A program made the position numbers and the translations under genes. From Paenibacillaceae bacterium (lineage in GTDB: Bacteria; Bacillota; Clostridia; Lachnospirales; Lachnospiraceae), in contig SVDU01000007.1 of assembly GCA_015057705.1 (NCBI GenBank), positions 1 to 64,000 on the forward strand: a DNA stretch of 64,000 nucleotides, read 5' to 3'. Below are positions 1 to 64,000 of the stretch, in pieces; positions within the stretch are counted from its first letter, which is position 1; each line of letters starts with the position of its first letter. The notes below the pieces were generated by a model. The model had not been told where the DNA came from and did no database searches. It saw only the letters and a program-made list of their open reading frames with translations.

Positions 1-70
1 TGCTATGCTATTTTTTATTTCAAAGTCATTATACACTATCTTTGACTATTTGCGCAATTTCCTATAAAGT

Positions 71-104
71 AAAAAAACGCCCTGACAGAAAAACCTGTCA
101 GGGC
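71..104 (-). terminator. rpoC terminator
   Basis: A 10-bp perfect stem (79-88 with 95-104, GCCCTGACAG/CTGTCAGGGC) with a 6-nt loop is followed on the minus strand by seven Ts (71-77). It lies 10 bases past the rpoC stop codon and ends the rpoBC transcript. Positions 1-70 hold no other recognisable feature. Confidence 0.93.
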
Positions 105-114
105 ATCTTGATAC

Positions 115-3100
115 TTATTCTTCTATTTCACCTTCACTAATGGCTAAAATCTCTTCTGCATCATCAAAATTGTCATCAGATAACAGAATCTCATCATCAT
201 CAGTTAAAAGGATCTCATCACTTTCCTCACAAGCAGCATCTGTGCTTAAGTTAATGGTACGGTAACGTTTCATACCTGTACCGGCAGGAATCGGCTTACC
301 AATGATAACATTCTCTTTTAATCCGATTAAATGATCCACTTTACCGTTAATGGCAGCTTCAGTCAGAACCTTAGTGGTCTCCTGGAAGGAAGCAGCTGAC
401 AGGAATGAATCGGTAGCCAGAGATGCCTTGGTGATACCAAGCATTACCTGCTTTCCGTCTGCCGGCTCTTTGCCTTCGGCAAGAAGGCCATCATTTAAAT
501 CATTATAGTCAAGAACGTCCATAGAAGTTCCTGGAAGGACATCGCTGTCTCCGCTTTCTTCTATTTTGATCTTCTTAAGCATCTGTCTTACGATCATCTC
601 AACGTGCTTATCATTGATCTCAACACCCTGCAGACGGTATACACGCTGTACTTCCTGGATCATATAATCCTGTACGGCACGAACACCCTTAATCTTTAAG
701 ATGTCATGAGGATTTACACTACCTTCAGTCAGCTCATCGCCAGCTTCCAGTACCTGACCATCCTGCACCTTGATTCTGGAACCATAAGGAATCAGATAAG
801 TCTTTGAATTTCCTGTTTCGTTCTCAGTAATGATAATTTCACGTTTCTTTTTTGTATCTTTAATAGCAACTACACCAGGGAATTCTGCAATAATAGCAAG
901 ACCCTTCGGCTTACGTGCCTCAAAAAGCTCCTCGACACGGGGAAGACCCTGTGTAATATCGCCACCGGCAACACCGCCGGTATGGAACGTACGCATGGTC
1001 AGCTGTGTTCCTGGCTCTCCGATTGACTGGGCAGCAATAATACCAACTGCCTCACCAACCTGAACCGGCTGTCCGGTTGCCATGTTGGCTCCGTAACATT
1101 TAGCGCAGACACCCTGATGGGATTTGCAGGTAAGAACGTTGCGGATCTTGATAGAATCACGCCCCATCTTATTGAGCACTTTCATAACGGCTCCCGCACG
1201 CTTAGGAGTACACATATGGTTTGCTTTTACAATTACTTCTCCTGTATCCGGATCTGTAATGGTTTCTGCGATAAATCTTCCTGTGATACGTTCTTCCAGG
1301 CCTTCAATGGTTTCCTGTCCGTCAGTGAATGCCTTGATCTCCATAAACGGAATATCTTTGCCTTCACAGCAGTCAATCTCTCTGATAATCATATCCTGGG
1401 ATACGTCTACCAGACGTCTGGTCAGATAACCAGAGTCGGCTGTTCGAAGCGCTGTATCGGAAAGTCCCTTACGGGCTCCATGAGCAGAGATAAAGTACTC
1501 CAATACGTCAAGACCTTCACGGAAGTTTGACTTAATAGGAAGTTCGATGGTGTGACCGGTTGTATCTGCCATAAGTCCACGCATACCTGCAAGCTGTTTG
1601 ATCTGTTTATCAGAACCACGGGCTCCGGAATCCGCCATCATGTAGATGTTGTTGTACTTATCAAGTCCTGTCAGCAGGTCATGGGTCAACTGATCATCGG
1701 TTGTTTTCCATGTGTCAATTACTTCTTTATAACGCTCTTCCTCTGTGATAAGACCACGGCGGAAGTTCTTTGCAATCTGGTCAACCGTTGCCTGGGCATC
1801 TGCGATCAGCTTCGGTTTGCTCTCCGGCACAGTCATGTCGGAAATGGATACTGTCATGGCTGCCTTTGTTGAGTACCGGTAACCAATGGCCTTAATGTCA
1901 TCCAGAGTTTCGGCGGTCTGTACAGCTCCGTGAACGTTAATAACTTTTTCAAGGATCTGCTTACACTGCTTCTTGCCTACATGGAAATCGACTTCCATTA
2001 AAAGCTCATTGCCTGGAATGGAACGATCTACGAAACCAAGATCCTGAGGAACAATCTCATTGAATATGAAACGTCCTACTGTGGATTCTACAACTCCGCT
2101 TAATACGGTACCATCAGGCATCTTCTTGCTGACTCTTGCCTTGATTCTGGAATGAAGGGTAACTGCCTGGTTTTCATAAGCAAGAATTGCTTCATTAATG
2201 CTCTTGAATACCATTCCTTCTCCCTTGGCACCAGGTCTTTCCTGTGTCAGGTAATAGATACCAAGGACCATATCCTGAGATGGTACCGCTACAGGACCAC
2301 CGTCGGAAGGCTTTAACAAGTTGTTTGGAGAGAGCAGAAGGAAACGGCACTCTGCCTGGGCTTCTACGGAAAGAGGCAGATGAACAGCCATCTGGTCACC
2401 ATCGAAGTCGGCATTAAATGCGGTACAAACAAGAGGATGAAGCTTAATTGCCTTACCTTCTACCAGAATCGGCTCGAATGCCTGGATTCCCAGTCTGTGA
2501 AGGGTAGGCGCACGGTTTAACATAACCGGATGCTCTTTGATTACATCCTCTAAGACATCCCATACCTCTGTCTGAAGACGTTCTACCATCTTCTTTGCAT
2601 TTTTAATGTTGTGTGCTGTACCATTGGAGACAAGCTCTTTCATAACGAAAGGTTTGAATAACTCAATTGCCATCTCTTTTGGAAGACCGCACTGATAAAT
2701 CTTAAGTTCTGGTCCTACTACGATAACGGAACGTCCAGAGTAGTCAACACGTTTACCTAAAAGGTTCTGACGGAAACGGCCCTGTTTACCCTTTAACATA
2801 TCAGATAAGGACTTTAAGGCACGGTTTCCAGGTCCGGTAACTGGTCTGCCACGTCTGCCGTTGTCAATTAATGCATCAACCGCTTCCTGAAGCATACGTT
2901 TTTCATTGCGGACAATGATATCCGGTGCGCCCAGCTCTAAAAGACGGGCCAGACGGTTGTTACGGTTAATGATTCTTCTGTATAAATCATTTAAGTCGGA
3001 AGTAGCGAAACGGCCGCCGTCCAGCTGTACCATAGGACGGATATCCGGAGGGATTACAGGAACTACTGTCATGATCATCCACTCTGGTAAGTTACCGGAG

Positions 3101-3774
3101 TTGCGGAATGCTTCCACAACTTCCAGTCTCTTGATAATTCTTGCACGCTTCTGTCCGGTTGCGTCCTTTAAGCCTTTCTTTAAATCCGCAGAATCTTTTT
3201 CAAGATCTATGGAATGAAGGAGCTCTAAAATAGCTTCAGCACCCATTCCCACGCGGAAGGAACCGTAACCGTACTTATCCACTTCTTCTCTGTATTCTTT
3301 TTCTGATAAAACCTGCTTATACTGAAGGCCTGTATTTCCAGCATCCAAAACAACATAAGAAGCAAAATACAGCACCTTCTCCAGTGTTCTGGGTGAAATA
3401 TCAAGGATCAGACCCATACGGCTTGGTATTCCCTTGAAATACCAGATATGGGAAACAGGAGCAGCGAGCTGGATATGACCCATACGTTCTCTTCTGACAC
3501 TGGCCTTTGTTACTTCAACGCCGCATCGGTCACAGATAACGCCTTTATACCGGATCTTTTTATATTTGCCGCAATGACATTCCCAGTCCTTGCTTGGTCC
3601 GAAAATCCGTTCACAGAACAAACCGTCTTTTTCCGGCTTTAAGGTTCTGTAGTTAATCGTCTCTGGCTTTTTCACCTCGCCGTGGGACCAATCCAGAATT
3701 TTCTCCGGAGATGCCAGACCGATCTTTATGGCATCGAATGTCATCGGGTGGTAAGTTTCATTATTTTCAGGCAT
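115..3774 (-). CDS. rpoC: DNA-directed RNA polymerase subunit beta'
   Basis: Largest catalytic subunit of the core RNA polymerase, 1219 aa. The N-terminal zinc site is visible as Cys66, Cys68, Cys81 and Cys84. The catalytic NADFDGD motif is at residues 454-460, its three aspartates holding the active-site magnesium. Bridge-helix and trigger-loop regions are intact ([16 protein letters not shown]). The C-terminus is a strongly acidic tail with the unit DEILL(T/S)DD repeated. The start is supported by GGGAGA upstream. It follows rpoB by 18 bp and is co-transcribed with it. Unlike the usual order, a terminator rather than rpsL-rpsG-fusA follows directly. Confidence 0.99.
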
Positions 3775-3792
3775 GAGCGGTTCTCCCTTCTA

Positions 3793-6700
3793 TTATTCTT
3801 CGTCTGAATCGTCAAATTCTACGTCATCGAAATCCTCAAAAGAATCGTCGACACCGTCCGCATCCTCTTCTTCATCAACATTTACCAGTTCATCATCCTT
3901 GAATTCCTGTTTCTGATAGCCTAATTCACTAAAGGATTCCTCATCGCGGTAATGCTTATCGCCTTCAATGATGGATCTTAAATCAGTTTCCTCATAATCT
4001 GTGCTTTCAGCAATCTGAACCTCGGTATTGTCATCACGCAGCACTCTTACATCGAGAGCCAGTGACTGAAGTTCCTTTAACAATACCTTAAAGGATTCTG
4101 GAATTCCAGGCTCAGGAATATTCTCTCCCTTAATGATAGCTTCATAGGTTTTTACACGTCCTACCACATCATCGGATTTCACTGTCATGATCTCCTGCAG
4201 TGTATAGGAAGCACCATAAGCCTCCAGAGCCCAAACCTCCATCTCTCCGAAACGCTGGCCGCCGAACTGAGCTTTACCGCCCAGAGGCTGCTGTGTAACC
4301 AGGGAGTATGGTCCGGTAGAACGGGCATGGATCTTATCATCAACCAGATGGTGCAGTTTCAGATAATGCATGTGTCCAATGGTAACCGCACTGTCAAAGT
4401 ATTCTCCGGTCCGTCCGTCACGAAGGCGAACTTTTCCGTCTCTGCTCAGCGGAACACCTTTCCACAAGCCTCTGTGCTCTAAATGTTCTCCCAGATATTC
4501 AATTACATCAGGTCTTAAAATATCTTTATATTTTTCCTGGAAGTCTTCCCACTCCATATTTACATAGTCGTTGGCTACGTCCAGGGTATCCATAATATCA
4601 ATCTCGTTTGCTCCGTCAAATACCGGTGTGGATATATTAAATCCAAGTGCTCTTGCAGCAAGGCTTAAGTGGATCTCAAGTACCTGACCGATGTTCATAC
4701 GGGAAGGAACGCCCAGTGGGTTTAATACAATATCGAGAGGACGGCCGTTTGGAAGGAATGGCATATCTTCTACAGGAAGTACACGGGAAACAACACCCTT
4801 GTTACCATGACGTCCAGCCATCTTATCACCAACAGAAATCTTTCTCTTCTGTGCGATGTAAATACGGACAGTCTGATTCACACCCGGTGAAAGCTCGTCA
4901 CCATTTTCTCTGGTAAATACTTTAGCATCAACGATGATACCGTAAGCACCGTGAGGTACTTTTAAGGAAGTATCACGTACTTCTCTTGCCTTCTCACCGA
5001 AGATTGCACGTAACAGTCTCTCTTCTGCTGTCAGCTCGGTCTCTCCCTTTGGAGTTACCTTACCAACTAGGATATCTCCTGCACGGACTTCCGCACCAAT
5101 ACGGATGATACCTCTTTCATCAAGATCCTTTAATGCATCCTCGCCGACACCAGGAACATCACGAGTAATCTCTTCCGGTCCTAATTTGGTATCACGGGCT
5201 TCTGCCTCGTATTCCTCAATATGGACAGAAGTATAGACATCTTCCTGTACCAGTCTCTCACTTAAGAGAACCGCATCCTCGTAGTTATAACCTTCCCAGG
5301 TCATGAATCCGATCAGAGGATTCTTACCAAGAGCGATCTCACCCTTCTGTGTAGAAGGACCGTCAGCGATAACGTCTCCCTTTGCCACATGGTTATTCTT
5401 AAATACGATTGGCTTCTGGTTGTAGCAGTTGGACTGGTTGCTTCTCTTAAACTTGGTTAAACGGTAAACATCTTTTCCGCCATCGGAATCACGTTTGATA
5501 ATGATTTCGTTGGAGGCTGAACGCTCTACCACACCGGAGTTTCTTGCAACAACGCAAACACCGGAGTCAACGGCAGCTTTTGCTTCCATACCGGTTCCTA
5601 CAACAGGAGCGTCAGTTGTCAATAATGGAACGGCCTGACGCTGCATGTTTGATCCCATGAGCGCACGGTTCGCATCATCGTTTTCCAGGAAGGGGATCAT
5701 GGCTGTAGCTACGGAGAATACCATCTTCGGAGAAACGTCCATTAAATCTATATTCTTTCTCTGGAATTCGGATGTCTCCTCACGGAAACGTCCGGAAATA
5801 TTCTTATGGATGAAGTGTCCTTCCTCATCAAGAGGTTCATTCGCCTGAGCAACAACAAAGTTATCTTCTTCATCTGCAGTTAAGTAAACAACCTCATCAG
5901 TGACGATCGGATTGTTCACATTGGTTTTATCTACCACGCGGTAAGGCGCCTCTACAAAACCGTACTGATTGACTCTCGCATAGGTAGCAAGGGAGTTGAT
6001 CAGACCGATGTTAGGACCTTCTGGTGTCTCAATCGGGCACATACGGCCGTAATGAGTATAATGAACGTCTCGAACCTCGAATCCGGCACGGTCTCTGGAA
6101 AGACCTCCAGGTCCCAAGGCAGATAAACGTCTCTTATGGGTAAGCTCAGCAAGCGGGTTATTCTGATCCATGAACTGGGACAGCTGGGAACTGCCGAAGA
6201 ATTCCTTAACAGCCGCAGTAACCGGCTTGATATTAATCAGAGACTGTGGCGTAATGCCATCCATATCCTGTGTTGTCATACGTTCACGGACAACACGTTC
6301 CATTCTGGACAGACCGATCCGGTACTGATTCTGGAGCAGTTCTCCTACCGCACGGATTCTTCTGTTGCCCAGATGATCGATGTCATCTGCGTTACCTACT
6401 TCTTCTTCCAGATGCATGTTATAGTTGATGGAAGCTAAAATATCTTCCTTTGTAATATGCTTAGGAATGAGTTCATTCACGTGTCTGTGAATTGCTTTCT
6501 TTAATGCTTCTTCGTCATCGCTGCCAACTTCTGACAGGATTTTTTCAAGAGCTGGGTAGAATACTAATTCTGTAATCCCGGCATCCTTTGGATCAAATTT
6601 TACATGGGCTGACAAGTCAACCATTAAGTTGGAAAGAACTTTCTGTTTGTGTTCCACACCTTCCAGCCACACGAACGGAACAGCTGCATTCTGAATATCA

Positions 6701-7659
6701 ATCGCAAGCTGCTTGTCTACAGTCGTTCCAGCCTCAGCTAAGATTTCGCCGGTTGTGGTATCCACCACATTCTCAGCCAGAACATGACCAGTAATGCGGT
6801 TTTTAAAGTGAAGCTTTTTATTGAATTTATATCGTCCGACTTTGGCCAGATCGTACCGTCTCGGGTCGAAGAACATACTATTTAACAAACTTTCAGCACT
6901 ATCAACAGATAAGGGCTCACCTGGGCGGATCTTCTTATATAATTCCAATAAGCCATCCTGGTAATTATCAGAAGTATCCTTACCAAAACTGGCCAGTAAT
7001 TTTGGTTCTTCACCAAACAGATCAATAATCTCTGCATTGGTACCATAACCAAGAGCACGAATCAGGACGGTGACTGGAACCTTTCTGGTTCTGTCCACAC
7101 GTACATAGAAAATGTCGTTGGAGTCAGTCTCGTACTCCAGCCATGCACCACGGTTTGGAATCACCGTACATGCATATAATTCCTTACCTACCTTATCGTG
7201 TTCGATACCATAATATATACCTGGGGAACGTACCAGCTGGCTTACAATAACACGTTCGGCACCGTTAATCACGAAGGAACCGGTATCTGTCATAAGCGGA
7301 AGATCGCCCATGAAGATCTCATGTTCATTAATTTCATCTTTATCTTTATTGCAAAGTCTTACTTTAACCTTTAAAGGAGCTGCGTAAGTTGCATCTCGTT
7401 CTTTGCATTCTTCTATTGTGTACTTGATGTCATCCTTACATAATGTAAAATCGACAAACTCAAGACTTAAGTGTCCAGCAAAGTCTGCAATTGGAGAGAT
7501 GTCTTCAAAGACTTCCTTCAATCCTTCATCAAGGAACCACTGATAGGAATTCTTCTGAATCTCAATCAGGTTTGGCATCTCAAGCACTTCTTTTTGTCTT
7601 GAGAAACTCATTCTCAGGCTCTTACCGGCCGGAACCGGACGCATTCTGCTTTTCTCCAT
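3793..7659 (-). CDS. rpoB: DNA-directed RNA polymerase subunit beta
   Basis: Second large core RNA polymerase subunit, 1288 aa. The rifampicin region reads [20 protein letters not shown] and then [10 protein letters not shown]. The Asp, His and Ser positions most often changed in resistant mutants are wild type, so rifampicin sensitivity is expected. The [12 protein letters not shown] and C-terminal [18 protein letters not shown] blocks are present. The protein ends in a roughly 35-residue Asp/Glu tail. The ATG at 7659 follows an AGGGGTG ribosome site 8-10 bases upstream. It is first in its operon: no rplJ-rplL lies upstream, and a divergent membrane-protein gene sits there instead. The leader is about 85 nt. 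Confidence 0.99.
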
Positions 7660-7750
7660 TGACGTTTCACCCCTGTTTTCTTTCTATTCATTTCTGTTTT
7701 GGGCATAAATGTCCCAATAAGGCACACAAAGCCACAATAGTGCACATTCC

Positions 7751-7779
7751 ATAATATCATAGTGCTGTCAAGGTGTCAA
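7751..7779 (-). promoter_or_regulatory. rpoBC promoter
   Basis: On the minus strand, TTGACA (7774-7779), a 17-bp spacer and TATTAT (7751-7756), a near-consensus sigma-A promoter. A second TTGACA-like hexamer lies inside the spacer. It is back to back with the promoter of the rightward gene; the two -35 boxes are only 11 bp apart. Confidence 0.85.
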
Positions 7780-7790
7780 GCATTTTTTGC

Positions 7791-7819
7791 TTGTATTTCC
7801 CAGAAAAATGTGTTATACT
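7791..7819 (+). promoter_or_regulatory. Promoter of the membrane-protein gene next to rpoB
   Basis: TTGTAT (7791-7796), a 17-bp spacer and TATACT (7814-7819) preceded by TG-n, an extended -10. The predicted start near 7826 leaves a leader of about 40 nt before the GTG start of the next gene. Confidence 0.75.
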
Positions 7820-7867
7820 ATTGCAGATAGGCCCAATTTACAATATGAACTATTGGAGGTATTCCCG

Positions 7868-8317
7868 GTGAGCACATTTTTAAACGTATTATTAGTGATT
7901 CTTTTCATCGTAGTGATAGCTCTGGCAGTCCTTTACTTTCTTGGAAGAAAGCTGGAAAAGCGTCAGGTAGAACAGCAGCAGGCACTGGAAGCTGCGGCAC
8001 AGACCGTTTCCATGCTTGTAATCGATAAGAAAAAGATGAGGCTAAAGGATGCCGGGCTCCCAAAGATCGTGTATGAACAAACGCCAAAGTACATGCGCCG
8101 TACTAAGCTGCCGATCGTAAAAGCAAAGGTCGGACCAAAGGTTATGACTTTAATTGCAGACGCAAAGGTTTTCGATGTACTTCCTGTTAAGACAGAAGCA
8201 AAGGTTGTGATTAGCGGTATCTACATAACCGAAATCAAAAGCCTCCGTGGCAAAGCAGTTCCTCCGGCGCCAAAGAAGAAATCTTTTTGGGACAGGTTTA
8301 AAAAGAACAATCATTAG
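7868..8317 (+). CDS. Small single-pass membrane protein of unknown function
   Basis: 149 aa if started at the GTG at 7868, which has GGAGG seven bases upstream. A longer reading from 7787 would begin inside the promoter and is rejected. Residues about 3-24 form one hydrophobic helix (LNVLLVILFIVVIALAVLYF). A charged, Gln/Glu-rich helical segment follows, then a basic, probably beta-rich cytoplasmic domain of about 90 residues, and the protein ends in a Lys-rich tail (PKKKSFWDRFKKNNH). I do not recognise a named family. It has its own promoter and terminator, so it is monocistronic, and it is divergent from rpoB. Confidence 0.8.
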   Translation: MSTFLNVLLVILFIVVIALAVLYFLGRKLEKRQVEQQQALEAAAQTVSMLVIDKKKMRLKDAGLPKIVYEQTPKYMRRTKLPIVKAKVGPKVMTLIADAKVFDVLPVKTEAKVVISGIYITEIKSLRGKAVPPAPKKKSFWDRFKKNNH

Positions 8318-8357
8318 ACCAGGTTACGATTCCTATCACCGGAACGTCTGTGATAGA

Positions 8358-8399
8358 TGCCGATGAGCGATTAAACTCGTTCATCGGCATTTTTATTTG
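8358..8399 (+). terminator. Terminator of the small membrane-protein gene
   Basis: A 12-bp stem with one G-U pair (8358-8369 with 8378-8389, TGCCGATGAGCG/CGTTCATCGGCA) is followed by TTTTTATTT. Confidence 0.9.
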
Positions 8400-8438
8400 T
8401 CTTTGAATAAATAATTTTTAAAATGTCAGATAAATTTA

Positions 8439-8466
8439 TTGACATAGTGGAAATATATGATATAAT
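8439..8466 (+). promoter_or_regulatory. sodA promoter
   Basis: TTGACA (8439-8444), a 16-bp spacer and TATAAT (8461-8466), with TGA just before the -10 (extended -10). This is a near-perfect sigma-A promoter, expected to be strong unless repressed. Confidence 0.88.
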
Positions 8467-8480
8467 CAAGCTACAAGGTA

Positions 8481-8496
8481 GTTAGTAATAACTAAC
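8481..8496. promoter_or_regulatory. Candidate operator at the sodA transcription start
   Basis: Inverted repeat GTTAGT-AATA-ACTAAC lies about 8-23 bases downstream of the predicted start site. A repressor dimer there would block the strong promoter. The size and position suit a MarR, HxlR or similar redox-responsive repressor, but the family cannot be told from the site and no such regulator is adjacent. Confidence 0.45.
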
Positions 8497-8551
8497 CAAT
8501 AATCAAAAAATTAAATTTCAATATAAATGAGAACCCGAAAGGAGAACCACT

Positions 8552-9172
8552 ATGTTTGAACAAATTATTTTACCTTATAAATATGAAGCTTTAGAACCCC
8601 ATATCGATGCTCTTACAATGGAAACACACTACTCCAAGCATCACGCAGCCTATACAAAAAATCTAAATGATGCAGCAAAAATAGCTGGAGCGGAGAATAT
8701 GGATATTGTTTCCCTTCTCTCCTCTCTCGATAAGATTCCGGATGAGGCACTTAGAAAGACAATCAGGAACAATGGAGGCGGCTTTTATAATCATAACCTG
8801 TACTTCTCCACAATGAGCCCTGATGGCGGCGGAGAACCGGAAGGCCCGCTAAAGGCGGCTCTTGACGATGCTTTTGGAAGCTTCTCACAGTTTAAGGTTC
8901 AGTTAAGCGCTCTGGCAGCCGGACAGTTTGGATCTGGCTGGGGATGGCTCTCAGCTGACAAGGCTGGTAAGCTCCATCTCTCAGCAAGTCCCAACCAGGA
9001 TAATCCGTTGATGGAAGGAGGCGGTAAGGTTCCAATTCTTGGAATTGATGTCTGGGAACACGCTTATTATCTTAAGTATAAGAATCTAAGAGCTGATTAT
9101 ATCAAAGCTTTCTTCGATGTAGTAAACTGGAAGGAAGTATCAAATAATTACGAGAAAGCATTAAAAGGTTAA
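8552..9172 (+). CDS. sodA: Superoxide dismutase, Mn-type by signature residues
   Basis: Converts superoxide to oxygen and hydrogen peroxide in the cytoplasm, 206 aa. All four metal ligands are present: His26, His81, Asp166 (DVWEHAYY) and His170. Gly77 in NNGGGFYNH and Gln149 in NQDNPLM are the pattern that separates Mn-SOD from Fe-SOD, which carries its active-site Gln in the first motif. Metal preference is therefore inferred as manganese, though cambialistic enzymes exist. The AGGAG ribosome site is eight bases before the ATG. It is monocistronic, with its own strong promoter, an operator-like repeat in the leader and a downstream hairpin. In an anaerobe it serves brief oxygen exposure. Confidence 0.95.
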   Translation: MFEQIILPYKYEALEPHIDALTMETHYSKHHAAYTKNLNDAAKIAGAENMDIVSLLSSLDKIPDEALRKTIRNNGGGFYNHNLYFSTMSPDGGGEPEGPLKAALDDAFGSFSQFKVQLSALAAGQFGSGWGWLSADKAGKLHLSASPNQDNPLMEGGGKVPILGIDVWEHAYYLKYKNLRADYIKAFFDVVNWKEVSNNYEKALKG

Positions 9173-9184
9173 GAATATAATTTT

Positions 9185-9222
9185 GAGGAGAGAAAACAAT
9201 TTGTTTTCTCTCCTCTTGTATA
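9185..9222 (+). terminator. sodA terminator
   Basis: A 15-bp perfect stem (GAGGAGAGAAAACAA with TTGTTTTCTCTCCTC, 9185-9215) is followed by TTGTATAT, a weak U-tract. It lies 12 bases after the sodA stop. Confidence 0.75.
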
Positions 9223-9287
9223 TATCAGATAATAAGATATTTGCTTACTATATAAATTCTGCACAAAGACATAATATATGTCTTTTT

Positions 9288-9734
9288 TTAACTCAAAAGA
9301 TGGATACTTGCAATATCCTTGGAACAGACTTCCAGCACAATATTGCATTCTGAAACATGCTGGTAATTAATATCCAGAGAATAATCCACCTGAACCTTTA
9401 AACGATCCTCTTCCTCAGCAATCCTGATATCGTTTGTTCTGATTCCGATCATCAGCTCTCCAAATGGCGTTGCATAACAGGAAATGTTTTTCTTTTCCTT
9501 TTCAAAGGTCATATGAACACTGGTGCTTCCTCTTTTTATGATATCCATTCCTGAAGAATGAATCTTAATGGTGTTTCTTGTCACACCATCTACCCCTTCC
9601 TGAACTTCATCATAAAGAATATAATGGCTGCCGTTTTTTAAAAAATAATCTCCTCTTGTGATCATTTCCACAGCCTGATTATCCTCTTCCACGATTTGTG
9701 CACCGCTGATACTGATCAGAACATCTCTCGTCAT
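9288..9734 (-). CDS. ywiB: DUF1934 (YwiB-like) beta-barrel protein
   Basis: 148 aa, no signal peptide or membrane segment. The alternating hydrophobic/charged strands through the whole length and the motifs KIHSSGMDIIKRG, FGELMIGIRT and VDYSLDINYQHVSECNI match the DUF1934 / B. subtilis YwiB calycin-like family of unknown function. It is last in the ddl-murI operon, 14 bp after murI, with its own GAGGAG ribosome site. The linkage to cell-wall precursor genes is context only. In other Firmicutes this family often sits beside argS, so a wall role should not be assumed. Confidence 0.8.
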   Translation of the reverse strand: MTRDVLISISGAQIVEEDNQAVEMITRGDYFLKNGSHYILYDEVQEGVDGVTRNTIKIHSSGMDIIKRGSTSVHMTFEKEKKNISCYATPFGELMIGIRTNDIRIAEEEDRLKVQVDYSLDINYQHVSECNIVLEVCSKDIASIHLLS

Positions 9735-9748
9735 AGTTTATAACTCCT

Positions 9749-10567
9749 CTAGTACTCTTCTATATTTATTTGTCTCGTCTCTTTCACCTGACCTGGAAGA
9801 ATGGAGGCAGCAAAGCTTGAGAACTTTTCGGCCAGATCACTAACATAAAAATGATATTTTTCAATGCTGCTGCCGTCATGGTCACAGAGAAGTTCCTTTT
9901 CCTCCAGTACCTGCTTTAATTCCAGAGCTGTCTCATAAGCCGGGTTGACTAATGTCACTTCCGGACCCATCAGCCTGCCTACAGTGGAGCGGAGAAGTGG
10001 GTAATGGGTACAGCCTAATATAAGGGTATCAATGTATTTGCCTTTTAATTCGCTTAAATACCGGGATGCAATTTCATCTGTAACGGAATCGTGAAGCAGC
10101 CCTTCCTCAACAAGGGGTACCAGGAGTGGACATGGTTTTCCTGTAACTTCTATGTCTTCCCGCATTTCTTTTATTACCCGTGTGTATACACCGCTTCTTA
10201 TGGTTCCTTCGGTTCCGATAATCCCAATCTTACCATTCTTGGTTGATTCAATTGCAGTTCTTGCCCCTGCGTGAATTACCCCGATGATGGGAATATCCAG
10301 ATCATGCTCCACTGTCTCAAGTGCACAGGCTGTGGCTGTATTACATGCAATTACAATTGCTTTTACATCCTGTGTCATAAGAAAACGAATGATCTGTCTG
10401 GTAAAACGGATAACAGTGCTGCAGGATTTGTTCCCATAAGGTACCCGCGCCGTATCACCAAAATATACAATCCTTTCATCCGGCATCTGTCTCATGATTT
10501 CTCTTGCAACCGTAAGTCCGCCTACGCCGGAATCAAATACTCCAATGGGTGAATTTCTATCTGCCAT
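9749..10567 (-). CDS. murI: Glutamate racemase
   Basis: Makes D-glutamate for peptidoglycan from L-glutamate, without cofactor, 272 aa. The substrate-binding FDSGVGGLTV motif (Asp12, Ser13), the first catalytic cysteine Cys75 in IACNTATA, and the second, Cys186, in LGCTHYPLL with His188 are all in place. The ribosome site is AAGGAG. It is the middle gene of ddl-murI-ywiB, 12 bp after ddl, so the enzymes supplying D-Ala-D-Ala and D-Glu are made together. Confidence 0.97.
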   Translation of the reverse strand: MADRNSPIGVFDSGVGGLTVAREIMRQMPDERIVYFGDTARVPYGNKSCSTVIRFTRQIIRFLMTQDVKAIVIACNTATACALETVEHDLDIPIIGVIHAGARTAIESTKNGKIGIIGTEGTIRSGVYTRVIKEMREDIEVTGKPCPLLVPLVEEGLLHDSVTDEIASRYLSELKGKYIDTLILGCTHYPLLRSTVGRLMGPEVTLVNPAYETALELKQVLEEKELLCDHDGSSIEKYHFYVSDLAEKFSSFAASILPGQVKETRQINIEEY

Positions 10568-10579
10568 AATAACTGCTCC

Positions 10580-11644
10580 TTAATCGTCAAACCGGCTCAA
10601 AGCGTCTTCCATGAGACAATTAACGAGCTGATCCTTGTTTATTCCAGCTGCTTCCCAAAGCATGGGATACATACTGATTGCCGTAAATCCCGGCATGGTA
10701 TTAATCTCATTAAATACAACTGTTCCATCACTCTTGACAAAGAAATCCACTCTTGCAAGACCGCGGCCGTCCACTGCCTGGAATACAGCTTTTGCTGCTT
10801 CTCTCACACGTTCAGCAACGCCATCGGGCAATTGGGGATCGATTACTGTTTTTGAATCCGCATTGTTATACTTTGCATCAAAGTCATAAAATTCAGCCGC
10901 TGCAAGGATCTCTCCCACACCAGAGGCTTTAACCGGCTGATTGCCGCCGCCTAAAACAGCACATTCAATCTCTCTGCCCACAATCATCTCTTCTACCAGA
11001 ATCTTACGGTCATGTCTGGCTGCCTCAAGTAATGCTGCTTCCAGTTCCTTTTTATCTTCCGCACGGCTCACGCCCTTGGAAGACCCGGCATTGGATGGCT
11101 TTACAAATACCGGATAATCAAACCGCTCTTCCACTCTGGCGATTACCTGCTCCATATTCTTTAACTGATGGCGCAGGACTGGTACATAAGCCGCCTGCCG
11201 CACACCAAGGTCATCAACAATAATCTTTGTATATAATTTATCCATGGAAACAGCAGAAGAAAGAACGCCGCATCCCACATATGGAATCCGGGAAAGTTCC
11301 AGCAGCCCCTGGACGGTTCCATCTTCGCCCAGCAGACCATGGAGTACAGGAAATACCACATCTGCCTTAATAAGTTCTGTCTTCGTTCCATCAAGTAATA
11401 TGACAGCCCCCATTCCGGCATCAGGAGAAAGAATTGCACGAACACGTCCCTCTCTCCAGGATCCGTCTTTGATTTCCTTTACAGACTCAGTTTTAATCCA
11501 GTGTCCTTCCTCAGTGATTCCGATCAAAAGCAGATCATATTTATCTTTATTTATATGGTCTATCACGTTGACAACTGACATACAGGAAACAACGTGCTCC
11601 GATGACTGTCCGCCAAATAATACAACCGCAGTTTTCTTACTCAT
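10580..11644 (-). CDS. ddl: D-alanine--D-alanine ligase
   Basis: ATP-grasp ligase joining two D-alanines for the peptidoglycan stem peptide, 354 aa. The N-terminal FGGQSSEHVVS motif, the ATP-grasp core (VFVKPSNAGSSKGVSR), and the Mg-binding Asp and Glu/Asn of ARVDFF and FNEINTMPGFT are visible. The omega-loop reads EFYDFDAKY, as in D-Ala-using enzymes rather than VanA-type D-lactate ligases, so vancomycin sensitivity at this step is expected. The ATG at 11644 has AAGGAG seven bases upstream. A 17-residue extension to 11695 has no ribosome site and covers the promoter, so it is rejected. Confidence 0.96.
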   Translation of the reverse strand: MSKKTAVVLFGGQSSEHVVSCMSVVNVIDHINKDKYDLLLIGITEEGHWIKTESVKEIKDGSWREGRVRAILSPDAGMGAVILLDGTKTELIKADVVFPVLHGLLGEDGTVQGLLELSRIPYVGCGVLSSAVSMDKLYTKIIVDDLGVRQAAYVPVLRHQLKNMEQVIARVEERFDYPVFVKPSNAGSSKGVSRAEDKKELEAALLEAARHDRKILVEEMIVGREIECAVLGGGNQPVKASGVGEILAAAEFYDFDAKYNNADSKTVIDPQLPDGVAERVREAAKAVFQAVDGRGLARVDFFVKSDGTVVFNEINTMPGFTAISMYPMLWEAAGINKDQLVNCLMEDALSRFDD

Positions 11645-11683
11645 TCCAATCTCCTTAATAAATTCTTGATTTACAGCGTTTAT

Positions 11684-11712
11684 ATTATAGCACATATGGT
11701 TACAATTACAAA
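11684..11712 (-). promoter_or_regulatory. ddl-murI-ywiB promoter
   Basis: On the minus strand, TATAAT (11684-11689) preceded by TGC (extended -10) and a weak -35 TTTGTA 17 bp upstream. It lies between the divergent genes ddl and spoIIR. Confidence 0.6.
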
Positions 11713-11739
11713 TAGATTCCAGAAAAAAGGAGGTACCCT

Positions 11740-12393
11740 ATGAAACAGAAACGTGATTTATTCTTATGTATAACCTGTCTGCTCATTGCTTTTTTACTGA
11801 CACTGGCAAATGACAGATCAAGCGACGAGGCCCTTGCCGCCAGGATTGCTCCCGAAATCCTGCGGTTTCATGTTCTTGCAAACAGCAACAGTACACAAGA
11901 CCAGAATTTAAAATTAAAAGTACGCACCATGCTTCTCAATTCAATATATGAAGACCTTGGTGAAAATGCATCCCTGGAAGATACAAAAACCTATATCCGC
12001 TCCAACGAATCCATTCTTGAGAAAAAAGCAGAAAACTACATGAAGAACCTGGGATATGATTATCCCGCACATATGGAACTGACCGATTGCTACTTTCCCA
12101 CCAAAACCTACGGGGATATGGTATTCCCTTGCGGAACTTACGAAGCGGTAAGGGTAAAAATTGGCGAAGGAAAAGGACGCAACTGGTGGTGCGTCCTCTA
12201 TCCTCCGCTATGCTTTACCGATTCTTCCTATGCAGTCGTTCCGGATACCTCAAAAGAGATCCTGCGCCACTCCATCGATAAATCTGATTATTTAAAATTA
12301 AGAAAAAAACCTGTAAAAATCCATGTAAAGCTTAAAGTTTTGGATCTGCTGCCTGTGAATAAAAAAGCCACTATTTCGCAGAATCCACAATGA
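11740..12393 (+). CDS. spoIIR: Stage II sporulation protein R
   Basis: Forespore-made signalling protein that crosses to the intermembrane space and triggers processing of pro-sigma-E by SpoIIGA in the mother cell, 217 aa. An N-terminal hydrophobic segment (residues about 8-21) is the signal/anchor. The family core is clear: ILRFHVLANSNSTQDQNLKL, then YFPTKTYGDMVFPCGTYEAV and RNWWCVLYPPLCF. The ATG follows AGGAGG. In other spore formers the gene is sigma-F dependent; I could not convince myself of a sigma-F promoter in the short upstream gap. Its last 23 bases overlap the end of the convergent tolC-like gene. Confidence 0.95.
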   Translation: MKQKRDLFLCITCLLIAFLLTLANDRSSDEALAARIAPEILRFHVLANSNSTQDQNLKLKVRTMLLNSIYEDLGENASLEDTKTYIRSNESILEKKAENYMKNLGYDYPAHMELTDCYFPTKTYGDMVFPCGTYEAVRVKIGEGKGRNWWCVLYPPLCFTDSSYAVVPDTSKEILRHSIDKSDYLKLRKKPVKIHVKLKVLDLLPVNKKATISQNPQ

Positions 12394-13588
12394 TTCCCTT
12401 TACAGCCCACTGGTACGTAGTGAATGCCTGATACAGCTCTGCATATGCACTTTGCCTTGCACCCTCTGCCTGTAAAAATGCCATTTGAGACTGAAGATAT
12501 GTAATTTTACTTAACATACCCATCTGAAAAGAACGCTCTGCTTTCCCTTTATCAAGCACTGCCTTCTCGTAGGAGGTATTGGCTGCTTCATAAGCGGTCT
12601 TTGCCTGCTTCAGATTCTGATAAAAAGATTGCATGGTGACTGCAACATTTTGTTCACCTTCCGATACTCTTGCTTTTTTATTTTCCATTCCCGTAGAAGT
12701 CTTATTGGAATTGGTACGGCGCATATCGATAAGGTCATAATTGTTGCTTATGGCTTTTGCTGTATCGCCTTCAAGGTCCAGGTTGGAAATTGCTGACAGG
12801 TCCAGTTCCGGGAGATCCCCTACATTTGGCAGGGAATCTAAGGAATAGCCTGTCATTAGGGCCAGTGAGCGCCTCAGACCATCAACCGTCTGATCTAAAC
12901 TTAATACAGAAGCCTGAGTGGTAAGTACTTCCTTTTTTGCTGACAGCACATCATTTAGTGTTGCCGTGCCAACCTGCTGACCTAACTGCTGAGCTTCATA
13001 AGCAGAATTACATACTTCCGATGCTTTTTGAAGCAGTGCCCGGTTTGCAACAGCGTTGTTATATCCGATCATAAGCTGATCGGCATAATACTCATATTGC
13101 CTTGAGGCCTGTGTAATACCGGAATTGATCTGGGAATTGGATTGGTTAAGGGTTTTAAGGGTCCATTGTAACTTTTCAGTCTGGGTCTTTATACTTTTTA
13201 CTGTTCCCTCTAAAACCTTATATACAGGAATTCCATCTTCATTAGTCATACCAGTTGGCTTAAGTTCCTTTGCCTGATCCTCAAGTTCCTTTATTTTATT
13301 TTTCATTTCGATTCCTACAAGCTCATTATAAACGTACTTAAGATTATCTATATTCGAATTTGCAGAATCCACTATATTCTGCAAATCCGGATTAAAATAC
13401 CGGACCAGGTCGGAAAGTTCACCAAATTCTATGTTGCTGTCATTTAATTTACTCCACTGTTCCGCTGTTATTCCCTCAGGGATCGGTTTTTCTGCCTGCC
13501 CCGGTCCAACAGCACCATATGCGGGAAATACCGAGGAAGCCGTTAACAGAGCCGCCAGACAGATTGGCAAAACTTTTTTATTTCTCAT
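12371..13588 (-). CDS. TolC-like exported protein (second copy)
   Basis: 405 aa with a signal peptide (residues 1-25, cleavage near AYG-AV). The rest is almost wholly alpha-helical heptad sequence in two halves, as in the TolC/outer-membrane-efflux family. ITAEQWSKLNDSNIEFGELSDLV at the start parallels the other copy (AEEWAKLRDNVMEYDELAGLI). The conserved coiled-coil segments QVGTATLNDVLSAKKEV and QMGMLSKITYLQSQMAF are typical of the family. It is the last gene of the RND efflux operon, four bases after its paralogue, with the ribosome site inside the end of that gene. The role is inferred: envelope conduit or scaffold for the pump. A true outer-membrane channel would need an outer membrane. 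Confidence 0.85.
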   Translation of the reverse strand: MRNKKVLPICLAALLTASSVFPAYGAVGPGQAEKPIPEGITAEQWSKLNDSNIEFGELSDLVRYFNPDLQNIVDSANSNIDNLKYVYNELVGIEMKNKIKELEDQAKELKPTGMTNEDGIPVYKVLEGTVKSIKTQTEKLQWTLKTLNQSNSQINSGITQASRQYEYYADQLMIGYNNAVANRALLQKASEVCNSAYEAQQLGQQVGTATLNDVLSAKKEVLTTQASVLSLDQTVDGLRRSLALMTGYSLDSLPNVGDLPELDLSAISNLDLEGDTAKAISNNYDLIDMRRTNSNKTSTGMENKKARVSEGEQNVAVTMQSFYQNLKQAKTAYEAANTSYEKAVLDKGKAERSFQMGMLSKITYLQSQMAFLQAEGARQSAYAELYQAFTTYQWAVKGIIVDSAK

Positions 13589-13592
13589 ATCA

Positions 13593-14741
13593 TCAGCCTC
13601 CTGCCGAAGCTAGCCCGTTAACAGCATTGTCATAGGTCTGAACTGCCTGAAATAATGTAAGCTGAGCTTTTTTCATAGCATTATCTTTTGTGTTAAATAT
13701 ATTCTTTTGCTTCATGTAATCAAGTCTGCTTAAAGTTCCGATCTGCTGCTTACGCTCCGCTGTCTCCATATTCTTACTTTCCAGTTCAAATTCTCCCTTT
13801 GCCTGTTCATAAGAGGCTTTGGCTTGCTGGACAGACTGATAGTTCTTTACAATTTCAGATTTGATATTCTGCTCATTGCTGGAAACCGTACGCTTTAATG
13901 TTTCTTTCGTCAGTTCAGCCACTGCATTGGCAAGCTTTCTTTTATTGATATTAAAAGTATAATTTTTTTCCAGCGCAGCATCTTTATCTGTTTCCGGATT
14001 CATCGCAGCAATATGTTCAAAATCAACGGCCGGTATATCCCTGATTTCAGGTGTATCGCTATACTTCCAGCCCAACATAACAAGAAGTTTCTGTCTTGTC
14101 TCTTCAATTGATCCGGTAAGTTTCTCAATGGAAGCCTGAGTACTCTGAACACCTTCCTTGGCTGCAAGCACATCAGATAAGGTGACCATTCCTGCACTTT
14201 GCTTCACAAGAATCGCCTGATATTGAGCTTCCATATATTCCAGGCTGTCTTTTGCTGACTCCAGCTCTAAATTCTGTTGAAAATATGATATCATAGAGGA
14301 CTGAGCAGAAGCTACCAGGCCAGCTTCCTGCTGATCATAGGTAAGTTGGTGCACTGTTATATCTTCAGTAACCTTATCAGCGGCCTCTTCTGCCTGCGCT
14401 GCAGCCACCTGAGCCTGAGCATCTGACACTGGGTCATCACCAGAGGCATTGCTTCTGGCATCAAAGGCTGCATCACGGTAGTACTGAGCATATTGATCCC
14501 GGGTAACTTTATCATCTCTTTTCTTGTCGCTGATATCAAGCTGGTTCTTTTGAACGGTTACGTTATACTCACGAATCAACCCTGCCAGTTCATCGTATTC
14601 CATCACATTGTCCCTTAATTTTGCCCACTCCTCAGCAGTCCTTGAAAACTCTGGACTTCCAGCCCAGACAGTCGATGCCGGTCCGGAGAAGGTCATCACT
14701 GCTGCAAGAGTAAATGCGCCAATCTGTTTCCATTTTCTCAT
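13593..14741 (-). CDS. TolC-like exported protein (first copy)
   Basis: 382 aa with a signal peptide (residues about 1-27, ending STVWAG). The mature part is long amphipathic helix, Gln/Ala/Glu-rich, with the two TolC-type repeats seen at VKQSAGMVTLSDVLAAKEGV and KQQIGTLSRLDYMKQKNIF. It resembles the downstream copy in order and motifs, so the pair probably arose by duplication. It is preceded by AAGGAGG. It lies 125 bp below the RND gene with an internal promoter in between, so the two TolC-like genes may also be expressed without the pump. Confidence 0.85.
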   Translation of the reverse strand: MRKWKQIGAFTLAAVMTFSGPASTVWAGSPEFSRTAEEWAKLRDNVMEYDELAGLIREYNVTVQKNQLDISDKKRDDKVTRDQYAQYYRDAAFDARSNASGDDPVSDAQAQVAAAQAEEAADKVTEDITVHQLTYDQQEAGLVASAQSSMISYFQQNLELESAKDSLEYMEAQYQAILVKQSAGMVTLSDVLAAKEGVQSTQASIEKLTGSIEETRQKLLVMLGWKYSDTPEIRDIPAVDFEHIAAMNPETDKDAALEKNYTFNINKRKLANAVAELTKETLKRTVSSNEQNIKSEIVKNYQSVQQAKASYEQAKGEFELESKNMETAERKQQIGTLSRLDYMKQKNIFNTKDNAMKKAQLTLFQAVQTYDNAVNGLASAGG

Positions 14742-14786
14742 CCTAAATCCTCCTTAACTGGGATTTTTATACTTCGTTCTTTTATT

Positions 14787-14816
14787 ATCATATCACATGC
14801 TGTCAAAAAGAGCCAA
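14787..14816 (-). promoter_or_regulatory. Internal promoter before the TolC-like pair
   Basis: On the minus strand, TTGGCT (14811-14816), an 18-bp spacer and TATGAT (14787-14792) preceded by TGA (extended -10). It lies inside the efflux operon between the RND gene and the first tolC-like gene. Confidence 0.5.
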
Positions 14817-14856
14817 GCCACATTCTTCCATATCAGATAAATCATATTTTTTCATC

Positions 14857-14879
14857 GCTGCCGGAATTAATCCGGCAGC
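14857..14879 (-). repeat. Hairpin spanning the RND stop codon
   Basis: A 9-bp perfect stem, GCTGCCGGA/TCCGGCAGC, with a 5-nt loop; the RND stop codon lies in the stem-loop. No U-tract follows on the minus strand, so it is not a classic terminator. It may protect the upstream mRNA or cause partial termination. Confidence 0.6.
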
Positions 14880-17800
14880 TGGGTTTTATCTATTTTTCCA
14901 CTCATCAGAGAATAGTAGATAGGCAGCATAAGCATTGATAATATGGTGGAGGCAGTAAGACCACCCACATTAACCAGCGCAAGTCCCTGCATCGTCTCAG
15001 TGTTGGAGCCAATCCCCAACGCCAGAGGAATCATGGATACAATCGTAGTCAGTGTAGTCATGAGGATCGGTCGAAGTCTGGTAGCACCGGCTTCAATCAA
15101 TGCGGTCCGTTTATCCATGGAGGCTCGATACTGGTTAACTGTATCAATATAAAGAATTCCCGAGTTAACCACCGTACCGATTAACATTAGAAAGCCCAAC
15201 ATGGAAGGCATGCTGATTGCAACACCTGCTGCCAGCAAACATCCAAAAGATCCAATTAAGCTGAATGGAATGGTGGTCATAACCATAAGGGAAAATTTGA
15301 ACGATTCAAACTGAGCCGCCATTACTACAAACACCAGGAATGTAGCAATTAAAATGGCTTTCATAAGATTTCCCAACTCTTCCTGCATGGAGGCATCTTC
15401 ACTGTTTTTTGCCCTTGTTACACTATCATTTAAGTATTTACCCGTAACTTTACTGTCAAGTTCTTTTATCGCTGCCGCTTTCTCTTTCTTATTCTTTACG
15501 GCATCTGTGAATGAACCTGTTATGGTAACCAGATACTGCTTATTCTTTCTATTGATGGCTGTAGGGCTGTCTTCATAACCAATTTTAGCAATATCAGTCA
15601 GTGCCACAGATCCACCCAGGTTATTAGGTACCAGAACACCTTCCACCTTTTCCAGTGTATTATAGGTGTCATCCGGATATTGTACTTTAACATCCACGTT
15701 CTGACCATTAACATCCATAGTCATCGCTTTCACACCGCTTAACATTCCGTTCAGCATTCCTCCAACTGCCGCAGGACTAACACCCTCTGCTGCTGCCTGG
15801 ATGGGATCTACACGCACTTTGATTACCGGTGCTGCATTTTCCAGATCGGAATGTACTTTAATCATCTCCGGACGGGCGCTTAATTCATTTACCATCTGGT
15901 CGGAGACCTGTTTTAACTGATCTAATTGAGCACTTTGAAGAATAACTTCATAATCGTGCTTATTCCCTCCGCTCATATCACTGACACTGGAAGTTGATTT
16001 CACAGTCACATTACAATCAGGAACCTGGTTCATTAATTTTTTCCATTTATTAACCACCTGATCCGTTGTGAGCTTTCTGTCTTTTTTCAGATATGCTGTT
16101 ACGGTTCCGTTGGTTCCTCCGGAAAAGCTAAGACCCTGCCCGCCATAACTTGCCATATAAGATTTTAAATCTTCTTCACTAGTGACAATTCCCTCCAGTT
16201 TTTTTAATATCTTATCGGCTTCTTCAACTTTAATTCCTGGTTTCATCTGAGCCGTGATAGAAATGGTTCCCTGATCAACGGAAGGCATCAGTTCAAATCC
16301 CAGTTTTGAAGCAAAGCCAAAAGATGACAATAACAACAGCACTGATATTACCATAACCAGAGCTCGCTTATTTAAAAGCTTATCAACAATCTTTCTGTAA
16401 ACACTCTGAAGACCCCTTACAAATCCTCCCATGGGTGAATGCTGCCTTTCCACCGGGCGGAACCTGGAGTAACATAATGGTACAATGGTAATGGCAGAGA
16501 AAAAGGAGGCCATCATACAGAATACAATTGTAAACCCAAGAGGCTTAAATAACTGGCCTGTCAGACCTGCTAAAAACGCCAGAGGTATAAACACGACGCA
16601 CGTTGTCAGAGTACCGCCAAGAACGGACTGCATTACAATGCCGGTTCCCTCTAATGCCGCACTCATATATTCCCTGAAACCAGTACCCTTCTGGGATCGG
16701 AAGCAGCTTTCCAGTACTACGATGGAGTTATCCACCATCATTCCCACACCTAGTACAATACTGCTCATGGTAATAACGTTTAAAGAAAATCCCATGGCTG
16801 CCATCATAATAAGAGATACCAGAATGGAAACCGGAATAGAGGTTCCTACGATGAGGGAAGCTTTAATATCTCCAAAGAAGAGGAAAATAATAATCATGGA
16901 AATAATAACTGCTGCGATCATGGTATCTTTTACACTGCCAAGAGCAGAGGTAATCTGGTCACTGTTATCATCCACAATTACTACCTGCAGATTCGGATAA
17001 TCCTTTTCCAGAGAATCAATGGTTTTCTTAACTGCTCTTGAAACATCAACTGCACTGTTTTTCTGCTGTTTACTAAGGGATACGGTGATCGTGTCATCTC
17101 CGTTATACCGTCCTATGGCAGTCTGCTTCTGATTAGTTTCTGAAATATCGGCAATATCTTCCATGTAGATGGTTTTTCCCTGACTGGCCACAATGGGTAC
17201 CTTTTTTAAGGCTTCCACGGTCTTTACCTCTACACCGGTACTAACGGATAAATCCCGTTTCCCCACTTCTGTTTCGCCAGCGGGATATGTAAAATCAGCT
17301 GCTTTAATCGCCTGGCTGATGGAGTCCATATTAAGATGATACTGTTTCATCTTCTCAGGTATCAGATTAACTCTTACATAACCTTCCTGGCCGCCGCTGA
17401 TATTGACACTGGCAACGGAAGTGATTTTCTCAAATTCAGGAACAATCTTATCATTTACATAATTGTAAAGATTGTTTTGAGATGGATCTTTGATGGAAAG
17501 TGTCATGGAAGGCATATCATTAATGTTAAATTCCATAATAGAAGGCTTTTCTACTTCCTTCGGAAGATCCAGACTGTCCATTTTCTTTTTTAAATCATTG
17601 TATGCCTTATTCATATCGGTACCGTAATTATATTCCATGTACACGATAGAAATATTCTGCTGAGAGCTGGACTGAATATTTTTAACACCGGAAAGAGTAC
17701 CTACGGACTCTTCAATTGGCTTGGTAACCAGATCGTTAATATCCTCCGGGCTTGCTCCTACATAGGTAGTTGTTACTAAAAGCATGGGGAAATTCATCTC

Positions 17801-17914
17801 CGGTGTCAATTCCAGTTTGGAAGAAAAAACGGAGGATAAACCAAATACAAGAAGGCATAAAACTGCTAATATGGCAGTTATGGGCCGCTTTAATACAAAT
17901 TTTGTCATTCCCAT
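14867..17914 (-). CDS. RND-family efflux pump, HAE1/AcrB type
   Basis: Proton-driven inner-membrane exporter, 1015 aa, with the usual 12-helix plan: one helix at residues 12-32, a large extracytoplasmic loop, a helix bundle at about 330-500, and a second repeat. The TM4 relay motif is GVGMMVDNSIVVLE with Asp395. The residue after it is Asn396 where AcrB has a second Asp; this occurs in other HAE1 pumps. TM10 carries GTVVNSGILYID. It follows the adaptor gene by 12 bp and precedes the two TolC-like genes. The substrate is unknown; drugs, peptides or lipid-like molecules are all possible. Confidence 0.93.
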   Translation of the reverse strand: MGMTKFVLKRPITAILAVLCLLVFGLSSVFSSKLELTPEMNFPMLLVTTTYVGASPEDINDLVTKPIEESVGTLSGVKNIQSSSQQNISIVYMEYNYGTDMNKAYNDLKKKMDSLDLPKEVEKPSIMEFNINDMPSMTLSIKDPSQNNLYNYVNDKIVPEFEKITSVASVNISGGQEGYVRVNLIPEKMKQYHLNMDSISQAIKAADFTYPAGETEVGKRDLSVSTGVEVKTVEALKKVPIVASQGKTIYMEDIADISETNQKQTAIGRYNGDDTITVSLSKQQKNSAVDVSRAVKKTIDSLEKDYPNLQVVIVDDNSDQITSALGSVKDTMIAAVIISMIIIFLFFGDIKASLIVGTSIPVSILVSLIMMAAMGFSLNVITMSSIVLGVGMMVDNSIVVLESCFRSQKGTGFREYMSAALEGTGIVMQSVLGGTLTTCVVFIPLAFLAGLTGQLFKPLGFTIVFCMMASFFSAITIVPLCYSRFRPVERQHSPMGGFVRGLQSVYRKIVDKLLNKRALVMVISVLLLLSSFGFASKLGFELMPSVDQGTISITAQMKPGIKVEEADKILKKLEGIVTSEEDLKSYMASYGGQGLSFSGGTNGTVTAYLKKDRKLTTDQVVNKWKKLMNQVPDCNVTVKSTSSVSDMSGGNKHDYEVILQSAQLDQLKQVSDQMVNELSARPEMIKVHSDLENAAPVIKVRVDPIQAAAEGVSPAAVGGMLNGMLSGVKAMTMDVNGQNVDVKVQYPDDTYNTLEKVEGVLVPNNLGGSVALTDIAKIGYEDSPTAINRKNKQYLVTITGSFTDAVKNKKEKAAAIKELDSKVTGKYLNDSVTRAKNSEDASMQEELGNLMKAILIATFLVFVVMAAQFESFKFSLMVMTTIPFSLIGSFGCLLAAGVAISMPSMLGFLMLIGTVVNSGILYIDTVNQYRASMDKRTALIEAGATRLRPILMTTLTTIVSMIPLALGIGSNTETMQGLALVNVGGLTASTILSMLMLPIYYSLMSGKIDKTQLPD

Positions 17915-17926
17915 TTTACCGCCCCC

Positions 17927-19054
17927 TTATTGTGCAGAAGCAGAAGTCTCTACCTCGGGTCCATTATCTTGTGTTGTCTCGGTTTCAGCAGCGGTCTCCG
18001 CCAGAGTTACTTTTGAGCCGTCGTATAATTCACTGGTCCATGTGGTGACAACCTGATCATCTGCGCCTATCCCAGACTGAACCTCTGCAAATTCATTATT
18101 TGTAAGTCCGATGGTAACTGCATTCTTTTTCAATGTTCCACTGGAATATGTATAGATAAAAGGATTTCCTGCCTCATAATAAACACTGTCAACAGGAACT
18201 GTAAGTACATTTTCTGCTTTCTGTGCCGTTACATAAAGCTTTACAGAGGTTCCTGTAGCAAGTGAATCTCCGGATGGAACAGAAGCTTTCACTTTAAATA
18301 ATCCGCTTCCACTGTCAACCATGGTACTTACTTCCGTTATATTTGCTTCATGATCTGTACCGTTTTTCTCTACCCGGATAACATCGCCGGCCTTCAATCC
18401 GCTTATAATCCGCTCAGAAACATAGAAAGTCAGTGACTTTCCCCCATCACCTGATATTACACAGATTGTTGTCTGGGGAGAAATCATATCGTGAAGGCTG
18501 ATATTAAAGCTTTCCACTTTACCGGAAATGGGGGCAGTCACCTGGCTGCTCTCCAACTGGTTATTATAAGTAATCTTTGCATTTTCATATTGAAGCCTGG
18601 CCATATCCACCTTGTCTACAGTGGACTGATAATCGGCTTCTGCAACATCACCTGCTGCATGAAGAACCGTATAACGGTCCAGATTTTTCTTTGCATCCTC
18701 ATAAGTGATTCTGGCAGTTTCCATTTGAATCCGTGTGCTATCAACCAACTTTGTATCAATCACACAAAGCAGCTGCCCTGCTGTCACGGTGTCTCCTGTT
18801 TTCACAGCCACATTGGTTACTTCTCCTGAGCCAAGAGGTGTAACATGAACGATGCTGTCCGGTTCAATGGTACCAATCAGTTCATTATTAATTTCTATTG
18901 TCCGGACCTCCGGCTTCTGGGCGGTTACTACCGGCGGTGCTTCAGCTACCAGCTCTTCTTTGCCTCTATTAAGAATCTTAGGAAGCATAAGCCCTGCGAG
19001 AACAGCCACAACTACTACAGTCCCTGCAATTATAAATACTTTTTTCTTTGTCAT
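17927..19054 (-). CDS. RND periplasmic-adaptor (membrane fusion) protein
   Basis: 375 aa HlyD/AcrA-family adaptor. An N-terminal membrane anchor spans residues 5-26. The split lipoyl/biotinyl-like domain is recognisable (VTPLGSGEVTNVAVKTGDTV and SSQVTAPISGKVESFNISL), separated by a helical hairpin (about residues 100-170). Beta-barrel and membrane-proximal domains follow. The C-terminal ~25 residues are Glu/Thr-rich and disordered. No lipobox is seen, so anchoring is by the uncleaved helix. It sits between tetR and the pump, so it is expected to link pump and TolC-like proteins across the envelope. Confidence 0.92.
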   Translation of the reverse strand: MTKKKVFIIAGTVVVVAVLAGLMLPKILNRGKEELVAEAPPVVTAQKPEVRTIEINNELIGTIEPDSIVHVTPLGSGEVTNVAVKTGDTVTAGQLLCVIDTKLVDSTRIQMETARITYEDAKKNLDRYTVLHAAGDVAEADYQSTVDKVDMARLQYENAKITYNNQLESSQVTAPISGKVESFNISLHDMISPQTTICVISGDGGKSLTFYVSERIISGLKAGDVIRVEKNGTDHEANITEVSTMVDSGSGLFKVKASVPSGDSLATGTSVKLYVTAQKAENVLTVPVDSVYYEAGNPFIYTYSSGTLKKNAVTIGLTNNEFAEVQSGIGADDQVVTTWTSELYDGSKVTLAETAAETETTQDNGPEVETSASAQ

Positions 19055-19099
19055 ATCAAGCTCCTTATTATCTTCACAGTCATAATATGATTCTAATTA

Positions 19100-19708
19100 T
19101 TATTTTCGAATTCCATATTGTAATATCTCTAATTTTTCCTGGAATATTTTCTTAACTTTTTCTTCATCCGTTGGATGATGAAACGTCCAGCTGATACACC
19201 TGGCCAGCTCAATTATGATTAAAGAAATTAATTGACCAAACGCCTCAATATCTCCTCTCTTAAAATCCGAGGTATCTATGGTGCTATATAATACCTCGCA
19301 CATCTGTTCAAGCCTCACATCTTTATCCGGACACAGATTATGGGCAGCACCAAAGAGCCTGTCACTATCACGAATATTCTCAGCCAGCTTAAGCATCTCA
19401 TGCCTTGTATTCTTGATGGAATACTGCAGAAATTCAACAGCCGTCTTCCATAAATCTCTATTACTCTTTTGTGCACATTCTGCCCAGCCAGCCACAAAAT
19501 TCTCACCCGCATCTTCAAAGATATATCCTAAAACATCACGTTTATCTTCAAAATATGTATAAAAACTTCCTCTTGATATTCCAGCTGTCTTAATTATTTT
19601 ATTAATAGAAGCCTTATCAAAAGGCACTCTGATAAACTCCTCAATCGCCGCGTTACATATCGTTTTCTTTTTCTCTGCCGGAAGATTGTAAAACCGCTCC
19701 GTTGGCAT
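19100..19708 (-). CDS. TetR-family repressor of the efflux operon
   Basis: 202 aa. The N-terminal TetR helix-turn-helix is at about residues 27-50 (INKIIKTAGISRGSFYTYF), followed by EDKRDVLGYIFE. The C-terminal ligand domain is divergent, as usual. It is the first gene of the operon it should control, 45 bp before the adaptor gene. Its promoter contains several TGACA/TGTCA repeats that suit a TetR operator, so autorepression relieved by a pump substrate is the likely logic. Confidence 0.9.
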   Translation of the reverse strand: MPTERFYNLPAEKKKTICNAAIEEFIRVPFDKASINKIIKTAGISRGSFYTYFEDKRDVLGYIFEDAGENFVAGWAECAQKSNRDLWKTAVEFLQYSIKNTRHEMLKLAENIRDSDRLFGAAHNLCPDKDVRLEQMCEVLYSTIDTSDFKRGDIEAFGQLISLIIIELARCISWTFHHPTDEEKVKKIFQEKLEILQYGIRK

Positions 19709-19778
19709 CTTTACACCTCATTTCCTTTTTTTATTCCGCATGTATTATGTATAACTAAAAAAGTGACAACATGCCATT

Positions 19779-19807
19779 ATTATAATGACACCTTGTCACC
19801 TTGTCAA
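19779..19807 (-). promoter_or_regulatory. tetR-efflux operon promoter
   Basis: On the minus strand, TTGACA (19802-19807), a 17-bp spacer and TATAAT (19779-19784): a perfect sigma-A consensus promoter. Such strength fits a promoter normally held off by a repressor. Confidence 0.9.
19786..19798. promoter_or_regulatory. Candidate TetR operator
   Basis: TGACA-CCT-TGTCA, a perfect inverted repeat, lies entirely inside the promoter spacer. Further half-sites TTGTCA (19801-19806) and GTGACAA (19763-19769) flank it, the first over the -35 box and the second near the start site. Confidence 0.65.
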
Positions 19808-19844
19808 CAAAGGTTATATTTATTTAATAATTTTCCAGATTAGT

Positions 19845-20036
19845 TTATTTATTCCTGTCCAGATATTCTTTTAATGCTTCATCACTTTCCTCAATCCATA
19901 AGTCCTCTTCCTCTTCATTGAGTCCCAGGAAAGTGGCAAGGGTGTCTGATGTTGTGCTGTTGTTCCATTCGTCAATATAATCATCGATCGTATCAAAATC
20001 AATTTCACCAGCCAGATATTTTTCTTTAAATGTCAT
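19845..20036 (-). CDS. Small acidic protein of unknown function
   Basis: 63 aa, strongly acidic, with no membrane segment. It has an AGAGG ribosome site before the ATG and starts 13 bp below the end of the GntR-type gene. The pattern (EIDFDTIDDYIDEWNN, FLGLNEEEEDLWIE) predicts three or four short helices. I recall similar short helical proteins in Lachnospiraceae genomes but know no function. Conserved-looking coding bias and the ribosome site argue it is real. Confidence 0.65.
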   Translation of the reverse strand: MTFKEKYLAGEIDFDTIDDYIDEWNNSTTSDTLATFLGLNEEEEDLWIEESDEALKEYLDRNK

Positions 20037-20049
20037 ATCAATCCTCTTT

Positions 20050-20724
20050 CTATTCCTGTCCCTTAATGTTTTTGGATACTGTAATTTCCTGATTGTCGAT
20101 ATGTTCCCGCATAGCTACCTTAGCTTCATCCACTCTGCGCTGCCTTACTGCTTTTAATATGTTGTCATGTTCCAAAAGAAGTACCTGACGTTTATCTTCA
20201 TCTTTGATATATTCCAGGCGATACCGGTACATCTGCTCTCTTAAATTATTGATCATCTGTATCAGTCTGTCGTTACAGGTACCTTTGTAGATCACATCGT
20301 GATAAGCTTCATCTGTTTCAGCAATATCCATAGGTCTTCCTTTCAGCACTGCATTCCGAAACTGATCCTGCTTCATCTCCAGTTCTGCAACAGCCTCCGG
20401 TGTCATACGCTGACAGGCCAGTTCAATCGCTAACTCTTCCAGTGAACGGCGTACTTCCAGCACATCTCTTAAGCTTTTCTCCGAAATTTTAGCCACTTCG
20501 GCACCTTTTCTCGGAATCATGAGAACCAGGCCTTCCAGTTCCAGCTTACGGATTGCTTCCCTGATAGGGGTACGGCTGACCCCGAGACGCTCTGCCAGCT
20601 GAATCTCCATCAGACGTTCCCCTGGTGCCAGCTCTCCTTTTAGTATGGCCTGCCTTAAGGTATTAAATACCACATCACGAAGCGGCAGATATTCATTCAT
20701 ATTGACTTTTAAATCATTACCCAT
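20050..20724 (-). CDS. GntR-family regulator, FadR/FCD subfamily
   Basis: 224 aa. The winged helix at residues 10-75 contains AERLGVSRTPIREAIRKLEL. The C-terminal FCD-type all-helical sensor domain has the metal/ligand-site pattern (EVRRSLEELAIELA, ETDEAYHDVIYKG, EHDNILKAV). Its start overlaps the end of ispE by 8 bp and has AAGGAGG, so translation is coupled. The ligand is unknown. Linkage to ispE is seen in other Clostridia, but I cannot say it regulates isoprenoid genes. Confidence 0.9.
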   Translation of the reverse strand: MGNDLKVNMNEYLPLRDVVFNTLRQAILKGELAPGERLMEIQLAERLGVSRTPIREAIRKLELEGLVLMIPRKGAEVAKISEKSLRDVLEVRRSLEELAIELACQRMTPEAVAELEMKQDQFRNAVLKGRPMDIAETDEAYHDVIYKGTCNDRLIQMINNLREQMYRYRLEYIKDEDKRQVLLLEHDNILKAVRQRRVDEAKVAMREHIDNQEITVSKNIKGQE

Positions 20725-21619
20725 TGGGTACCTCCTTGGTATTATAAAAATTCGTTAAATAAACTTGTTTCGCCAGATTCCTGCATTCTCCATACCGCAG
20801 TTCTTCATATGCTCTGCCTGCAGCGATGGGATTGGTAAAGATGCCAAAAACCGTAGGACCGCTTCCGCTCATCAGTGCATTCACAGCACCCAGTTCCTTC
20901 AGTCTTTCTTTTATGTCCGCTATCACGGGATATTCCGGGATAGTTACAGTCTCTAATACATTACCAAGGCGCTCTGACACCTTGTAAATGTCCTGGCTTT
21001 TAATCGCCTCTATCATGCCGTCAATATCCGGGTGATCTTCCTTTTTTAGTTCAGCCAGATTCAGATGGTCATAAACAAATTTGGTGGAAACGCTTACGGA
21101 GGGTTTTGCAATCAGCACCTGACACTGGGGCATATCTGTCAGAGGGGTGAGTATTTCTCCGATACCTTCCGATAAAGCGGTTCCTCTCATAATACAATAA
21201 GGAACATCTGCTCCAATCTTTACGCCACGGTTCATCAGTTCTTCCCTTGTAAGACCAAGCTGAAACATCTTATTTACCCCAAACAGCACTGCGGCAGCAT
21301 CGCTGCTTCCTCCCGCCATACCTGCGGAAACCGGGATGAATTTTTTTAAATGAATCCGGATTCCATGAGGAACATGAAATTCATCCATAAGAAGCTTTGC
21401 CGCTTTATAAACAAGATTATTTTCATTCACCGGCAGATAGTATAAATTTGTAACGACTTCAATCCCAGGTGTCTCTTTTAAATATATATCAATCTTATCA
21501 TATAGACCCACAGTCTGCATGATCATCCGAACTTCATGGTAACCATCATCCCGCTTTCTTAACACGTCTAAACCCAGATTGATCTTTCCATAGGCCTTTA
21601 ATCCCAGATGCCTTATCAT
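20717..21619 (-). CDS. ispE: 4-diphosphocytidyl-2-C-methyl-D-erythritol kinase
   Basis: GHMP kinase of the non-mevalonate isoprenoid pathway; phosphorylates CDP-ME at the 2-hydroxyl, about 300 aa. The N-terminal AYGKINLGLDV, the ATP-binding loop PVSAGMAGGSSDAAAVL and the C-terminal ALMSGSGPTVFGIF glycine motif are all intact. I start it at the ATG at 21619 (MIRHLGLK). A TTG two codons upstream (21625) is also possible, because a GAGGG ribosome site lies 10 bases before the ATG and about 4 before the TTG. It is the first gene of ispE-gntR-acidic protein and is divergent from glnK. Confidence 0.95.
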   Translation of the reverse strand: MIRHLGLKAYGKINLGLDVLRKRDDGYHEVRMIMQTVGLYDKIDIYLKETPGIEVVTNLYYLPVNENNLVYKAAKLLMDEFHVPHGIRIHLKKFIPVSAGMAGGSSDAAAVLFGVNKMFQLGLTREELMNRGVKIGADVPYCIMRGTALSEGIGEILTPLTDMPQCQVLIAKPSVSVSTKFVYDHLNLAELKKEDHPDIDGMIEAIKSQDIYKVSERLGNVLETVTIPEYPVIADIKERLKELGAVNALMSGSGPTVFGIFTNPIAAGRAYEELRYGECRNLAKQVYLTNFYNTKEVPNG

Positions 21620-21804
21620 AAGCAAACATCCCTCACTTTTCGGTTTTCGGATTGTATTTTTCTATTTTTTTGTATACAGTATTTATTATATACCCAAGTA
21701 CATAAAAGCACAAGTGTTTTATATTCTTTTGTCCATCCTTTCTTTCATTAAAGTTTTGTTAACTTTTCATAAATATTCATAGTCATGTTGTTAAAATTTT
21801 ATAT

Positions 21805-21832
21805 TTGACATTCTTCAGGATCCATGTATAAT
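21805..21832 (+). promoter_or_regulatory. glnK-amt promoter
   Basis: TTGACA (21805-21810), a 16-bp spacer and TATAAT (21827-21832), a near-perfect sigma-A promoter. Transcription should start near 21839. There is no sigma-54 site, so nitrogen control must come from elsewhere, probably the leader. Confidence 0.87.
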
Positions 21833-21843
21833 GTTGTTATAAC

Positions 21844-21880
21844 GAACGAGGGCGTTCCATAAGCGGAACTGCTCTTTTTT
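21844..21880 (+). promoter_or_regulatory. glnK leader: terminator with overlapping antiterminator-like hairpin
   Basis: The terminator stem (21848-21858 with 21865-21876, one bulged T at 21870, loop ATAAGC) is followed by T tract through 21880. A competing hairpin GAAC-GAGGGC-GTTC (21844-21857) has a six-base loop and uses the terminator's 5' arm, so the two exclude each other. This is the arrangement of ANTAR-protein antitermination sites. The loop does not fully match the usual A1/G4 rule (it is G1, G4). The transcript would have to pass this site to reach glnK. Confidence 0.7.
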
Positions 21881-21909
21881 GTGTTATCAACTTAAGGAGG
21901 TAGTGCTGT

Positions 21910-22248
21910 ATGAAAAAATTGGAAATTATTATCAAGCCGGAAAAGCTTGAAAGCCTGAAAGCAGTACTGGAAGGCTGTAAAGTTAACGGGCTTATGATCA
22001 GCAATGTCATGGGTTATGGAAATCAGAAAGGCTATACTCAGATGTACCGTGGTACCAAGTATAATGTAAATCTGCTCCCTAAAGTTAAAGTTGAGACAGT
22101 CGTACCAAAAGAGCTGGCTGATCCAATTATTGACGCAGTCGTGGAAGAAATTAATACCGGTACATTTGGAGATGGTAAAATATTCGTCTACGATGTTCAG
22201 GATGCAGTACGAATCCGAACTGGTGAACACGGCCGGGAGGCTTTGTAG
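21910..22248 (+). CDS. glnK: PII nitrogen regulatory protein
   Basis: Trimeric PII signal protein, 112 aa. It senses ATP/ADP and 2-oxoglutarate and blocks the adjacent ammonium channel. The T-loop has Gln39 and Tyr51 (KYNVNLLPK), the residue uridylylated in proteobacteria. The B-loop TGTFGDGKIFV (83-93) and Arg101/Arg103 for nucleotide binding are present. Pairing with amt identifies it as the GlnK type. The ribosome site AAGGAGG is strong. A leader terminator lies upstream, and a second hairpin terminator between glnK and amt should give more glnK than amt mRNA. Confidence 0.95.
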   Translation: MKKLEIIIKPEKLESLKAVLEGCKVNGLMISNVMGYGNQKGYTQMYRGTKYNVNLLPKVKVETVVPKELADPIIDAVVEEINTGTFGDGKIFVYDVQDAVRIRTGEHGREAL

Positions 22249-22298
22249 AAAAAACGGAAAGATATCAACTGAATATGGAATGAATATAAATTATCGAT

Positions 22299-22341
22299 GA
22301 GGATAATTGCCTTTACAAAGGCAGTTATCCTCTTTTATTTT
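22299..22341 (+). terminator. Terminator between glnK and amt
   Basis: A 15-bp stem (22299-22313 with 22118+ equivalent right arm 22318-22332, one G-U pair) with a 4-nt loop is followed by TTTTATTTT. It is 50 bases after the glnK stop and 46 before amt. I see no promoter between it and amt, so amt probably depends on read-through. Confidence 0.85.
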
Positions 22342-22386
22342 ACATTCCGTGCTATTCCAACATAAAATTCAGGAGGAGTTATAATT

Positions 22387-23598
22387 ATGGAAAATACTAC
22401 TTTGTTACTAAACATTATCTGGACTATGCTGGGTGCAATTTTGGTCTACTTTATGCAGGCAGGTTTCGCATTGGTTGAGACTGGTTTTACAAGGGCAAAA
22501 AACGCAGGAAATATCTGTATGAAGAATATGATGGACTTTGTCCTTGGTTCCCTATTCTTCTTCATTTTAGGTTTTCCCCTTATGTTCGGAAACAATATCG
22601 GAGGAATCCTTGGCGGATCCGGATTTTTTAATCCCTATTCTCTTGCAGATTCCGACGGAATATTCAATGGACTTCCCATTGCCGTATTTATGATCTTTCA
22701 TACCGTATTCTGTGCAACCGCTGCAACAATCGTTTCTGGAGCAATGGCTGAACGTACTAAATTTTCTTCCTATTTAATCTATTCCGCATGCATCAGCGTT
22801 TTCATCTATCCCATTACCGGTCACTGGATCTGGGGCGGCGGCTGGCTGTCAAGTATTGGTTTCCATGATTTCGCAGGTTCTACAGCCGTTCATATGGTAG
22901 GCGGTATATGCGCTCTGGTAGGAGCAAAGATCGTTGGACCCCGTATTGGAAAATATAATGAGGACGGAACTCCCAATGCAATTCCAGGGCACAACATTCC
23001 TTTAGGCGTTCTTGGTGTATTTATACTCTGGTTCTGCTGGTTTGGTTTTAACTGCGGATCTACAACGGCTGCTACTACAACGGTAGGTGATATTGCCATG
23101 ACTACAAACCTGGCTGCAGCTGCTTCCACTTTGGTAACACTGTTGTTCACCTGGAAACGTTATGGTAAACCGGATGTCTCCATGACCTTAAATGGTTCCT
23201 TAGCTGGTCTGGTTGCTATTACAGCAGGCTGTGATGTAGTAACTCCTTATGAAGCAATGATTATTGGTGCCATTGCAGGTTTCGTAGTGGTTCTCGCGAT
23301 TGAATTCATTGATAAAGTTGTTAAGATCGATGATCCGGTGGGCGCAGTTGGTGTTCATGGCTGCTGCGGTCTCCTGGGCACCCTTCTTACCGGTGTATTC
23401 GGCGAAGGTGTCAGCTTCCTGCCTCAGTTAATCGGCGTTGGATCTGTAGTGGCTTATGCCGGAGTCATGGCAGCTATCATTTTTACGGTTATTAAAAAGA
23501 CCATTGGATTAAGAGTATCCGATCAGGAGCAGTTGGATGGTCTGGATATCCACGAACACGGGATGTCGGCTTATACCGGCTTCCGTATGGATAAATAA
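22387..23598 (+). CDS. amt: Ammonium transporter
   Basis: Amt/MEP/Rh family channel, 403 aa, 11 predicted membrane helices. The family signature is at 161-176 (DFAGSTAVHMVGGICA) with the pore His169. The second pore histidine is in GVHGCCGLLGTL. The outer Phe gate region (FMIFHTVFCATAA) is present. The C-terminal tail is short and cytoplasmic, the PII docking site. The ribosome site is AGGAGG. The gene lies downstream of glnK in one unit, separated by a strong terminator-like hairpin. Confidence 0.96.
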   Translation: MENTTLLLNIIWTMLGAILVYFMQAGFALVETGFTRAKNAGNICMKNMMDFVLGSLFFFILGFPLMFGNNIGGILGGSGFFNPYSLADSDGIFNGLPIAVFMIFHTVFCATAATIVSGAMAERTKFSSYLIYSACISVFIYPITGHWIWGGGWLSSIGFHDFAGSTAVHMVGGICALVGAKIVGPRIGKYNEDGTPNAIPGHNIPLGVLGVFILWFCWFGFNCGSTTAATTTVGDIAMTTNLAAAASTLVTLLFTWKRYGKPDVSMTLNGSLAGLVAITAGCDVVTPYEAMIIGAIAGFVVVLAIEFIDKVVKIDDPVGAVGVHGCCGLLGTLLTGVFGEGVSFLPQLIGVGSVVAYAGVMAAIIFTVIKKTIGLRVSDQEQLDGLDIHEHGMSAYTGFRMDK

Positions 23599-23640
23599 TC
23601 AGCTTTCCCTCATATTTTTATATATCTTACTTCAGAAAAG

Positions 23641-23668
23641 CCCCGGCAAAACATCGCCGGGGTTTTTT
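23641..23668. terminator. amt terminator, probably bidirectional
   Basis: CCCCGGC (23641-23647) pairs with GCCGGGG (23656-23662), followed by TTTTTT on the plus strand. On the minus strand the stem is followed by CTTTTCTG, so it can also end the convergent alarmone synthetase gene. Confidence 0.9.
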
Positions 23669-23675
23669 ACTGCCA

Positions 23676-24260
23676 TCAATCCGATAAGAACCCTTCCATC
23701 TCCTCCTCCATTTGTTTTAAAGCAGCACCATAGTTGATAAACTCAGCCGCTGCCTCATCCTTTTTTTCTCCTTTGTAGCAGATTCGATGCTCCATGCTGG
23801 CCCATAGATCCATGGCCATGGTGCGAAGCTGAACTTCTACGGGATAATACTCCATGCCGTCTGTATGATAAACCGGAACTCCAAACACAATGTGATAGCT
23901 TCTGTATCCGTTTTCTTTTTGTGTCCTGATATAATCGCTTTCCTTTATTACTACAATGTCTGTTTGCTTACGCAGCAAATCCACAATCCCATAAATATCT
24001 CTGACAAAATAACAGATCACCCGGATTCCCCCAATATCAGTCAGACAGTTTCTGGCTGCATCCGTGGTTGTATCGTTTCCGCATTTGGTTAATTTGTTTT
24101 CAATGCTTTCTTTCTGTTTTATCCGGTACTGAACATGATGAATGGGATAATTCAGCTGTTTCCTTCTGTAATCCTTATTCAGCACATCGATCCTGACCTG
24201 TATGTTATTCAGCGCATCTTCGTAAGGCTGAATGAAACTTAAGTATTCTTCTTCGGTCAT
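23676..24260 (-). CDS. Small alarmone synthetase (RelQ/YjbM-like GTP pyrophosphokinase)
   Basis: Single-domain (p)ppGpp synthetase, 194 aa, without the HD hydrolase or TGS/ACT domains of long RelA/SpoT proteins. RelA_SpoT motifs in order: HHVQYRIKQKESIENKL, DIGGIRVICYFV, ENGYRSYHIVF and the catalytic Glu in PVEVQLRT, then DLWASMEHRICYK. The ATG at 24260 has GGAGG six bases upstream; a 12-residue extension to 24296 has no ribosome site and is rejected. It is monocistronic and convergent with amt. It probably raises (p)ppGpp under envelope or other stress. Confidence 0.92.
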   Translation of the reverse strand: MTEEEYLSFIQPYEDALNNIQVRIDVLNKDYRRKQLNYPIHHVQYRIKQKESIENKLTKCGNDTTTDAARNCLTDIGGIRVICYFVRDIYGIVDLLRKQTDIVVIKESDYIRTQKENGYRSYHIVFGVPVYHTDGMEYYPVEVQLRTMAMDLWASMEHRICYKGEKKDEAAAEFINYGAALKQMEEEMEGFLSD

Positions 24261-24351
24261 ATTCTGCCTCCAAAACATTTCTCGTATCAATCTCAAGTAT
24301 ATCGTTTTTTTGTGTCCATAGCGTGTCCAAATTTTGAACGATCATGTATAC

Positions 24352-24391
24352 AAAAAAAAGATCCCCTTGGGATTTTAAAATCCAGGGGATC
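24352..24391 (-). terminator. Terminator of the YesL-like gene
   Basis: GATCCCC/GGGGATC outer stem with an AT-rich inner stem (24360-24391), followed on the minus strand by eight Ts (24352-24359). It lies 17 bases after the stop of the gene ending at 24408. Confidence 0.9.
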
Positions 24392-24407
24392 GGTGTAATC
24401 TGTCTCT

Positions 24408-25181
24408 TTACTTTGTACTGTTATCGTCTGTAAGTTTCTGGTCGTCAGTCTTTGTCTTCGCTTCATCACCCTTTGCCATCAGAATACTGCTTACAGGCTC
24501 ACTGTCATCGGAAAATAACGGTCTTAATCCCACTTCCTCTGCCCGCTCTTCCTTTGGCATATAAATATTAAATACCGGCGATAAGATATAGGAATTAATA
24601 AATGCCAATAGCGGAAAACCGAACAGCATAAAAATCATCAGTACAGGTGGAATCATAAATACAAAACCGGCTGCAACCAGCACACCATCTATGACGATCA
24701 TACCAATTGTGCGGAATAAATGTCGGATGGACATAAAGAATGCATTGAAAAATGTACGTTTAAGCGGATTATAAAATCTGGACTGAAGCGGGAAAATATA
24801 CATGGCTACGGCAGCATAGATTAAAGCCATGGCCAGAAATACAGTAAGCATAACCGTCTTAACTGTGGAAGAACCATTAAAAAGCCGGGCAAAGAAATAT
24901 AAGTCCACGCCCAGAATGGCTCCTGCCAAAAGAAGGATCAGCCATATTATGGTAGACTGCTTGAAATTCTCTTTAAAGGATTTAAAAAAGGAGCGTATGG
25001 TATAGCCGTCATCGTCTCTTGCCAGTTTCAGAGTCACGTAATACACTGCAGTTGTAGAAGCTCCTATGGTGAAAATCGGGAGACTGCAGACCAGCCATAA
25101 AACATTTAAAATAATTAAATCTCCGAACTTGCCGATAAAACGCCAGACCGGATTATCATAATTAAAAAATCCAGATAACAT
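24408..25181 (-). CDS. YesL-like (DUF624) membrane protein
   Basis: 257 aa. It starts MLSGFFNYDNPVWRFIGKFG, the classic DUF624 beginning, followed by the WLVCSLPIFTIGASTTAVYY helix, and has about five membrane helices. The C-terminal 45 residues are polar and charged. The family is common in Firmicutes beside carbohydrate ABC transporters (YesL in the B. subtilis rhamnogalacturonan cluster), but no such transporter is nearby here and its function is not known. It is monocistronic with its own terminator. Confidence 0.85.
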   Translation of the reverse strand: MLSGFFNYDNPVWRFIGKFGDLIILNVLWLVCSLPIFTIGASTTAVYYVTLKLARDDDGYTIRSFFKSFKENFKQSTIIWLILLLAGAILGVDLYFFARLFNGSSTVKTVMLTVFLAMALIYAAVAMYIFPLQSRFYNPLKRTFFNAFFMSIRHLFRTIGMIVIDGVLVAAGFVFMIPPVLMIFMLFGFPLLAFINSYILSPVFNIYMPKEERAEEVGLRPLFSDDSEPVSSILMAKGDEAKTKTDDQKLTDDNSTK

Positions 25182-25306
25182 ATGTCATTCCCCTTCTCTC
25201 GTTAACGTCAAAAATTATTATAGCGGATTTATTTTTAAAAAGCAAACATTCTCCCCCATTTCATCAATTTTTTATAATTATATATGGAGGAAATTTGTTA
25301 AATCTG

Positions 25307-25315
25307 TGATATAAT
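25307..25315 (+). promoter_or_regulatory. Extended -10 promoter of the 25.4 kb membrane protein
   Basis: TGATATAAT (TG-n plus TATAAT at 25310-25315) lies 42 bases before the start codon; no good -35 is seen 16-18 bp upstream. Confidence 0.55.
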
Positions 25316-25356
25316 CATAAAAGTATCCGGATTAAGAACAGAAAGAGGCGTATGAT

Positions 25357-26058
25357 ATGACCCCCTATGAAGACAAAACTTTAAAAGATTCATTGCAGGA
25401 AGAAAAGAATAAGTTAAAGAATATGAGCTTAAAGGACAGACTATGGTACATCTGGGAATACTATAAGATACCCATAATCGGAACTGTCGTAGCTGTTTTC
25501 CTTATTTTCTCTATTTTCTCTGCCGTACACAATAACCGGTTTGAAACTGCTCTTTCCTGCGTCATTTTAAACAGTCAGCCTGACAGTGAAAAGGACCTGG
25601 TAAGCGAATACTTTGACCAGGGCTTTCGTGAGTACCTGGGTCTGACCGACGAGACCAAGATTGATGTGGATCATTCCATGTCCATAAGTTTTGACAATTC
25701 CAATATGACTGAATTTACCTACGCAGAGCTGGCAAAGCTGTCTGCCCTGATCTCCAGCAAAGAGCTGGACGTAATGATCGCAAGAAAAGACAGCATTGAC
25801 CACTTTGGTGAGATGGGCGGCTTTTTAGACTTAAAGGAGGTTCTCCCCCCTGATGTCTACGACCAGGTAAAGGATCAGCTCTATGAGGTCACCAATTCAG
25901 AGACTGGTGAGACAATTGCCTGTGGGATTAAAATCGGCAATACGGATTTCCTGAAGAAGACAGGATTAACCATGAATGATCCCATTTTAGGCATTATAAG
26001 CAATTCCACTCGTACAGACACTGCGGTGAAGCTGATCCGCTATGTGTACGGGCTGTAA
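25357..26058 (+). CDS. Membrane-anchored protein of unknown function
   Basis: 233 aa. A charged N-terminal cytoplasmic helix of about 35 residues (KDSLQEEKNKLKNMSLKDRL) is followed by one membrane helix (about 38-58, IPIIGTVVAVFLIFSIFSAV) and a soluble, probably extracytoplasmic domain of about 175 residues. That domain has mixed strand/helix character and phrases such as SKELDVMIARKDSIDHFGEMGGFLDL. This recalls the lobe of a solute-binding-protein fold, but the resemblance is weak and I name no family. The ribosome site is AGAGG. Its last 65 bases overlap the end of the convergent acetyltransferase gene. Confidence 0.75.
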   Translation: MTPYEDKTLKDSLQEEKNKLKNMSLKDRLWYIWEYYKIPIIGTVVAVFLIFSIFSAVHNNRFETALSCVILNSQPDSEKDLVSEYFDQGFREYLGLTDETKIDVDHSMSISFDNSNMTEFTYAELAKLSALISSKELDVMIARKDSIDHFGEMGGFLDLKEVLPPDVYDQVKDQLYEVTNSETGETIACGIKIGNTDFLKKTGLTMNDPILGIISNSTRTDTAVKLIRYVYGL

Positions 26059-26743
26059 GGTGAAATCCCAGACTTTTTAAAAGGTTGACAGAGGCATAGT
26101 TTTCGTCCAGAACTCTGGCGTAGATCCTGTCTGTCAGAGAAGAGGCGGCATATGTTAAAATTGCCTGGCATGCTTCTTTTGCATATCCATGGTGCCTGTA
26201 AGGAGTAAAAATATGATATCCCAGTTCCAGCGGGGTATCATTTTTTTTCATGATGGAACACAACTCCTCATTTTTCCCAGGATCAAAATTAAACAGACCT
26301 GCTTTTCCCACAATGACCTTTTTTTCTCTGTCATAAAGAGCCCATATTCCATATTCGTAAAACCCATACTGCTGCCTGATATAGCTTTCTAATGTGTTTC
26401 TGCTATAAAAAATGGCACTATGATTTCCTCCGTCCGGCTCTTTTGGAATTTCATCTGCATCATCTGTAACAAACTCCCGGATCAGAAGACGTCTGGTGTC
26501 TGTAATATTCCAGGGCATCCCTTCTTTTCTCCTGACCACGCGTTCCAAAAGTTCCGTTGTAATATCCTCATAAGATTCCACCAGATAGGAAGCTGGTGAG
26601 AGACACTGGTCCGTCCGATTTCGATCCCATAAACCAATAACAGCCCTGCCTTCTGCAAAAGCAGAGCGCAGGGCTTCATATTCGTCTGAAATGGTAACCT
26701 GGAAATTCTTCCCTTCAATGGTAATCTCCCGTTCCCACACCAT
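25994..26743 (-). CDS. GNAT-family N-acetyltransferase
   Basis: 249 aa. The N-terminal about 80 residues are a separate small domain with no match I can name (EALRSAFAEGRAVIGLWD). The C-terminal half is a RimJ/RimL-type GNAT domain: LLIREFVTDDADEI, IWALYDREKKVIVGKAGLF, then the acetyl-CoA loop in ELGYHIFTPYRHHGYAKEA and LDENYASVNLLKSLGFH. The substrate is unknown. It begins 3 bp below the cyclophilin gene, so it is probably co-transcribed, and overlaps the convergent membrane-protein gene by 65 bp. Confidence 0.88.
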   Translation of the reverse strand: MVWEREITIEGKNFQVTISDEYEALRSAFAEGRAVIGLWDRNRTDQCLSPASYLVESYEDITTELLERVVRRKEGMPWNITDTRRLLIREFVTDDADEIPKEPDGGNHSAIFYSRNTLESYIRQQYGFYEYGIWALYDREKKVIVGKAGLFNFDPGKNEELCSIMKKNDTPLELGYHIFTPYRHHGYAKEACQAILTYAASSLTDRIYARVLDENYASVNLLKSLGFHLTARTHSGSASPQCLYEWNCL

Positions 26744-26746
26744 AAT

Positions 26747-27265
26747 TTATAAAGTCTCCGGTTCCTGATACTCTTCTCCGAAGGTATCTACTGACATAGA
26801 CTGTATCTTCTGCTCAGCCATTGGACGGTCGTTGTAATCGGTTTTCACATCTGCAATCTTATTGACAATATCCATGCCTTCGATTACTTTTCCAAATGCA
26901 GCATAAGCACCATCTAAATGAGGAGCTGCCTTGTGCATGATAAAAAACTGTGAGCCTGCTGAATCCGGGCTCATGGCTCTTGCCATGGAAAGGACTCCCT
27001 CAGAATGCTTTAAGGTATTGGATACTCCATTCTGGCTGAATTCACCTTTAATGGAATATCCAGGGCCGCCGGTTCCGGTTCCCTGTGGGCATCCGCCCTG
27101 AATCATAAATCCGTTGATGACTCTGTGAAAAATCAGTCCGTCATAGTAGCCTTTTTTTACAAGACTGATAAAATTATTCACTGTATTTGGTGCAATTTCA
27201 GGGTAAAGCTCTGCTTTTATCACATCACCGTTCTCCATTGTAATTGTAATAACAGGATTTTTCAT
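26747..27265 (-). CDS. Peptidyl-prolyl cis-trans isomerase, cyclophilin type
   Basis: 172 aa cytosolic cyclophilin without signal peptide or lipobox. The active-site pattern is present: FHRVINGFMIQGG with the catalytic Arg, MARAMSPDSAGSQFFI, and HLDGAYAAFGKVIEGMD. It catalyses proline isomerisation in protein folding. The ribosome site is AAAGGG and the gene has its own sigma-A promoter 40-70 bases upstream. It is followed after 3 bp by the acetyltransferase gene. Confidence 0.95.
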   Translation of the reverse strand: MKNPVITITMENGDVIKAELYPEIAPNTVNNFISLVKKGYYDGLIFHRVINGFMIQGGCPQGTGTGGPGYSIKGEFSQNGVSNTLKHSEGVLSMARAMSPDSAGSQFFIMHKAAPHLDGAYAAFGKVIEGMDIVNKIADVKTDYNDRPMAEQKIQSMSVDTFGEEYQEPETL

Positions 27266-27305
27266 GTTTTTTCCCTTTCTTGTATAAAATTTAACATATG
27301 TGTGT

Positions 27306-27334
27306 ATTTTATCAAATCCTTAAGTTTTTGTCCA
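27306..27334 (-). promoter_or_regulatory. Cyclophilin promoter
   Basis: On the minus strand, TGGACA (27329-27334), a 17-bp spacer and TAAAAT (27306-27311). Confidence 0.7.
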
Positions 27335-27414
27335 GCTGTTCATACTTTGTTTCAATTTCATTCAAAAATCTTTTACACAAACAACATGATTTCTTCACGT
27401 TTCATGGTTATACT

Positions 27415-27540
27415 AAAACTGTAAATTAAATATGTTTATAAGATTTTTTTCATAATACTTGAGCTGATAATTCTGTTATCAGCTCTCCTCCCTTTTTGAA
27501 GTAATTTTAAGGAACTGCTGGTCGGCAGTTCCTTTTTATT
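27415..27540 (+). ncRNA. Possible small RNA with two hairpins
   Basis: This is the gene-free stretch between the cyclophilin and the hydrolase genes. On the plus strand a TATACT (27409-27414) could start a transcript. A perfect 10-bp hairpin GAGCTGATAA/TTATCAGCTC (27461-27485) is followed by TCCTCCCTTTTT. A second hairpin, AAGGAACTGC/GCAGTTCCTT (27509-27534), ends in TTTTTATT. Both hairpins have T-runs only in the plus direction although no plus-strand gene lies upstream. There is no open frame of note. The -35 is poor, so this stays a candidate. Confidence 0.35.
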
Positions 27541-27563
27541 ATTCCCTTTGTAATTTGACGTAT

Positions 27564-28523
27564 TCATCCCAGATGAACAGGTTGCATGATATCCATATTA
27601 TTTTCAAATAATCCCGCCAAACAAACCTGGAGACTATCATAGGTTTTAAAATAGTACTCACATGTAGCAGTATTTAAAAATGCCGTATACTTTGTGTAAT
27701 CATAAGACCCACGGCCTGTCATGACTGCTCCTTTTGGTATCGTCACCCCTTCCATGATGTGAAAACAGGATACCACAGCTTCTTTCCGATTCTCGGGAAC
27801 TGGAAGAAATGATTTTAAAAATGCTGTACGGACAAAACGATCAGGAGAGGTAAAACCTCCCGGAAGTGCTCTTGTTCCTCCTGCCTGACCGAATGGAGTA
27901 AGCTTTATGCCGCTCCAGCTGGCTTTTTCCAGTTGGTCGGGGCTTGCCTCCATATAATTTCTTAAATTGGTCATATGCCAGGGAAGATCCGGACTATTTG
28001 CCAGAACACCCATGGGATTATCAAAAATAATCAGACCCTTACTAGTTAGTTCAATTACCACACAGGCACCGGTCCGGTCTGTTGCAAACCAGTGAAGAGG
28101 TGCCGCCGATCCTGTAACAGGGTCTTCCATACCAATGATGGAAACCTGTGTTGCCAGTGTTTTTAGTTCCTGGGCTGACCCGCATTTTCCTAATATATAA
28201 TGAAGAAATTCAAAAGAAGCAATGGGAAAACGATTTTCTCCCTTTCCCATTTCTTCATATCTGGCATATCCTGCAAAGTAAAGAGCTGCCGCTGCAAATC
28301 CTCTTTCATTCACTCCGTCAAAGAATCCCAAAAGTCCGTCTGTCTCCTGTCCAATTCCAATAAAGCTATAATCATCCTGCAGCCTGGCACCGGTAACAGC
28401 ATTGATCCATTGATAGCTTTTAGGAACTCTGAAAAAGTGAGGATCTATTTCATAGGAAAAATCCATATTTCTTCCGAAAAAAACTTCCCCTTCTTTCGTC
28501 TGCAATGTCATAGCCGTACACAT
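27564..28523 (-). CDS. Choloylglycine hydrolase-family enzyme (bile salt hydrolase / penicillin V acylase)
   Basis: Ntn hydrolase, 319 aa, that cleaves amide bonds such as those of conjugated bile acids. I start it at MCTAM (28523), with AGGGG seven bases upstream, because Cys2 must become the N-terminal nucleophile after Met removal; an ATG two codons earlier sits too close to the ribosome site. Arg18 and Asp21 (GRNMDFS), the DGVNERGFAAAAL loop, ANSPDLPWHMTNLRNY and LPGGFTSPDRFVRTAF match the conserved active-site positions. Whether it prefers bile salts, penicillin V or N-acyl homoserine lactones cannot be told. It is 53 bp after the YyaL-type gene. Confidence 0.93.
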   Translation of the reverse strand: MCTAMTLQTKEGEVFFGRNMDFSYEIDPHFFRVPKSYQWINAVTGARLQDDYSFIGIGQETDGLLGFFDGVNERGFAAAALYFAGYARYEEMGKGENRFPIASFEFLHYILGKCGSAQELKTLATQVSIIGMEDPVTGSAAPLHWFATDRTGACVVIELTSKGLIIFDNPMGVLANSPDLPWHMTNLRNYMEASPDQLEKASWSGIKLTPFGQAGGTRALPGGFTSPDRFVRTAFLKSFLPVPENRKEAVVSCFHIMEGVTIPKGAVMTGRGSYDYTKYTAFLNTATCEYYFKTYDSLQVCLAGLFENNMDIMQPVHLG

Positions 28524-28576
28524 TGTCATTCCCCTGGTTTAGATTATTTAATTATATATATGGCTGACTGTCCGAT

Positions 28577-30622
28577 TTATGATGATATGGATTCAATTGA
28601 TTCTTTTAATTTGGAAATAGAATCCACTGGTTTTAAGCACGTTCCGTTTTTACAGAGATAAAACTGGCTTTTTTCAGAATCTATGGGATAATCCTTCGTA
28701 AACGGAGCAATTTTTGAAAGAAGCACTTCATTTTCCGGATTTTTAAATATAATATCAATATCCGTGAGAACTTCCCTTTTTAAACCGGCAAGTTCTTTCT
28801 CGATTCCCGGCTGAGACGATACAGCAACTAGCTGTGTATGAGAATAGAGAACCGTCTGAAACGCCAGAAGTGTAAAACTATGATTCGCTGGACTGGTCTG
28901 GGCTTCTCTTCCCATCCACTTTAACTGCTTATTTAATATTTCCTGCCACGTAATTTCACCGGTCAAATGATAAAGGTTCCCTATCACGTAGGCCGCCACT
29001 GAATTGCCTGAAGGCAAAGCACCGTCATACAGTTCCTTGGGGCGGCTGATCAGTTTTTCTCTGTCATGTGCATACATATAAAATCCCCCATTTTCCTCAT
29101 CAAAGAATAAACTGATCATTTTCTTACAAATACTGACTGCTTTTTGAAGATATGATAACTCAAAGCATGCCTGATATAGTTCTAACAGTCCGAATGCGTA
29201 AAAAGCATAATCTTCCAGTTGTCCATCATGTCCGGTTTCCCCATCCCGGTAGCGGATAAATAGTCTGCCATCCTTGTCGGTCAGTGTTTCTTCTATAAAA
29301 GCCTGTGCATCTCTGGCTGTCTGTAAATATACCTCCTCAAAGAGAATCTGATACCCCTTTGCCATCCCTGCAATCATCAGGCCATTCCAGGAGGTCAGAA
29401 TTTTGTCATCTTTATGAAGTTCAGTCCGTTTAAGACGATAATCATAAAGTTTCCTGCTAAGCGTTATGATTTTCTCATCTTTTTTTTCATAATCATGATT
29501 ATTAATTAGATTTAAAATATTTTTTCCTTCAAAATTGCCTTCATTAGTAATTCCAAACCACTGACAGTAGAATGGGGCATCATCTTTTAGAATCTGTGTG
29601 ATTTCAGCCCGGTCAAAAACGTAGAACTTTCCTTCTACCCCTTCGCTGTCTGCATCCTCTCCACAATAAAATCCACCGTCTTTATCCGTAAGGGTTTCCA
29701 TAATGTAACCCAGTATTCCTCTGGCTACTGACTGGTAAAATGGTTCTCTGGTTATTTTATAAGCTTCCAGATAAGCATAGGAGAGCAGGGCATTATCATA
29801 GAGCATTTTTTCAAAATGAGGAACCAGCCACTTTTCATCGGTCGAGTAACGGGAAAACCCTCCCCCAATATGATCATAAATCCCACCCCGGTACATATGC
29901 CTTAAGGTTGATTCACATATCTCTCTGACAGACTCGTCCTTTTCATAGACGGAATGGCGAAGGAGAAAAATTAGATTATGGGGCATGGGGAACTTTGGTG
30001 CTCTCCCAAAACCACCCCATGTCTTATCATAGGAACGCTTTAACTGCGTGGCAGCAGTTAAGAACAATTCCTTACCGGGATCGTCCGCACTGCCCTCACT
30101 GCTTTTTTCCTCTCCATTTAGATACCGGGTTATTTCTTCTCCGGCCTGAAGCACCTTTTTCCTGTCGTTTTTCCAAAGTCCGTCTATGGCATTCAAGACC
30201 TCAATCAGTCCGGTATTCCCCCATCTGCTGTGCTTCGGTAGATAAGTGGCGGCATAAAAAGGCTTTTGATCCGGAGTCATAATGATTGTCAGAGGCCAGC
30301 CTCCTGAGCCTGTAAGTGCCTGGCAGACTGACATGTAAACCGAGTCAATATCAGGCCGTTCCTCACGGTCTACTTTAATTGAAACATAATTCTCGTTTAA
30401 CAGGCCTGCCGCCTCCTGATCTTCAAAAGACTCATGAGCCATGACATGACACCAGTGACAGGTAGAATAGCCGATGGATAAAAAAATTGGTTTGTCTTCT
30501 GCTTTTGCTTTCGCAAATGCCTGTTCACACCATGGCCACCAATCAACTGGATTATTAGCGTGTTGTAGTAAATAAGGACTTTTTTCATGTATTAATCGAT
30601 TGGATATTTTGCTGGTTGTCAT
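28577..30622 (-). CDS. YyaL-type thioredoxin-fold / glycoside-hydrolase-like protein (DUF255)
   Basis: 681 aa. The N-terminal thioredoxin-like domain begins [21 protein letters not shown] and carries the CHWC pair (Cys55, Cys58) in [11 protein letters not shown]. The remainder is an (alpha/alpha)6 barrel-like region with [11 protein letters not shown] and [19 protein letters not shown], as in YyaL and human SPATA20. The family is widespread and its activity is not settled. The ribosome site is AAGGAGG. It lies between two N-terminal-cysteine hydrolase genes (gaps 34 and 53 bp), all leftward. Confidence 0.93.
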
Positions 30623-30656
30623 AGGACATTACCTCCTTAAATAAAATACAGCCTTA

Positions 30657-31487
30657 TTATACCCACTTATATAAGCTAATAAGATCCTTCACAAATATTT
30701 CTTCGTTTGTAAATTGAATTTTATTATTGTTTAATAAGCCTTCCAATGACTGGATTGTTTTTTCGATCATAGAAATTTTCCATTTTTTACTTAAATCTAT
30801 TTTAAAGCTGATATAAATTTCATTTTTTGCTGCTTCATATACGATTGAACACAGAGTATTCTCCTGACTGGTTTTACTTAAAACTTCAAAGGCTTCATTT
30901 ATTCCAAAACTGTGAATATTATTATGAATATATTCATGAGCACAAATATATCTATCAGCACCTATTCCATTTACTTTATTATAATTTACTTCCTTAAAAT
31001 CCCCATTTGGAAAATTAGTCATAATAATAAAATCATTGTGAATAGGACTTACTATATTTGTTACATCTCCTTCTTCCAGAATAAATGCATCACCAGTTTT
31101 ATCAGCAATCATAGTGTGCAGCCCTAAATCTGGATATAATGGATTTCTAGGATACGATATTACTCTTTTATTAAGTATGTCATAAAATTCAGATGCTTTT
31201 CTTGTTTTTTTCAGCGCCTCATCAAAAGTATCAAAAGCAAACCAATCATTTTCGTCACAACTTGATTTAAAACCCGTACTATATTGGACTGCCTGAGTAC
31301 AAATAAAAAGACCCTCACTATTAAAACCAGCGATATCCCTGTATTGGTTATCTACTAAGGCTGAAAAGAAAAATAAGTTCCTATCATTATAACTGCTGAC
31401 TTTTAGTTTTAAATCAATATCATCAGTATCGAAATTCATACCGTAAATAGCTTTTTTTTGACTGTATACCGCAAAACTTGTACACAT
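30657..31487 (-). CDS. Ntn-hydrolase-type linear amide hydrolase (second N-terminal-Cys enzyme)
   Basis: 276 aa starting at MCTSFAVYSQKKAIYGMNFD (31487), with GGAGG eight bases upstream. An upstream extension to 31637 has no ribosome site and runs through the promoter and a terminator. Cys2 after Met removal, then GMNFD (the Asp motif of this superfamily), FNSEGLFICTQ and IMTNFP place it in the choloylglycine hydrolase / acyl-coenzyme A:6-APA acyltransferase fold. It is only distantly like its neighbour at 27.6 kb. The gene is visibly more AT-rich than its surroundings, which suggests separate origin. The substrate is unknown. Confidence 0.82.
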   Translation of the reverse strand: MCTSFAVYSQKKAIYGMNFDTDDIDLKLKVSSYNDRNLFFFSALVDNQYRDIAGFNSEGLFICTQAVQYSTGFKSSCDENDWFAFDTFDEALKKTRKASEFYDILNKRVISYPRNPLYPDLGLHTMIADKTGDAFILEEGDVTNIVSPIHNDFIIMTNFPNGDFKEVNYNKVNGIGADRYICAHEYIHNNIHSFGINEAFEVLSKTSQENTLCSIVYEAAKNEIYISFKIDLSKKWKISMIEKTIQSLEGLLNNNKIQFTNEEIFVKDLISLYKWV

Positions 31488-31521
31488 TTTGCAACCCTCC
31501 TTTAAATATATTTCCATCCAT

Positions 31522-31550
31522 ATGATATCACCAGACATCTCGAGGTTCAA
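31522..31550 (-). promoter_or_regulatory. Promoter of the Ntn hydrolase-YyaL-Ntn hydrolase unit
   Basis: On the minus strand, TTGAAC (31545-31550), a 17-bp spacer and TATCAT (31522-31527) with TGA just before the -10. Confidence 0.6.
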
Positions 31551-31626
31551 CCTGCAACATGATTCTGAATCAAAAATGCGCCACTTAAGCTTATATATCA
31601 GAACCCTGCCCTCATAGATGAAATAA

Positions 31627-31649
31627 GGAGCAGACATTTCGCCTGCTCC
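31627..31649 (-). terminator. Terminator of the AGCS transporter gene
   Basis: GGAGCAG/CTGCTCC stem followed on the minus strand by TTATTTC; a modest U-tract. It is 45 bases past the transporter stop. Confidence 0.6.
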
Positions 31650-31693
31650 CCTATTACAGTATTATACTGGAAAATACGTCGAACTTCCATTTT

Positions 31694-33046
31694 CTATTCT
31701 GGTACTCTCACTTCTTTCATTAAGAAAATGAGTGCAATAATATTGGGAACTGCCATCAGCCCATTCCAGATGTCGGAGAATTCCCAAACTGTTTCGAGTT
31801 TCGCCAGGCATCCCACAAAGACTGCACACAGATAGAGAAGTGTATAGATTTTACCTCTTAAAATACGCTGCAGCAGATAAAGAATGTTTCTCTTTTTCAG
31901 ACTCTCAGCCAGATATCCCGCAGCCTGTTTGCCAAGATAATACCAGGCGATTATGGTTGCAAATGCAAATACCAGCATGGAACCGGATACTACGTATTCC
32001 CCCAGTCCCCCCAGCCGTTTAGAGAAGCTGAATGCGGTAAGGGCTGCACCGTCATAACCGGAACCCGCCGCGTCCCCTTCTGTCATACACAAAATGACAA
32101 ACGCGGTCATGGTGCAAATAATAATAGTATCAAAGAAAACTTCAAACATTGCCCACATTCCCTGTTTTTCAGGCGTGGTATTTTCAGCTGCTCCATGTAA
32201 AACAGCCATACTGCCAAGCCCGGCTTCATTGGAGAAAACACCTCTTGAAATGCCGTACTGAAGGCTTTTACTGATCCCAAAACCGGCTGCTCCTGAAAAA
32301 ACAGATACAGGCTGGAGTGCATCCCGAAAAATAACATGAAAAATATATGGAATTTTATCATAACAGGACATAATAACAACCATGGAGAACAGCATATAAA
32401 TTCCGGAGGCAATGGGAATCATACGTTCCGAGACAGAAGCAATCCGGCTGATTCCGCCAAGAACAACAAGGCACACCAGTCCGGTCAGAAAAATCCCCAC
32501 TAACGCAGTTGGAACCTGAAAGGAGTATTTAAGCGTTTCCGCAATAGAATTAGACTGAACCATACTCCCCATTCCAAGGGATACCATGATGCAGAGAAAG
32601 CTGTAAATCATACCAAGTGCCGGCAGTTTTAAACCTCTTTCCAGATATACCATAGGCCCGCAGATCCATGCTCCGCTATGGTCTTTGTAGCGGTATCGAA
32701 TTCCTAACATGGTTTCTGCATATCCTGTCATCATACCAATTGCAGCAGAAACCCACATCCAAAAGATGGCTCCAGGCCCTCCGGCTGTCAAAGCAGTCGC
32801 CACACCCACAATATTTCCAGTCCCTATTGTTGCTGCAAGAGCCGTACAGGCGGTCTGAAATCTGGTCACATCTCCTTTGTCTCCCTCTTCGTCTTCCTCC
32901 TGTATGCTCCCAATGGTCTGTTTCCACCAATAAGCAAGCTTTCTGATTTGAAAAAACCCGGTTTTAACCGAATAGATGATCCCAATTCCCAGAAACAGGA
33001 ATAACAGCCAGGGTCCCCATACCATTTCGTGTATGTAATGAATCAT
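31694..33046 (-). CDS. Sodium:alanine/glycine symporter (AGCS family)
   Basis: 450 aa integral membrane protein with about 11 helices. The AGCS motifs are clear: FQTACTALAATIGTGNIVGVATAL early, GGPGAIFWMWVSA, and RGVFSNEAGLGSMAVLHGAA in the middle. It imports alanine or glycine with sodium. The ribosome site is GGGAGC. Monocistronic and divergent from the phospholipase C-like gene. The exact amino acid cannot be told from sequence. Confidence 0.93.
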   Translation of the reverse strand: MIHYIHEMVWGPWLLFLFLGIGIIYSVKTGFFQIRKLAYWWKQTIGSIQEEDEEGDKGDVTRFQTACTALAATIGTGNIVGVATALTAGGPGAIFWMWVSAAIGMMTGYAETMLGIRYRYKDHSGAWICGPMVYLERGLKLPALGMIYSFLCIMVSLGMGSMVQSNSIAETLKYSFQVPTALVGIFLTGLVCLVVLGGISRIASVSERMIPIASGIYMLFSMVVIMSCYDKIPYIFHVIFRDALQPVSVFSGAAGFGISKSLQYGISRGVFSNEAGLGSMAVLHGAAENTTPEKQGMWAMFEVFFDTIIICTMTAFVILCMTEGDAAGSGYDGAALTAFSFSKRLGGLGEYVVSGSMLVFAFATIIAWYYLGKQAAGYLAESLKKRNILYLLQRILRGKIYTLLYLCAVFVGCLAKLETVWEFSDIWNGLMAVPNIIALIFLMKEVRVPE

Positions 33047-33141
33047 TCCTTGTGCTCCCTTATGTCCTCTTTATCACATATTCGTGCCGGAATGATTGTA
33101 TGAAAATTTCCATTCATTTTTATACAAATTTAACTTTACTA

Positions 33142-33150
33142 TGATATAAT
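33142..33150 (+). promoter_or_regulatory. Extended -10 promoter of the phospholipase C-like gene
   Basis: TGATATAAT (TATAAT at 33145-33150) 45 bases before the start codon; the -35 region is poor. Confidence 0.55.
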
Positions 33151-33194
33151 CTTATTATGTGCTGAATTTAAACAACTAACGCGAGGTGAACAAT

Positions 33195-34178
33195 ATGCCC
33201 GGTTTTACCACCCACTACTTATTAGGCGTTAAAGCATACAACAATATGCCAAACACTCCTTTAAAACGAATCATTTCCAAATATCGCTGGCTCTATCAGC
33301 TGGGTCTTCAGGGTCCGGATATATTTTTTTATAATATCCCCATTCTTCGTCACAGAGATTACCGCAATGTAGGGTCCTATATGCATGAAAACCATGTGAG
33401 CAGCTTTTTTGTTACCTGTTTAAATCATATTGGAGCCATTGAATCAAGACAGCAGCGGGAGCAGGCCATTGCATACATGAGCGGTTACTTCTGTCACTAT
33501 ATTGGAGATTCCATATGCCATCCTTACGTATATGGCAGGATAGAGTACGATATAAAGAATTCAGGAAACTATCATCACGGACTTCATGCCATGCTTGAGA
33601 ATGATATTGATGCTCTGTTACTTATGATTTATAAGCAAAAAAAGCCTTCCCAGTTTAACCAGGCTGCAACCATCTGCTTAAACGGTCAGGAAATGCAGTT
33701 TATTTCCGGTTTTTTATCATCCTGCATCAATGAAACCTACTATCCCTTAAATTATCGGAATAACTATCAGGTTACCCCCCGTATGGTATCCAGATCCATC
33801 CTGGCGATGCGCCTGGGCTGCCGGACACTTGCGGATCCAAACAGCAGGAAGAAAAACAGCATAGAATTTGTGGAATCCTTATTTCTTAAAAATCCTGTTG
33901 CTTCCCGTAAACTGGTTACTGATATAACCTCTGATCCGGTGGTAACATTTAATCTTAACCATGATACGTGGTGCAATCCCTGGGACCGCAGGCTTGCTTC
34001 TAAAGCTTCTTTTCCTGAGCTGTTCCATCAGTCCATGTCCAAATGCGGGAATGTATTTTTCCGGCTAAATGAAGAACTCACGTCTCCTGTTCCGTTAAAC
34101 AGCCTGGATCATAACAAATTGCTGCGGGAACTGGGAAATTATTCTTATCACAGCGGACTGGCTGTTGATTCCAACTAA
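33195..34178 (+). CDS. Zinc-dependent phospholipase C-like protein
   Basis: 327 aa. Fits the zinc-dependent phospholipase C fold family: an N-terminal His-containing PGFTTHYLLG, then GLQGPDIFFY, the metal-ligand block YMSGYFCHYIGDSICHPYVY, and HHGLHAMLENDIDALLL. Ligand-type His and Asp residues are all there. No signal peptide is seen, unlike secreted clostridial alpha-toxin, so it is probably cytoplasmic and its substrate is unknown. I start at the ATG at 33195 (GAGG eight bases upstream) rather than the GTG three codons earlier that overlaps the ribosome site. Confidence 0.85.
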   Translation: MPGFTTHYLLGVKAYNNMPNTPLKRIISKYRWLYQLGLQGPDIFFYNIPILRHRDYRNVGSYMHENHVSSFFVTCLNHIGAIESRQQREQAIAYMSGYFCHYIGDSICHPYVYGRIEYDIKNSGNYHHGLHAMLENDIDALLLMIYKQKKPSQFNQAATICLNGQEMQFISGFLSSCINETYYPLNYRNNYQVTPRMVSRSILAMRLGCRTLADPNSRKKNSIEFVESLFLKNPVASRKLVTDITSDPVVTFNLNHDTWCNPWDRRLASKASFPELFHQSMSKCGNVFFRLNEELTSPVPLNSLDHNKLLRELGNYSYHSGLAVDSN

Positions 34179-34197
34179 ATTTTTATTTTCTTATATT

Positions 34198-34242
34198 AAA
34201 AAAGCATGGATCTTAAAGCGCCTCGCGTTTATCCATGCTTTT
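34198..34242. terminator. Bidirectional terminator
   Basis: AAGCATGGAT/ATCCATGCTT stem (34202-34240) with A-run before it and T-run after. It ends both the rightward phospholipase C-like gene and the leftward lipoprotein gene. Confidence 0.85.
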
Positions 34243-34252
34243 CATACATTCT

Positions 34253-34861
34253 TTACTTGGAAGCCTGTGTCTGCTCCGCTTCTGTTTCATCTGCTGCTTC
34301 TGTTTCATCTGCATCTTCCGTATCATCAGCTGCCGTTGTTTCCATTATAACTGCACCTTCCTTTGGTACAATCTTCTGGTCAGAGCCTTTTGGAATATCC
34401 ATATCCACCAGCCAGTACTGCTTCTCTTTCATTGTATAATCCGGCATAACAATTAAGTGCAGATCATAGTCCTTAAAGAAGCCGCCGTAAGAAGCCTCAC
34501 TTGATTTCTCAAAGCTAAAATCCTGATCTGCTGCCACATCGTTTAAATAGCGAACTGCGGCATTAGCAAATGTAACTGCTTCTTCCGGAGTTGTCCCTGC
34601 TTTTACAACCAGATTTAAATCAAGTTTTTTCTCCTTCGGATCCATGCTGTAGTTTACGCTGAGAGCCATAGGATATTCTTTATTATCCACAAACTCTTCA
34701 TCCATATCATTTCCAATCTGAGTCCAGTCCAATACGATTCCCTGCTGCGTTTCAAAGACAGGTTCTGCAGGGCCACCGCCTGCAAGAATATGGCTCTGGG
34801 TACAGCCCGTTAACAGCATCGCTGATACGGCACATATCAATAGCACTTTGTTCCTCATCAT
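34253..34861 (-). CDS. Lipoprotein of unknown function
   Basis: 202 aa. A lipoprotein signal peptide with lipobox LLTGC (Cys20) indicates membrane anchoring on the outer face. The middle 140 residues form a soluble domain (VLDWTQIGNDMDEEFVDNKE, MALSVNYSMDPKEKKLDLNL) and the last 25 are a Glu/Asp/Thr/Ala-rich low-complexity tail. I do not recognise the family. I start at the ATG at 34861 with GGAGG upstream; an earlier ATG at 34888 lies in the probable -10 box. Monocistronic. Confidence 0.85.
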   Translation of the reverse strand: MMRNKVLLICAVSAMLLTGCTQSHILAGGGPAEPVFETQQGIVLDWTQIGNDMDEEFVDNKEYPMALSVNYSMDPKEKKLDLNLVVKAGTTPEEAVTFANAAVRYLNDVAADQDFSFEKSSEASYGGFFKDYDLHLIVMPDYTMKEKQYWLVDMDIPKGSDQKIVPKEGAVIMETTAADDTEDADETEAADETEAEQTQASK

Positions 34862-34922
34862 AATATCCTCCTTAATGAACATCACCATTATATCCGATCC
34901 TGTCCTTTTTTTGTAGTGCTTT

Positions 34923-34969
34923 CAGCAAAAAGTCAGAAAAACTTCACAATTGCGTTAGACTTTTTGCTG
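34923..34969. repeat. 12-bp inverted repeat in the gap before the BCCT gene
   Basis: CAGCAAAAAGTC (34923-34934) and GACTTTTTGCTG (34958-34969) are perfect inverted copies 23 bp apart. They lie between the divergent lipoprotein and BCCT genes, about 120 bp upstream of the BCCT promoter. No U-tract follows, so it looks more like a protein-binding or looping site than a terminator. The rest of the 303-bp gap holds only the two promoters. Confidence 0.55.
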
Positions 34970-35084
34970 GTATTAATGGCTTGTTTTTCCTCTATATTAA
35001 GGCTCGACTTTTAAAAGCATATTGTCATGTGTGCAAAAACTTTCCTCCATTTATTTTATAGAAATAAATTTATATGATTCAGCC

Positions 35085-35113
35085 TTGCATTTTCTTAAAG
35101 ACCGTGGTATCAT
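35085..35113 (+). promoter_or_regulatory. BCCT transporter promoter
   Basis: TTGCAT (35085-35090), a 17-bp spacer and TATCAT (35108-35113) with TGG just before the -10. Confidence 0.7.
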
Positions 35114-35164
35114 GTTCAATATCAAGATATAAACATTATTTTTGAACTATAAAGGAGCCATGTC

Positions 35165-36688
35165 ATGAACAACAAAGAGAAAATATCATTGGTAAAAAAG
35201 CTGGATATTATGACCACCCTGGTACCATTTGCAGCAATCGTTTTATTATGTATCCTGTTTCTTACATATCCCAAGGCATCAGGTGCTGTGCTGGCCTCCA
35301 TTCGATCCTTTATTGGAAATGAGCTGGGCAGCTACTACCTTATCGTAGGACTATTCACATTTATCTGCTCCCTTTACATGGCCTTTTCCAGATATGGAGC
35401 AATCAGACTGGGAGACTGTGAGAAACCCCAGTATTCAAATTTCAAATGGGGAGCCATGATGTTTACCGCAGGTCTGGCAGCTGACATTTTATTTTACTCT
35501 CTTTGTGAATGGCTGCTCTATGCAGGGGAGCCCCATATAAAAGATATGGGCTCTGTACAGGACTGGGCTTCCACCTATCCTCTGTTTCACTGGGGTCCAA
35601 TTCCGTGGAGCTTCTATCTGGTTCTAGCCGTTGCATTTGGATTTATGCTTCATGTAAAGAAACGGACAAAGCAAAAGTATTCAGAGGCCTGCCGTCCCAT
35701 CCTTGGTAAACTGGTAGACGGGCCAGCCGGGAAACTAATTGATTTAATCGCTGTTTTTGCTTTACTGGCAGGAACTGCTACCACATTTTCTCTGGCCACA
35801 CCGCTTCTTTCCATGGCAGTAAGCCGTGTGACCGGACTGCCTGAATCCAGATATTTAACCATAGGGATCCTGATCATTATCTGCGCAGTATATACATTTA
35901 CAGTATATTTTGGCATGAAGGGAATTTCAAAGCTTGCTGATTCCTGTACCTACTTATTCTTCGGACTTCTCCTTTATGTTCTCATTGGCGGAGGTCAGGC
36001 GAGATATACCATCGAGACAGGAATAACAGCAATCGGTAACCTGACACAAAACTTCATCGGTCTGTCCACCTGGACTGACGCGCTTCGCACCTCTTCCTTT
36101 CCTCAGAACTGGACCATCTTTTACTGGGCATACTGGATGGTATGGTGTGTAGCCACTCCCTTTTTTATCGGCGCCATCAGCAAAGGGCGGACGATCAGAC
36201 AGACTGTTCTGGGCGGATATTTCTTTGGCTTGTCAGGAACGTTTACTTCTTTTATTATATTAGGTAATTACAGTCTTGCTCTTCAGACAAAGGGTATTCT
36301 TGATGTTATGGGCATCTATCAGGCAACACAAAACCTTTATCAGACTATTATGGCTATTTTAGAAACACTTCCATTTTTCAAGATGGGTCTGGTGCTTTTA
36401 GCTCTTACCATGATTGCTTTTTATGCCACCTCATTCGATGCACTCACACTGGTAGCCGCCTCCTATTCCTATAAGGAGCTGCCGGAAGATGAAGAGCCTC
36501 ACAAACACGTAAAGCTGTTTTGGGCTATCCTTCTGATGCTATTTCCAATTGCACTTATTTTCTCAGAAAATTCGATGGCAAATTTACAGACTGTATCCAT
36601 TATTGCCGCTTTCCCCATCGGCATTATCATTCTTCTCATTATCTTCAGCTTCTTTCGGGATGCAAAGGAATATTTAGAACATTCCTAA
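35165..36688 (+). CDS. BCCT-family transporter (betaine/carnitine/choline type)
   Basis: 507 aa with 12 predicted helices. The BCCT core is recognisable by FKWGAMMFTAGLAADILFYS, FHWGPIPWSFY and the signature region WTIFYWAYWMVWCVATPFFIG followed by AISKGRTIRQ. The last differs from the canonical ARISRGR, and the Trp-rich substrate box is WAYWMVW. The substrate is a quaternary ammonium compound such as glycine betaine, choline or carnitine by family; which one is not decidable. Short N- and C-terminal tails argue against osmosensing like BetP. Its own promoter and terminator make it monocistronic. Confidence 0.9.
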   Translation: MNNKEKISLVKKLDIMTTLVPFAAIVLLCILFLTYPKASGAVLASIRSFIGNELGSYYLIVGLFTFICSLYMAFSRYGAIRLGDCEKPQYSNFKWGAMMFTAGLAADILFYSLCEWLLYAGEPHIKDMGSVQDWASTYPLFHWGPIPWSFYLVLAVAFGFMLHVKKRTKQKYSEACRPILGKLVDGPAGKLIDLIAVFALLAGTATTFSLATPLLSMAVSRVTGLPESRYLTIGILIIICAVYTFTVYFGMKGISKLADSCTYLFFGLLLYVLIGGGQARYTIETGITAIGNLTQNFIGLSTWTDALRTSSFPQNWTIFYWAYWMVWCVATPFFIGAISKGRTIRQTVLGGYFFGLSGTFTSFIILGNYSLALQTKGILDVMGIYQATQNLYQTIMAILETLPFFKMGLVLLALTMIAFYATSFDALTLVAASYSYKELPEDEEPHKHVKLFWAILLMLFPIALIFSENSMANLQTVSIIAAFPIGIIILLIIFSFFRDAKEYLEHS

Positions 36689-36726
36689 AAAAAGACTGCT
36701 GCAAAATTTGCAGCAGTCTTTTTTTA
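36687..36726. terminator. Bidirectional terminator between the BCCT and licD-like genes
   Basis: A 17-bp stem, AAAAAGACTGCTGCAAA with its complement, 3-nt loop, with A- and T-runs on the two sides. It touches the stop codons of both convergent genes. Confidence 0.92.
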
Positions 36727-37563
36727 TTCATAAATCTGAATTTCCGTACTAGAGTGAGAGGGTACCTGCTTCTCCTTTGGAGGAAGTTTCTTATAATCTC
36801 CATAAATCCAGGTAAGAACTTCATGCCAGCCCTTGGGAGCCATCAGTTTGGTATCTTCGAATTCCAGATCCACAGTTTCCTCACACCATTCTTTCTTTAA
36901 GGTCACATATAAATAATCCGGCTGATAATTACTGTAGTAGCGCAGACTGCTTTTTTTCTTCCGGTCTTTCACAGCTGCCCAGTATTGAAGTTTTCTTAAA
37001 ACCCCCATGGGAATTAACTTGCCAATCAACGCCAGAATTCCGACGCATATTCCATTTAACAGACTGTATTTTCTTAAATCAAGCTTATATCTGTGTCCCA
37101 TGGAAAGTCCATAGATAACGGTATGAAGCAGCAAAGTTACGGTTGATGAAACCTTGTTTTCCGGCAATTCATCAATGGTAAATAAATCTACCCACAGATG
37201 ATTCAGTCTGCCTTCATAATATTTCATCTCAGCTGTATCTTCATGGGTTCTGCTTTTCTTATAAATAATTCTGGCTGTAAAATCGTAAAAGGCCTTTCCT
37301 CTTCTCAGATCCTTTGGTTCAAGAAGTTCCATCTCTTCCGGCAGCTCCGACCGTACCACCTGCAAAAACGCCTCATAATTGGTACGGGTAAACGCTACAT
37401 CTGCATCATCATCCCAGGGAATAAATCCTTTGTGTCTGACAGCACCCAGAAGTGTCCCGGCATCCAGTAAATATTGGATCCCGTGCTTTCGGCAGATTCG
37501 GTCAATCTCTTTTAAAATGCCCAGATTTGCCTGATGCACCTTGGTCAAATCATACTCCTTCAT
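36724..37563 (-). CDS. LicD-family phosphotransferase
   Basis: 279 aa nucleotidyltransferase-fold protein. The LicD core is at residues 28-60: GIQYLLDAGTLLGAVRHKGF followed by IPWDDDADVA, the Asp triad binding metal. LicD proteins attach phosphocholine or similar phospho-groups to surface glycans. It is the last gene of the glycan operon, 36 bp after rfbH, with GGAGGAG before the ATG. The group transferred and the acceptor are unknown. Confidence 0.9.
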   Translation of the reverse strand: MKEYDLTKVHQANLGILKEIDRICRKHGIQYLLDAGTLLGAVRHKGFIPWDDDADVAFTRTNYEAFLQVVRSELPEEMELLEPKDLRRGKAFYDFTARIIYKKSRTHEDTAEMKYYEGRLNHLWVDLFTIDELPENKVSSTVTLLLHTVIYGLSMGHRYKLDLRKYSLLNGICVGILALIGKLIPMGVLRKLQYWAAVKDRKKKSSLRYYSNYQPDYLYVTLKKEWCEETVDLEFEDTKLMAPKGWHEVLTWIYGDYKKLPPKEKQVPSHSSTEIQIYE

Positions 37564-37599
37564 AACTCCTCCATTCTGACTGAATCAGTAAAACGGAAC

Positions 37600-38946
37600 T
37601 TAAGCCTGCTGGTTTAAGCCTTCTTTTATGGTTTTCGCCATGTAATCGATCATCTCATTGGTCATACCCGGATAAACTCCAATCCAGAATGTATCCTGCA
37701 TAATCCGGTCTGTATTCTTCAGTTCACCTACAACCCGGTATCCGCTTCCTGATTCCCGCATCTGATTGAAGCATGGATGCTTGGTTAAATTGCCTGCAAA
37801 GAGCATTCTGGTCTGTACACCTTTTGATTCCACATACTGAACCAGCTGGTTTCTGTCAACGCCCTCTTTACAGGTAATAAGAAATCCAAACCAGCTTGGT
37901 CTTGATCCAGGACAGGGCTCCGGAAGAATCAGTTTTCCCTCTGTATCCTTTAACGCCTCGTAAAGACGGCTGAAATTATGGCGTCTGCGTTCAACAAAGG
38001 AAGGGAACTTTTCTATCTGTGCACAGCCAATGGAAGCCTGCATATCCGTTGCCTTTAAATTATAGCCGAAATGAGAGTAAACGTACTTATGGTCATATCC
38101 TAGAGGAAGTTCACCGTACTGGCGGTCAAACCGGTGTCCGCATAAATTGTCTGTACCGGAAGGACACACACAGTCACGTCCCCAATCCCGGAAAGAACGG
38201 ATAATCCGGTTTAACAGGGAATCGTTGGTGTAAACAGCTCCGCCCTCTCCCATAGTCATGTGGTGAGGCGGGTAAAAGCTGGAGGTTCCAATATCTCCGA
38301 TGGTACCTGAGAAATGCTCTTTCCCATCTAAGGTATAAACGGTGCCCAGTGCATCGCAGTTATCTTCCACAAGCCATAAATTATATTTATCGCAGAATGC
38401 CTTAACTGCCGTTAAATCATAAGGATTACCAAGTGTATGGGCAATCATGACTGCCTTTGTCTTCTCAGAGCGGGCTGCCTCCAGCATGGTAACATCGATG
38501 TTGTACTGGGGAATGGTCACGTCAACAAATACCGGTACTGCGCCATATTGAATCACTGGCGTTACAGTTGTTGGGAATCCCGCGGCTACTGTAATTACTT
38601 CATCTCCTCTTTTGATCTGACGCTCTTTTAAAAGCGGGGAAGTAAGTGCCATAAATGCCAGTAAATTTGCTGATGATCCCGAATTGACCAGGGAGCAAAA
38701 CCTTACATTTAAATATTTAGAGAATTTCTTCTCAAATTCATCGGTATAGCGTCCTGAGGTAAGCCAGAACTCCAGAGAACTGTCTACCAGATTAACCATT
38801 TCCTTACTGTCATATACTCTGGACGCATAGGGGATTCTGTCACCGTCTTCAAACGGCTTCTTCTGATTGTGATACGTATCACAGTATTCCTTTACAAGTG
38901 CAAGGATTTCTTCCCTTGCTTCTTTTTCTGTTTTTTTATCAAACAT
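37600..38946 (-). CDS. rfbH: CDP-6-deoxy-L-threo-D-glycero-4-hexulose-3-dehydrase (E1)
   Basis: PMP- and iron-sulfur-dependent 3-dehydrase, 448 aa, that removes the 3-OH from CDP-4-keto-6-deoxyglucose with its reductase partner. The aspartate-aminotransferase-fold landmarks are EDNCDALG and the site SSFYPPHHMTMGEGG, where His228/229 replaces the usual PLP-binding Lys. That is the hallmark of this dehydrase. Cys259, Cys261 and Cys269 are candidates for the [2Fe-2S] cluster. It follows rfbG by 21 bp. No E3 reductase gene (ascD/ddhD type) is in the window. Confidence 0.95.
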   Translation of the reverse strand: MFDKKTEKEAREEILALVKEYCDTYHNQKKPFEDGDRIPYASRVYDSKEMVNLVDSSLEFWLTSGRYTDEFEKKFSKYLNVRFCSLVNSGSSANLLAFMALTSPLLKERQIKRGDEVITVAAGFPTTVTPVIQYGAVPVFVDVTIPQYNIDVTMLEAARSEKTKAVMIAHTLGNPYDLTAVKAFCDKYNLWLVEDNCDALGTVYTLDGKEHFSGTIGDIGTSSFYPPHHMTMGEGGAVYTNDSLLNRIIRSFRDWGRDCVCPSGTDNLCGHRFDRQYGELPLGYDHKYVYSHFGYNLKATDMQASIGCAQIEKFPSFVERRRHNFSRLYEALKDTEGKLILPEPCPGSRPSWFGFLITCKEGVDRNQLVQYVESKGVQTRMLFAGNLTKHPCFNQMRESGSGYRVVGELKNTDRIMQDTFWIGVYPGMTNEMIDYMAKTIKEGLNQQA

Positions 38947-38967
38947 AGAATTGTTTCCTCTCTTAAT

Positions 38968-40047
38968 CTATTGGTTAAAAAATTCTTCTATCTGAAGGTC
39001 CATTACCCCAATCATATCTGCTCCGGCCAGATATTCTCTGGTCCATTCCACAGTCTTTTCCACGGCTTCCTTCACTCCATACCTGGGTGTCCAGCCAAAT
39101 ACCTTTTTCACCTTTGAACAGTCCAGCTTTAAGAAGTTTGCCTCATGAGGACCTCCATCGGGTGTGACAGACCAGGTAAGTCCCTGCCCCCATGCTTCAC
39201 AGAATAAATTGGTTAACTCTCCGGTTGTGACACAGTCCTTATCGTCGGGACCCACATTATAGTATCCCTGATAAGAAGAATCCTCATACTGCTTCATGGC
39301 AATTGTCATATATACAGCCAGAGGCTCTAAGACATGCTGGTAAGGTCTTGTAGAATCAGGATTTCTAAGTACGATCTCCTGTTTTTTCATGGCAGACCGG
39401 ATACAGTCCGGAATAATTCTGTCATTAGCGAAATCTCCTCCCCCTATAACATTGCCAGCCCTTGAAGTGGAGATAGCTGTTCTGCTCTGGGAAAAGAAAG
39501 ACTTGGCATAGCTGTGGGTCACCAGTTCCGAACAGGATTTGCTGTTGGAGTATGGATCATAGCCATCTAAGGGATCACTTTCCCGATAACCATATTCCCA
39601 TTCCTTATTTTCATACACTTTATCGGTTGTTACATTGAGAAAAGAACGGACCGTCTCAGTAAGGCGGATGCATTCTAAAATATTCACCGTGCCCATCACA
39701 TTGGTCTCATAGGTGTAAACCGGATCCTTATAGGAATCTCTTACAATGGGCTGTGCTGCTAAATGAAAAACAATCTCCGGTTTTGCCATTTCAAAAACAG
39801 ATTTTAAATGATTTAAATCCCGAATATCTCCAATTACAGAATTCATCTGTCCGGATATATCTGCCACTTCAAACAAAGCCGGATCCGTTGGTGACTGGAG
39901 TGAGTACCCAGTTACCTCTGCTCCTGCTTTTATCAGCATACGGCTGAGCCATGCTCCTTTAAAACCGGTATGCCCGGTAAGAAGAACTCTCTTTCCTTTG
40001 TAAAATTCAGAAAATTCCTTCCAGCGGTCATTTGTTTTATACGTCAT
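38968..40047 (-). CDS. rfbG: CDP-glucose 4,6-dehydratase
   Basis: Extended SDR enzyme, 359 aa, producing CDP-4-keto-6-deoxy-D-glucose from CDP-glucose with bound NAD. The Rossmann motif GHTGFKGAWLS lies at 25-35. The catalytic serine/threonine region NVTTDKVYENKEW and the YxxxK segment YSNSKSCSE are typical for the family. It begins one base after the rfbF stop codon, with GGGAGA as ribosome site inside rfbF. Second step of the CDP-dideoxyhexose pathway. Confidence 0.96.
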   Translation of the reverse strand: MTYKTNDRWKEFSEFYKGKRVLLTGHTGFKGAWLSRMLIKAGAEVTGYSLQSPTDPALFEVADISGQMNSVIGDIRDLNHLKSVFEMAKPEIVFHLAAQPIVRDSYKDPVYTYETNVMGTVNILECIRLTETVRSFLNVTTDKVYENKEWEYGYRESDPLDGYDPYSNSKSCSELVTHSYAKSFFSQSRTAISTSRAGNVIGGGDFANDRIIPDCIRSAMKKQEIVLRNPDSTRPYQHVLEPLAVYMTIAMKQYEDSSYQGYYNVGPDDKDCVTTGELTNLFCEAWGQGLTWSVTPDGGPHEANFLKLDCSKVKKVFGWTPRYGVKEAVEKTVEWTREYLAGADMIGVMDLQIEEFFNQ

Positions 40048-40048
40048 A

Positions 40049-40825
40049 TTATTTCTCCCATATCTTCCAGGGTGCTTCCCCGGACTGCCATAAATCTTCC
40101 AGCTTCTTCATCTCTCTCTGGGTATCCATGCACTGCCAGAAACCGGTGTGATGGAAGCTCATCAGTTCTCCTTCTGCTGCCAGTCTCTGTAATGGCTTCT
40201 GCTCCAGAACTGTGGAATCATCTTCCAGATAAGAAAAAATCTCAGGGTTAAATACCATAAAACCGCCGTTGATCAGGCTGGCATCCGTCTCGTCCTTCTC
40301 CCGGAAGGAACGAACAACATCGCCTTCATCAATATCTAAAACTCCCTTTAACTGGGCAATATTAACCGTTGTCATACTTGCAATCTTCCCGTGGCTTTCA
40401 TGAAACTTTAAAAGCGCATTTAAGTCCACATCACAGACTCCGTCTCCATAGGTAAGCATAAACGGTTCCTCTCCTATAAAGGGCTGTATCCGTTTCACTC
40501 TTCCGCCAGTCATGGTATTGAGTCCTGTGTCCACAAGGGTTACCTTCCACGGTTCGGAATAATTATTATGTACCTCCATGCTGTTGTTGGCAAGGTCAAA
40601 CGTAACATCAGAGGTATGAAGAAAATAATCTGCAAAAAATTCTTTCACTACATACTGCTTGTATCCCAGGCAGATCACAAAATCATGGAATCCGAACTGG
40701 GAATAATATTTCATAATATGCCATAAAATGGGTTTTTCACCGATTTCAATCATTGGCTTTGGTTTTAAATGACTTTCCTCACTGATTCTCGTTCCAAGAC
40801 CCCCTGCTAATAATACAACCTTCAT
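40049..40825 (-). CDS. rfbF: Glucose-1-phosphate cytidylyltransferase
   Basis: Makes CDP-glucose from glucose-1-phosphate and CTP, 258 aa. The nucleotidyltransferase start MKVVLLAGGLGTRISEES, then KPKPMIEIGEKPILWHIMK and TYGDGVCDVDL match RfbF. The ATG at 40825 has GGAGG seven bases upstream; a longer reading to 40855 would overlap the glycosyltransferase gene and lacks a ribosome site. First enzyme of the CDP-sugar branch. Confidence 0.96.
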   Translation of the reverse strand: MKVVLLAGGLGTRISEESHLKPKPMIEIGEKPILWHIMKYYSQFGFHDFVICLGYKQYVVKEFFADYFLHTSDVTFDLANNSMEVHNNYSEPWKVTLVDTGLNTMTGGRVKRIQPFIGEEPFMLTYGDGVCDVDLNALLKFHESHGKIASMTTVNIAQLKGVLDIDEGDVVRSFREKDETDASLINGGFMVFNPEIFSYLEDDSTVLEQKPLQRLAAEGELMSFHHTGFWQCMDTQREMKKLEDLWQSGEAPWKIWEK

Positions 40826-40847
40826 ACCGCTTCCTCCTGACTTTCTC

Positions 40848-41630
40848 TTATTCATATTCGTGGTAAGCCTTCCGGTAAAAATGCATCAGCACCTTTACAA
40901 CTGGTCCCGGCCACATCTTTTTAAACATCTCTGTTTCTTCTTTTATACGGCTGTTATCCTCTATGGCTGCCTTTGTCGCTGCTTCTTCATGGACCCGATA
41001 ATAAAGAATGGGTTTTTCCACACAGATAAAACGTCCTGGCAGCTTAGACAGCTCATAAAGCGTATCCCAGTCCAGGGCAAAATGATAGGGGGAGGTAAAG
41101 AGTGGTTCCCCCAATTGTTCCTTATTATATGCACATGCAGGACAGCATATGGAATTTCCAAAAAGCAGGACACTTTTTTTAACCCAGGACAGATGACTAA
41201 GGAAGCGCAGCCTTAAAGGCAGACGTAAAATCCGCTTGATAAATTCAACCGGCTCAAATGCTGCCAGCCTGTCCTTCTTTACAACGACATAACCGCCGGT
41301 AAATAAAGTCATGTCCGGATAACGTTCATAACAATTCAGCAGATTTTTCACATAGTCTTTCTGATACAGATCATCCTGATGGGCAATGGTCACAAATGTG
41401 GCATCTGCCATGTAATAGGCAAAATTCCAGTCATCCCGGATACTGCTTTTCTCGTGTCTGATAAAAAGGGGAATCCCGTACTGATCAGCCAGACCGCTTA
41501 TATAGGTACTTGGCGTGGATGTACACAATATCACATCGGATTCCACACTTTGGGTTTTAATCGATCGAATACAGGATTCCAGATAAGGCGAATCCTTATA
41601 TGCACAGATCGTAAATGTATGTGGTTTCAT
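40848..41630 (-). CDS. Family 2 glycosyltransferase
   Basis: 260 aa GT-A enzyme. FTICAYKDSPYLESCIRSIK at the N-terminus, then SIRDDWNFAYYMADATFVTI with the DxD-like AHQDD metal motif at about 93. A basic membrane-associated stretch (RILRLPLRLRFLSHLSWVKK) suggests work at the inner face of the membrane. It is first in the operon, 22 bp before rfbF, after an extended -10 promoter. It may transfer the dideoxysugar or a backbone sugar; the donor is unknown. Confidence 0.9.
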   Translation of the reverse strand: MKPHTFTICAYKDSPYLESCIRSIKTQSVESDVILCTSTPSTYISGLADQYGIPLFIRHEKSSIRDDWNFAYYMADATFVTIAHQDDLYQKDYVKNLLNCYERYPDMTLFTGGYVVVKKDRLAAFEPVEFIKRILRLPLRLRFLSHLSWVKKSVLLFGNSICCPACAYNKEQLGEPLFTSPYHFALDWDTLYELSKLPGRFICVEKPILYYRVHEEAATKAAIEDNSRIKEETEMFKKMWPGPVVKVLMHFYRKAYHEYE

Positions 41631-41668
41631 TCTTTACCTCAAAATACGTTTGTTTTTGTCTGGCTATG

Positions 41669-41677
41669 ATTATATCA
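41669..41677 (-). promoter_or_regulatory. Extended -10 promoter of the glycan operon
   Basis: On the minus strand TGATATAAT (TATAAT at 41669-41674) about 39 bases before the glycosyltransferase start; no good -35. Confidence 0.6.
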
Positions 41678-41760
41678 TAAAAACAATAAAACATACTACC
41701 ATATTCATTATTTTGAAAGAAATTGGGGGTATAACAGTGAAAAATAAATTTTTTATTAAA

Positions 41761-41787
41761 TTAGCACTCACATGTTGACAGTGCTAA
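41761..41787. promoter_or_regulatory. CIRCE element (HrcA operator)
   Basis: TTAGCACTC-N9-CAGTGCTAA matches the CIRCE consensus TTAGCACTC-N9-GAGTGCTAA with a single mismatch. It overlaps the -35 and spacer of the hsp20 promoter, the expected place for HrcA repression. Confidence 0.92.
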
Positions 41788-41803
41788 TAATGCGTGTTAT
41801 ATT
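41775..41803 (+). promoter_or_regulatory. hsp20 promoter
   Basis: TTGACA (41775-41780), a 17-bp spacer and TATATT (41798-41803), interlocked with the CIRCE element. Confidence 0.88.
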
Positions 41804-41851
41804 ACATGTATAACAAATAATAACTTAATCATTGGAAAGGAGATATGACCT

Positions 41852-42274
41852 ATGATGATGCCTAGCATTTTTGGTGAGAGTTTATTGAGTAACTGGATGG
41901 ATTTCCCCTTTGACCGTTCCTTTTTCGGCACAAAAGAAGGTATGAAAACTGATGTGAAGGAAGTTGAAGACGGCTATGAACTGGATATCGATCTTCCAGG
42001 ATTTCAAAAGGATGATATCAAAGCCCGGCTCACAGATGGCTATTTAACTATAACTGCATCAAAAGGAGAGAATAAAGAAGAAAAAGACAAAGAGGGCCGT
42101 TATATCCGCCGGGAACGTTATTCCGGAAGCATGAGCCGTAGTTTCTATGTAGGCAATGCTGTAAAAGAAGAAGATATACGTGCTAAATTTGAAAATGGAA
42201 TTTTAAAGCTATCCGTTCCAAAAAATAAGAAAACTGAGATTGAACAGAATAATTACATCTCAATAGAAGGCTGA
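41852..42274 (+). CDS. Small heat-shock protein, Hsp20 family
   Basis: ATP-independent holdase chaperone, 140 aa. The alpha-crystallin domain runs from about residue 32 (MKTDVKEVEDGYELDIDLPG) to the C-terminal GILKLSVPK, and the C-terminal region ends with NNYISIEG. The N-terminal arm (MMPSIFGESLLSNWMDFPFD) is of usual length. The ribosome site is AAGGAG. CIRCE in the promoter puts it under HrcA, so it is induced by heat and misfolded protein. Monocistronic. Confidence 0.95.
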   Translation: MMMPSIFGESLLSNWMDFPFDRSFFGTKEGMKTDVKEVEDGYELDIDLPGFQKDDIKARLTDGYLTITASKGENKEEKDKEGRYIRRERYSGSMSRSFYVGNAVKEEDIRAKFENGILKLSVPKNKKTEIEQNNYISIEG

Positions 42275-42310
42275 AAAAAGGAGGTCCTATCCACAGGACC
42301 TCCCTTTTTT
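42275..42310. terminator. Bidirectional terminator after hsp20
   Basis: AAGGAGGTCCT/AGGACCTCC stem with a six-base loop, followed by TTTTTT on the plus strand and by a T-run on the minus strand. It also ends the convergent M42 peptidase gene. Confidence 0.92.
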
Positions 42311-43337
42311 ATATCAGTTCGATATAAGCCTCAATCAGCTTTAATGTCTGTTCCATTCCTTTCACATGGGTCCGCTCTGTTCCATGGGAAGCATGTACGC
42401 CTTGTCCGATCAGTGCAGCCCTGATGTTATGTCCGCCACGGATGGCTGCCCCCGCATCAGAACCGTAATGCGGGAATACATCTACGGCATAATCAATCTT
42501 TTTTTCATTTGCCAGGGAAATGAGACGGTTGGTCATTTCATAATCATAAGGTCCGGATGAGTCCAGGGCACAGATCGATACCTTCCGTTCGTCCCCTGAT
42601 AAATCATCTCCAAGAGCTCCCATATCCACTGCAATAAACTCTTCAATGTCTTCCGGTATCCAGCTTGCGCCAAATCCCACCTCTTCATAATTGCTGATTG
42701 CAATTTTTAACGTCTTTTTCGGCTTTCTCCCTGATTCACTGATGTCCTTTAAAACCCCTAAAAGAACTGCAACTGAGGCCTTGTCATCTAAGTGCCGGGA
42801 CTTGATATAACCGCTGTTCGTATGATCATACATGGGATCAAAGCTGATATAATCACCTGGTGCGATCTCCAGCTTTCTCACATCTTCCTCACTGTCAACC
42901 ATCTCATCTAACCGCACTTCCATGTTCTTTGGCTTTCTTTCCAAAGTTCTGGCATCGTCATAAGTATGAACAGAAGGCTCTTTGGTAAGTATTGTGCCGG
43001 TATAGGTCTTTCCGGTTCTGGTATGAACTTTGCAGTACATTCCCTCTATGGACTCCATCATAAATCCGCCGACTGGAACCATAATGAGCATCCCTTTTGA
43101 GGTGATGGAACGCACCATGGCGCCCAACGTATCAACATGTGCTGATAAACCAAGAACTTCCTTCTCTTCACCTGGAACTTCAATAATCAGTCCGCCTTTT
43201 TTATTATAACAGGAAGCATATCCAAACCCTGCTGCTTCCTTCTCCACTGCCTTTAACACTTCTTTGGTGTATCCGCTGGGACTTGGAATATTCACGATTT
43301 TTTCCAATATGGTTGTTACATATGTCATTGTTTCCAT
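42309..43337 (-). CDS. M42-family metallopeptidase (glutamyl aminopeptidase/FrvX-like)
   Basis: 342 aa, a dinuclear-zinc aminopeptidase that forms large tetrahedral complexes in this family. The ligands are His67 and Asp69 in LSAHVDT, the bridging Asp in SRHLDDKAS, Glu-Glu in SNYEEVGFGAS, an Asp in AVDMGAL, and the late His in HASHGTERTH. All are intact. It degrades peptides released by the proteasome-like proteases. Some family members were once called endoglucanases, which is doubtful. Monocistronic; ends in a terminator shared with hsp20. Confidence 0.92.
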   Translation of the reverse strand: METMTYVTTILEKIVNIPSPSGYTKEVLKAVEKEAAGFGYASCYNKKGGLIIEVPGEEKEVLGLSAHVDTLGAMVRSITSKGMLIMVPVGGFMMESIEGMYCKVHTRTGKTYTGTILTKEPSVHTYDDARTLERKPKNMEVRLDEMVDSEEDVRKLEIAPGDYISFDPMYDHTNSGYIKSRHLDDKASVAVLLGVLKDISESGRKPKKTLKIAISNYEEVGFGASWIPEDIEEFIAVDMGALGDDLSGDERKVSICALDSSGPYDYEMTNRLISLANEKKIDYAVDVFPHYGSDAGAAIRGGHNIRAALIGQGVHASHGTERTHVKGMEQTLKLIEAYIELI

Positions 43338-43405
43338 TATATTTGCCTTCTTTTCTGGTTTTTTTCTATTTTAGCAGATCTTATATCGGAAATCCAGTTA
43401 AATAC

Positions 43406-43451
43406 GAAAAAGGCTGGAAAGCCATCCGGGTTACCGGTATGCTTTCCAGCC
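43406..43451 (-). terminator. glnN terminator
   Basis: An 11-bp perfect stem GGCTGGAAAGC/GCTTTCCAGCC (43412-43422, 43441-43451) with an 18-nt loop that itself contains CCGG repeats, followed on the minus strand by five Ts. Confidence 0.9.
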
Positions 43452-43466
43452 AGTCATCACTTTTAA

Positions 43467-45584
43467 TTATACTTCAAAAATCAGATCGCCGTAGCTTGGA
43501 ATTGGCCATAAATCCTTATCTACAATCATTTCCAGTTTATCTGCCGGCTCACGAAGAGCTGCCATTGCAGGTACTACTTCACTGTGGTAAGCAGCTGCCT
43601 GTTCTTTGTTTTCTCCAATTGCCGCACATTTGTCAGTAATATCAATGAGAGCGGAAAGAGCTACCTTCATGTCAGAAAGATATGCGCTCACTTCTGTGAG
43701 AAGCTCTTCCTGTACACTGGTATCAGCTGACGGACATGCTGACTTAACCTTTCCTAAAGAATCTGCAAGAACGGTTGTATATTTCACAACTGCCGGAATA
43801 AGCTGCTTTCCTGCCATATCAATCATGGTTCTTGCTTCAATATTAATGGCTTTTGAATAGGTCTCATATTCGATCTCAACACGGGACTCTAACTCAGCCT
43901 TAGTAAATACCTTGAATGATTCAAACATGCTGATGGATTTTTCTTTTGTAAGTGCAGGGATTGCATCAACCATTGCTTTGATGTTTGGAAGTCCTCTTCT
44001 CTCTGCTTCTTCTACCCATGCATCAGAATAACCATTGCCGTTAAAGATTACTCTCCTATGTGCTGCCAGCTGCTCTTTAATCATGTCATGTACAGCCGTA
44101 TCAAAGTCATCTGCCTTCTCAAGTATATCTGCCGCTTCCTTAAATGCCTCTGCTGTAATGGTATTTAATACAACGTTAGGTGATGAGATGGAATCAGAAG
44201 AACCTACCATACGGAATTCAAATTTATTGCCGGTGAATGCAAATGGTGAAGTTCTATTTCTGTCAGTTGCATCTTTAAATAAATCTGGCAGAGTCTTAAC
44301 GCCTGTCTTTAAGGTACCGCCTGACTTGGAGTGAGTTGCTTCACCTGTGCTGCAAAGCTGATCCACTACGTCCTCAAGCTGTTCGCCGATGAATACGGAA
44401 ATTATTGCGGGAGGTGCCTCGTTTGCACCAAGTCTGTGATCGTTTCCAACATCTGCTGCAGACTGACGAAGAAGATCGGCATGCCTGTCAACTGCCTTTA
44501 AGATACAGGATAATACCAGTAAGAACTGAATGTTCTCATGTGGTGTTTCGCCTGGATTTAATAAATTAATACCGTCGTCACTGGTTAAGGACCAGTTGTT
44601 ATGCTTACCGGAACCATTTACGCCTGCAAATGGCTTCTCATGAAGCAGACAGTTTAATCCGTGACGGCCTGCAACCTTCTTTAAGGTTTCCATAACAATA
44701 TGATTGTGGTCAACTGCCACATTGGCCTGCTCATAGATTGGTGCCAGCTCATGCTGAGCTGGTGCAACCTCATTATGCTGGGTCTTTGCAGGTACGCCAA
44801 GCTTCCAGAGTTCTTCATTTACTTCCTTCATATACGCTGCAATTCTTTCACGAATGGAACCAAAGTAATGGTCTTCCATTTCCTGTCCCTTAGGAGGCAT
44901 TGCACCGAATAAGGTTCTTCCTGCGTAAATTAAGTCTTTTCTCTGTAAATATTTTTCATGATCAACAATAAAATATTCCTGTTCCGGTCCAACGGAAGGA
45001 GTTACTCTCTTTGAAGTGGTGTTGCCAAACAGTCTTAAGATTCTTAAAGCCTGCTCATCAACCGCTTCCATTGATCTTAAGAGAGGAGTTTTTTTATCGA
45101 GCGCTTCTCCTGTATAAGAACAGAAAGCAGTAGGAATACAAAGTGTAACACCAATTGCATCTTCTCTTAAAAATGCAGGTGAGGTACAATCCCATGCAGT
45201 ATAACCTCTTGCTTCAAAGGTTGCTCTTAATCCACCGGAAGGGAAGGAAGAGGCATCTGGTTCGCCTTTTACCAGCTCTTTACCGGAAAACTCCATGATT
45301 ACCTTACCTTCTGATGTGGGAGAGGAGATGAAGGAGTCATGCTTCTCGGCAGTAATGCCTGTCAGCGGCTGGAACCAGTGTGTATAGTGAGTTGCGCCTC
45401 TCTCAATTGCCCAATCCTTCATTGCATGAGCTACTACATCTGCAATGGAAGGATCCAGTTCTGCACCGTCTTCAATTGTTTTCTTTAACTTCTTGAAAAC
45501 GCTTTTAGGCAGACGCTCTCTCATAACGGTCTCGTTAAATACATTCTTACCGAACAGCTCGGCTACATTCACAACTTCGCTCAT
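43467..45584 (-). CDS. glnN: Glutamine synthetase, type III
   Basis: ATP-dependent condensation of glutamate with ammonia, 705 aa; the length and the GlnN-specific N-terminus ([20 protein letters not shown]) mark the large type III enzyme. Catalytic motifs are present: [30 protein letters not shown], and [15 protein letters not shown], then [20 protein letters not shown]. The C-terminal 150 residues are helical and type III specific. It is likely regulated at the RNA level by a leader hairpin pair (45681-45719) that shares features with the glnK leader. The ribosome site is GAGAGGATGG. Confidence 0.96.
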
Positions 45585-45680
45585 AAATTTTCCATCCTCT
45601 CATATTTAATTTCTACTTAATAAAATTAAGTCTGATTGTTATTTTAGTCTCCTCATTATCTGAATATGCGCATAAATCAG

Positions 45681-45719
45681 AAAAGGCGCCCTCCTATCAT
45701 AAGGAGAACGCCATTGTTC
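45681..45719 (-). promoter_or_regulatory. glnN leader / fba-glnN intergenic terminator with ANTAR-like hairpin
   Basis: On the minus strand, hairpin 1 is GAAC-AATGGC-GTTC (45719-45706), a six-base loop with A at position 1 and G at 4. This matches the ANTAR recognition rule. It overlaps the 5' arm of an 11-bp terminator stem (GGCGTTCTCCT, 45712-45702, with AGGAGGGCGCC, 45695-45685, two G-U pairs) followed by TTTT. The hairpins are mutually exclusive. A possible promoter (TTGATT, 17 bp, TATTTT at 45726-45731) is very close upstream, so the leader may instead be fed by read-through from fba, or this may simply be the fba terminator. Confidence 0.6.
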
Positions 45720-45789
45720 TTAATTAAAATAAACCATTTTCCTAAAAAAATCAAGTACTTTTTTAAAAAATATTTTTTTTAGAAGGTTT

Positions 45790-46653
45790 TTAAGCTTTTC
45801 CAACAGAACCGAATAACTCCATCTTCTCTTTTACTGTGGCTTTGATGGCATCTGTTCCTGGTGCAAGAAGCTTACGAGGATCAAATCCCTTACCCTCTAA
45901 ATCTTTGCCTGCTTCAATATACTTACGGGTAGCTTCTGCAAAGGTAAGCTGGCACTCTGTATTCACATTGATCTTTGCTACGCCAAGGCTGATAGCTTTT
46001 TTAATCTGATCTTCCGGAATACCTGTCCCACCATGAAGAACAAGTGGCATGCTGCCTACTTTATCTTTTATAGCTGCCAGAGTATCAAAGCTTAAACCTG
46101 CCCAGTTTGCCGGATATTTTCCATGAATGTTGCCAATTCCTGCTGCCAGCATGGTTACGCCTAAGTCAGCAACCTGCTTGCACTCATCAGGATCTGCACA
46201 CTCACCCATACCAACTACGCCGTCTTCCTCGCCGCCGATGGAACCAACTTCTGCTTCAATGGAAAGGCCTTTTTCATTACAAACCTTTACAAGCTCAGTT
46301 GTCTTTTCCACATTCTCTGCGATTGGATAATGGGAACCATCAAACATGATGGAAGAAAAACCTGCCTCGATGCACTTATAACAGCCATCATAAGAACCGT
46401 GATCCAGATGAAGTGCCACTGGAACACTGATCTTTAATTCCTCTATCATGGCTTTTACCATAGCTGTTACAGTTTTATAACCTGTCATGTATTTGCCAGC
46501 GCCTTCGGAAACTCCCAGAATAACCGGGGATTTCAGTTCTTCGGCTGTCAGTAAAACAGCCTTTGTCCACTCAAGGTTGTTGATGTTGAACTGTCCAACT
46601 GCGTATTTTCCATCTCTTGCTTTTTCAAGCATCTCTTTTGCTGAAACTAACAT
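45790..46653 (-). CDS. fba: Fructose-bisphosphate aldolase, class II
   Basis: Zinc-dependent glycolytic/gluconeogenic aldolase, 287 aa. The catalytic Asp84 and zinc His85 lie in ALHLDHGSYDG. Other zinc-binding His residues are in the segments AAGIGNIHGKYP and LVLHGGTGIP, and the NVNTECQLTFAEATRKYI loop binds phosphate. The ATG at 46653 (MLVSAKEM) follows GGAGG by eight bases; the ATG five codons earlier contains that ribosome site and is rejected. It has its own sigma-A promoter and stands between thrC and glnN. Confidence 0.96.
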   Translation of the reverse strand: MLVSAKEMLEKARDGKYAVGQFNINNLEWTKAVLLTAEELKSPVILGVSEGAGKYMTGYKTVTAMVKAMIEELKISVPVALHLDHGSYDGCYKCIEAGFSSIMFDGSHYPIAENVEKTTELVKVCNEKGLSIEAEVGSIGGEEDGVVGMGECADPDECKQVADLGVTMLAAGIGNIHGKYPANWAGLSFDTLAAIKDKVGSMPLVLHGGTGIPEDQIKKAISLGVAKINVNTECQLTFAEATRKYIEAGKDLEGKGFDPRKLLAPGTDAIKATVKEKMELFGSVGKA

Positions 46654-46693
46654 ATCACAGACCTCCATATTATTTATTGTCTTACATTTTTTT

Positions 46694-46722
46694 ATTATAA
46701 CCTATTTTAACTTATTTGGAAA
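46694..46722 (-). promoter_or_regulatory. fba promoter
   Basis: On the minus strand, TTTCCA (46717-46722), a 17-bp spacer and TATAAT (46694-46699). Confidence 0.65.
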
Positions 46723-46782
46723 GATTATTTTTTCAAAGATTGTTTTTTTTATAACAAAGTTACATTTACTTTCAAAACTATT

Positions 46783-48267
46783 TTAAGCTAAAAAGCTCAT
46801 AACTGCCTCTTTCATTTTATCCCTTTCACACTCACTCTGGTGAAGGACAGGAGCCGTGCGGATTTCTTCAACTGCCTGGGGAATATCGGTTCCTGATACG
46901 TCTGATAAACGGTCAATGATCTTAAATTCATCTTCCCCCGACTTCTTTCCTTCCAGAGCCTCTAAAACACTTCCGGAAAACTTATATGGGCTGGCAGTGG
47001 AGGCAATCACTGTTTTTGTCTCATCCGCCGTCTCTTTCTTATACTGATGATAAACAGACGCTGCCACTCCTGTATGGGTATCAATCAGATAACCGGTACT
47101 GTCAAACAGCTCCTTAATGGTTGTCTGGTTGTCTGTTTCCTCTGCAAATCCACCCACAAAATCTTCCATGAACTTTTTCATGGCTGGTGTGACGGTATAG
47201 CTTCCTGTTTCACTAAGTTCCTTCATCAGCCCTGCATTTACCGCTGCATCGCTGCCGGTGCTTAAATAGATGAGACGTTCTAAATTACTGGAGATCAGGA
47301 TATCCATGGATGGGGAACTGGTGAGAATAAACTCTCTGTTTCTGTCATAGGTTCCTGACTGAAAGAAATCATATAGAACTTTATTCTCATTGGAAGCGCA
47401 GATTAATTTGTCAATAGGAGCTCCCATCTGCTTGGCTATATAAGCAGCCAGAATGTTTCCAAAGTTACCTGTGGGAACTGCCACATTGATTCGTTCTCCA
47501 TCAGATATCTCTCCGCCTGACAGCAGCTTCCCATATGCATATACATAATAAACCACCTGAGGAACCAGTCTTCCTATATTGATTGAATTCGCGGAAGAAA
47601 GCTGATATCCCTTCTCTTCCAATTGAGCAGCAAATTCCTGATCGCCAAAGATCTTTTTCACTCCAGTCTGGGCATCGTCAAAATTCCCATGTATGGCTGC
47701 TACGTGGGTATTCTTCCCTTTTTGTGTTAACATCTGAAGTTCCTGGACACGGCTCACTCCGTTTTTAGGATAGAAAACAATAATCTCCGTTCCTTCCACA
47801 TCGGCAAATCCGGCCATGGCTGCTTTCCCCGTATCTCCGGAGGTTGCTGTCAGTATCACGATCTTATTCTTTACCTGATTCTTTTTAGCTGCAACGGTCA
47901 TCAGGTGGGGTAGTATGGAAAGTGCCATATCTTTAAACGCAATGGTGCTGCCATGGTATAATTCCAGATAGTATGCACCGTCCGCTTTGGCAAGAGGGGC
48001 AATTTCTTCCGTATCAAACTTGCTGTCATATGCACGGTTAATACAGCTTTTTAATTCCTCCTCTGTGTAATCGGTGAGAAACAGCTTCATGACTTCATAA
48101 GCAGTTTCCTGATATGTCAATGTAGAAAGTTCTTTCATGGTCTTGTCTAGCTTCGGGATAAAGCTTGGCATAAACAACCCGCCATCTGCTGCCAGCCCTT
48201 TTAAAATTGCCTGGGAAGCCGTCACATTGGCTTCTTTGCCTCTGGTACTCTGATAGGATAATTCCAT
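46783..48267 (-). CDS. thrC: Threonine synthase
   Basis: PLP enzyme converting O-phosphohomoserine to threonine, 494 aa. The PLP lysine is Lys112 in HGSTIAFKDMAL. The phosphate loop SGDTGKAAMAGF and the long-type C-terminal extension mark the roughly 490-residue class found in E. coli and Clostridia. It is alone rather than in a hom-thrB operon, with its own promoter. The leader is short and I see no T-box. Confidence 0.96.
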   Translation of the reverse strand: MELSYQSTRGKEANVTASQAILKGLAADGGLFMPSFIPKLDKTMKELSTLTYQETAYEVMKLFLTDYTEEELKSCINRAYDSKFDTEEIAPLAKADGAYYLELYHGSTIAFKDMALSILPHLMTVAAKKNQVKNKIVILTATSGDTGKAAMAGFADVEGTEIIVFYPKNGVSRVQELQMLTQKGKNTHVAAIHGNFDDAQTGVKKIFGDQEFAAQLEEKGYQLSSANSINIGRLVPQVVYYVYAYGKLLSGGEISDGERINVAVPTGNFGNILAAYIAKQMGAPIDKLICASNENKVLYDFFQSGTYDRNREFILTSSPSMDILISSNLERLIYLSTGSDAAVNAGLMKELSETGSYTVTPAMKKFMEDFVGGFAEETDNQTTIKELFDSTGYLIDTHTGVAASVYHQYKKETADETKTVIASTASPYKFSGSVLEALEGKKSGEDEFKIIDRLSDVSGTDIPQAVEEIRTAPVLHQSECERDKMKEAVMSFLA

Positions 48268-48326
48268 GGTATCGCGTTCCTTTCCTGCTCTCTCTTAATA
48301 AGTGTGATTGAAAAAACCTTGCCAGC

Positions 48327-48355
48327 ATTGTAGCACACTTTAAACTCGGGTGCAA
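48327..48355 (-). promoter_or_regulatory. thrC promoter
   Basis: On the minus strand, TTGCAC (48350-48355), a 17-bp spacer and TACAAT (48327-48332), with TGC before the -10. Confidence 0.78.
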
Positions 48356-48421
48356 GAAAAACAGGCAAAAAAGTTTTCTTATTGCGGACATATGTTTTTG
48401 TATAGAGGACATTTTTCTGAT

Positions 48422-48450
48422 TTGCATCTCCTGTAATGATGTGGTAAGAT
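48422..48450 (+). promoter_or_regulatory. sfsA promoter
   Basis: TTGCAT (48422-48427), a 17-bp spacer and TAAGAT (48445-48450), with TGG before the -10. The gap between thrC and sfsA holds these two divergent promoters and nothing else I can see. Confidence 0.7.
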
Positions 48451-48484
48451 ACTGTCAGAAATGCAGAAAGGAGTCACTGTCACA

Positions 48485-49222
48485 TTGAACTATCCTAATA
48501 TTGTAAAAGGCAGTTTTATTAACCGCCCAAACCGCTTTATCGCTTATGTGCAGATTTTATCAGGGGACGGAGAAGAAAAGACCGTAATCTGCCATGTTAA
48601 AAATACAGGCCGCTGCAAAGAACTTCTTCTGCCGGGCGTTACAGTACTCCTTCAGTATCATCCGGAAGCCTCTGTCCTCGGCAGAAAAACAGAATACTCT
48701 CTAATCGGTGTCTATAAAAAAAGGGAGAAAGACACACTGTTAATCAATATGGATTCCCAGGCTCCTAATTTAGCAGCTTATGAATGGATCTTTGGATCTG
48801 AGTCAGTTTGTGATGTAAAAAGAGAGGTCACCTACGGTCAATCCCGATTTGATCTGGCTTTTCAGTTAATCGGTAAAGATGAGTCTGGATGTGTGACCCA
48901 CACTCCTGCATTCATGGAGGTAAAAGGGGTGACCTTGGAGAATCACAACCATGCTCTTTTTCCTGATGCTCCCACAATACGGGGTATCAAGCATATCGAA
49001 GAACTGATTCATGCAAAAAATGACGGATATGAAGCCTACCTCCTGTTTGTAATCCAGATGAAAGGAATGACCGGCTTTTCTCCGAATGAAGAAACCCAGC
49101 CCGAATTTAAAGAAGCTTTAAAAAAGGCCTTAGCTGCAGGAGTCCACATCCTTGCATATGACTGCCAGATTACCGAGAACTCCATGATTGTGGACCAGCC
49201 AGTACCTTTGATTCTCAACTAA
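48485..49222 (+). CDS. sfsA: SfsA-family sugar fermentation stimulation protein homologue
   Basis: 245 aa if begun at the TTG at 48485, giving MNYPNIVKGSFINRPNRFIA, the family's standard N-terminus; AAGGAG lies 11 bases upstream. The ATG at 48461 would add eight unrelated residues over the ribosome site and lies next to the -10. Conserved segments CHVKNTGRCKELLLPG, FMEVKGVTLENHNHALFPDA and AYDCQITENSM match SfsA, whose fold contains an OB-like and a nuclease-like domain. The family is thought to bind DNA, but its true activity is not settled. Confidence 0.93.
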   Translation: MNYPNIVKGSFINRPNRFIAYVQILSGDGEEKTVICHVKNTGRCKELLLPGVTVLLQYHPEASVLGRKTEYSLIGVYKKREKDTLLINMDSQAPNLAAYEWIFGSESVCDVKREVTYGQSRFDLAFQLIGKDESGCVTHTPAFMEVKGVTLENHNHALFPDAPTIRGIKHIEELIHAKNDGYEAYLLFVIQMKGMTGFSPNEETQPEFKEALKKALAAGVHILAYDCQITENSMIVDQPVPLILN

Positions 49223-49237
49223 CCGGATCATTCTTCC

Positions 49238-49897
49238 TCACTCCAGATAGAAATCCGGGGTGCGGGATAAAAGCTCCCTGCGGTCAACAATCCGGTATAC
49301 CCTGTTTTCCTTTCTTATAACACCGTCCCTGCAAAGCATGTTCATAACGCGAAATGTCTGGCGATAGCTGGCTCCAATGGATTTTGACGTATCTGCCAGT
49401 GTCTCCAGAAAAATCCCTTCCTGTTCCGCAAACAGAATAAACGCACAAAGCCGTTCTTCGCAGGTATGAAGGGCGGTAATCACACTCTTTTTGGAACTTC
49501 TTATCAGCTTTGATGCCAGTTCTCTCCCTATGTCATTGACAAAAGGGAGATTCTGTTTTAATTTCTCTTCGTATTCTTTATAGGGAAGACCGATGCAGAT
49601 AAACTCTGTCACTGCACTGATGGTCGCGTTTGCAATATGGGAGCCTGTCATTAACTCCACATCCCCAATAATCCCTTCTGAAATATAATAGCAAAGTAAA
49701 AGATCCTTTCCATTGGCAGAAGCAGAACAGACTTTTGCTTTTCCAGAAACAACCAGAAGAAAATATTCCATCTCCATACCTTCCTTTAAGATCAGCTCTC
49801 CCGGCGCAAACCGAAGCAAAGCAGAATCACCAAGATCCATGTCTGATAAATGAAACTGAAGAAATATATTTCTGATCCTCTGTTCCGTGATATTCAT
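49238..49897 (-). CDS. Crp/Fnr-family transcription regulator
   Basis: 219 aa from the ATG at 49897 (GGAGG eight bases upstream); an extension to 49957 crosses the operator and lacks a ribosome site. The cyclic-nucleotide-like sensor domain spans about 1-125 (FAPGELILKEGMEMEYFLLV). The C-terminal winged helix contains SIGASYRQTFRVMNMLCRDG as its recognition region. No Cys cluster for an Fe-S centre is seen, and the cAMP contacts are not clearly conserved, so the signal is unknown. It resembles E. coli YeiL-type regulators. It is divergent from the DMT transporter, with a perfect palindrome between them. Confidence 0.9.
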   Translation of the reverse strand: MNITEQRIRNIFLQFHLSDMDLGDSALLRFAPGELILKEGMEMEYFLLVVSGKAKVCSASANGKDLLLCYYISEGIIGDVELMTGSHIANATISAVTEFICIGLPYKEYEEKLKQNLPFVNDIGRELASKLIRSSKKSVITALHTCEERLCAFILFAEQEGIFLETLADTSKSIGASYRQTFRVMNMLCRDGVIRKENRVYRIVDRRELLSRTPDFYLE

Positions 49898-49927
49898 CTG
49901 CATCGCCTCCTTCCTGTCTCTTTCTGG

Positions 49928-49957
49928 AGTATGACATATGTCATACCGTATTGTCAA
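49928..49957 (-). promoter_or_regulatory. Promoter of the Crp/Fnr-type gene
   Basis: On the minus strand, TTGACA (49952-49957), an 18-bp spacer and CATACT (49928-49933). The spacer and -10 are covered by the palindrome, so the regulator should repress itself. Confidence 0.6.
49929..49946. promoter_or_regulatory. Perfect 18-bp palindrome, likely Crp/Fnr-type operator
   Basis: GTATGACATATGTCATAC, symmetrical without a gap, lies in the short region between the two divergent genes. Its centre (49937.5) is about 42 bases before the predicted start of the transporter transcript, the classic class II activator position. Confidence 0.8.
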
Positions 49958-49964
49958 CGGGGTA

Positions 49965-49973
49965 TGGTATGCT
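49965..49973 (+). promoter_or_regulatory. Activator-dependent promoter of the DMT transporter
   Basis: Extended -10 TGGTATGCT (TATGCT at 49968-49973) with no recognisable -35 box. The palindrome covers the place a -35 would occupy, as in class II activated promoters. Confidence 0.6.
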
Positions 49974-49998
49974 TGGATTCGAAATCGGAGGTGATTTT

Positions 49999-50913
49999 AT
50001 GTATAATTTTCTTTCTCTCCTTGCTGGCGTAATTATATCCTTCATGATTGCGCTCAATGGAGGGCTGACAGCACAGTACGGGGTATTTGGGGCAGCTGTT
50101 ATCATTCATATCGTAGGTGTTTTATTTGCATTCCTTCTGCTTCAGTTTCTTCTTGACTCCAGTCAGAAGTCAGCAGAAAAACTCCCCTGGTGGCTATACA
50201 CGGGCGGAATCATCGGAGTGCTGACGACCGCATTCAGTAATTTCGCATATGGGAAACTCAGTATAACAGGAATCATTGCCTTAGGACTTTTGGGACAGGC
50301 CATGGCTTCCCTTGTCATAGACTGGCTGGGACTCTTTGGAATGACAGCATATCCGCCTAAAAAGCACACGCTGGCTGGACTGATACTTGCGTTTCTTGGA
50401 ATTGTTGTCATGTTGAACCATTCCTTCTACGGAACAGCATTACCGGTTCTAATCTCTCTTTTAAGCGGGACTACCATCGTTCTCTCCCGCACAGTCAATG
50501 CTGGTTTGTCGAAACACACCGGAGCTCTTAAGGGTTCCTTTATCAATCATGTGACAGGACTTCCGGTAACACTGATTCTTCTGTTTCTTTTTGGAAGAAA
50601 TGAACCGGTTCTTAAAAGTTTCATTCTTTCGCCCCATATCTGGATCTACCTTGGAGGAACTTTAGGAGTTATCACTGTTTTACTTTTCAATGTAACAGTT
50701 CCCAAAATTCCTTCATTCAGACTTACGCTTCTGTCCTTTACCGGACAGATTTTTACCGGAATTATACTGGATCTCATTACCAGGAAAGGTTTTACTATGG
50801 CAACCTTTTCAGGGGGGCTTCTGGTGGCCGCAGGGGTTGGAATCTCCATAGCTGGAGAACGCTTCACTTTGCTGTTTAGAAACAAAGCTCCCGTAACAGA
50901 CGAAACTTTATAA
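49999..50913 (+). CDS. DMT-superfamily transporter (YdcZ/DUF606, duplicated)
   Basis: 304 aa with 10 helices in two similar halves. Each half begins alike: LLAGVIISFMIALNGGLTAQ and, in the second, LISLLSGTTIVLSRTVNAGL. This is the fused form of the DUF606 family, whose members are often two short proteins. The ATG at 49999 has GGAGG seven bases upstream. The substrate is unknown. The divergent Crp-type regulator and shared palindrome make this its probable regulated target. Confidence 0.88.
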   Translation: MYNFLSLLAGVIISFMIALNGGLTAQYGVFGAAVIIHIVGVLFAFLLLQFLLDSSQKSAEKLPWWLYTGGIIGVLTTAFSNFAYGKLSITGIIALGLLGQAMASLVIDWLGLFGMTAYPPKKHTLAGLILAFLGIVVMLNHSFYGTALPVLISLLSGTTIVLSRTVNAGLSKHTGALKGSFINHVTGLPVTLILLFLFGRNEPVLKSFILSPHIWIYLGGTLGVITVLLFNVTVPKIPSFRLTLLSFTGQIFTGIILDLITRKGFTMATFSGGLLVAAGVGISIAGERFTLLFRNKAPVTDETL

Positions 50914-50917
50914 GATC

Positions 50918-50982
50918 AAAAAACAGGATGGAAGCTGAAAAAGCTGGGTTGTATACAGCTTTTCAGACTTCTATCCTGTTTT
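50918..50982. terminator. Long bidirectional terminator
   Basis: Outer stem AAAACAGGAT/ATCCTGTTTT and inner stem AGCTGAAAAAGCTG with CAGCTTTTCAG (50933-50966). T-runs lie on both sides. It sits between the convergent transporter and YdjH-like genes. Confidence 0.85.
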
Positions 50983-51874
50983 AAAATTTTCTTCCACCGC
51001 CCCCCATGGTGCGGCCGGAATTAGTATGAACAGTACTTTGTCCCCCAGAAGACATGCCTCCGCCTCCAGAGGAGCGGTTACTTCCCCCAGTATCACGGGG
51101 TATGATCACATGGGTCACAACGCTATTCACTAAATTGTCATTTTGCCTTGAATATCGAAACTCGCAGTTAGCCCGGTAAGCCAGAAGGGAGTTAGCGGCT
51201 CTTCCTCTCTCTTTCGTCATGGAATACTGACTTTTTACACCACCGCACACAGCGGCTGCGGCGGCGGCGGCCACTAATATTGCCAACGCAGCTTCATACC
51301 ATTCTATATTGCGGTAAACACTGATTTCGCCTGTATCGGTATTGTAATTATACTGGCCTCCCGGTATCCCTGCCCGGTAATATTTGGTCACTCCCGACAG
51401 ATAAGTCCTGGCACAGGCAGCATAATCACCCTGACTGATCTCTTTATATGCATCATCAAGAATTGCATTCCATCTTTTGTCAGTCAGAAAACGGTTCATC
51501 TTTCCTACTGGCAGAATAAACATCTCCCTGTTATCCATATCTATTAAAAATAAGACACCCCGGTAATCACTTCCCACTCCAAACTTTCTTTCAATATAGA
51601 AGTTTTCCGCATACTCTTTCGCAGTTTTTCCACTGGTGTTATCAGATGTTACTATCACCACATCCATATTCATCTCTTTTTTCATAGACTGGATCATAGT
51701 TTCAAATTCCGCCTTCTCATCTGCTGTGAAAAGACCTGCATCATCATAAACCCTTGCTTCGTTCCCAGTTTGTTCCTGATTCTGCATCGCGTACGCAACT
51801 GGCATCTTTCCAAATAACAGGAGTACAGATATCAGAAATATTAAAATGCCAGAAAATAGTTTTATTATTTTCAT
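50981..51874 (-). CDS. ydjH: TPM-domain membrane protein, YdjH-like
   Basis: 297 aa. Signal peptide or anchor at residues 4-28, then an extracytoplasmic TPM (TLP18.3/Psb32/MOLO-1) domain at about 38-180 (VYDDAGLFTADEKAEFETMI, DYRGVLFLIDMDNREMFI). A membrane helix made of an alanine run follows at about 205-225 (ALAILVAAAAAAAVCGGV). The cytoplasmic tail ends in Gly/Ser-rich GGGGMSSGG and GGGGRKF. It starts within the stop codon of the YdjG-like gene (ATGA overlap), so it is translationally coupled. Last gene of the ydjI-ydjG-ydjH set. Confidence 0.88.
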   Translation of the reverse strand: MKIIKLFSGILIFLISVLLLFGKMPVAYAMQNQEQTGNEARVYDDAGLFTADEKAEFETMIQSMKKEMNMDVVIVTSDNTSGKTAKEYAENFYIERKFGVGSDYRGVLFLIDMDNREMFILPVGKMNRFLTDKRWNAILDDAYKEISQGDYAACARTYLSGVTKYYRAGIPGGQYNYNTDTGEISVYRNIEWYEAALAILVAAAAAAAVCGGVKSQYSMTKERGRAANSLLAYRANCEFRYSRQNDNLVNSVVTHVIIPRDTGGSNRSSGGGGMSSGGQSTVHTNSGRTMGGGGRKF

Positions 51875-52944
51875 ATAAAATACCCCACAAGTAGCATAAA
51901 CAGACACACAGGGACAAATACTTTCGCAAATAGAAGCATCAGCTTCCCTTTGTCAACCGGGATCTCGCCGCATACCTTTCCCGTTTGTCCATTAATGGTG
52001 AAATAATAAATCCGATTTTTACTTTCATCATTATAAGTAAGCGTCCACACAGGAAGAAGCGCATATTCCCATGTCTCGTTCTCTAACTTTATATCCTGAT
52101 TTTCTACCCTTACATGATCATATGACGAGATGCTGTTACGCATTGTATCAGCTGCAAAATTTCTGATTTCAGACTTTACCTCATCTGTAAATTCCTGCTT
52201 CTCCATATCTCTTCGCTCTGCTACAAAACCAGAGAGATATCCCATTGTAAAAGGTTCTAACTTGTCTGTCTCAAATGGAAGTACGCCTTCCACCAGTTTA
52301 CGGTTTGCTTTCTTTAATGCATTGCGTGGAACAAATTTTACTGGCATGGTGCCGGATCGATTAACTTCATATGTCTCAGTCTCCGTATACCTTCTGTCAC
52401 CGCTTACCCATACCCGGATCCGCTCCGCTCTCGCTTCCAGACTTCCCTGAGTGGTACAACTATATAGAAGATAGGGAAAATAGACGCCTGTGATCTTTTC
52501 AATCTGATCCTCACTGTAAAATGCCTTGGGAATATACCGTTTCTTCTTAAGCCAGTCCCGAAAGATTCCCGTAGCCTCTTTTTTATCATAAGAAAAAGGA
52601 ATCACATAATCCGGATGAAATTCCCCGCTCAACCGTCCGGATAAGATAACCGGGTTATGGCAGTAATAGCAAAAAGACGCTGCTGTGGTGCTGTCCGTTA
52701 CAAGTTCAGCACCGCAGCTGGAACAAGTGTATAATAAAGTCTCTGATTGAACTCCTGATTCTTTCTTTTCTTCCTGCGTCTTTTCTTCATGCGCATTTTC
52801 TTCCTGCGTCTTTTCTTCCTCATTCCGGAATGCTTCCTGTGCGAATTCAGACAAACAGTATTCACAGGTATACCTCTGCTTTTGAGGATTAAACTTTAAC
52901 GGTCCCCCGCAGTTGGGACACTTATAAGAGATAATTCCACTCAT
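51871..52944 (-). CDS. ydjG: Zinc-ribbon membrane protein, YdjG-like
   Basis: 357 aa. The N-terminal zinc ribbon is CPNCGG with CEYC, a charged Glu-rich linker follows (EEKTQEEN repeats, about residues 42-65), then a second ribbon CSSCGAEL with CYYC. A large soluble domain follows (HPDYVIPFSYDKKEAT, KITGVYFPYLLYSC) and one C-terminal membrane helix at about 335-357. I start at the ATG at 52944, which overlaps the stop of ydjI by ATGA; a start six codons earlier lacks reason. In B. subtilis YdjG is a partner of YdjH and YdjI in a membrane-stress complex. Confidence 0.85.
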   Translation of the reverse strand: MSGIISYKCPNCGGPLKFNPQKQRYTCEYCLSEFAQEAFRNEEEKTQEENAHEEKTQEEKKESGVQSETLLYTCSSCGAELVTDSTTAASFCYYCHNPVILSGRLSGEFHPDYVIPFSYDKKEATGIFRDWLKKKRYIPKAFYSEDQIEKITGVYFPYLLYSCTTQGSLEARAERIRVWVSGDRRYTETETYEVNRSGTMPVKFVPRNALKKANRKLVEGVLPFETDKLEPFTMGYLSGFVAERRDMEKQEFTDEVKSEIRNFAADTMRNSISSYDHVRVENQDIKLENETWEYALLPVWTLTYNDESKNRIYYFTINGQTGKVCGEIPVDKGKLMLLFAKVFVPVCLFMLLVGYFI

Positions 52945-54110
52945 GGCCTTGGCTTTCCGCATTCAGAACAGAATTTACCGGTATTAACCGCTCCGCAGCC
53001 ACAGGTCCATGGGCCTTCCGGCTTCTTGCTGCCGCAATCCGGGCAGAATTTTCCAGTGTTAACGCTGCCACAGCTGCAGGTCCATGTTTCCTGTGCACCT
53101 GCATTCTTTGCTGCCTGATTCATCTGCATCTGATTTGCATTGGCGGCGGAAGCAGCTCCCATAAATCCACCTGCAGTATTCATTCCCATACCCATGCCCA
53201 TGAATCCTGCCAGTGAGCCATTGGCATTGCTTCCCGCTGCCTCGATTCCTCTGGCCGCCGCGCCTTGAACATAACCTTCCCGTATGCCTGGATCGCTGAG
53301 CATTGCTCCCTGATTTCTCATCTGGATCAATGATTTGGATTCTTCATCGTAGGAGATGCTTGCAATTCCCACAGACTGGATTTCGATTCCTCTTCCGGCT
53401 CTCCACTGGTCATCTAACACATCTGACATGTACTGCCCCAGTTCTCTGCCCTTGGAAGCTACATAAGATATCCGGATTCCATCGGATGACATCTGATTAA
53501 TGGAAGACTGTAGGGCTTCTAAAAATTCCGATAAATACTGCCCATTAATATCCTCCACCTCAATATGATCTGCATTCTTTGGTACAGCCTCTGCATAAAA
53601 AAGAATGGGGTCTGTTACTTTTATGGAATAAGTGCCGTGAGCCCTTAAAAACAGCTCTGCATTGTAAAACTGATCGAAATAATTAATGGGATTGGGTGTG
53701 CCAAACTTGATTCCCTTGATTTCCTGCAGATTTATGAAGTAAACCTTCTGGGCTGTCGGTGTCTGACCTCCAAAGCGGATCCGGTCAAAGGATTCGCTGA
53801 CTGCTTCCTTTAACTGACCATTAAAAAGAGAGGGCATGGAGGAATTCTTAACAGTAAAGTATCCAGGCTCCCCCGTATAATCAATTACCTTTCCCCCGTC
53901 AACCAGAAGCATAAACTGGTTGGGGTAAACATGAATGACAGAACCGTCTGAAACCGTATTATCAGTTCCCTTTGTATTGGATCCTTTCCGAACCTTTACA
54001 CCGCTGGTAAACAGGGTCTGATCTCCCATATCGCCTGCCTCTATCACTTCCAGCCACTGGTCAGCCAGTGAGCCTCCGATTGCTGAAGTCAACGCTTTTA
54101 CAATTCCCAT
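52941..54110 (-). CDS. ydjI: SPFH-domain protein with C-terminal zinc ribbons, YdjI-like
   Basis: 389 aa. A virion-core/YdjI-type SPFH domain spans about residues 10-300 (VEDINGQYLSEFLEALQSSI, GIEIQSVGIASISYDEESK). A Gly/Met/Ala-rich linker (FMGMGMGMNTAGGFMGAAS) leads to two tandem zinc ribbons with the repeat WTC(S/G)CG(S/A)VNTGKFC--CG. YdjI in B. subtilis localises to membranes and recruits PspA; here no pspA is adjacent. It lies 56 bp after nfo, with AAGGAGG before the ATG. First of three coupled genes. Confidence 0.9.
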   Translation of the reverse strand: MGIVKALTSAIGGSLADQWLEVIEAGDMGDQTLFTSGVKVRKGSNTKGTDNTVSDGSVIHVYPNQFMLLVDGGKVIDYTGEPGYFTVKNSSMPSLFNGQLKEAVSESFDRIRFGGQTPTAQKVYFINLQEIKGIKFGTPNPINYFDQFYNAELFLRAHGTYSIKVTDPILFYAEAVPKNADHIEVEDINGQYLSEFLEALQSSINQMSSDGIRISYVASKGRELGQYMSDVLDDQWRAGRGIEIQSVGIASISYDEESKSLIQMRNQGAMLSDPGIREGYVQGAAARGIEAAGSNANGSLAGFMGMGMGMNTAGGFMGAASAANANQMQMNQAAKNAGAQETWTCSCGSVNTGKFCPDCGSKKPEGPWTCGCGAVNTGKFCSECGKPRP

Positions 54111-54166
54111 TCCGATTCCTCCTTTAGATTTTTATTACATATTATACTGCACAGATGATGTCTTGG

Positions 54167-54994
54167 CTATCCCCTGCCCCGCATCATGGCAATTTCTTTT
54201 GCATATCCAGGTAAATCATTGGGTGTTTCCAGATAAAAAGGCAGATTCTTAAGACTGGGATGTTCCACGATCCGTTTTAACGCTTCAAATCCGATCATTC
54301 CTTCTCCAATTGCCGCATGCCGGTCCTTATGGGAACCAAGGGGATTTAAACTGTCATTTAAATGTATGGCTTTCAGCCTGGAAAGGCCGATTATCCGGTC
54401 AAATTCATTTAAAACTCCATCTAAATCTCCGGCAATATCATAACCTGCGTCCCAGATATGGCAGGTATCCAGACAAACTCCCATGCATTCTTTTAACTCA
54501 ACCTGATTAAGAATTTCGCGAAGCTCTTCAAACGTTCTTCCCACTTCACTGCCTTTTCCAGACATGGTTTCCAAAAGAACCGTGGTTTTCTGGTCTGGTC
54601 TTAAAATCTGATTCAGCATATGGGAAATATAACGGATTCCTATTTCTGCTCCCTGGCCAGTATGGCTTCCGGGATGAAAATTATAACAATTACCAGGAAT
54701 ATATTCCATTCGATCCAAATCATCTTTCATGGTATCTCTGGCCAGTTCCCTTAACCCCTCGTCAGCCGAGCATGCATTGAGGGTGTAGGGAGCGTGGGCC
54801 AGAATCCGGTTAATTTCGTGCTCCTTAGCAAAAGAGAGAAAACGCCCGATATCTTCCGGATCAAGCTTTTTGGCTTTCGTTCCTCTTGGATTTCTTGAAA
54901 AAAACTGAAATGTATCCGCACCGATTTTCACAGCTTCTTTGCCCATGGCAAGAAATCCTTTGGATGAAGATAAGTGACAGCCGATTGTAAGCAT
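54167..54994 (-). CDS. nfo: Endonuclease IV
   Basis: AP endonuclease of base-excision repair, 275 aa TIM-barrel with three zinc ions. Start [14 protein letters not shown] is typical. Zinc ligands are in the segments [56 protein letters not shown] and LETPND. All are in place. The ribosome site is AGAGGGAG. It lies 13 bp after the ABC permease gene, inside the long leftward cluster. Confidence 0.96.
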
Positions 54995-55007
54995 AAAGAT
55001 CTCCCTC

Positions 55008-55919
55008 TTATTTTTTTCTGATTCTTCTTCTCTTGGACTGACTGACGCCCTTTATGGCTATAAGAATAAATATGGCTGCCAGAAGAAGCTGAATCAGGAT
55101 GCTTAACAGCACCCAGTTATTCATGATAAAGTTATCCGGGTGAGGTCCAAACCAGTTATTCAGACTGCTTATCACCGGATTAACCCCAGCCTGCTTGTTG
55201 ATCATCACGTAAAAGGTTGCCACTGGATTTAACAACAGCAAATACAGGCAGGGACCGGAGTTTGCCTGATCTGTCACTCCATTGATACTGGAAGCATAAG
55301 AGCTGTCCATATTCATTCTTGCCATGGAAAGCATAAATATATTGACTGCATAAGTTCCTGCTGCTATAAAAACCAATACCCCATAGCTCACCACAGTGGC
55401 TACGGTAGATCGTTTAAAAAGAGAGGAAAAACAGATTCCCATACTTCCGCAAAGAAGTGCAACGCTCAGATAACAAAGCAGCAGCAGAAGCACATCATGA
55501 AGCATTATTCCGCCATACACAAAGGAAACCGCAAGCAGAGGGAAGCTGGAAACCACCATGAGAAACATGGTACTGAAAGAAGATAAAAGCTTTCCCCATA
55601 TAATTTCTGATGGCTTCATGGTTGTGGTCAGCAAAATATCAAGGGTCTGCCGTTCCCGTTCACCGCTTATACTCCCTGCAGTGAGTGCAGGCATAATAAA
55701 CATCAGCATAACAAATTCAACAACTGCAACAAATACGTATAAAGTGGTAAAGGACGAATACTGGATCTCAGCCGTCAGCTTTACCCGTTCTACTACGGAA
55801 TACATATTGAGAAGAATTACCAGCGCCAGGATGGAATTAAAAATCACCAGAATCAGTGCCAGCCGGAAACTTCTGGCACTGACCATGGTCTCCCGCTTAT
55901 AAACCGGATTCGTTTTCAT
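55008..55919 (-). CDS. ABC-2 type exporter permease
   Basis: 303 aa from the ATG at 55919 ([20 protein letters not shown]) with GGCGG upstream; an extension to 56003 runs back into the ATPase gene. Six predicted membrane helices, with the ABC-2/GldF-like segment [20 protein letters not shown] between helices 2 and 3, the coupling helix. It overlaps the ATPase gene by 23 bp. Works with the ATPase and the large exported partner. Confidence 0.88.
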
Positions 55920-56862
55920 GTACAAGCACCGCCTTTTCTTTATCAGGATCTGTAATCTGCATAAATAAGGATTCCAGACTTCCCTGTTCCCTGCTAAATC
56001 CATGAACCATTACTTCCGCATCAATCAGCTGCTGAAGCAAAATGGCCTCATCCTGCTGGTCTCCGATAAAATTCACCCGGATATCCCCTTCCTTGACTGC
56101 AATCGTCTGCACACAGGGCTGGCTTTTTAAAATAGTAAGGGCTTTTTCCTTACTGCCCAGAATGGAAATAACCAGAGGATTCGTAGCATTCACCCGCCTT
56201 AAAATCTCCTCCATGCTTCCGCTTAAAACCATCTTTCCCTGGTCAATGATTCCAATATCAGTACACAGCTCAGACAGTTCAGACAGAACATGGGAGCTGA
56301 TAAAAATGGTCTTTCCCTGTTCTCTCAGTTCTTTTAAAATCTCCTTAAACTCAAACCGTGTTCTTGGATCCAGACCAGAGGCAGGCTCATCAAGTACCAG
56401 CAGGAGAGGATCATGAATCAGGGCTCTGGCCAGACAGAGGCGCTGCTTCATACCTCTTGATAAACTGTCTACATAGAAATCTGATTTATCCTCCAGCCCT
56501 ACCTGTTCCAAAAGAGTCATATACCGGCTTCTGGCTTTGAGACCATTAATTCCGTAACAGGAAGCAAAAAACTCCATGTATTCATTGACCTTTAAGTTGT
56601 CATACACTCCAAAAAAATCAGGCACATAGCCGATTTCCTGCTTAAGTATATTCAAACCGTCAGACACATCTGTCCCGTTAATTAAGACCTGACCGCTGTC
56701 TGCAAATAAAAGACCAGTCATAATCTTAATAGCAGTGGTCTTTCCCGCTCCATTGGGTCCTACAAAACCATAAAGGGATCCTTCGGGAATCATTATATCA
56801 AGTCCGTTTAAGGCATGAAATTTGCCGAACTTTTTCTTTAAATTTTTAATCTCTAATATCAT
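55897..56862 (-). CDS. ABC transporter ATP-binding protein
   Basis: 321 aa. Walker A GPNGAGKTT (35-43), signature LSRGMKQRLCLARAL, Walker B LLVLDEPASGLDP and the switch His in IFISSHVLSEL are all intact. A C-terminal extension of about 100 residues (after 215) is typical of GldA/CcmA-type exporters. Its start overlaps the stop of the large gene upstream (ATGA) so translation is coupled. The cargo is unknown. Confidence 0.94.
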   Translation of the reverse strand: MILEIKNLKKKFGKFHALNGLDIMIPEGSLYGFVGPNGAGKTTAIKIMTGLLFADSGQVLINGTDVSDGLNILKQEIGYVPDFFGVYDNLKVNEYMEFFASCYGINGLKARSRYMTLLEQVGLEDKSDFYVDSLSRGMKQRLCLARALIHDPLLLVLDEPASGLDPRTRFEFKEILKELREQGKTIFISSHVLSELSELCTDIGIIDQGKMVLSGSMEEILRRVNATNPLVISILGSKEKALTILKSQPCVQTIAVKEGDIRVNFIGDQQDEAILLQQLIDAEVMVHGFSREQGSLESLFMQITDPDKEKAVLVHENESGL

Positions 56863-59351
56863 TTATCCCTCCCCAGAACCATCAGCATGGGCAGTGTCAC
56901 ATACCAGTTGTTTTCTATGCTGTCCTCACATACATATTTGACCGTCAGTGTATTACCCGGTGATAAATATGCGACCAGTTCCCTTGCCGAATATTGTGTT
57001 TTACCTGGATCCATGAGATCGTAATTCCCCGTATCGTGATTGTAAAAGTACATTTTTCCTTTAAATATATTGGTATAATTCGTACTCTGACTGTCTAAAA
57101 ATTCTTCGGAGGGATTCTCAAATATCAGTTTCTCCACGCTCACATCATTACCCAGAGAATATTCCAGCGCAACCGGATCCACGCCGTATATGGCATTGGT
57201 ATCTGAATAATACTGTCCGCTTACTGTTGTAGGCATTCGCATCAGCGCAGACCTGTATGTCTCATCATCCTTTTTCAAATTTACATTGATAGCAGAGGTA
57301 TACATCGTTACTCCATAGGTTTCATATCCCCCGTTTACAAGGAACTGATTATCCTTCTGATCCTCACTGAAAGCTACAATCCGTGCTTCCTGGTTGTAAA
57401 AAGAGGAATACCGGTCCAGATAAAAGCTTAAAATATTGGTTCTTGAAAGAGCAAGCATATAATCCGGATCTTCTATATCCGCCTTTGAATACTGATAGCC
57501 TCCTGTTACCCGGGCAGACACCTGTAAGGAATTATTAATGGGATAATTGATAACAGAAATTCCATCCAGCTGTTTGGTCTCCCCTGGCTTTAACTCATCG
57601 ATGACAACCATCTTGCCATACATGAGAATTCCCACCTTTTCCACAGAAAAAGGATATTCATTGGTAACAGTTCCATATACATTTCCATTAAACAGGGTGA
57701 TTTTGGCCCACAGACCCTTCAGGTTCTCATTTGATGTTCTTTTCTTCAGTGCATAGTATTTAGGTGAAAATGCGGCTGCATTCTGTGCAGATACTCTTGT
57801 TCCGCCTTCCCCATAGCTGATCCGGACATTATAATCTTCACTACCTGTAAACTTCGGTACGGGAGCCCTTTCATAGGACTTGCTTCTGGTTATGGGAAGA
57901 AGGTTATAGGAGGGATCTAACAGTATGGAATAGGCTCTGTTATAAGGGGTTCTCATATTTATATAGGTATATTCATCCTCATAATTTTCTGAATTATCAA
58001 AGATTGTGGCATAGGTAAAAAAGGTATCCCGAAACCGGGTCTTTGCGCCCATGAAGTAAACCACCACAGTAAACAGAAGAGACACAGACACAATCGCAGT
58101 CCGGTAATAACGTCTCTTGTCTTTCCGTTTTAAAATCAGATAGGTTCCCGGTCCAACCAGCACAATATAGGTTAAAATAACGATGGAATAAAACGCAAGA
58201 CCTGGAAGCTTATCCACATCTCCAGTATTAAGCATGTTCTGAACGGACCAGAACTGGCCGGAATTGCCGCTGTATAAATAAGAAGAGAGATTATTTAATC
58301 TGGTTTCTCCAAGCAGAGCCGTAAACATCTTATCAACGTAGGAACGCTGTGTTTCGCAAAACGGAGCAATATCAACAAAATCATAGGCTGCAACGCCTAC
58401 CACTCCTTTTCCCCTGACTGCAGCTGTTAAAACAGGAAACTGATCATTTGACAGGACACCGGTTCCTCCCTTTAAAGAGATATCGGCGCAGATAAGATTC
58501 ATAAAGGAATCTCCAGGACCATTGGTGGCATACTCCACTCCCATGTCCACCGATTTTTCTGCAGGTACTTCGTAATCTTCATTGAGTAGATCTGACCGGA
58601 ACGCATACAGCGTATCATCTGCACGGGCGCCGGTTCCAAGAAGAAGGGTTCCTCCATCCTTTACCCATTCCATAATGGCAGATATCTGATCTTTTGAAAG
58701 CTTTCTTGTATCATAATCGGTTATGACAAGTACATCAAGCAGATCCAGACCGATCACATGATCGGGCAGCTTCTCCGCCTGCATGGGAAATGTTCTTATT
58801 TTCACAGCGCTGTAATTGACTCCCACGCCCTCCATGTAGGACAGCTTCTCCGGAGCGTCAGACAATATACCTGCATAAAGTTCTGCCACATCTGTGGGCA
58901 CGTTCATCTTTAAGCGCTTTCGTATCAGTTCTGTTCCCTGGGAATCTAACAGCTTCACATATAAAATATCCGCTCTTCCCACGGGAATATCCAGAGATTT
59001 CTCTACAGAACCCATGGCATCCAGGGTAATCGGGTAATCGTATTGATAGATGTCATAGTCGGATTCCATCGCCTCTACACGCACCGTACCGTTAAAGGGT
59101 GATGCAGACTGGCTTTTCAGTGAGAAATTCACAGGAACATAGCGGTCTGCCTTGGCGTTTCCGTCATATCCATATGTAACCTCCATGCCGATACCGGAAG
59201 TATTCTCACCGACATATTCTTCAGAATAGGAACTTCGCCCATTCCCTCCATTCTCCGTACCATTTGCGGTCATGCCGAAAACAGGCAGCAATGAGCTGCC
59301 TGCCAACGTGAGCGCCATGGCACAAATCAGGGATATCTTTCTGAGTTTCAT
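56859..59351 (-). CDS. Large exported membrane protein linked to the ABC exporter
   Basis: 830 aa. Signal peptide (1-26), a beta-rich extracytoplasmic domain (about 45-155), a glutamine-amidotransferase-like/DUF4350-like domain at about 165-350 (LDVLVITDYDTRKLSKDQIS, MEWVKDGGTLLLGTGA, GKGVVGVAAYDFVDIAPF). Two membrane helices at about 388-410 and 420-440 follow, then a second extracytoplasmic beta-rich domain of about 380 residues. Domain order recalls the GldG-like partners of ABC-2 exporters, but I do not recognise a named family. It lies between the histidine kinase (4 bp) and the ATPase (ATGA overlap). Confidence 0.78.
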   Translation of the reverse strand: MKLRKISLICAMALTLAGSSLLPVFGMTANGTENGGNGRSSYSEEYVGENTSGIGMEVTYGYDGNAKADRYVPVNFSLKSQSASPFNGTVRVEAMESDYDIYQYDYPITLDAMGSVEKSLDIPVGRADILYVKLLDSQGTELIRKRLKMNVPTDVAELYAGILSDAPEKLSYMEGVGVNYSAVKIRTFPMQAEKLPDHVIGLDLLDVLVITDYDTRKLSKDQISAIMEWVKDGGTLLLGTGARADDTLYAFRSDLLNEDYEVPAEKSVDMGVEYATNGPGDSFMNLICADISLKGGTGVLSNDQFPVLTAAVRGKGVVGVAAYDFVDIAPFCETQRSYVDKMFTALLGETRLNNLSSYLYSGNSGQFWSVQNMLNTGDVDKLPGLAFYSIVILTYIVLVGPGTYLILKRKDKRRYYRTAIVSVSLLFTVVVYFMGAKTRFRDTFFTYATIFDNSENYEDEYTYINMRTPYNRAYSILLDPSYNLLPITRSKSYERAPVPKFTGSEDYNVRISYGEGGTRVSAQNAAAFSPKYYALKKRTSNENLKGLWAKITLFNGNVYGTVTNEYPFSVEKVGILMYGKMVVIDELKPGETKQLDGISVINYPINNSLQVSARVTGGYQYSKADIEDPDYMLALSRTNILSFYLDRYSSFYNQEARIVAFSEDQKDNQFLVNGGYETYGVTMYTSAINVNLKKDDETYRSALMRMPTTVSGQYYSDTNAIYGVDPVALEYSLGNDVSVEKLIFENPSEEFLDSQSTNYTNIFKGKMYFYNHDTGNYDLMDPGKTQYSARELVAYLSPGNTLTVKYVCEDSIENNWYVTLPMLMVLGRDK

Positions 59352-59355
59352 TTTG

Positions 59356-60492
59356 TCACCCTATCTTTCCAAAGTTCTCTTTATTCACATCAAAATCCGT
59401 TTTCAGTTTTACCGTAAATACTGTTCCTGATAAGTCACTGGAGACATGAATGGTTCCCCCGTGCATATCCACAATGCTTTTGGATATGGCAAGGCCAAGC
59501 CCTGTTCCTCCTGTATTGGTGGAGCGGGACTGCTCCACACGGTAAAATTTGTTGAAGATCAGAGGAAGTTCTTCTTCCGGTATGACATATCCGTAGTTTA
59601 CCACCTGGATGGATACAAGTTCTTCGCTTCCATGTACCTTAACCAGGATCCTCTTTCCATCTGCTCCGTATTTGATTGCATTATTAATGAGATTATCAAA
59701 CAGACGGGCCAGAAGATTGGCGTCTGCTGAAACGATCTGGACGGGGACATTGCTTTGCAGCTCATAGGAAAGGTTCTTATCCATAAAACTGGGATAAAAC
59801 TCCTCCAGCAGCTGGCTTAAAAGTTTTATAACATCCACTTTTGAAACGTTCATTGAAATCTTTCCGTAATTAAGCTTGGTAAATCCAAACAGATCTTCAA
59901 TCAGCTTTTCCAGCCGTTTTGTCTTTACGTATGCAATCCCTATGTACTTTTTCTGCAGTTCCTGGTCAATGACTCCATCTTTGGATAAGAGCTCCAGATA
60001 ACCGATTATGGAAGTAAGCGGTGTTCGCAGGTCATGGGCAATATTGGTAATCAATTCATTCTTTGTCCGCTCTGCTTCCCGCTCTTTATCCATTAAATCT
60101 CTTAAATCTCCAACCATCTTGTTTAAACTGGCTGCCATGACGGAAAACTCATCGTCCCCTTCAAGATCCACTGTTATGTTTAAATCTCCTTCAGAAATCC
60201 TCTGCATGGCATCGGATATTCTCCCGATGTAACGCATGGATTTTTCCTGAAGCAGGAGAAACGTCACTGCGAATATGCCGATTCCAAAAACAACATAGAT
60301 AATTATCACCACCACATCAAATGAGGTGAGCATCTCAAGGAACGCATTGTCCTTTTGAGAGCTCCTCATATAAGATGCAATCAGCGATACATTGGTTACC
60401 AAAAATATCTCGATCAGAACCGTTACAATGGCACTGTAAAATATATTGGCAATGACACGGGTATGGAAACGATGATTGATATCATTTTTCAA
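59356..60492 (-). CDS. Sensor histidine kinase, VanS-like
   Basis: 378 aa. Two membrane helices (about 13-40 and 58-82) bracket a very short outside loop, so it senses within or near the membrane. HAMP at 83-135, phosphoacceptor His153 in NIAHDLRTPLTSIIGYLELL, and a complete HATPase domain (NLINNAIKYG, GTGLGLAISKSIV). The start is a TTG inside the end of the response-regulator gene (11-bp overlap), with a G-rich ribosome site (GGGGGGTAGG). Partner of the preceding gene. Confidence 0.92.
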   Translation of the reverse strand: MKNDINHRFHTRVIANIFYSAIVTVLIEIFLVTNVSLIASYMRSSQKDNAFLEMLTSFDVVVIIIYVVFGIGIFAVTFLLLQEKSMRYIGRISDAMQRISEGDLNITVDLEGDDEFSVMAASLNKMVGDLRDLMDKEREAERTKNELITNIAHDLRTPLTSIIGYLELLSKDGVIDQELQKKYIGIAYVKTKRLEKLIEDLFGFTKLNYGKISMNVSKVDVIKLLSQLLEEFYPSFMDKNLSYELQSNVPVQIVSADANLLARLFDNLINNAIKYGADGKRILVKVHGSEELVSIQVVNYGYVIPEEELPLIFNKFYRVEQSRSTNTGGTGLGLAISKSIVDMHGGTIHVSSDLSGTVFTVKLKTDFDVNKENFGKIG

Positions 60493-61189
60493 TTTTGTAT
60501 CCTACCCCCCAAACAGTTGTGATGATCTTGTTCTGTCTGGTGTCTTCCTTCATCTTTCCTCTCAGACGCCTGATATGTACCATTACCGTGTTATTGGCTT
60601 CATAGACCTTCTCATTCCATACTTTTTCAAATATTTCATCTGTACTGAAAACTCTTCCCGGATTGGAAGCCAGCAGAAACAGGATATCAAATTCGATGGG
60701 GGTGAGCTTTATCTCTTCTCCATATACCGTCACCTTATGATTATCCTTATTAATGGTCAGTCCCCTGATTCCTATTTCATTCTTTGCCGATTCGTTTACC
60801 GCACTGTTGGGATTAAGCTGGGTATAACGGCGCAGCTGAGATTTGACTCTGGCAGTCAGTTCCAGTGGATTAAAGGGCTTTGTTACATAATCATCCGCAC
60901 CGGTTCCAAGTCCTAAAATCTTATCTAAATCGGTTGACTTGGCACTGAGCATAATAATCGGAATGTTGTTGGTTTCCCTTATCTTTTTACACATGGTCAG
61001 ACCGTCCATCCCCGGCATCATAATGTCTAAGAGCACCATATGGATCTGAGTCTTTGTCAGAACCTCCAGTCCCTCTTCTGCATTGTTTGCCTTGTATACT
61101 TTATATCCGTCACTGACCAGATAAATCTCCACCAGATCCGCAATCTCTTTCTCGTCATCCACAACCAGAATGTTTATTGTCTCGGACAT
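60482..61189 (-). CDS. Response regulator, OmpR/VanR family
   Basis: 235 aa. The receiver domain has acidic pair Asp11/Asp12, phosphorylation site Asp55 (MVLLDIMMPGMDG) and Lys104 (DDYVTKPF). The winged-helix output domain is at 140-235 (KLTPIEFDILFLLASNPG, NNTVMVHIRRLRGKM). GGGAGG precedes the ATG. It is the first gene of the leftward cluster, so it may control the ABC, YdjGHI and itself. It resembles VanR in sequence, but no van ligase or peptidase genes are present. Confidence 0.94.
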   Translation of the reverse strand: MSETINILVVDDEKEIADLVEIYLVSDGYKVYKANNAEEGLEVLTKTQIHMVLLDIMMPGMDGLTMCKKIRETNNIPIIMLSAKSTDLDKILGLGTGADDYVTKPFNPLELTARVKSQLRRYTQLNPNSAVNESAKNEIGIRGLTINKDNHKVTVYGEEIKLTPIEFDILFLLASNPGRVFSTDEIFEKVWNEKVYEANNTVMVHIRRLRGKMKEDTRQNKIITTVWGVGYKIEK

Positions 61190-61256
61190 TGAAAAATACC
61201 TCCCTTGTCGTTATGTAAGCGGCGTTCTCAAATTGAAAAAGAAAAAGCCTGCATCC

Positions 61257-61265
61257 ATTTTACCA
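61257..61265 (-). promoter_or_regulatory. Promoter of the two-component/ABC cluster
   Basis: On the minus strand, TGGTAAAAT (extended -10, TAAAAT at 61257-61262) about 65 bases before the response regulator; -35 poor, compatible with an activated promoter. Confidence 0.5.
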
Positions 61266-61335
61266 CAAGAAAGGTATCTTTGCCTTACTATTTTCTTACA
61301 AAAAACCTATAAAACGGTAAATCAGGAATACCCTC

Positions 61336-63477
61336 TCATCCCTGACTTTCTGTAGGAATAAACACCCTGCTGCCAGCCGGATCCAGCCTGCCAAGTTCCG
61401 CCCTGACATACAGGGATGCCTCCTCACAAAACTGCTCCTGGCAGTTGATCAGGGTCTTTCCCCTTTTATCCGGCTTCTCCCATGTCCCGTCCGGCTGCAG
61501 AATATGAGTCTTAACATTGTCCTCTAATTGTATTTTCAGGACATGCATAATCCGTTCCAAGAGTTTCTCATCTTCCACAGGGAACATGATTTCCACCCGC
61601 TTATCTAAGTTTCTTGGCATCCAGTCGGCACTTCCAAGATAAAGCTCCGGACTTCCGTCATTTTCAAAATAGAAGATTCTTGCATGTTCCAGAAAATTAC
61701 CTACTATGGAACGTACCGTAATATTTTCACTTAAACCGGGAACACCTGCTTTTAAGCTGCAGATGCCTCTGACAATCAGCTGTATGGTCACTCCTGCGCA
61801 GGAAGCCTCGTACAGGGCAGCAATCACCTCTTTGTCGCACAGCGAGTTCATCTTGGCTATAATGTGGGCTGGCTTACCGGCCGCCGCATTCTTTGTTTCC
61901 CGGCGGATCATCTTTAAAAATCTGGCTCGCAGCCAGATGGGTGCCACAACCAGTTTATTCCAGTGAAGAGGCTCCGAATATCCGGAAAGCATGTTAAATA
62001 CTGCAGTTGCATCCTCTCCGATCTGAGGGTTGCAGGTCATCAGCCCTAAGTCTGTATAAAGCCTGGCAGTGGAATCATTGTAATTTCCGGTACCCAGATG
62101 AACGTAACGGCGTATACCATCCTCTTCCCGGCGCACCACCAGGGTTATCTTACTGTGAGTCTTTAATCCTACCAGTCCATAAATTACGTGACAGCCGGCT
62201 TTTTCCAGTTTCTTCGCCCAGTTGATATTATTTTCCTCATCAAAGCGGGCTTTCAGTTCCACCAGAACAGAAACCTGTTTCCTGTTGTCCGCTGCTTCCA
62301 AAAGAGCGGCAATAATCGGGGAATTTCCGCTGACCCGGTAAAGGGTTTGTTTAATTGCCAGTACCTCCGGGTCCTTTGCGGCTGTTTTTACAAACTGAAC
62401 CACGGGATCAAAGGTCTGGTAGGGATGATGAAGAAGAATATCTCCCTTACGGATATTGGTAAAGATATCATCTTCATTCATCAATTCAGGAACCTGCTGA
62501 GGAATGTAAGGAATTTCTTTTAAATGATCAAAGCCATTCAGTCCGTACATCTTCATGAGAAAAGTTAAATCTAAGGGACCAGGAATCTCAAATATGTCAC
62601 TGGAGCTTATACTTAATTCTCTCTTTAAGATCTTTAACAGGCGTTTATCTATTTTATCTTCCACTTCCAGACGGATCGCTTCTCCCCACTGACGTTTTTT
62701 AAGCTGCTTTTCTATTTCTTCCAAAAGATCAACTGCTTCCTCTTCGTCAATGGTCAGATCGGCATTTCTCATGACACGAAATGGGTGGGTGGTGACAACG
62801 TTGTAATTTAAAAACAGACTTTCCATGTTCCGTTCAATAATCTGTTCCAGAAGGATAAAGGACCGTTCCCCTGATTCACCGGCAGGAAACTCCACAATTC
62901 TTGGAAGAACACTGGGAACCTGAACCATGGCAAACTCAAGTTCCTCTTCGCCGCTTTTCTTTTTGAGAAGTGCCGCAATGTTTAACGATTTATTTCGAAT
63001 CAGAGGAAATGGTCTGGAGGAGTCCACAGCCATAGGAGTCAGCACCGGATAAACATCCCGGATGAAATACGTATCTGCAAACCTGCCCTCTGCTTCACTT
63101 AAATCTTCGTGACTGGAGATGACACGCAGTCCGTTCTGCTTCAAAGTAGGAAGTATGGAACGGTTATAGGTGGAATACTGCAAAGATACAAGCTCATGGG
63201 TCTGTTCGCTGATCTTCTCTAACTGCTCATCGGCTTTCATGCCTGCAATATCCGGTTTGGTGTATTTTGCATGAACCATATCCTTTAAGGAAGCCACACG
63301 AACCATATAAAATTCATCTAAATTAGAAGCTGTTATGCTTAAAAATTTTAACCGTTCAAAAAGAGGCAGGTTTTTATCTCTTGCCTCACTTAATACCCGA
63401 TAATCAAACTCGATCCAACTCAGCTCTCGGTTTACATAATTATCCGGTTTGTAATAAATATCACTTATGTCTGCCAT
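61336..63477 (-). CDS. ppk: Polyphosphate kinase
   Basis: Makes inorganic polyphosphate from ATP, reversibly, 713 aa. N-terminal YVNRELSWIEFDYRVL, then the phospholipase-D-like catalytic half. The autophosphorylated His is His441 in GLKTHSKITLVVRR, and His460 lies in YVHLGTGNYN. Overlaps the end of ppx by one base (TGATG), with AGGAGG inside ppx. Synthesis and breakdown of polyphosphate are thus co-expressed. Confidence 0.96.
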   Translation of the reverse strand: MADISDIYYKPDNYVNRELSWIEFDYRVLSEARDKNLPLFERLKFLSITASNLDEFYMVRVASLKDMVHAKYTKPDIAGMKADEQLEKISEQTHELVSLQYSTYNRSILPTLKQNGLRVISSHEDLSEAEGRFADTYFIRDVYPVLTPMAVDSSRPFPLIRNKSLNIAALLKKKSGEEELEFAMVQVPSVLPRIVEFPAGESGERSFILLEQIIERNMESLFLNYNVVTTHPFRVMRNADLTIDEEEAVDLLEEIEKQLKKRQWGEAIRLEVEDKIDKRLLKILKRELSISSSDIFEIPGPLDLTFLMKMYGLNGFDHLKEIPYIPQQVPELMNEDDIFTNIRKGDILLHHPYQTFDPVVQFVKTAAKDPEVLAIKQTLYRVSGNSPIIAALLEAADNRKQVSVLVELKARFDEENNINWAKKLEKAGCHVIYGLVGLKTHSKITLVVRREEDGIRRYVHLGTGNYNDSTARLYTDLGLMTCNPQIGEDATAVFNMLSGYSEPLHWNKLVVAPIWLRARFLKMIRRETKNAAAGKPAHIIAKMNSLCDKEVIAALYEASCAGVTIQLIVRGICSLKAGVPGLSENITVRSIVGNFLEHARIFYFENDGSPELYLGSADWMPRNLDKRVEIMFPVEDEKLLERIMHVLKIQLEDNVKTHILQPDGTWEKPDKRGKTLINCQEQFCEEASLYVRAELGRLDPAGSRVFIPTESQG

Positions 63478-64000
63478 CAGGATAACCTCCTCTTCTGCCT
63501 CAGTACAGGCCTGATACCAAATATCTCCTCAAAAAAATCTGCCTTCTGATTAAACGATAATGCTTCCAGTGTCATATCTCCTTCATAAGAAGTGGTTACT
63601 ACAAGCTTCCCTTCCTTAACATTCATCCGGCTGTCTGATAATTTCTGTTTATGGCTGCGATCCATGGAATTGGCAAGCCTTAATATGGCTGTCAGCTTTG
63701 CGATTAAAATGGTAATATCCTCATGAGATAATTCTCCCTTTGTATTACGGAATAATTCCTCATTGAGCTGCACCCGGTTATAATCAAATTCCAGACCGTT
63801 GTACCGTACTACATTGGCAATAATTTCCCGCTCCATATGGGACAGGCCAATTATTTCAGTTGACATAATAATACTGTAAGCGGACTCACTTGGCTTTTTC
63901 ATGCTGATAAATTTGCCGCATGCATGTAAAATGGCCGCAATCTGTAAAAGAAGCCGCTCCCTTTTGCCCATACCGTGATACTTCTTCATGCAGTCAAATA
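63477..64000 (-). CDS. ppx: Exopolyphosphatase/GppA family, C-terminal part (cut by the window edge)
   Basis: At least 174 codons are visible and the frame runs open past base 64000, so the gene starts outside the window; the ATG at 63989 is internal. The visible part is the helical HD-like C-terminal domain of Ppx/GppA proteins (ERLLLQIAAILHACGKFIS, IIGLSHMEREIIANVVRYNG). The catalytic actin-like half lies beyond the edge. Removes terminal phosphates from polyphosphate, or pppGpp. Overlaps ppk by one base. Confidence 0.9.
   Translation of the reverse strand, partial: FDCMKKYHGMGKRERLLLQIAAILHACGKFISMKKPSESAYSIIMSTEIIGLSHMEREIIANVVRYNGLEFDYNRVQLNEELFRNTKGELSHEDITILIAKLTAILRLANSMDRSHKQKLSDSRMNVKEGKLVVTTSYEGDMTLEALSFNQKADFFEEIFGIRPVLRQKRRLS

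Follow-up and report, generated by a model that had tools for sequence, protein, structure and literature searches.

A probable single-hexaloop ANTAR-type attenuator in the leader of the glutamine synthetase gene glnN, with counterparts before other nitrogen genes of Lachnospiraceae

The leader of glnN, which encodes a type III glutamine synthetase, is probably a transcription attenuator of the ANTAR type with one hexaloop, placed right where the transcript begins. The gene was analysed in a window of 64,000 nucleotides, i.e. positions 1 to 64,000 of contig SVDU01000007.1 from a genome of the Lachnospiraceae. The element before glnN, a short hairpin overlapping an intrinsic terminator, is more than a chance arrangement and is not merely the terminator of the upstream gene fba. 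From sequence comparison we infer the other parts of the scheme, namely the start site, binding by a NitR-like protein, antitermination and nitrogen shortage as the signal. That nitrogen genes can be under ANTAR control is not new in itself, as the accessible part of PMC3369931 makes clear. Our literature search, which covered titles and the starts of abstracts in a collection with few subscription journals, found no description of single-hexaloop ANTAR attenuators before glutamine synthetase genes in Lachnospiraceae.

The glnN leader and its counterpart before glnK

The glnN gene (43467..45584, minus strand) codes for a protein of 705 aa that matches the GSIII_N profile with 276.5 bits; the nearest named GlnN among the matches listed is that of Hungatella effluvii (91%). 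Its upstream neighbour on the same strand is fba (45790..46668, minus strand), coding for a class II fructose-bisphosphate aldolase. Between the two genes, folding and covariation identify a hexaloop hairpin similar to a P2 antiterminator, AGAAC-AATGGC-GTTCT (45705..45720, minus strand). Its core GAAC-AATGGC-GTTC occupies 45719-45706, and the stem has 5 bp if the flanking A-U pair 45720/45705 is counted. The 3' half of this hairpin is at the same time the 5' arm of an intrinsic terminator of 11 bp (45685..45712, minus strand), which reads GGCGTTCTCCT-TATGAT-AGGAGGGCGCC-TTTTCTG and has a U-rich tail at 45684-45678; the two structures are mutually exclusive. By itself the hexaloop hairpin folds with -3.2 kcal/mol and the terminator, including its tail, with -20.2 kcal/mol (shuffle mean -7.7, z -5.2), so the terminator should win unless the hairpin is helped. 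The preliminary description of this DNA had reported the overlap with an 11-bp terminator stem in front of glnN and a position about 70 bases after fba, and both are borne out: the 14-mer begins 70 bases past the fba stop codon.

A -35 hexamer, TTGATT (45749..45754, minus strand), which is kept across the genus, and a -10 hexamer, TATTTT (45726..45731, minus strand), are predicted upstream of the hairpin with a spacer of 17 nt. Together they match the consensus at 8 of 12 positions, which is weak and falls below the listing of our 9-of-12 promoter scan. By the usual rule a transcript starts 7 nt after the -10, and the glnN transcript is thus predicted to start at about 45719, on the initial G of the 14-mer. 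Another promoter-like arrangement, TTAAGA-16-TATGAT, lies inside the terminator; it was rejected because it is not conserved within the genus; the second hexamer is located in the variable terminator loop. Directly after the terminator, at 45660-45680 (minus strand), many leaders of the genus share the sequence CTGATTTATGCGCATATTCAG, which has a palindromic core.

The sister element precedes glnK (21910..22248, plus strand), which was recognised by profile search as coding for a PII signal protein of 112 aa and is followed by an ORF of 403 aa that we named amtB-like by eye (22387..23598, plus strand). The predicted glnK promoter, TTGACA-16-TATAAT (21805..21832, plus strand), matches the consensus at all 12 of 12 positions. 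The hairpin GAAC-GAGGGC-GTTC (21844..21857, plus strand) follows 11 nt after the -10 and overlaps a terminator (whole element 21841..21879, plus strand), which agrees with the common hairpin plan seen earlier in both leaders. In folding, the glnK loop with its G at position 1 can close to a tetraloop.

The 14-mer GAACNNNGGCGTTC has two matches in the 4.53-Mb genome, those of the glnN and glnK leaders, and none in the backwards control. Both matches lie in the window, where at least two were reached by 7 of 100 shuffles; this control allowed one mismatch and is weak, so that it is the genome-wide and comparative counts that carry the argument. Relaxing the search to a 12-mer with one mismatch allowed gives no enrichment over the genome (110 matches vs 170 in the backwards control), and by eye none of the five exact 12-mers outside the window has a matching terminator. 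The genome also has two more PII genes (C2:143164-143499 and C14:60591-60923), each behind an amt-like gene as judged by eye; the element stands before one of the three, the window glnK.

Distribution of the element, its genes and an ANTAR protein

The covariance model R1 was trained on 37 leader sequences, both window leaders included. In its own genome it reports the glnN element (45681..45722, minus strand; 48.1 bits, E 1.5e-8) and the glnK element (38.6 bits, E 4.5e-6), both members of its training set, and the next match has an E-value of 0.43. At E<=0.05, R1 matches occur in 71 of 116 relatives (111 matches in total, training sequences among them), and at E<=0.001 in 24 of 291 genomes drawn over the class, the own genome and one congener being among the 24.

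Homologues of GlnN at E<=1e-100 are found in 99 of the 116 related genomes. Altogether 66 glnN leaders were read, leaving out one (L013) whose contig ends before the leader, and 48 of them contain the motif G[AG][AG]C-[AG]A.G[AG][CT]-GT[CT]C. One of the 18 motif-free leaders (L009, genome G016) had been excised at the wrong place, and R1 places the element before the glnN of that genome. Over 80 named glnN loci (360 kb), some of whose genomes may have fed R1, the model gave 34 matches at E<=0.05: in 32 of the 80 loci a sense-strand match lies within about 225 nt before glnN, and the remaining two matches are one downstream of glnN and one antisense. A pattern independent of R1, requiring the hairpin and an overlapping terminator, was present in 29 of the 77 upstream regions that remained once three clipped loci had been set aside, once on the reverse strand and 0-1 times per set in 20 shuffled sets. 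Shuffles for this test, as for the promoter/P1 and strict P1 tests, were first-order Markov samples, which keep dinucleotides on average only.

In relatives the element with its terminator precedes glnN, glnA-nitR, glnK-amtB, gltB and pyrG. Behind the 53 fetched R1 hits (of 111), the first large gene is glnA in 14 cases, amtB in 5, gltB in 3, glnK in 2, pyrG in 2 and a gene for a glutamate-type dehydrogenase in 1; in four of the five amtB cases this gene lies about 470-560 nt down, a gap that leaves room for a glnK. A class II amidotransferase is encoded behind one fetched hit, and the proteins at L290 and L295 look similar by eye. Additionally, a circularly permuted ATP-grasp gene (PF14403) stands behind the element in four genomes (L276, L279, L307, L311), and its products may belong to nitrogen or glutamine metabolism. 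Nine of the fetched stretches ended before any gene could be seen; the coordinates place several of them before glnN. For about ten of the 53 hits the gene that follows is not obviously linked to nitrogen, and weak hits before recJ, an aldo/keto reductase and others were left out of the targets. Of the 20 elements fetched from other orders, 12 stand before a glutamine synthetase gene, namely glnN (9) or glnA (3). Overall, the target genes are the glutamine/ammonium set.

One ANTAR protein was found in the genome. It has 182 aa, is encoded directly behind a second, type I glutamine synthetase gene (glnA), and is here called NitR-like, following what we take to be the clostridial naming. Its ANTAR domain (PF03861) scores 60.4 bits against a Pfam cut-off of 27.3 and is the sole report at E<=0.001; unlike EutV, the protein has no Pfam receiver domain before it. 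A diverged pseudo-receiver is possible; the putative antiterminator 1s8n, which is among the PDB matches together with EutV (6wsh), AmiR (1qo0) and a nitrate regulatory protein (4akk), aligns over most of its length. In a hand alignment, with the numbering shifted by two as appeared to fit, M172 is retained in NitR, and the bulk of the EutV contacts examined (K143, K147, Y164, R168, N173, R175, R177) are not. The motif EAH[RK]Y[IL]QK-x-SM[DN]SG is common to the six NitR proteins that we read; EAHRRIQKQSM[DE]KG occurs in three ANTAR proteins from other families.

By coordinates, 12 relatives have the element (E<=0.05) at the head of their glnA-nitR operon. In four genomes of other families (G084, G091, G104, G105; loci L302, L300, L303 and L301) it lies between glnN and a more distantly related ANTAR gene directly upstream of glnN, all on one strand. 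Of 55 genomes with the element (E<=0.001), 52 have NitR (E<=1e-10), counting a partial match in G043; the exceptions are G047, which is 60% complete, and G065 and G084, which have weaker ANTAR matches. Fisher's test for this co-occurrence, with kinship ignored, gives 7.8e-8 when the window genus is counted once; restricted to the family it gives a weak 0.052, and for the other families 0.011 if every ANTAR-like match at E<=1e-3 is accepted.

In the own glnA-nitR leader no element was found by R1, and no Rfam match up to E 1. By eye, this leader (L094, about 940-1183, contig C18) has a promoter-like TTGACA...TATATT followed by two terminator-like hairpins, GGGTGG...CCACCC-TTTTT and AAAGAGTCCC...GGGGCTCTTT, and no RANGRY hexaloop, so that the regulator's own operon may use another attenuator.

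The preliminary description had proposed one RNA-binding regulator for ammonium uptake and assimilation. The sequences point to shared control at the RNA level, and targets and linkage make the ANTAR protein the likely binder; the classical ANTAR rule as first stated was not supported. That some other protein or a small ligand binds the attenuator, or that the terminated RNA of about 40 nt is a decoy, is unlikely in view of the linkage to ANTAR genes, the nitrogen target genes, the doubled hexaloop in other orders (see below) and a loop and closing pair that fit the ANTAR preferences published in the accessible parts of PMC8934654 and PMC7496416. It is true that in 20 of 72 genomes with NitR the element is not detected at E<=1e-3, that G047 has elements and NitR was not found in it, and that EutX, a decoy RNA with ANTAR hexaloops, has been described (PMC8934654, accessible part). 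Rfam, however, offered no other candidate: nothing in the window reached a gathering threshold, and each of 27 sub-threshold matches in the leader stayed under its cut-off. The PyrR site (28.3 vs a threshold of 54) and the PyrG leader (17.8 vs 65) both fail, and reiterative control of the PyrG type was rejected because the predicted transcript does not start with a run of G.

Number of hexaloops and comparison with known systems

In the published model, as the accessible parts of the sources give it, an ANTAR dimer binds a pair of hexaloops, P1 and P2, that both have A at position 1 and G at position 4; formation of P2 keeps the terminator from forming, and neither hexaloop is dispensable (PMC3369931). 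For EutV, antitermination needs both hexaloops and a fitting linker (PMC3369931, PMC8934654). The EutV-RNA structure of 2022, again from the accessible text, shows that EutV binds a single hexaloop with G4 as the sole base-specific contact and that the dimer cannot touch both hexaloops at once; it redefines the minimal binding motif as one hexaloop, retains P1 as a recruitment hairpin for antitermination, and leaves open the need for two hexaloops and the role of single ones (PMC8934654). The closing pair preferred by NasR is C:G and the preferred loop bases are A1 and G4; it binds less well to a hairpin standing alone (PMC7496416, accessible part).

In 51 of the 53 fetched R1 hits the loop reads C-RANGRY-G, R1 having been trained on such loops; the consensus R-A-N-G-R-Y closed by C:G is ANTAR-like. 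Both window hairpins have the C:G closing pair, as do 51 of 51 R1 hits, where the pattern demanded it, and both carry a six-base loop with G4 on a short stem (AATGGC in glnN, GAGGGC in glnK). Position 1 is A in 55 and G in 23 of 78 collected elements (the pattern permitted A or G), and G in 16 of 23 glnN leaders read in the genus. Since the loop classes were built into the search pattern, the loop counts of the collected set show only the choice within each class. Six further elements had failed the pairing or tail filter and were kept out of the promoter-distance, loop, slid-partner and P1 counts. The ANTAR loop rule, to which the leader had been said to conform, fits the A1 loop of glnN; the glnK loop breaks A1, and the second hexaloop is absent.

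This absence was examined with a strict search for P1, a G/C-closed hexaloop with a purine at position 1, A2 and G4 in the 60 nt upstream. It found none before 64 elements from the family, a set that includes the two window leaders (chance mean 0.6), 1 before 14 from the order's other families, and 5 before 20 from other orders (chance 0.17; two of 22 loci, L348 and L351, were dropped for want of the loop pattern). The frequencies in the family and in other orders differ with p = 0.0005. All five P1-bearing elements are glnN leaders, e.g. AAGC-AATGGC-GCTT, then 14 nt, then GGAC-AATGGT-GTTC, so that the search sees P1 where it is present; moreover, the doubled loop points to an ANTAR binder. 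EutB loci, examined as a source of dual-hexaloop positive controls, yielded none; the controls are these loci from other orders. A looser A1/G4 search did no better than shuffles (6 of 78 vs 6.0).

Promoters with a score of at least 8 were predicted for 59 of the 78 elements, and 42 of these 59 lie 4-15 nt before the hairpin. Median distances from the -10 to the hairpin in the collected set are 11 nt for glnK, 8 for glnA and 10 for amtB, which leaves no room for P1. For glnN the median is 16.5 (5-41; 20 of 36 scored), and in other genera the hairpin of some glnN leaders is preceded by 20-40 nt, a stretch that in part of them holds other hairpins and in none a second hexaloop. It could be supposed that these stretches, together with a start site that is itself predicted, conceal an ordinary dual-hexaloop element whose second loop lies upstream of the predicted start and is reached by read-through from fba or from an unseen promoter; the outcome of both P1 searches makes this decidedly unlikely.

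Two of the leaders from other families with an upstream ANTAR gene (G091 and G104) show an upstream C:G-closed hexaloop lacking G4 (AGGAC-AACTAA-GTCCT and AGGAC-GACAAA-GTCCT), possibly a decayed or diverged P1. Single hexaloops overlapping a terminator, with no P1 seen, were also observed in the glnN leaders of Peptococcaceae UBA5318 (L252; GAGTC-AATGAT-GACTC) and Desulfosporosinus sp. I2 (L258; GGAGC-AATGAC-GCTCT), and the form may therefore not be confined to Lachnospiraceae.

Among described systems, the EutVW-controlled eut leaders of Enterococcus faecalis are similar in the short stem, the hexaloop with G4, the AC...GU apex, the overlap with the 5' arm of an intrinsic terminator and the use of an ANTAR protein (PMC3369931, PMC8934654, accessible parts). 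The glnN leader differs from them in having one hexaloop instead of two, in a hairpin predicted at or near +1, and in allowing A or G at position 1. ANTAR targets were predicted in 2012 at genes for PII, ammonium transporter, and glutamate and glutamine synthases, in Desulfotomaculum; these are the same kind of genes with the same attenuation logic, but that search, as far as the accessible part of the paper describes it, sought a dual hairpin (PMC3369931). NasR/nasF is alike in the C:G-closed hexaloop and the A1/G4 preference of NasR (PMC7496416, accessible part), whereas the nasF and AmiR/amiE leaders, in the available accounts, have two hairpins and respond to nitrate or amide signals. The RAT antiterminators of SacY/BglG also consist of one antiterminator hairpin overlapping a terminator (PMC3369931, accessible part), but they are 29-30 nt long and belong to an unrelated protein family.

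Stem covariation, the fba terminator and a proposed mode of action

A covariance comparison had been suggested as a check on the hairpin, and the stem does covary. In the 53 fetched R1 hits, of which 2 with no loop pattern were dropped from this count, 201 of 204 stem cells are paired with no pairing filter applied; 51 of the 204 are the C:G closing pair demanded by the pattern, and R1 itself contains the four pairs. Double changes number 20, against a mean of 4.3 and a maximum of 9 in 1000 shuffles. Compensatory variants of the stem include GGAC/GTCC, AAAC/GTTT, AAGC/GCTT, GAGC/GCTC, GACC/GGTC and TAAC/GTTA. In a slid-partner control with 55 distinct elements, which had been chosen with a pairing filter, 88.4% of the true partners pair vs at most 53.8% of the slid ones.

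These data bear on the alternative raised at the outset, that the structure is only the fba terminator and the small hairpin an accident of its 5' flank. The terminator stem lies about 77 nt past the fba stop codon on the same strand, and, as the only terminator that a scan of 45500-46800 listed, it may terminate fba transcripts as well. The 5' arm GAAC, however, is outside the terminator stem and yet covaries with GTTC, and a promoter-like sequence is kept across the genus between fba and the hairpin. Moreover, the same element recurs before glnA, glnK-amtB, gltB, pyrG and the glutamate-type dehydrogenase gene, and in four genomes where fba (by eye) precedes a glnN lacking the element (G043, G029, G058, G047) a plain terminator closely follows fba. 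We therefore regard a mere fba terminator as highly improbable. A DNA operator at +1, with GAACNNNGGCGTTC bound by a repressor or activator, is scarcely credible: an inverted repeat does stand near the promoters, at a similar distance in glnK, glnA and amtB, but the promoter distance ranges from 4 to 41 nt while the terminator overlap is kept, the loop is conserved one-sidedly and the stem covaries, all of which attenuation fits better.

For the single-hexaloop attenuator, the following mode of action is proposed. RNA polymerase would start at about 45719 and at once make the GAAC-AATGGC-GTTC hairpin. By default this weak hairpin would yield to the far stronger terminator, and transcription would end after about 40 nt, short of glnN. 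When nitrogen is scarce, a state perhaps sensed by way of glutamine synthetase or PII, a NitR-like ANTAR protein would grip the hexaloop and keep the GTTC strand out of the terminator, allowing read-through into glnN. As the terminator would be completed within about 25 further bases, NitR would have to act fast. The glnK-amtB leader would work in the same mode, so that uptake and assimilation of ammonium would rise together.

A wider reading is plausible but more tentative, and we would stop a little short of favouring it: Lachnospiraceae may have a nitrogen-assimilation regulon of one-hexaloop ANTAR attenuators near +1 that has dispensed with P1, in which a distinct, phosphorylation-independent ANTAR subclass, marked by the EAH[RK]Y[IL]QK-x-SM[DN]SG motif, acts on the first-transcribed hairpin and is perhaps gated by glutamine synthetase or PII. 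The receiver of AmiR, too, is not known to be phosphorylated. If true, this would provide a concrete candidate nitrogen regulator, a target list and a binding site for many gut Lachnospiraceae. The family offers many natural one-hexaloop candidates, and other orders have two-hexaloop cousins before the same gene, which makes the need for two hexaloops directly testable.

Another observation concerns one genus of another order, in which six similar elements with the hairpin GAGC-AAAGGC-GCTC (L332, L333, L335, L346, L347, L349) have a strong-looking promoter and no large ORF starting within 700 nt; they are candidates for a short RNA or decoy.
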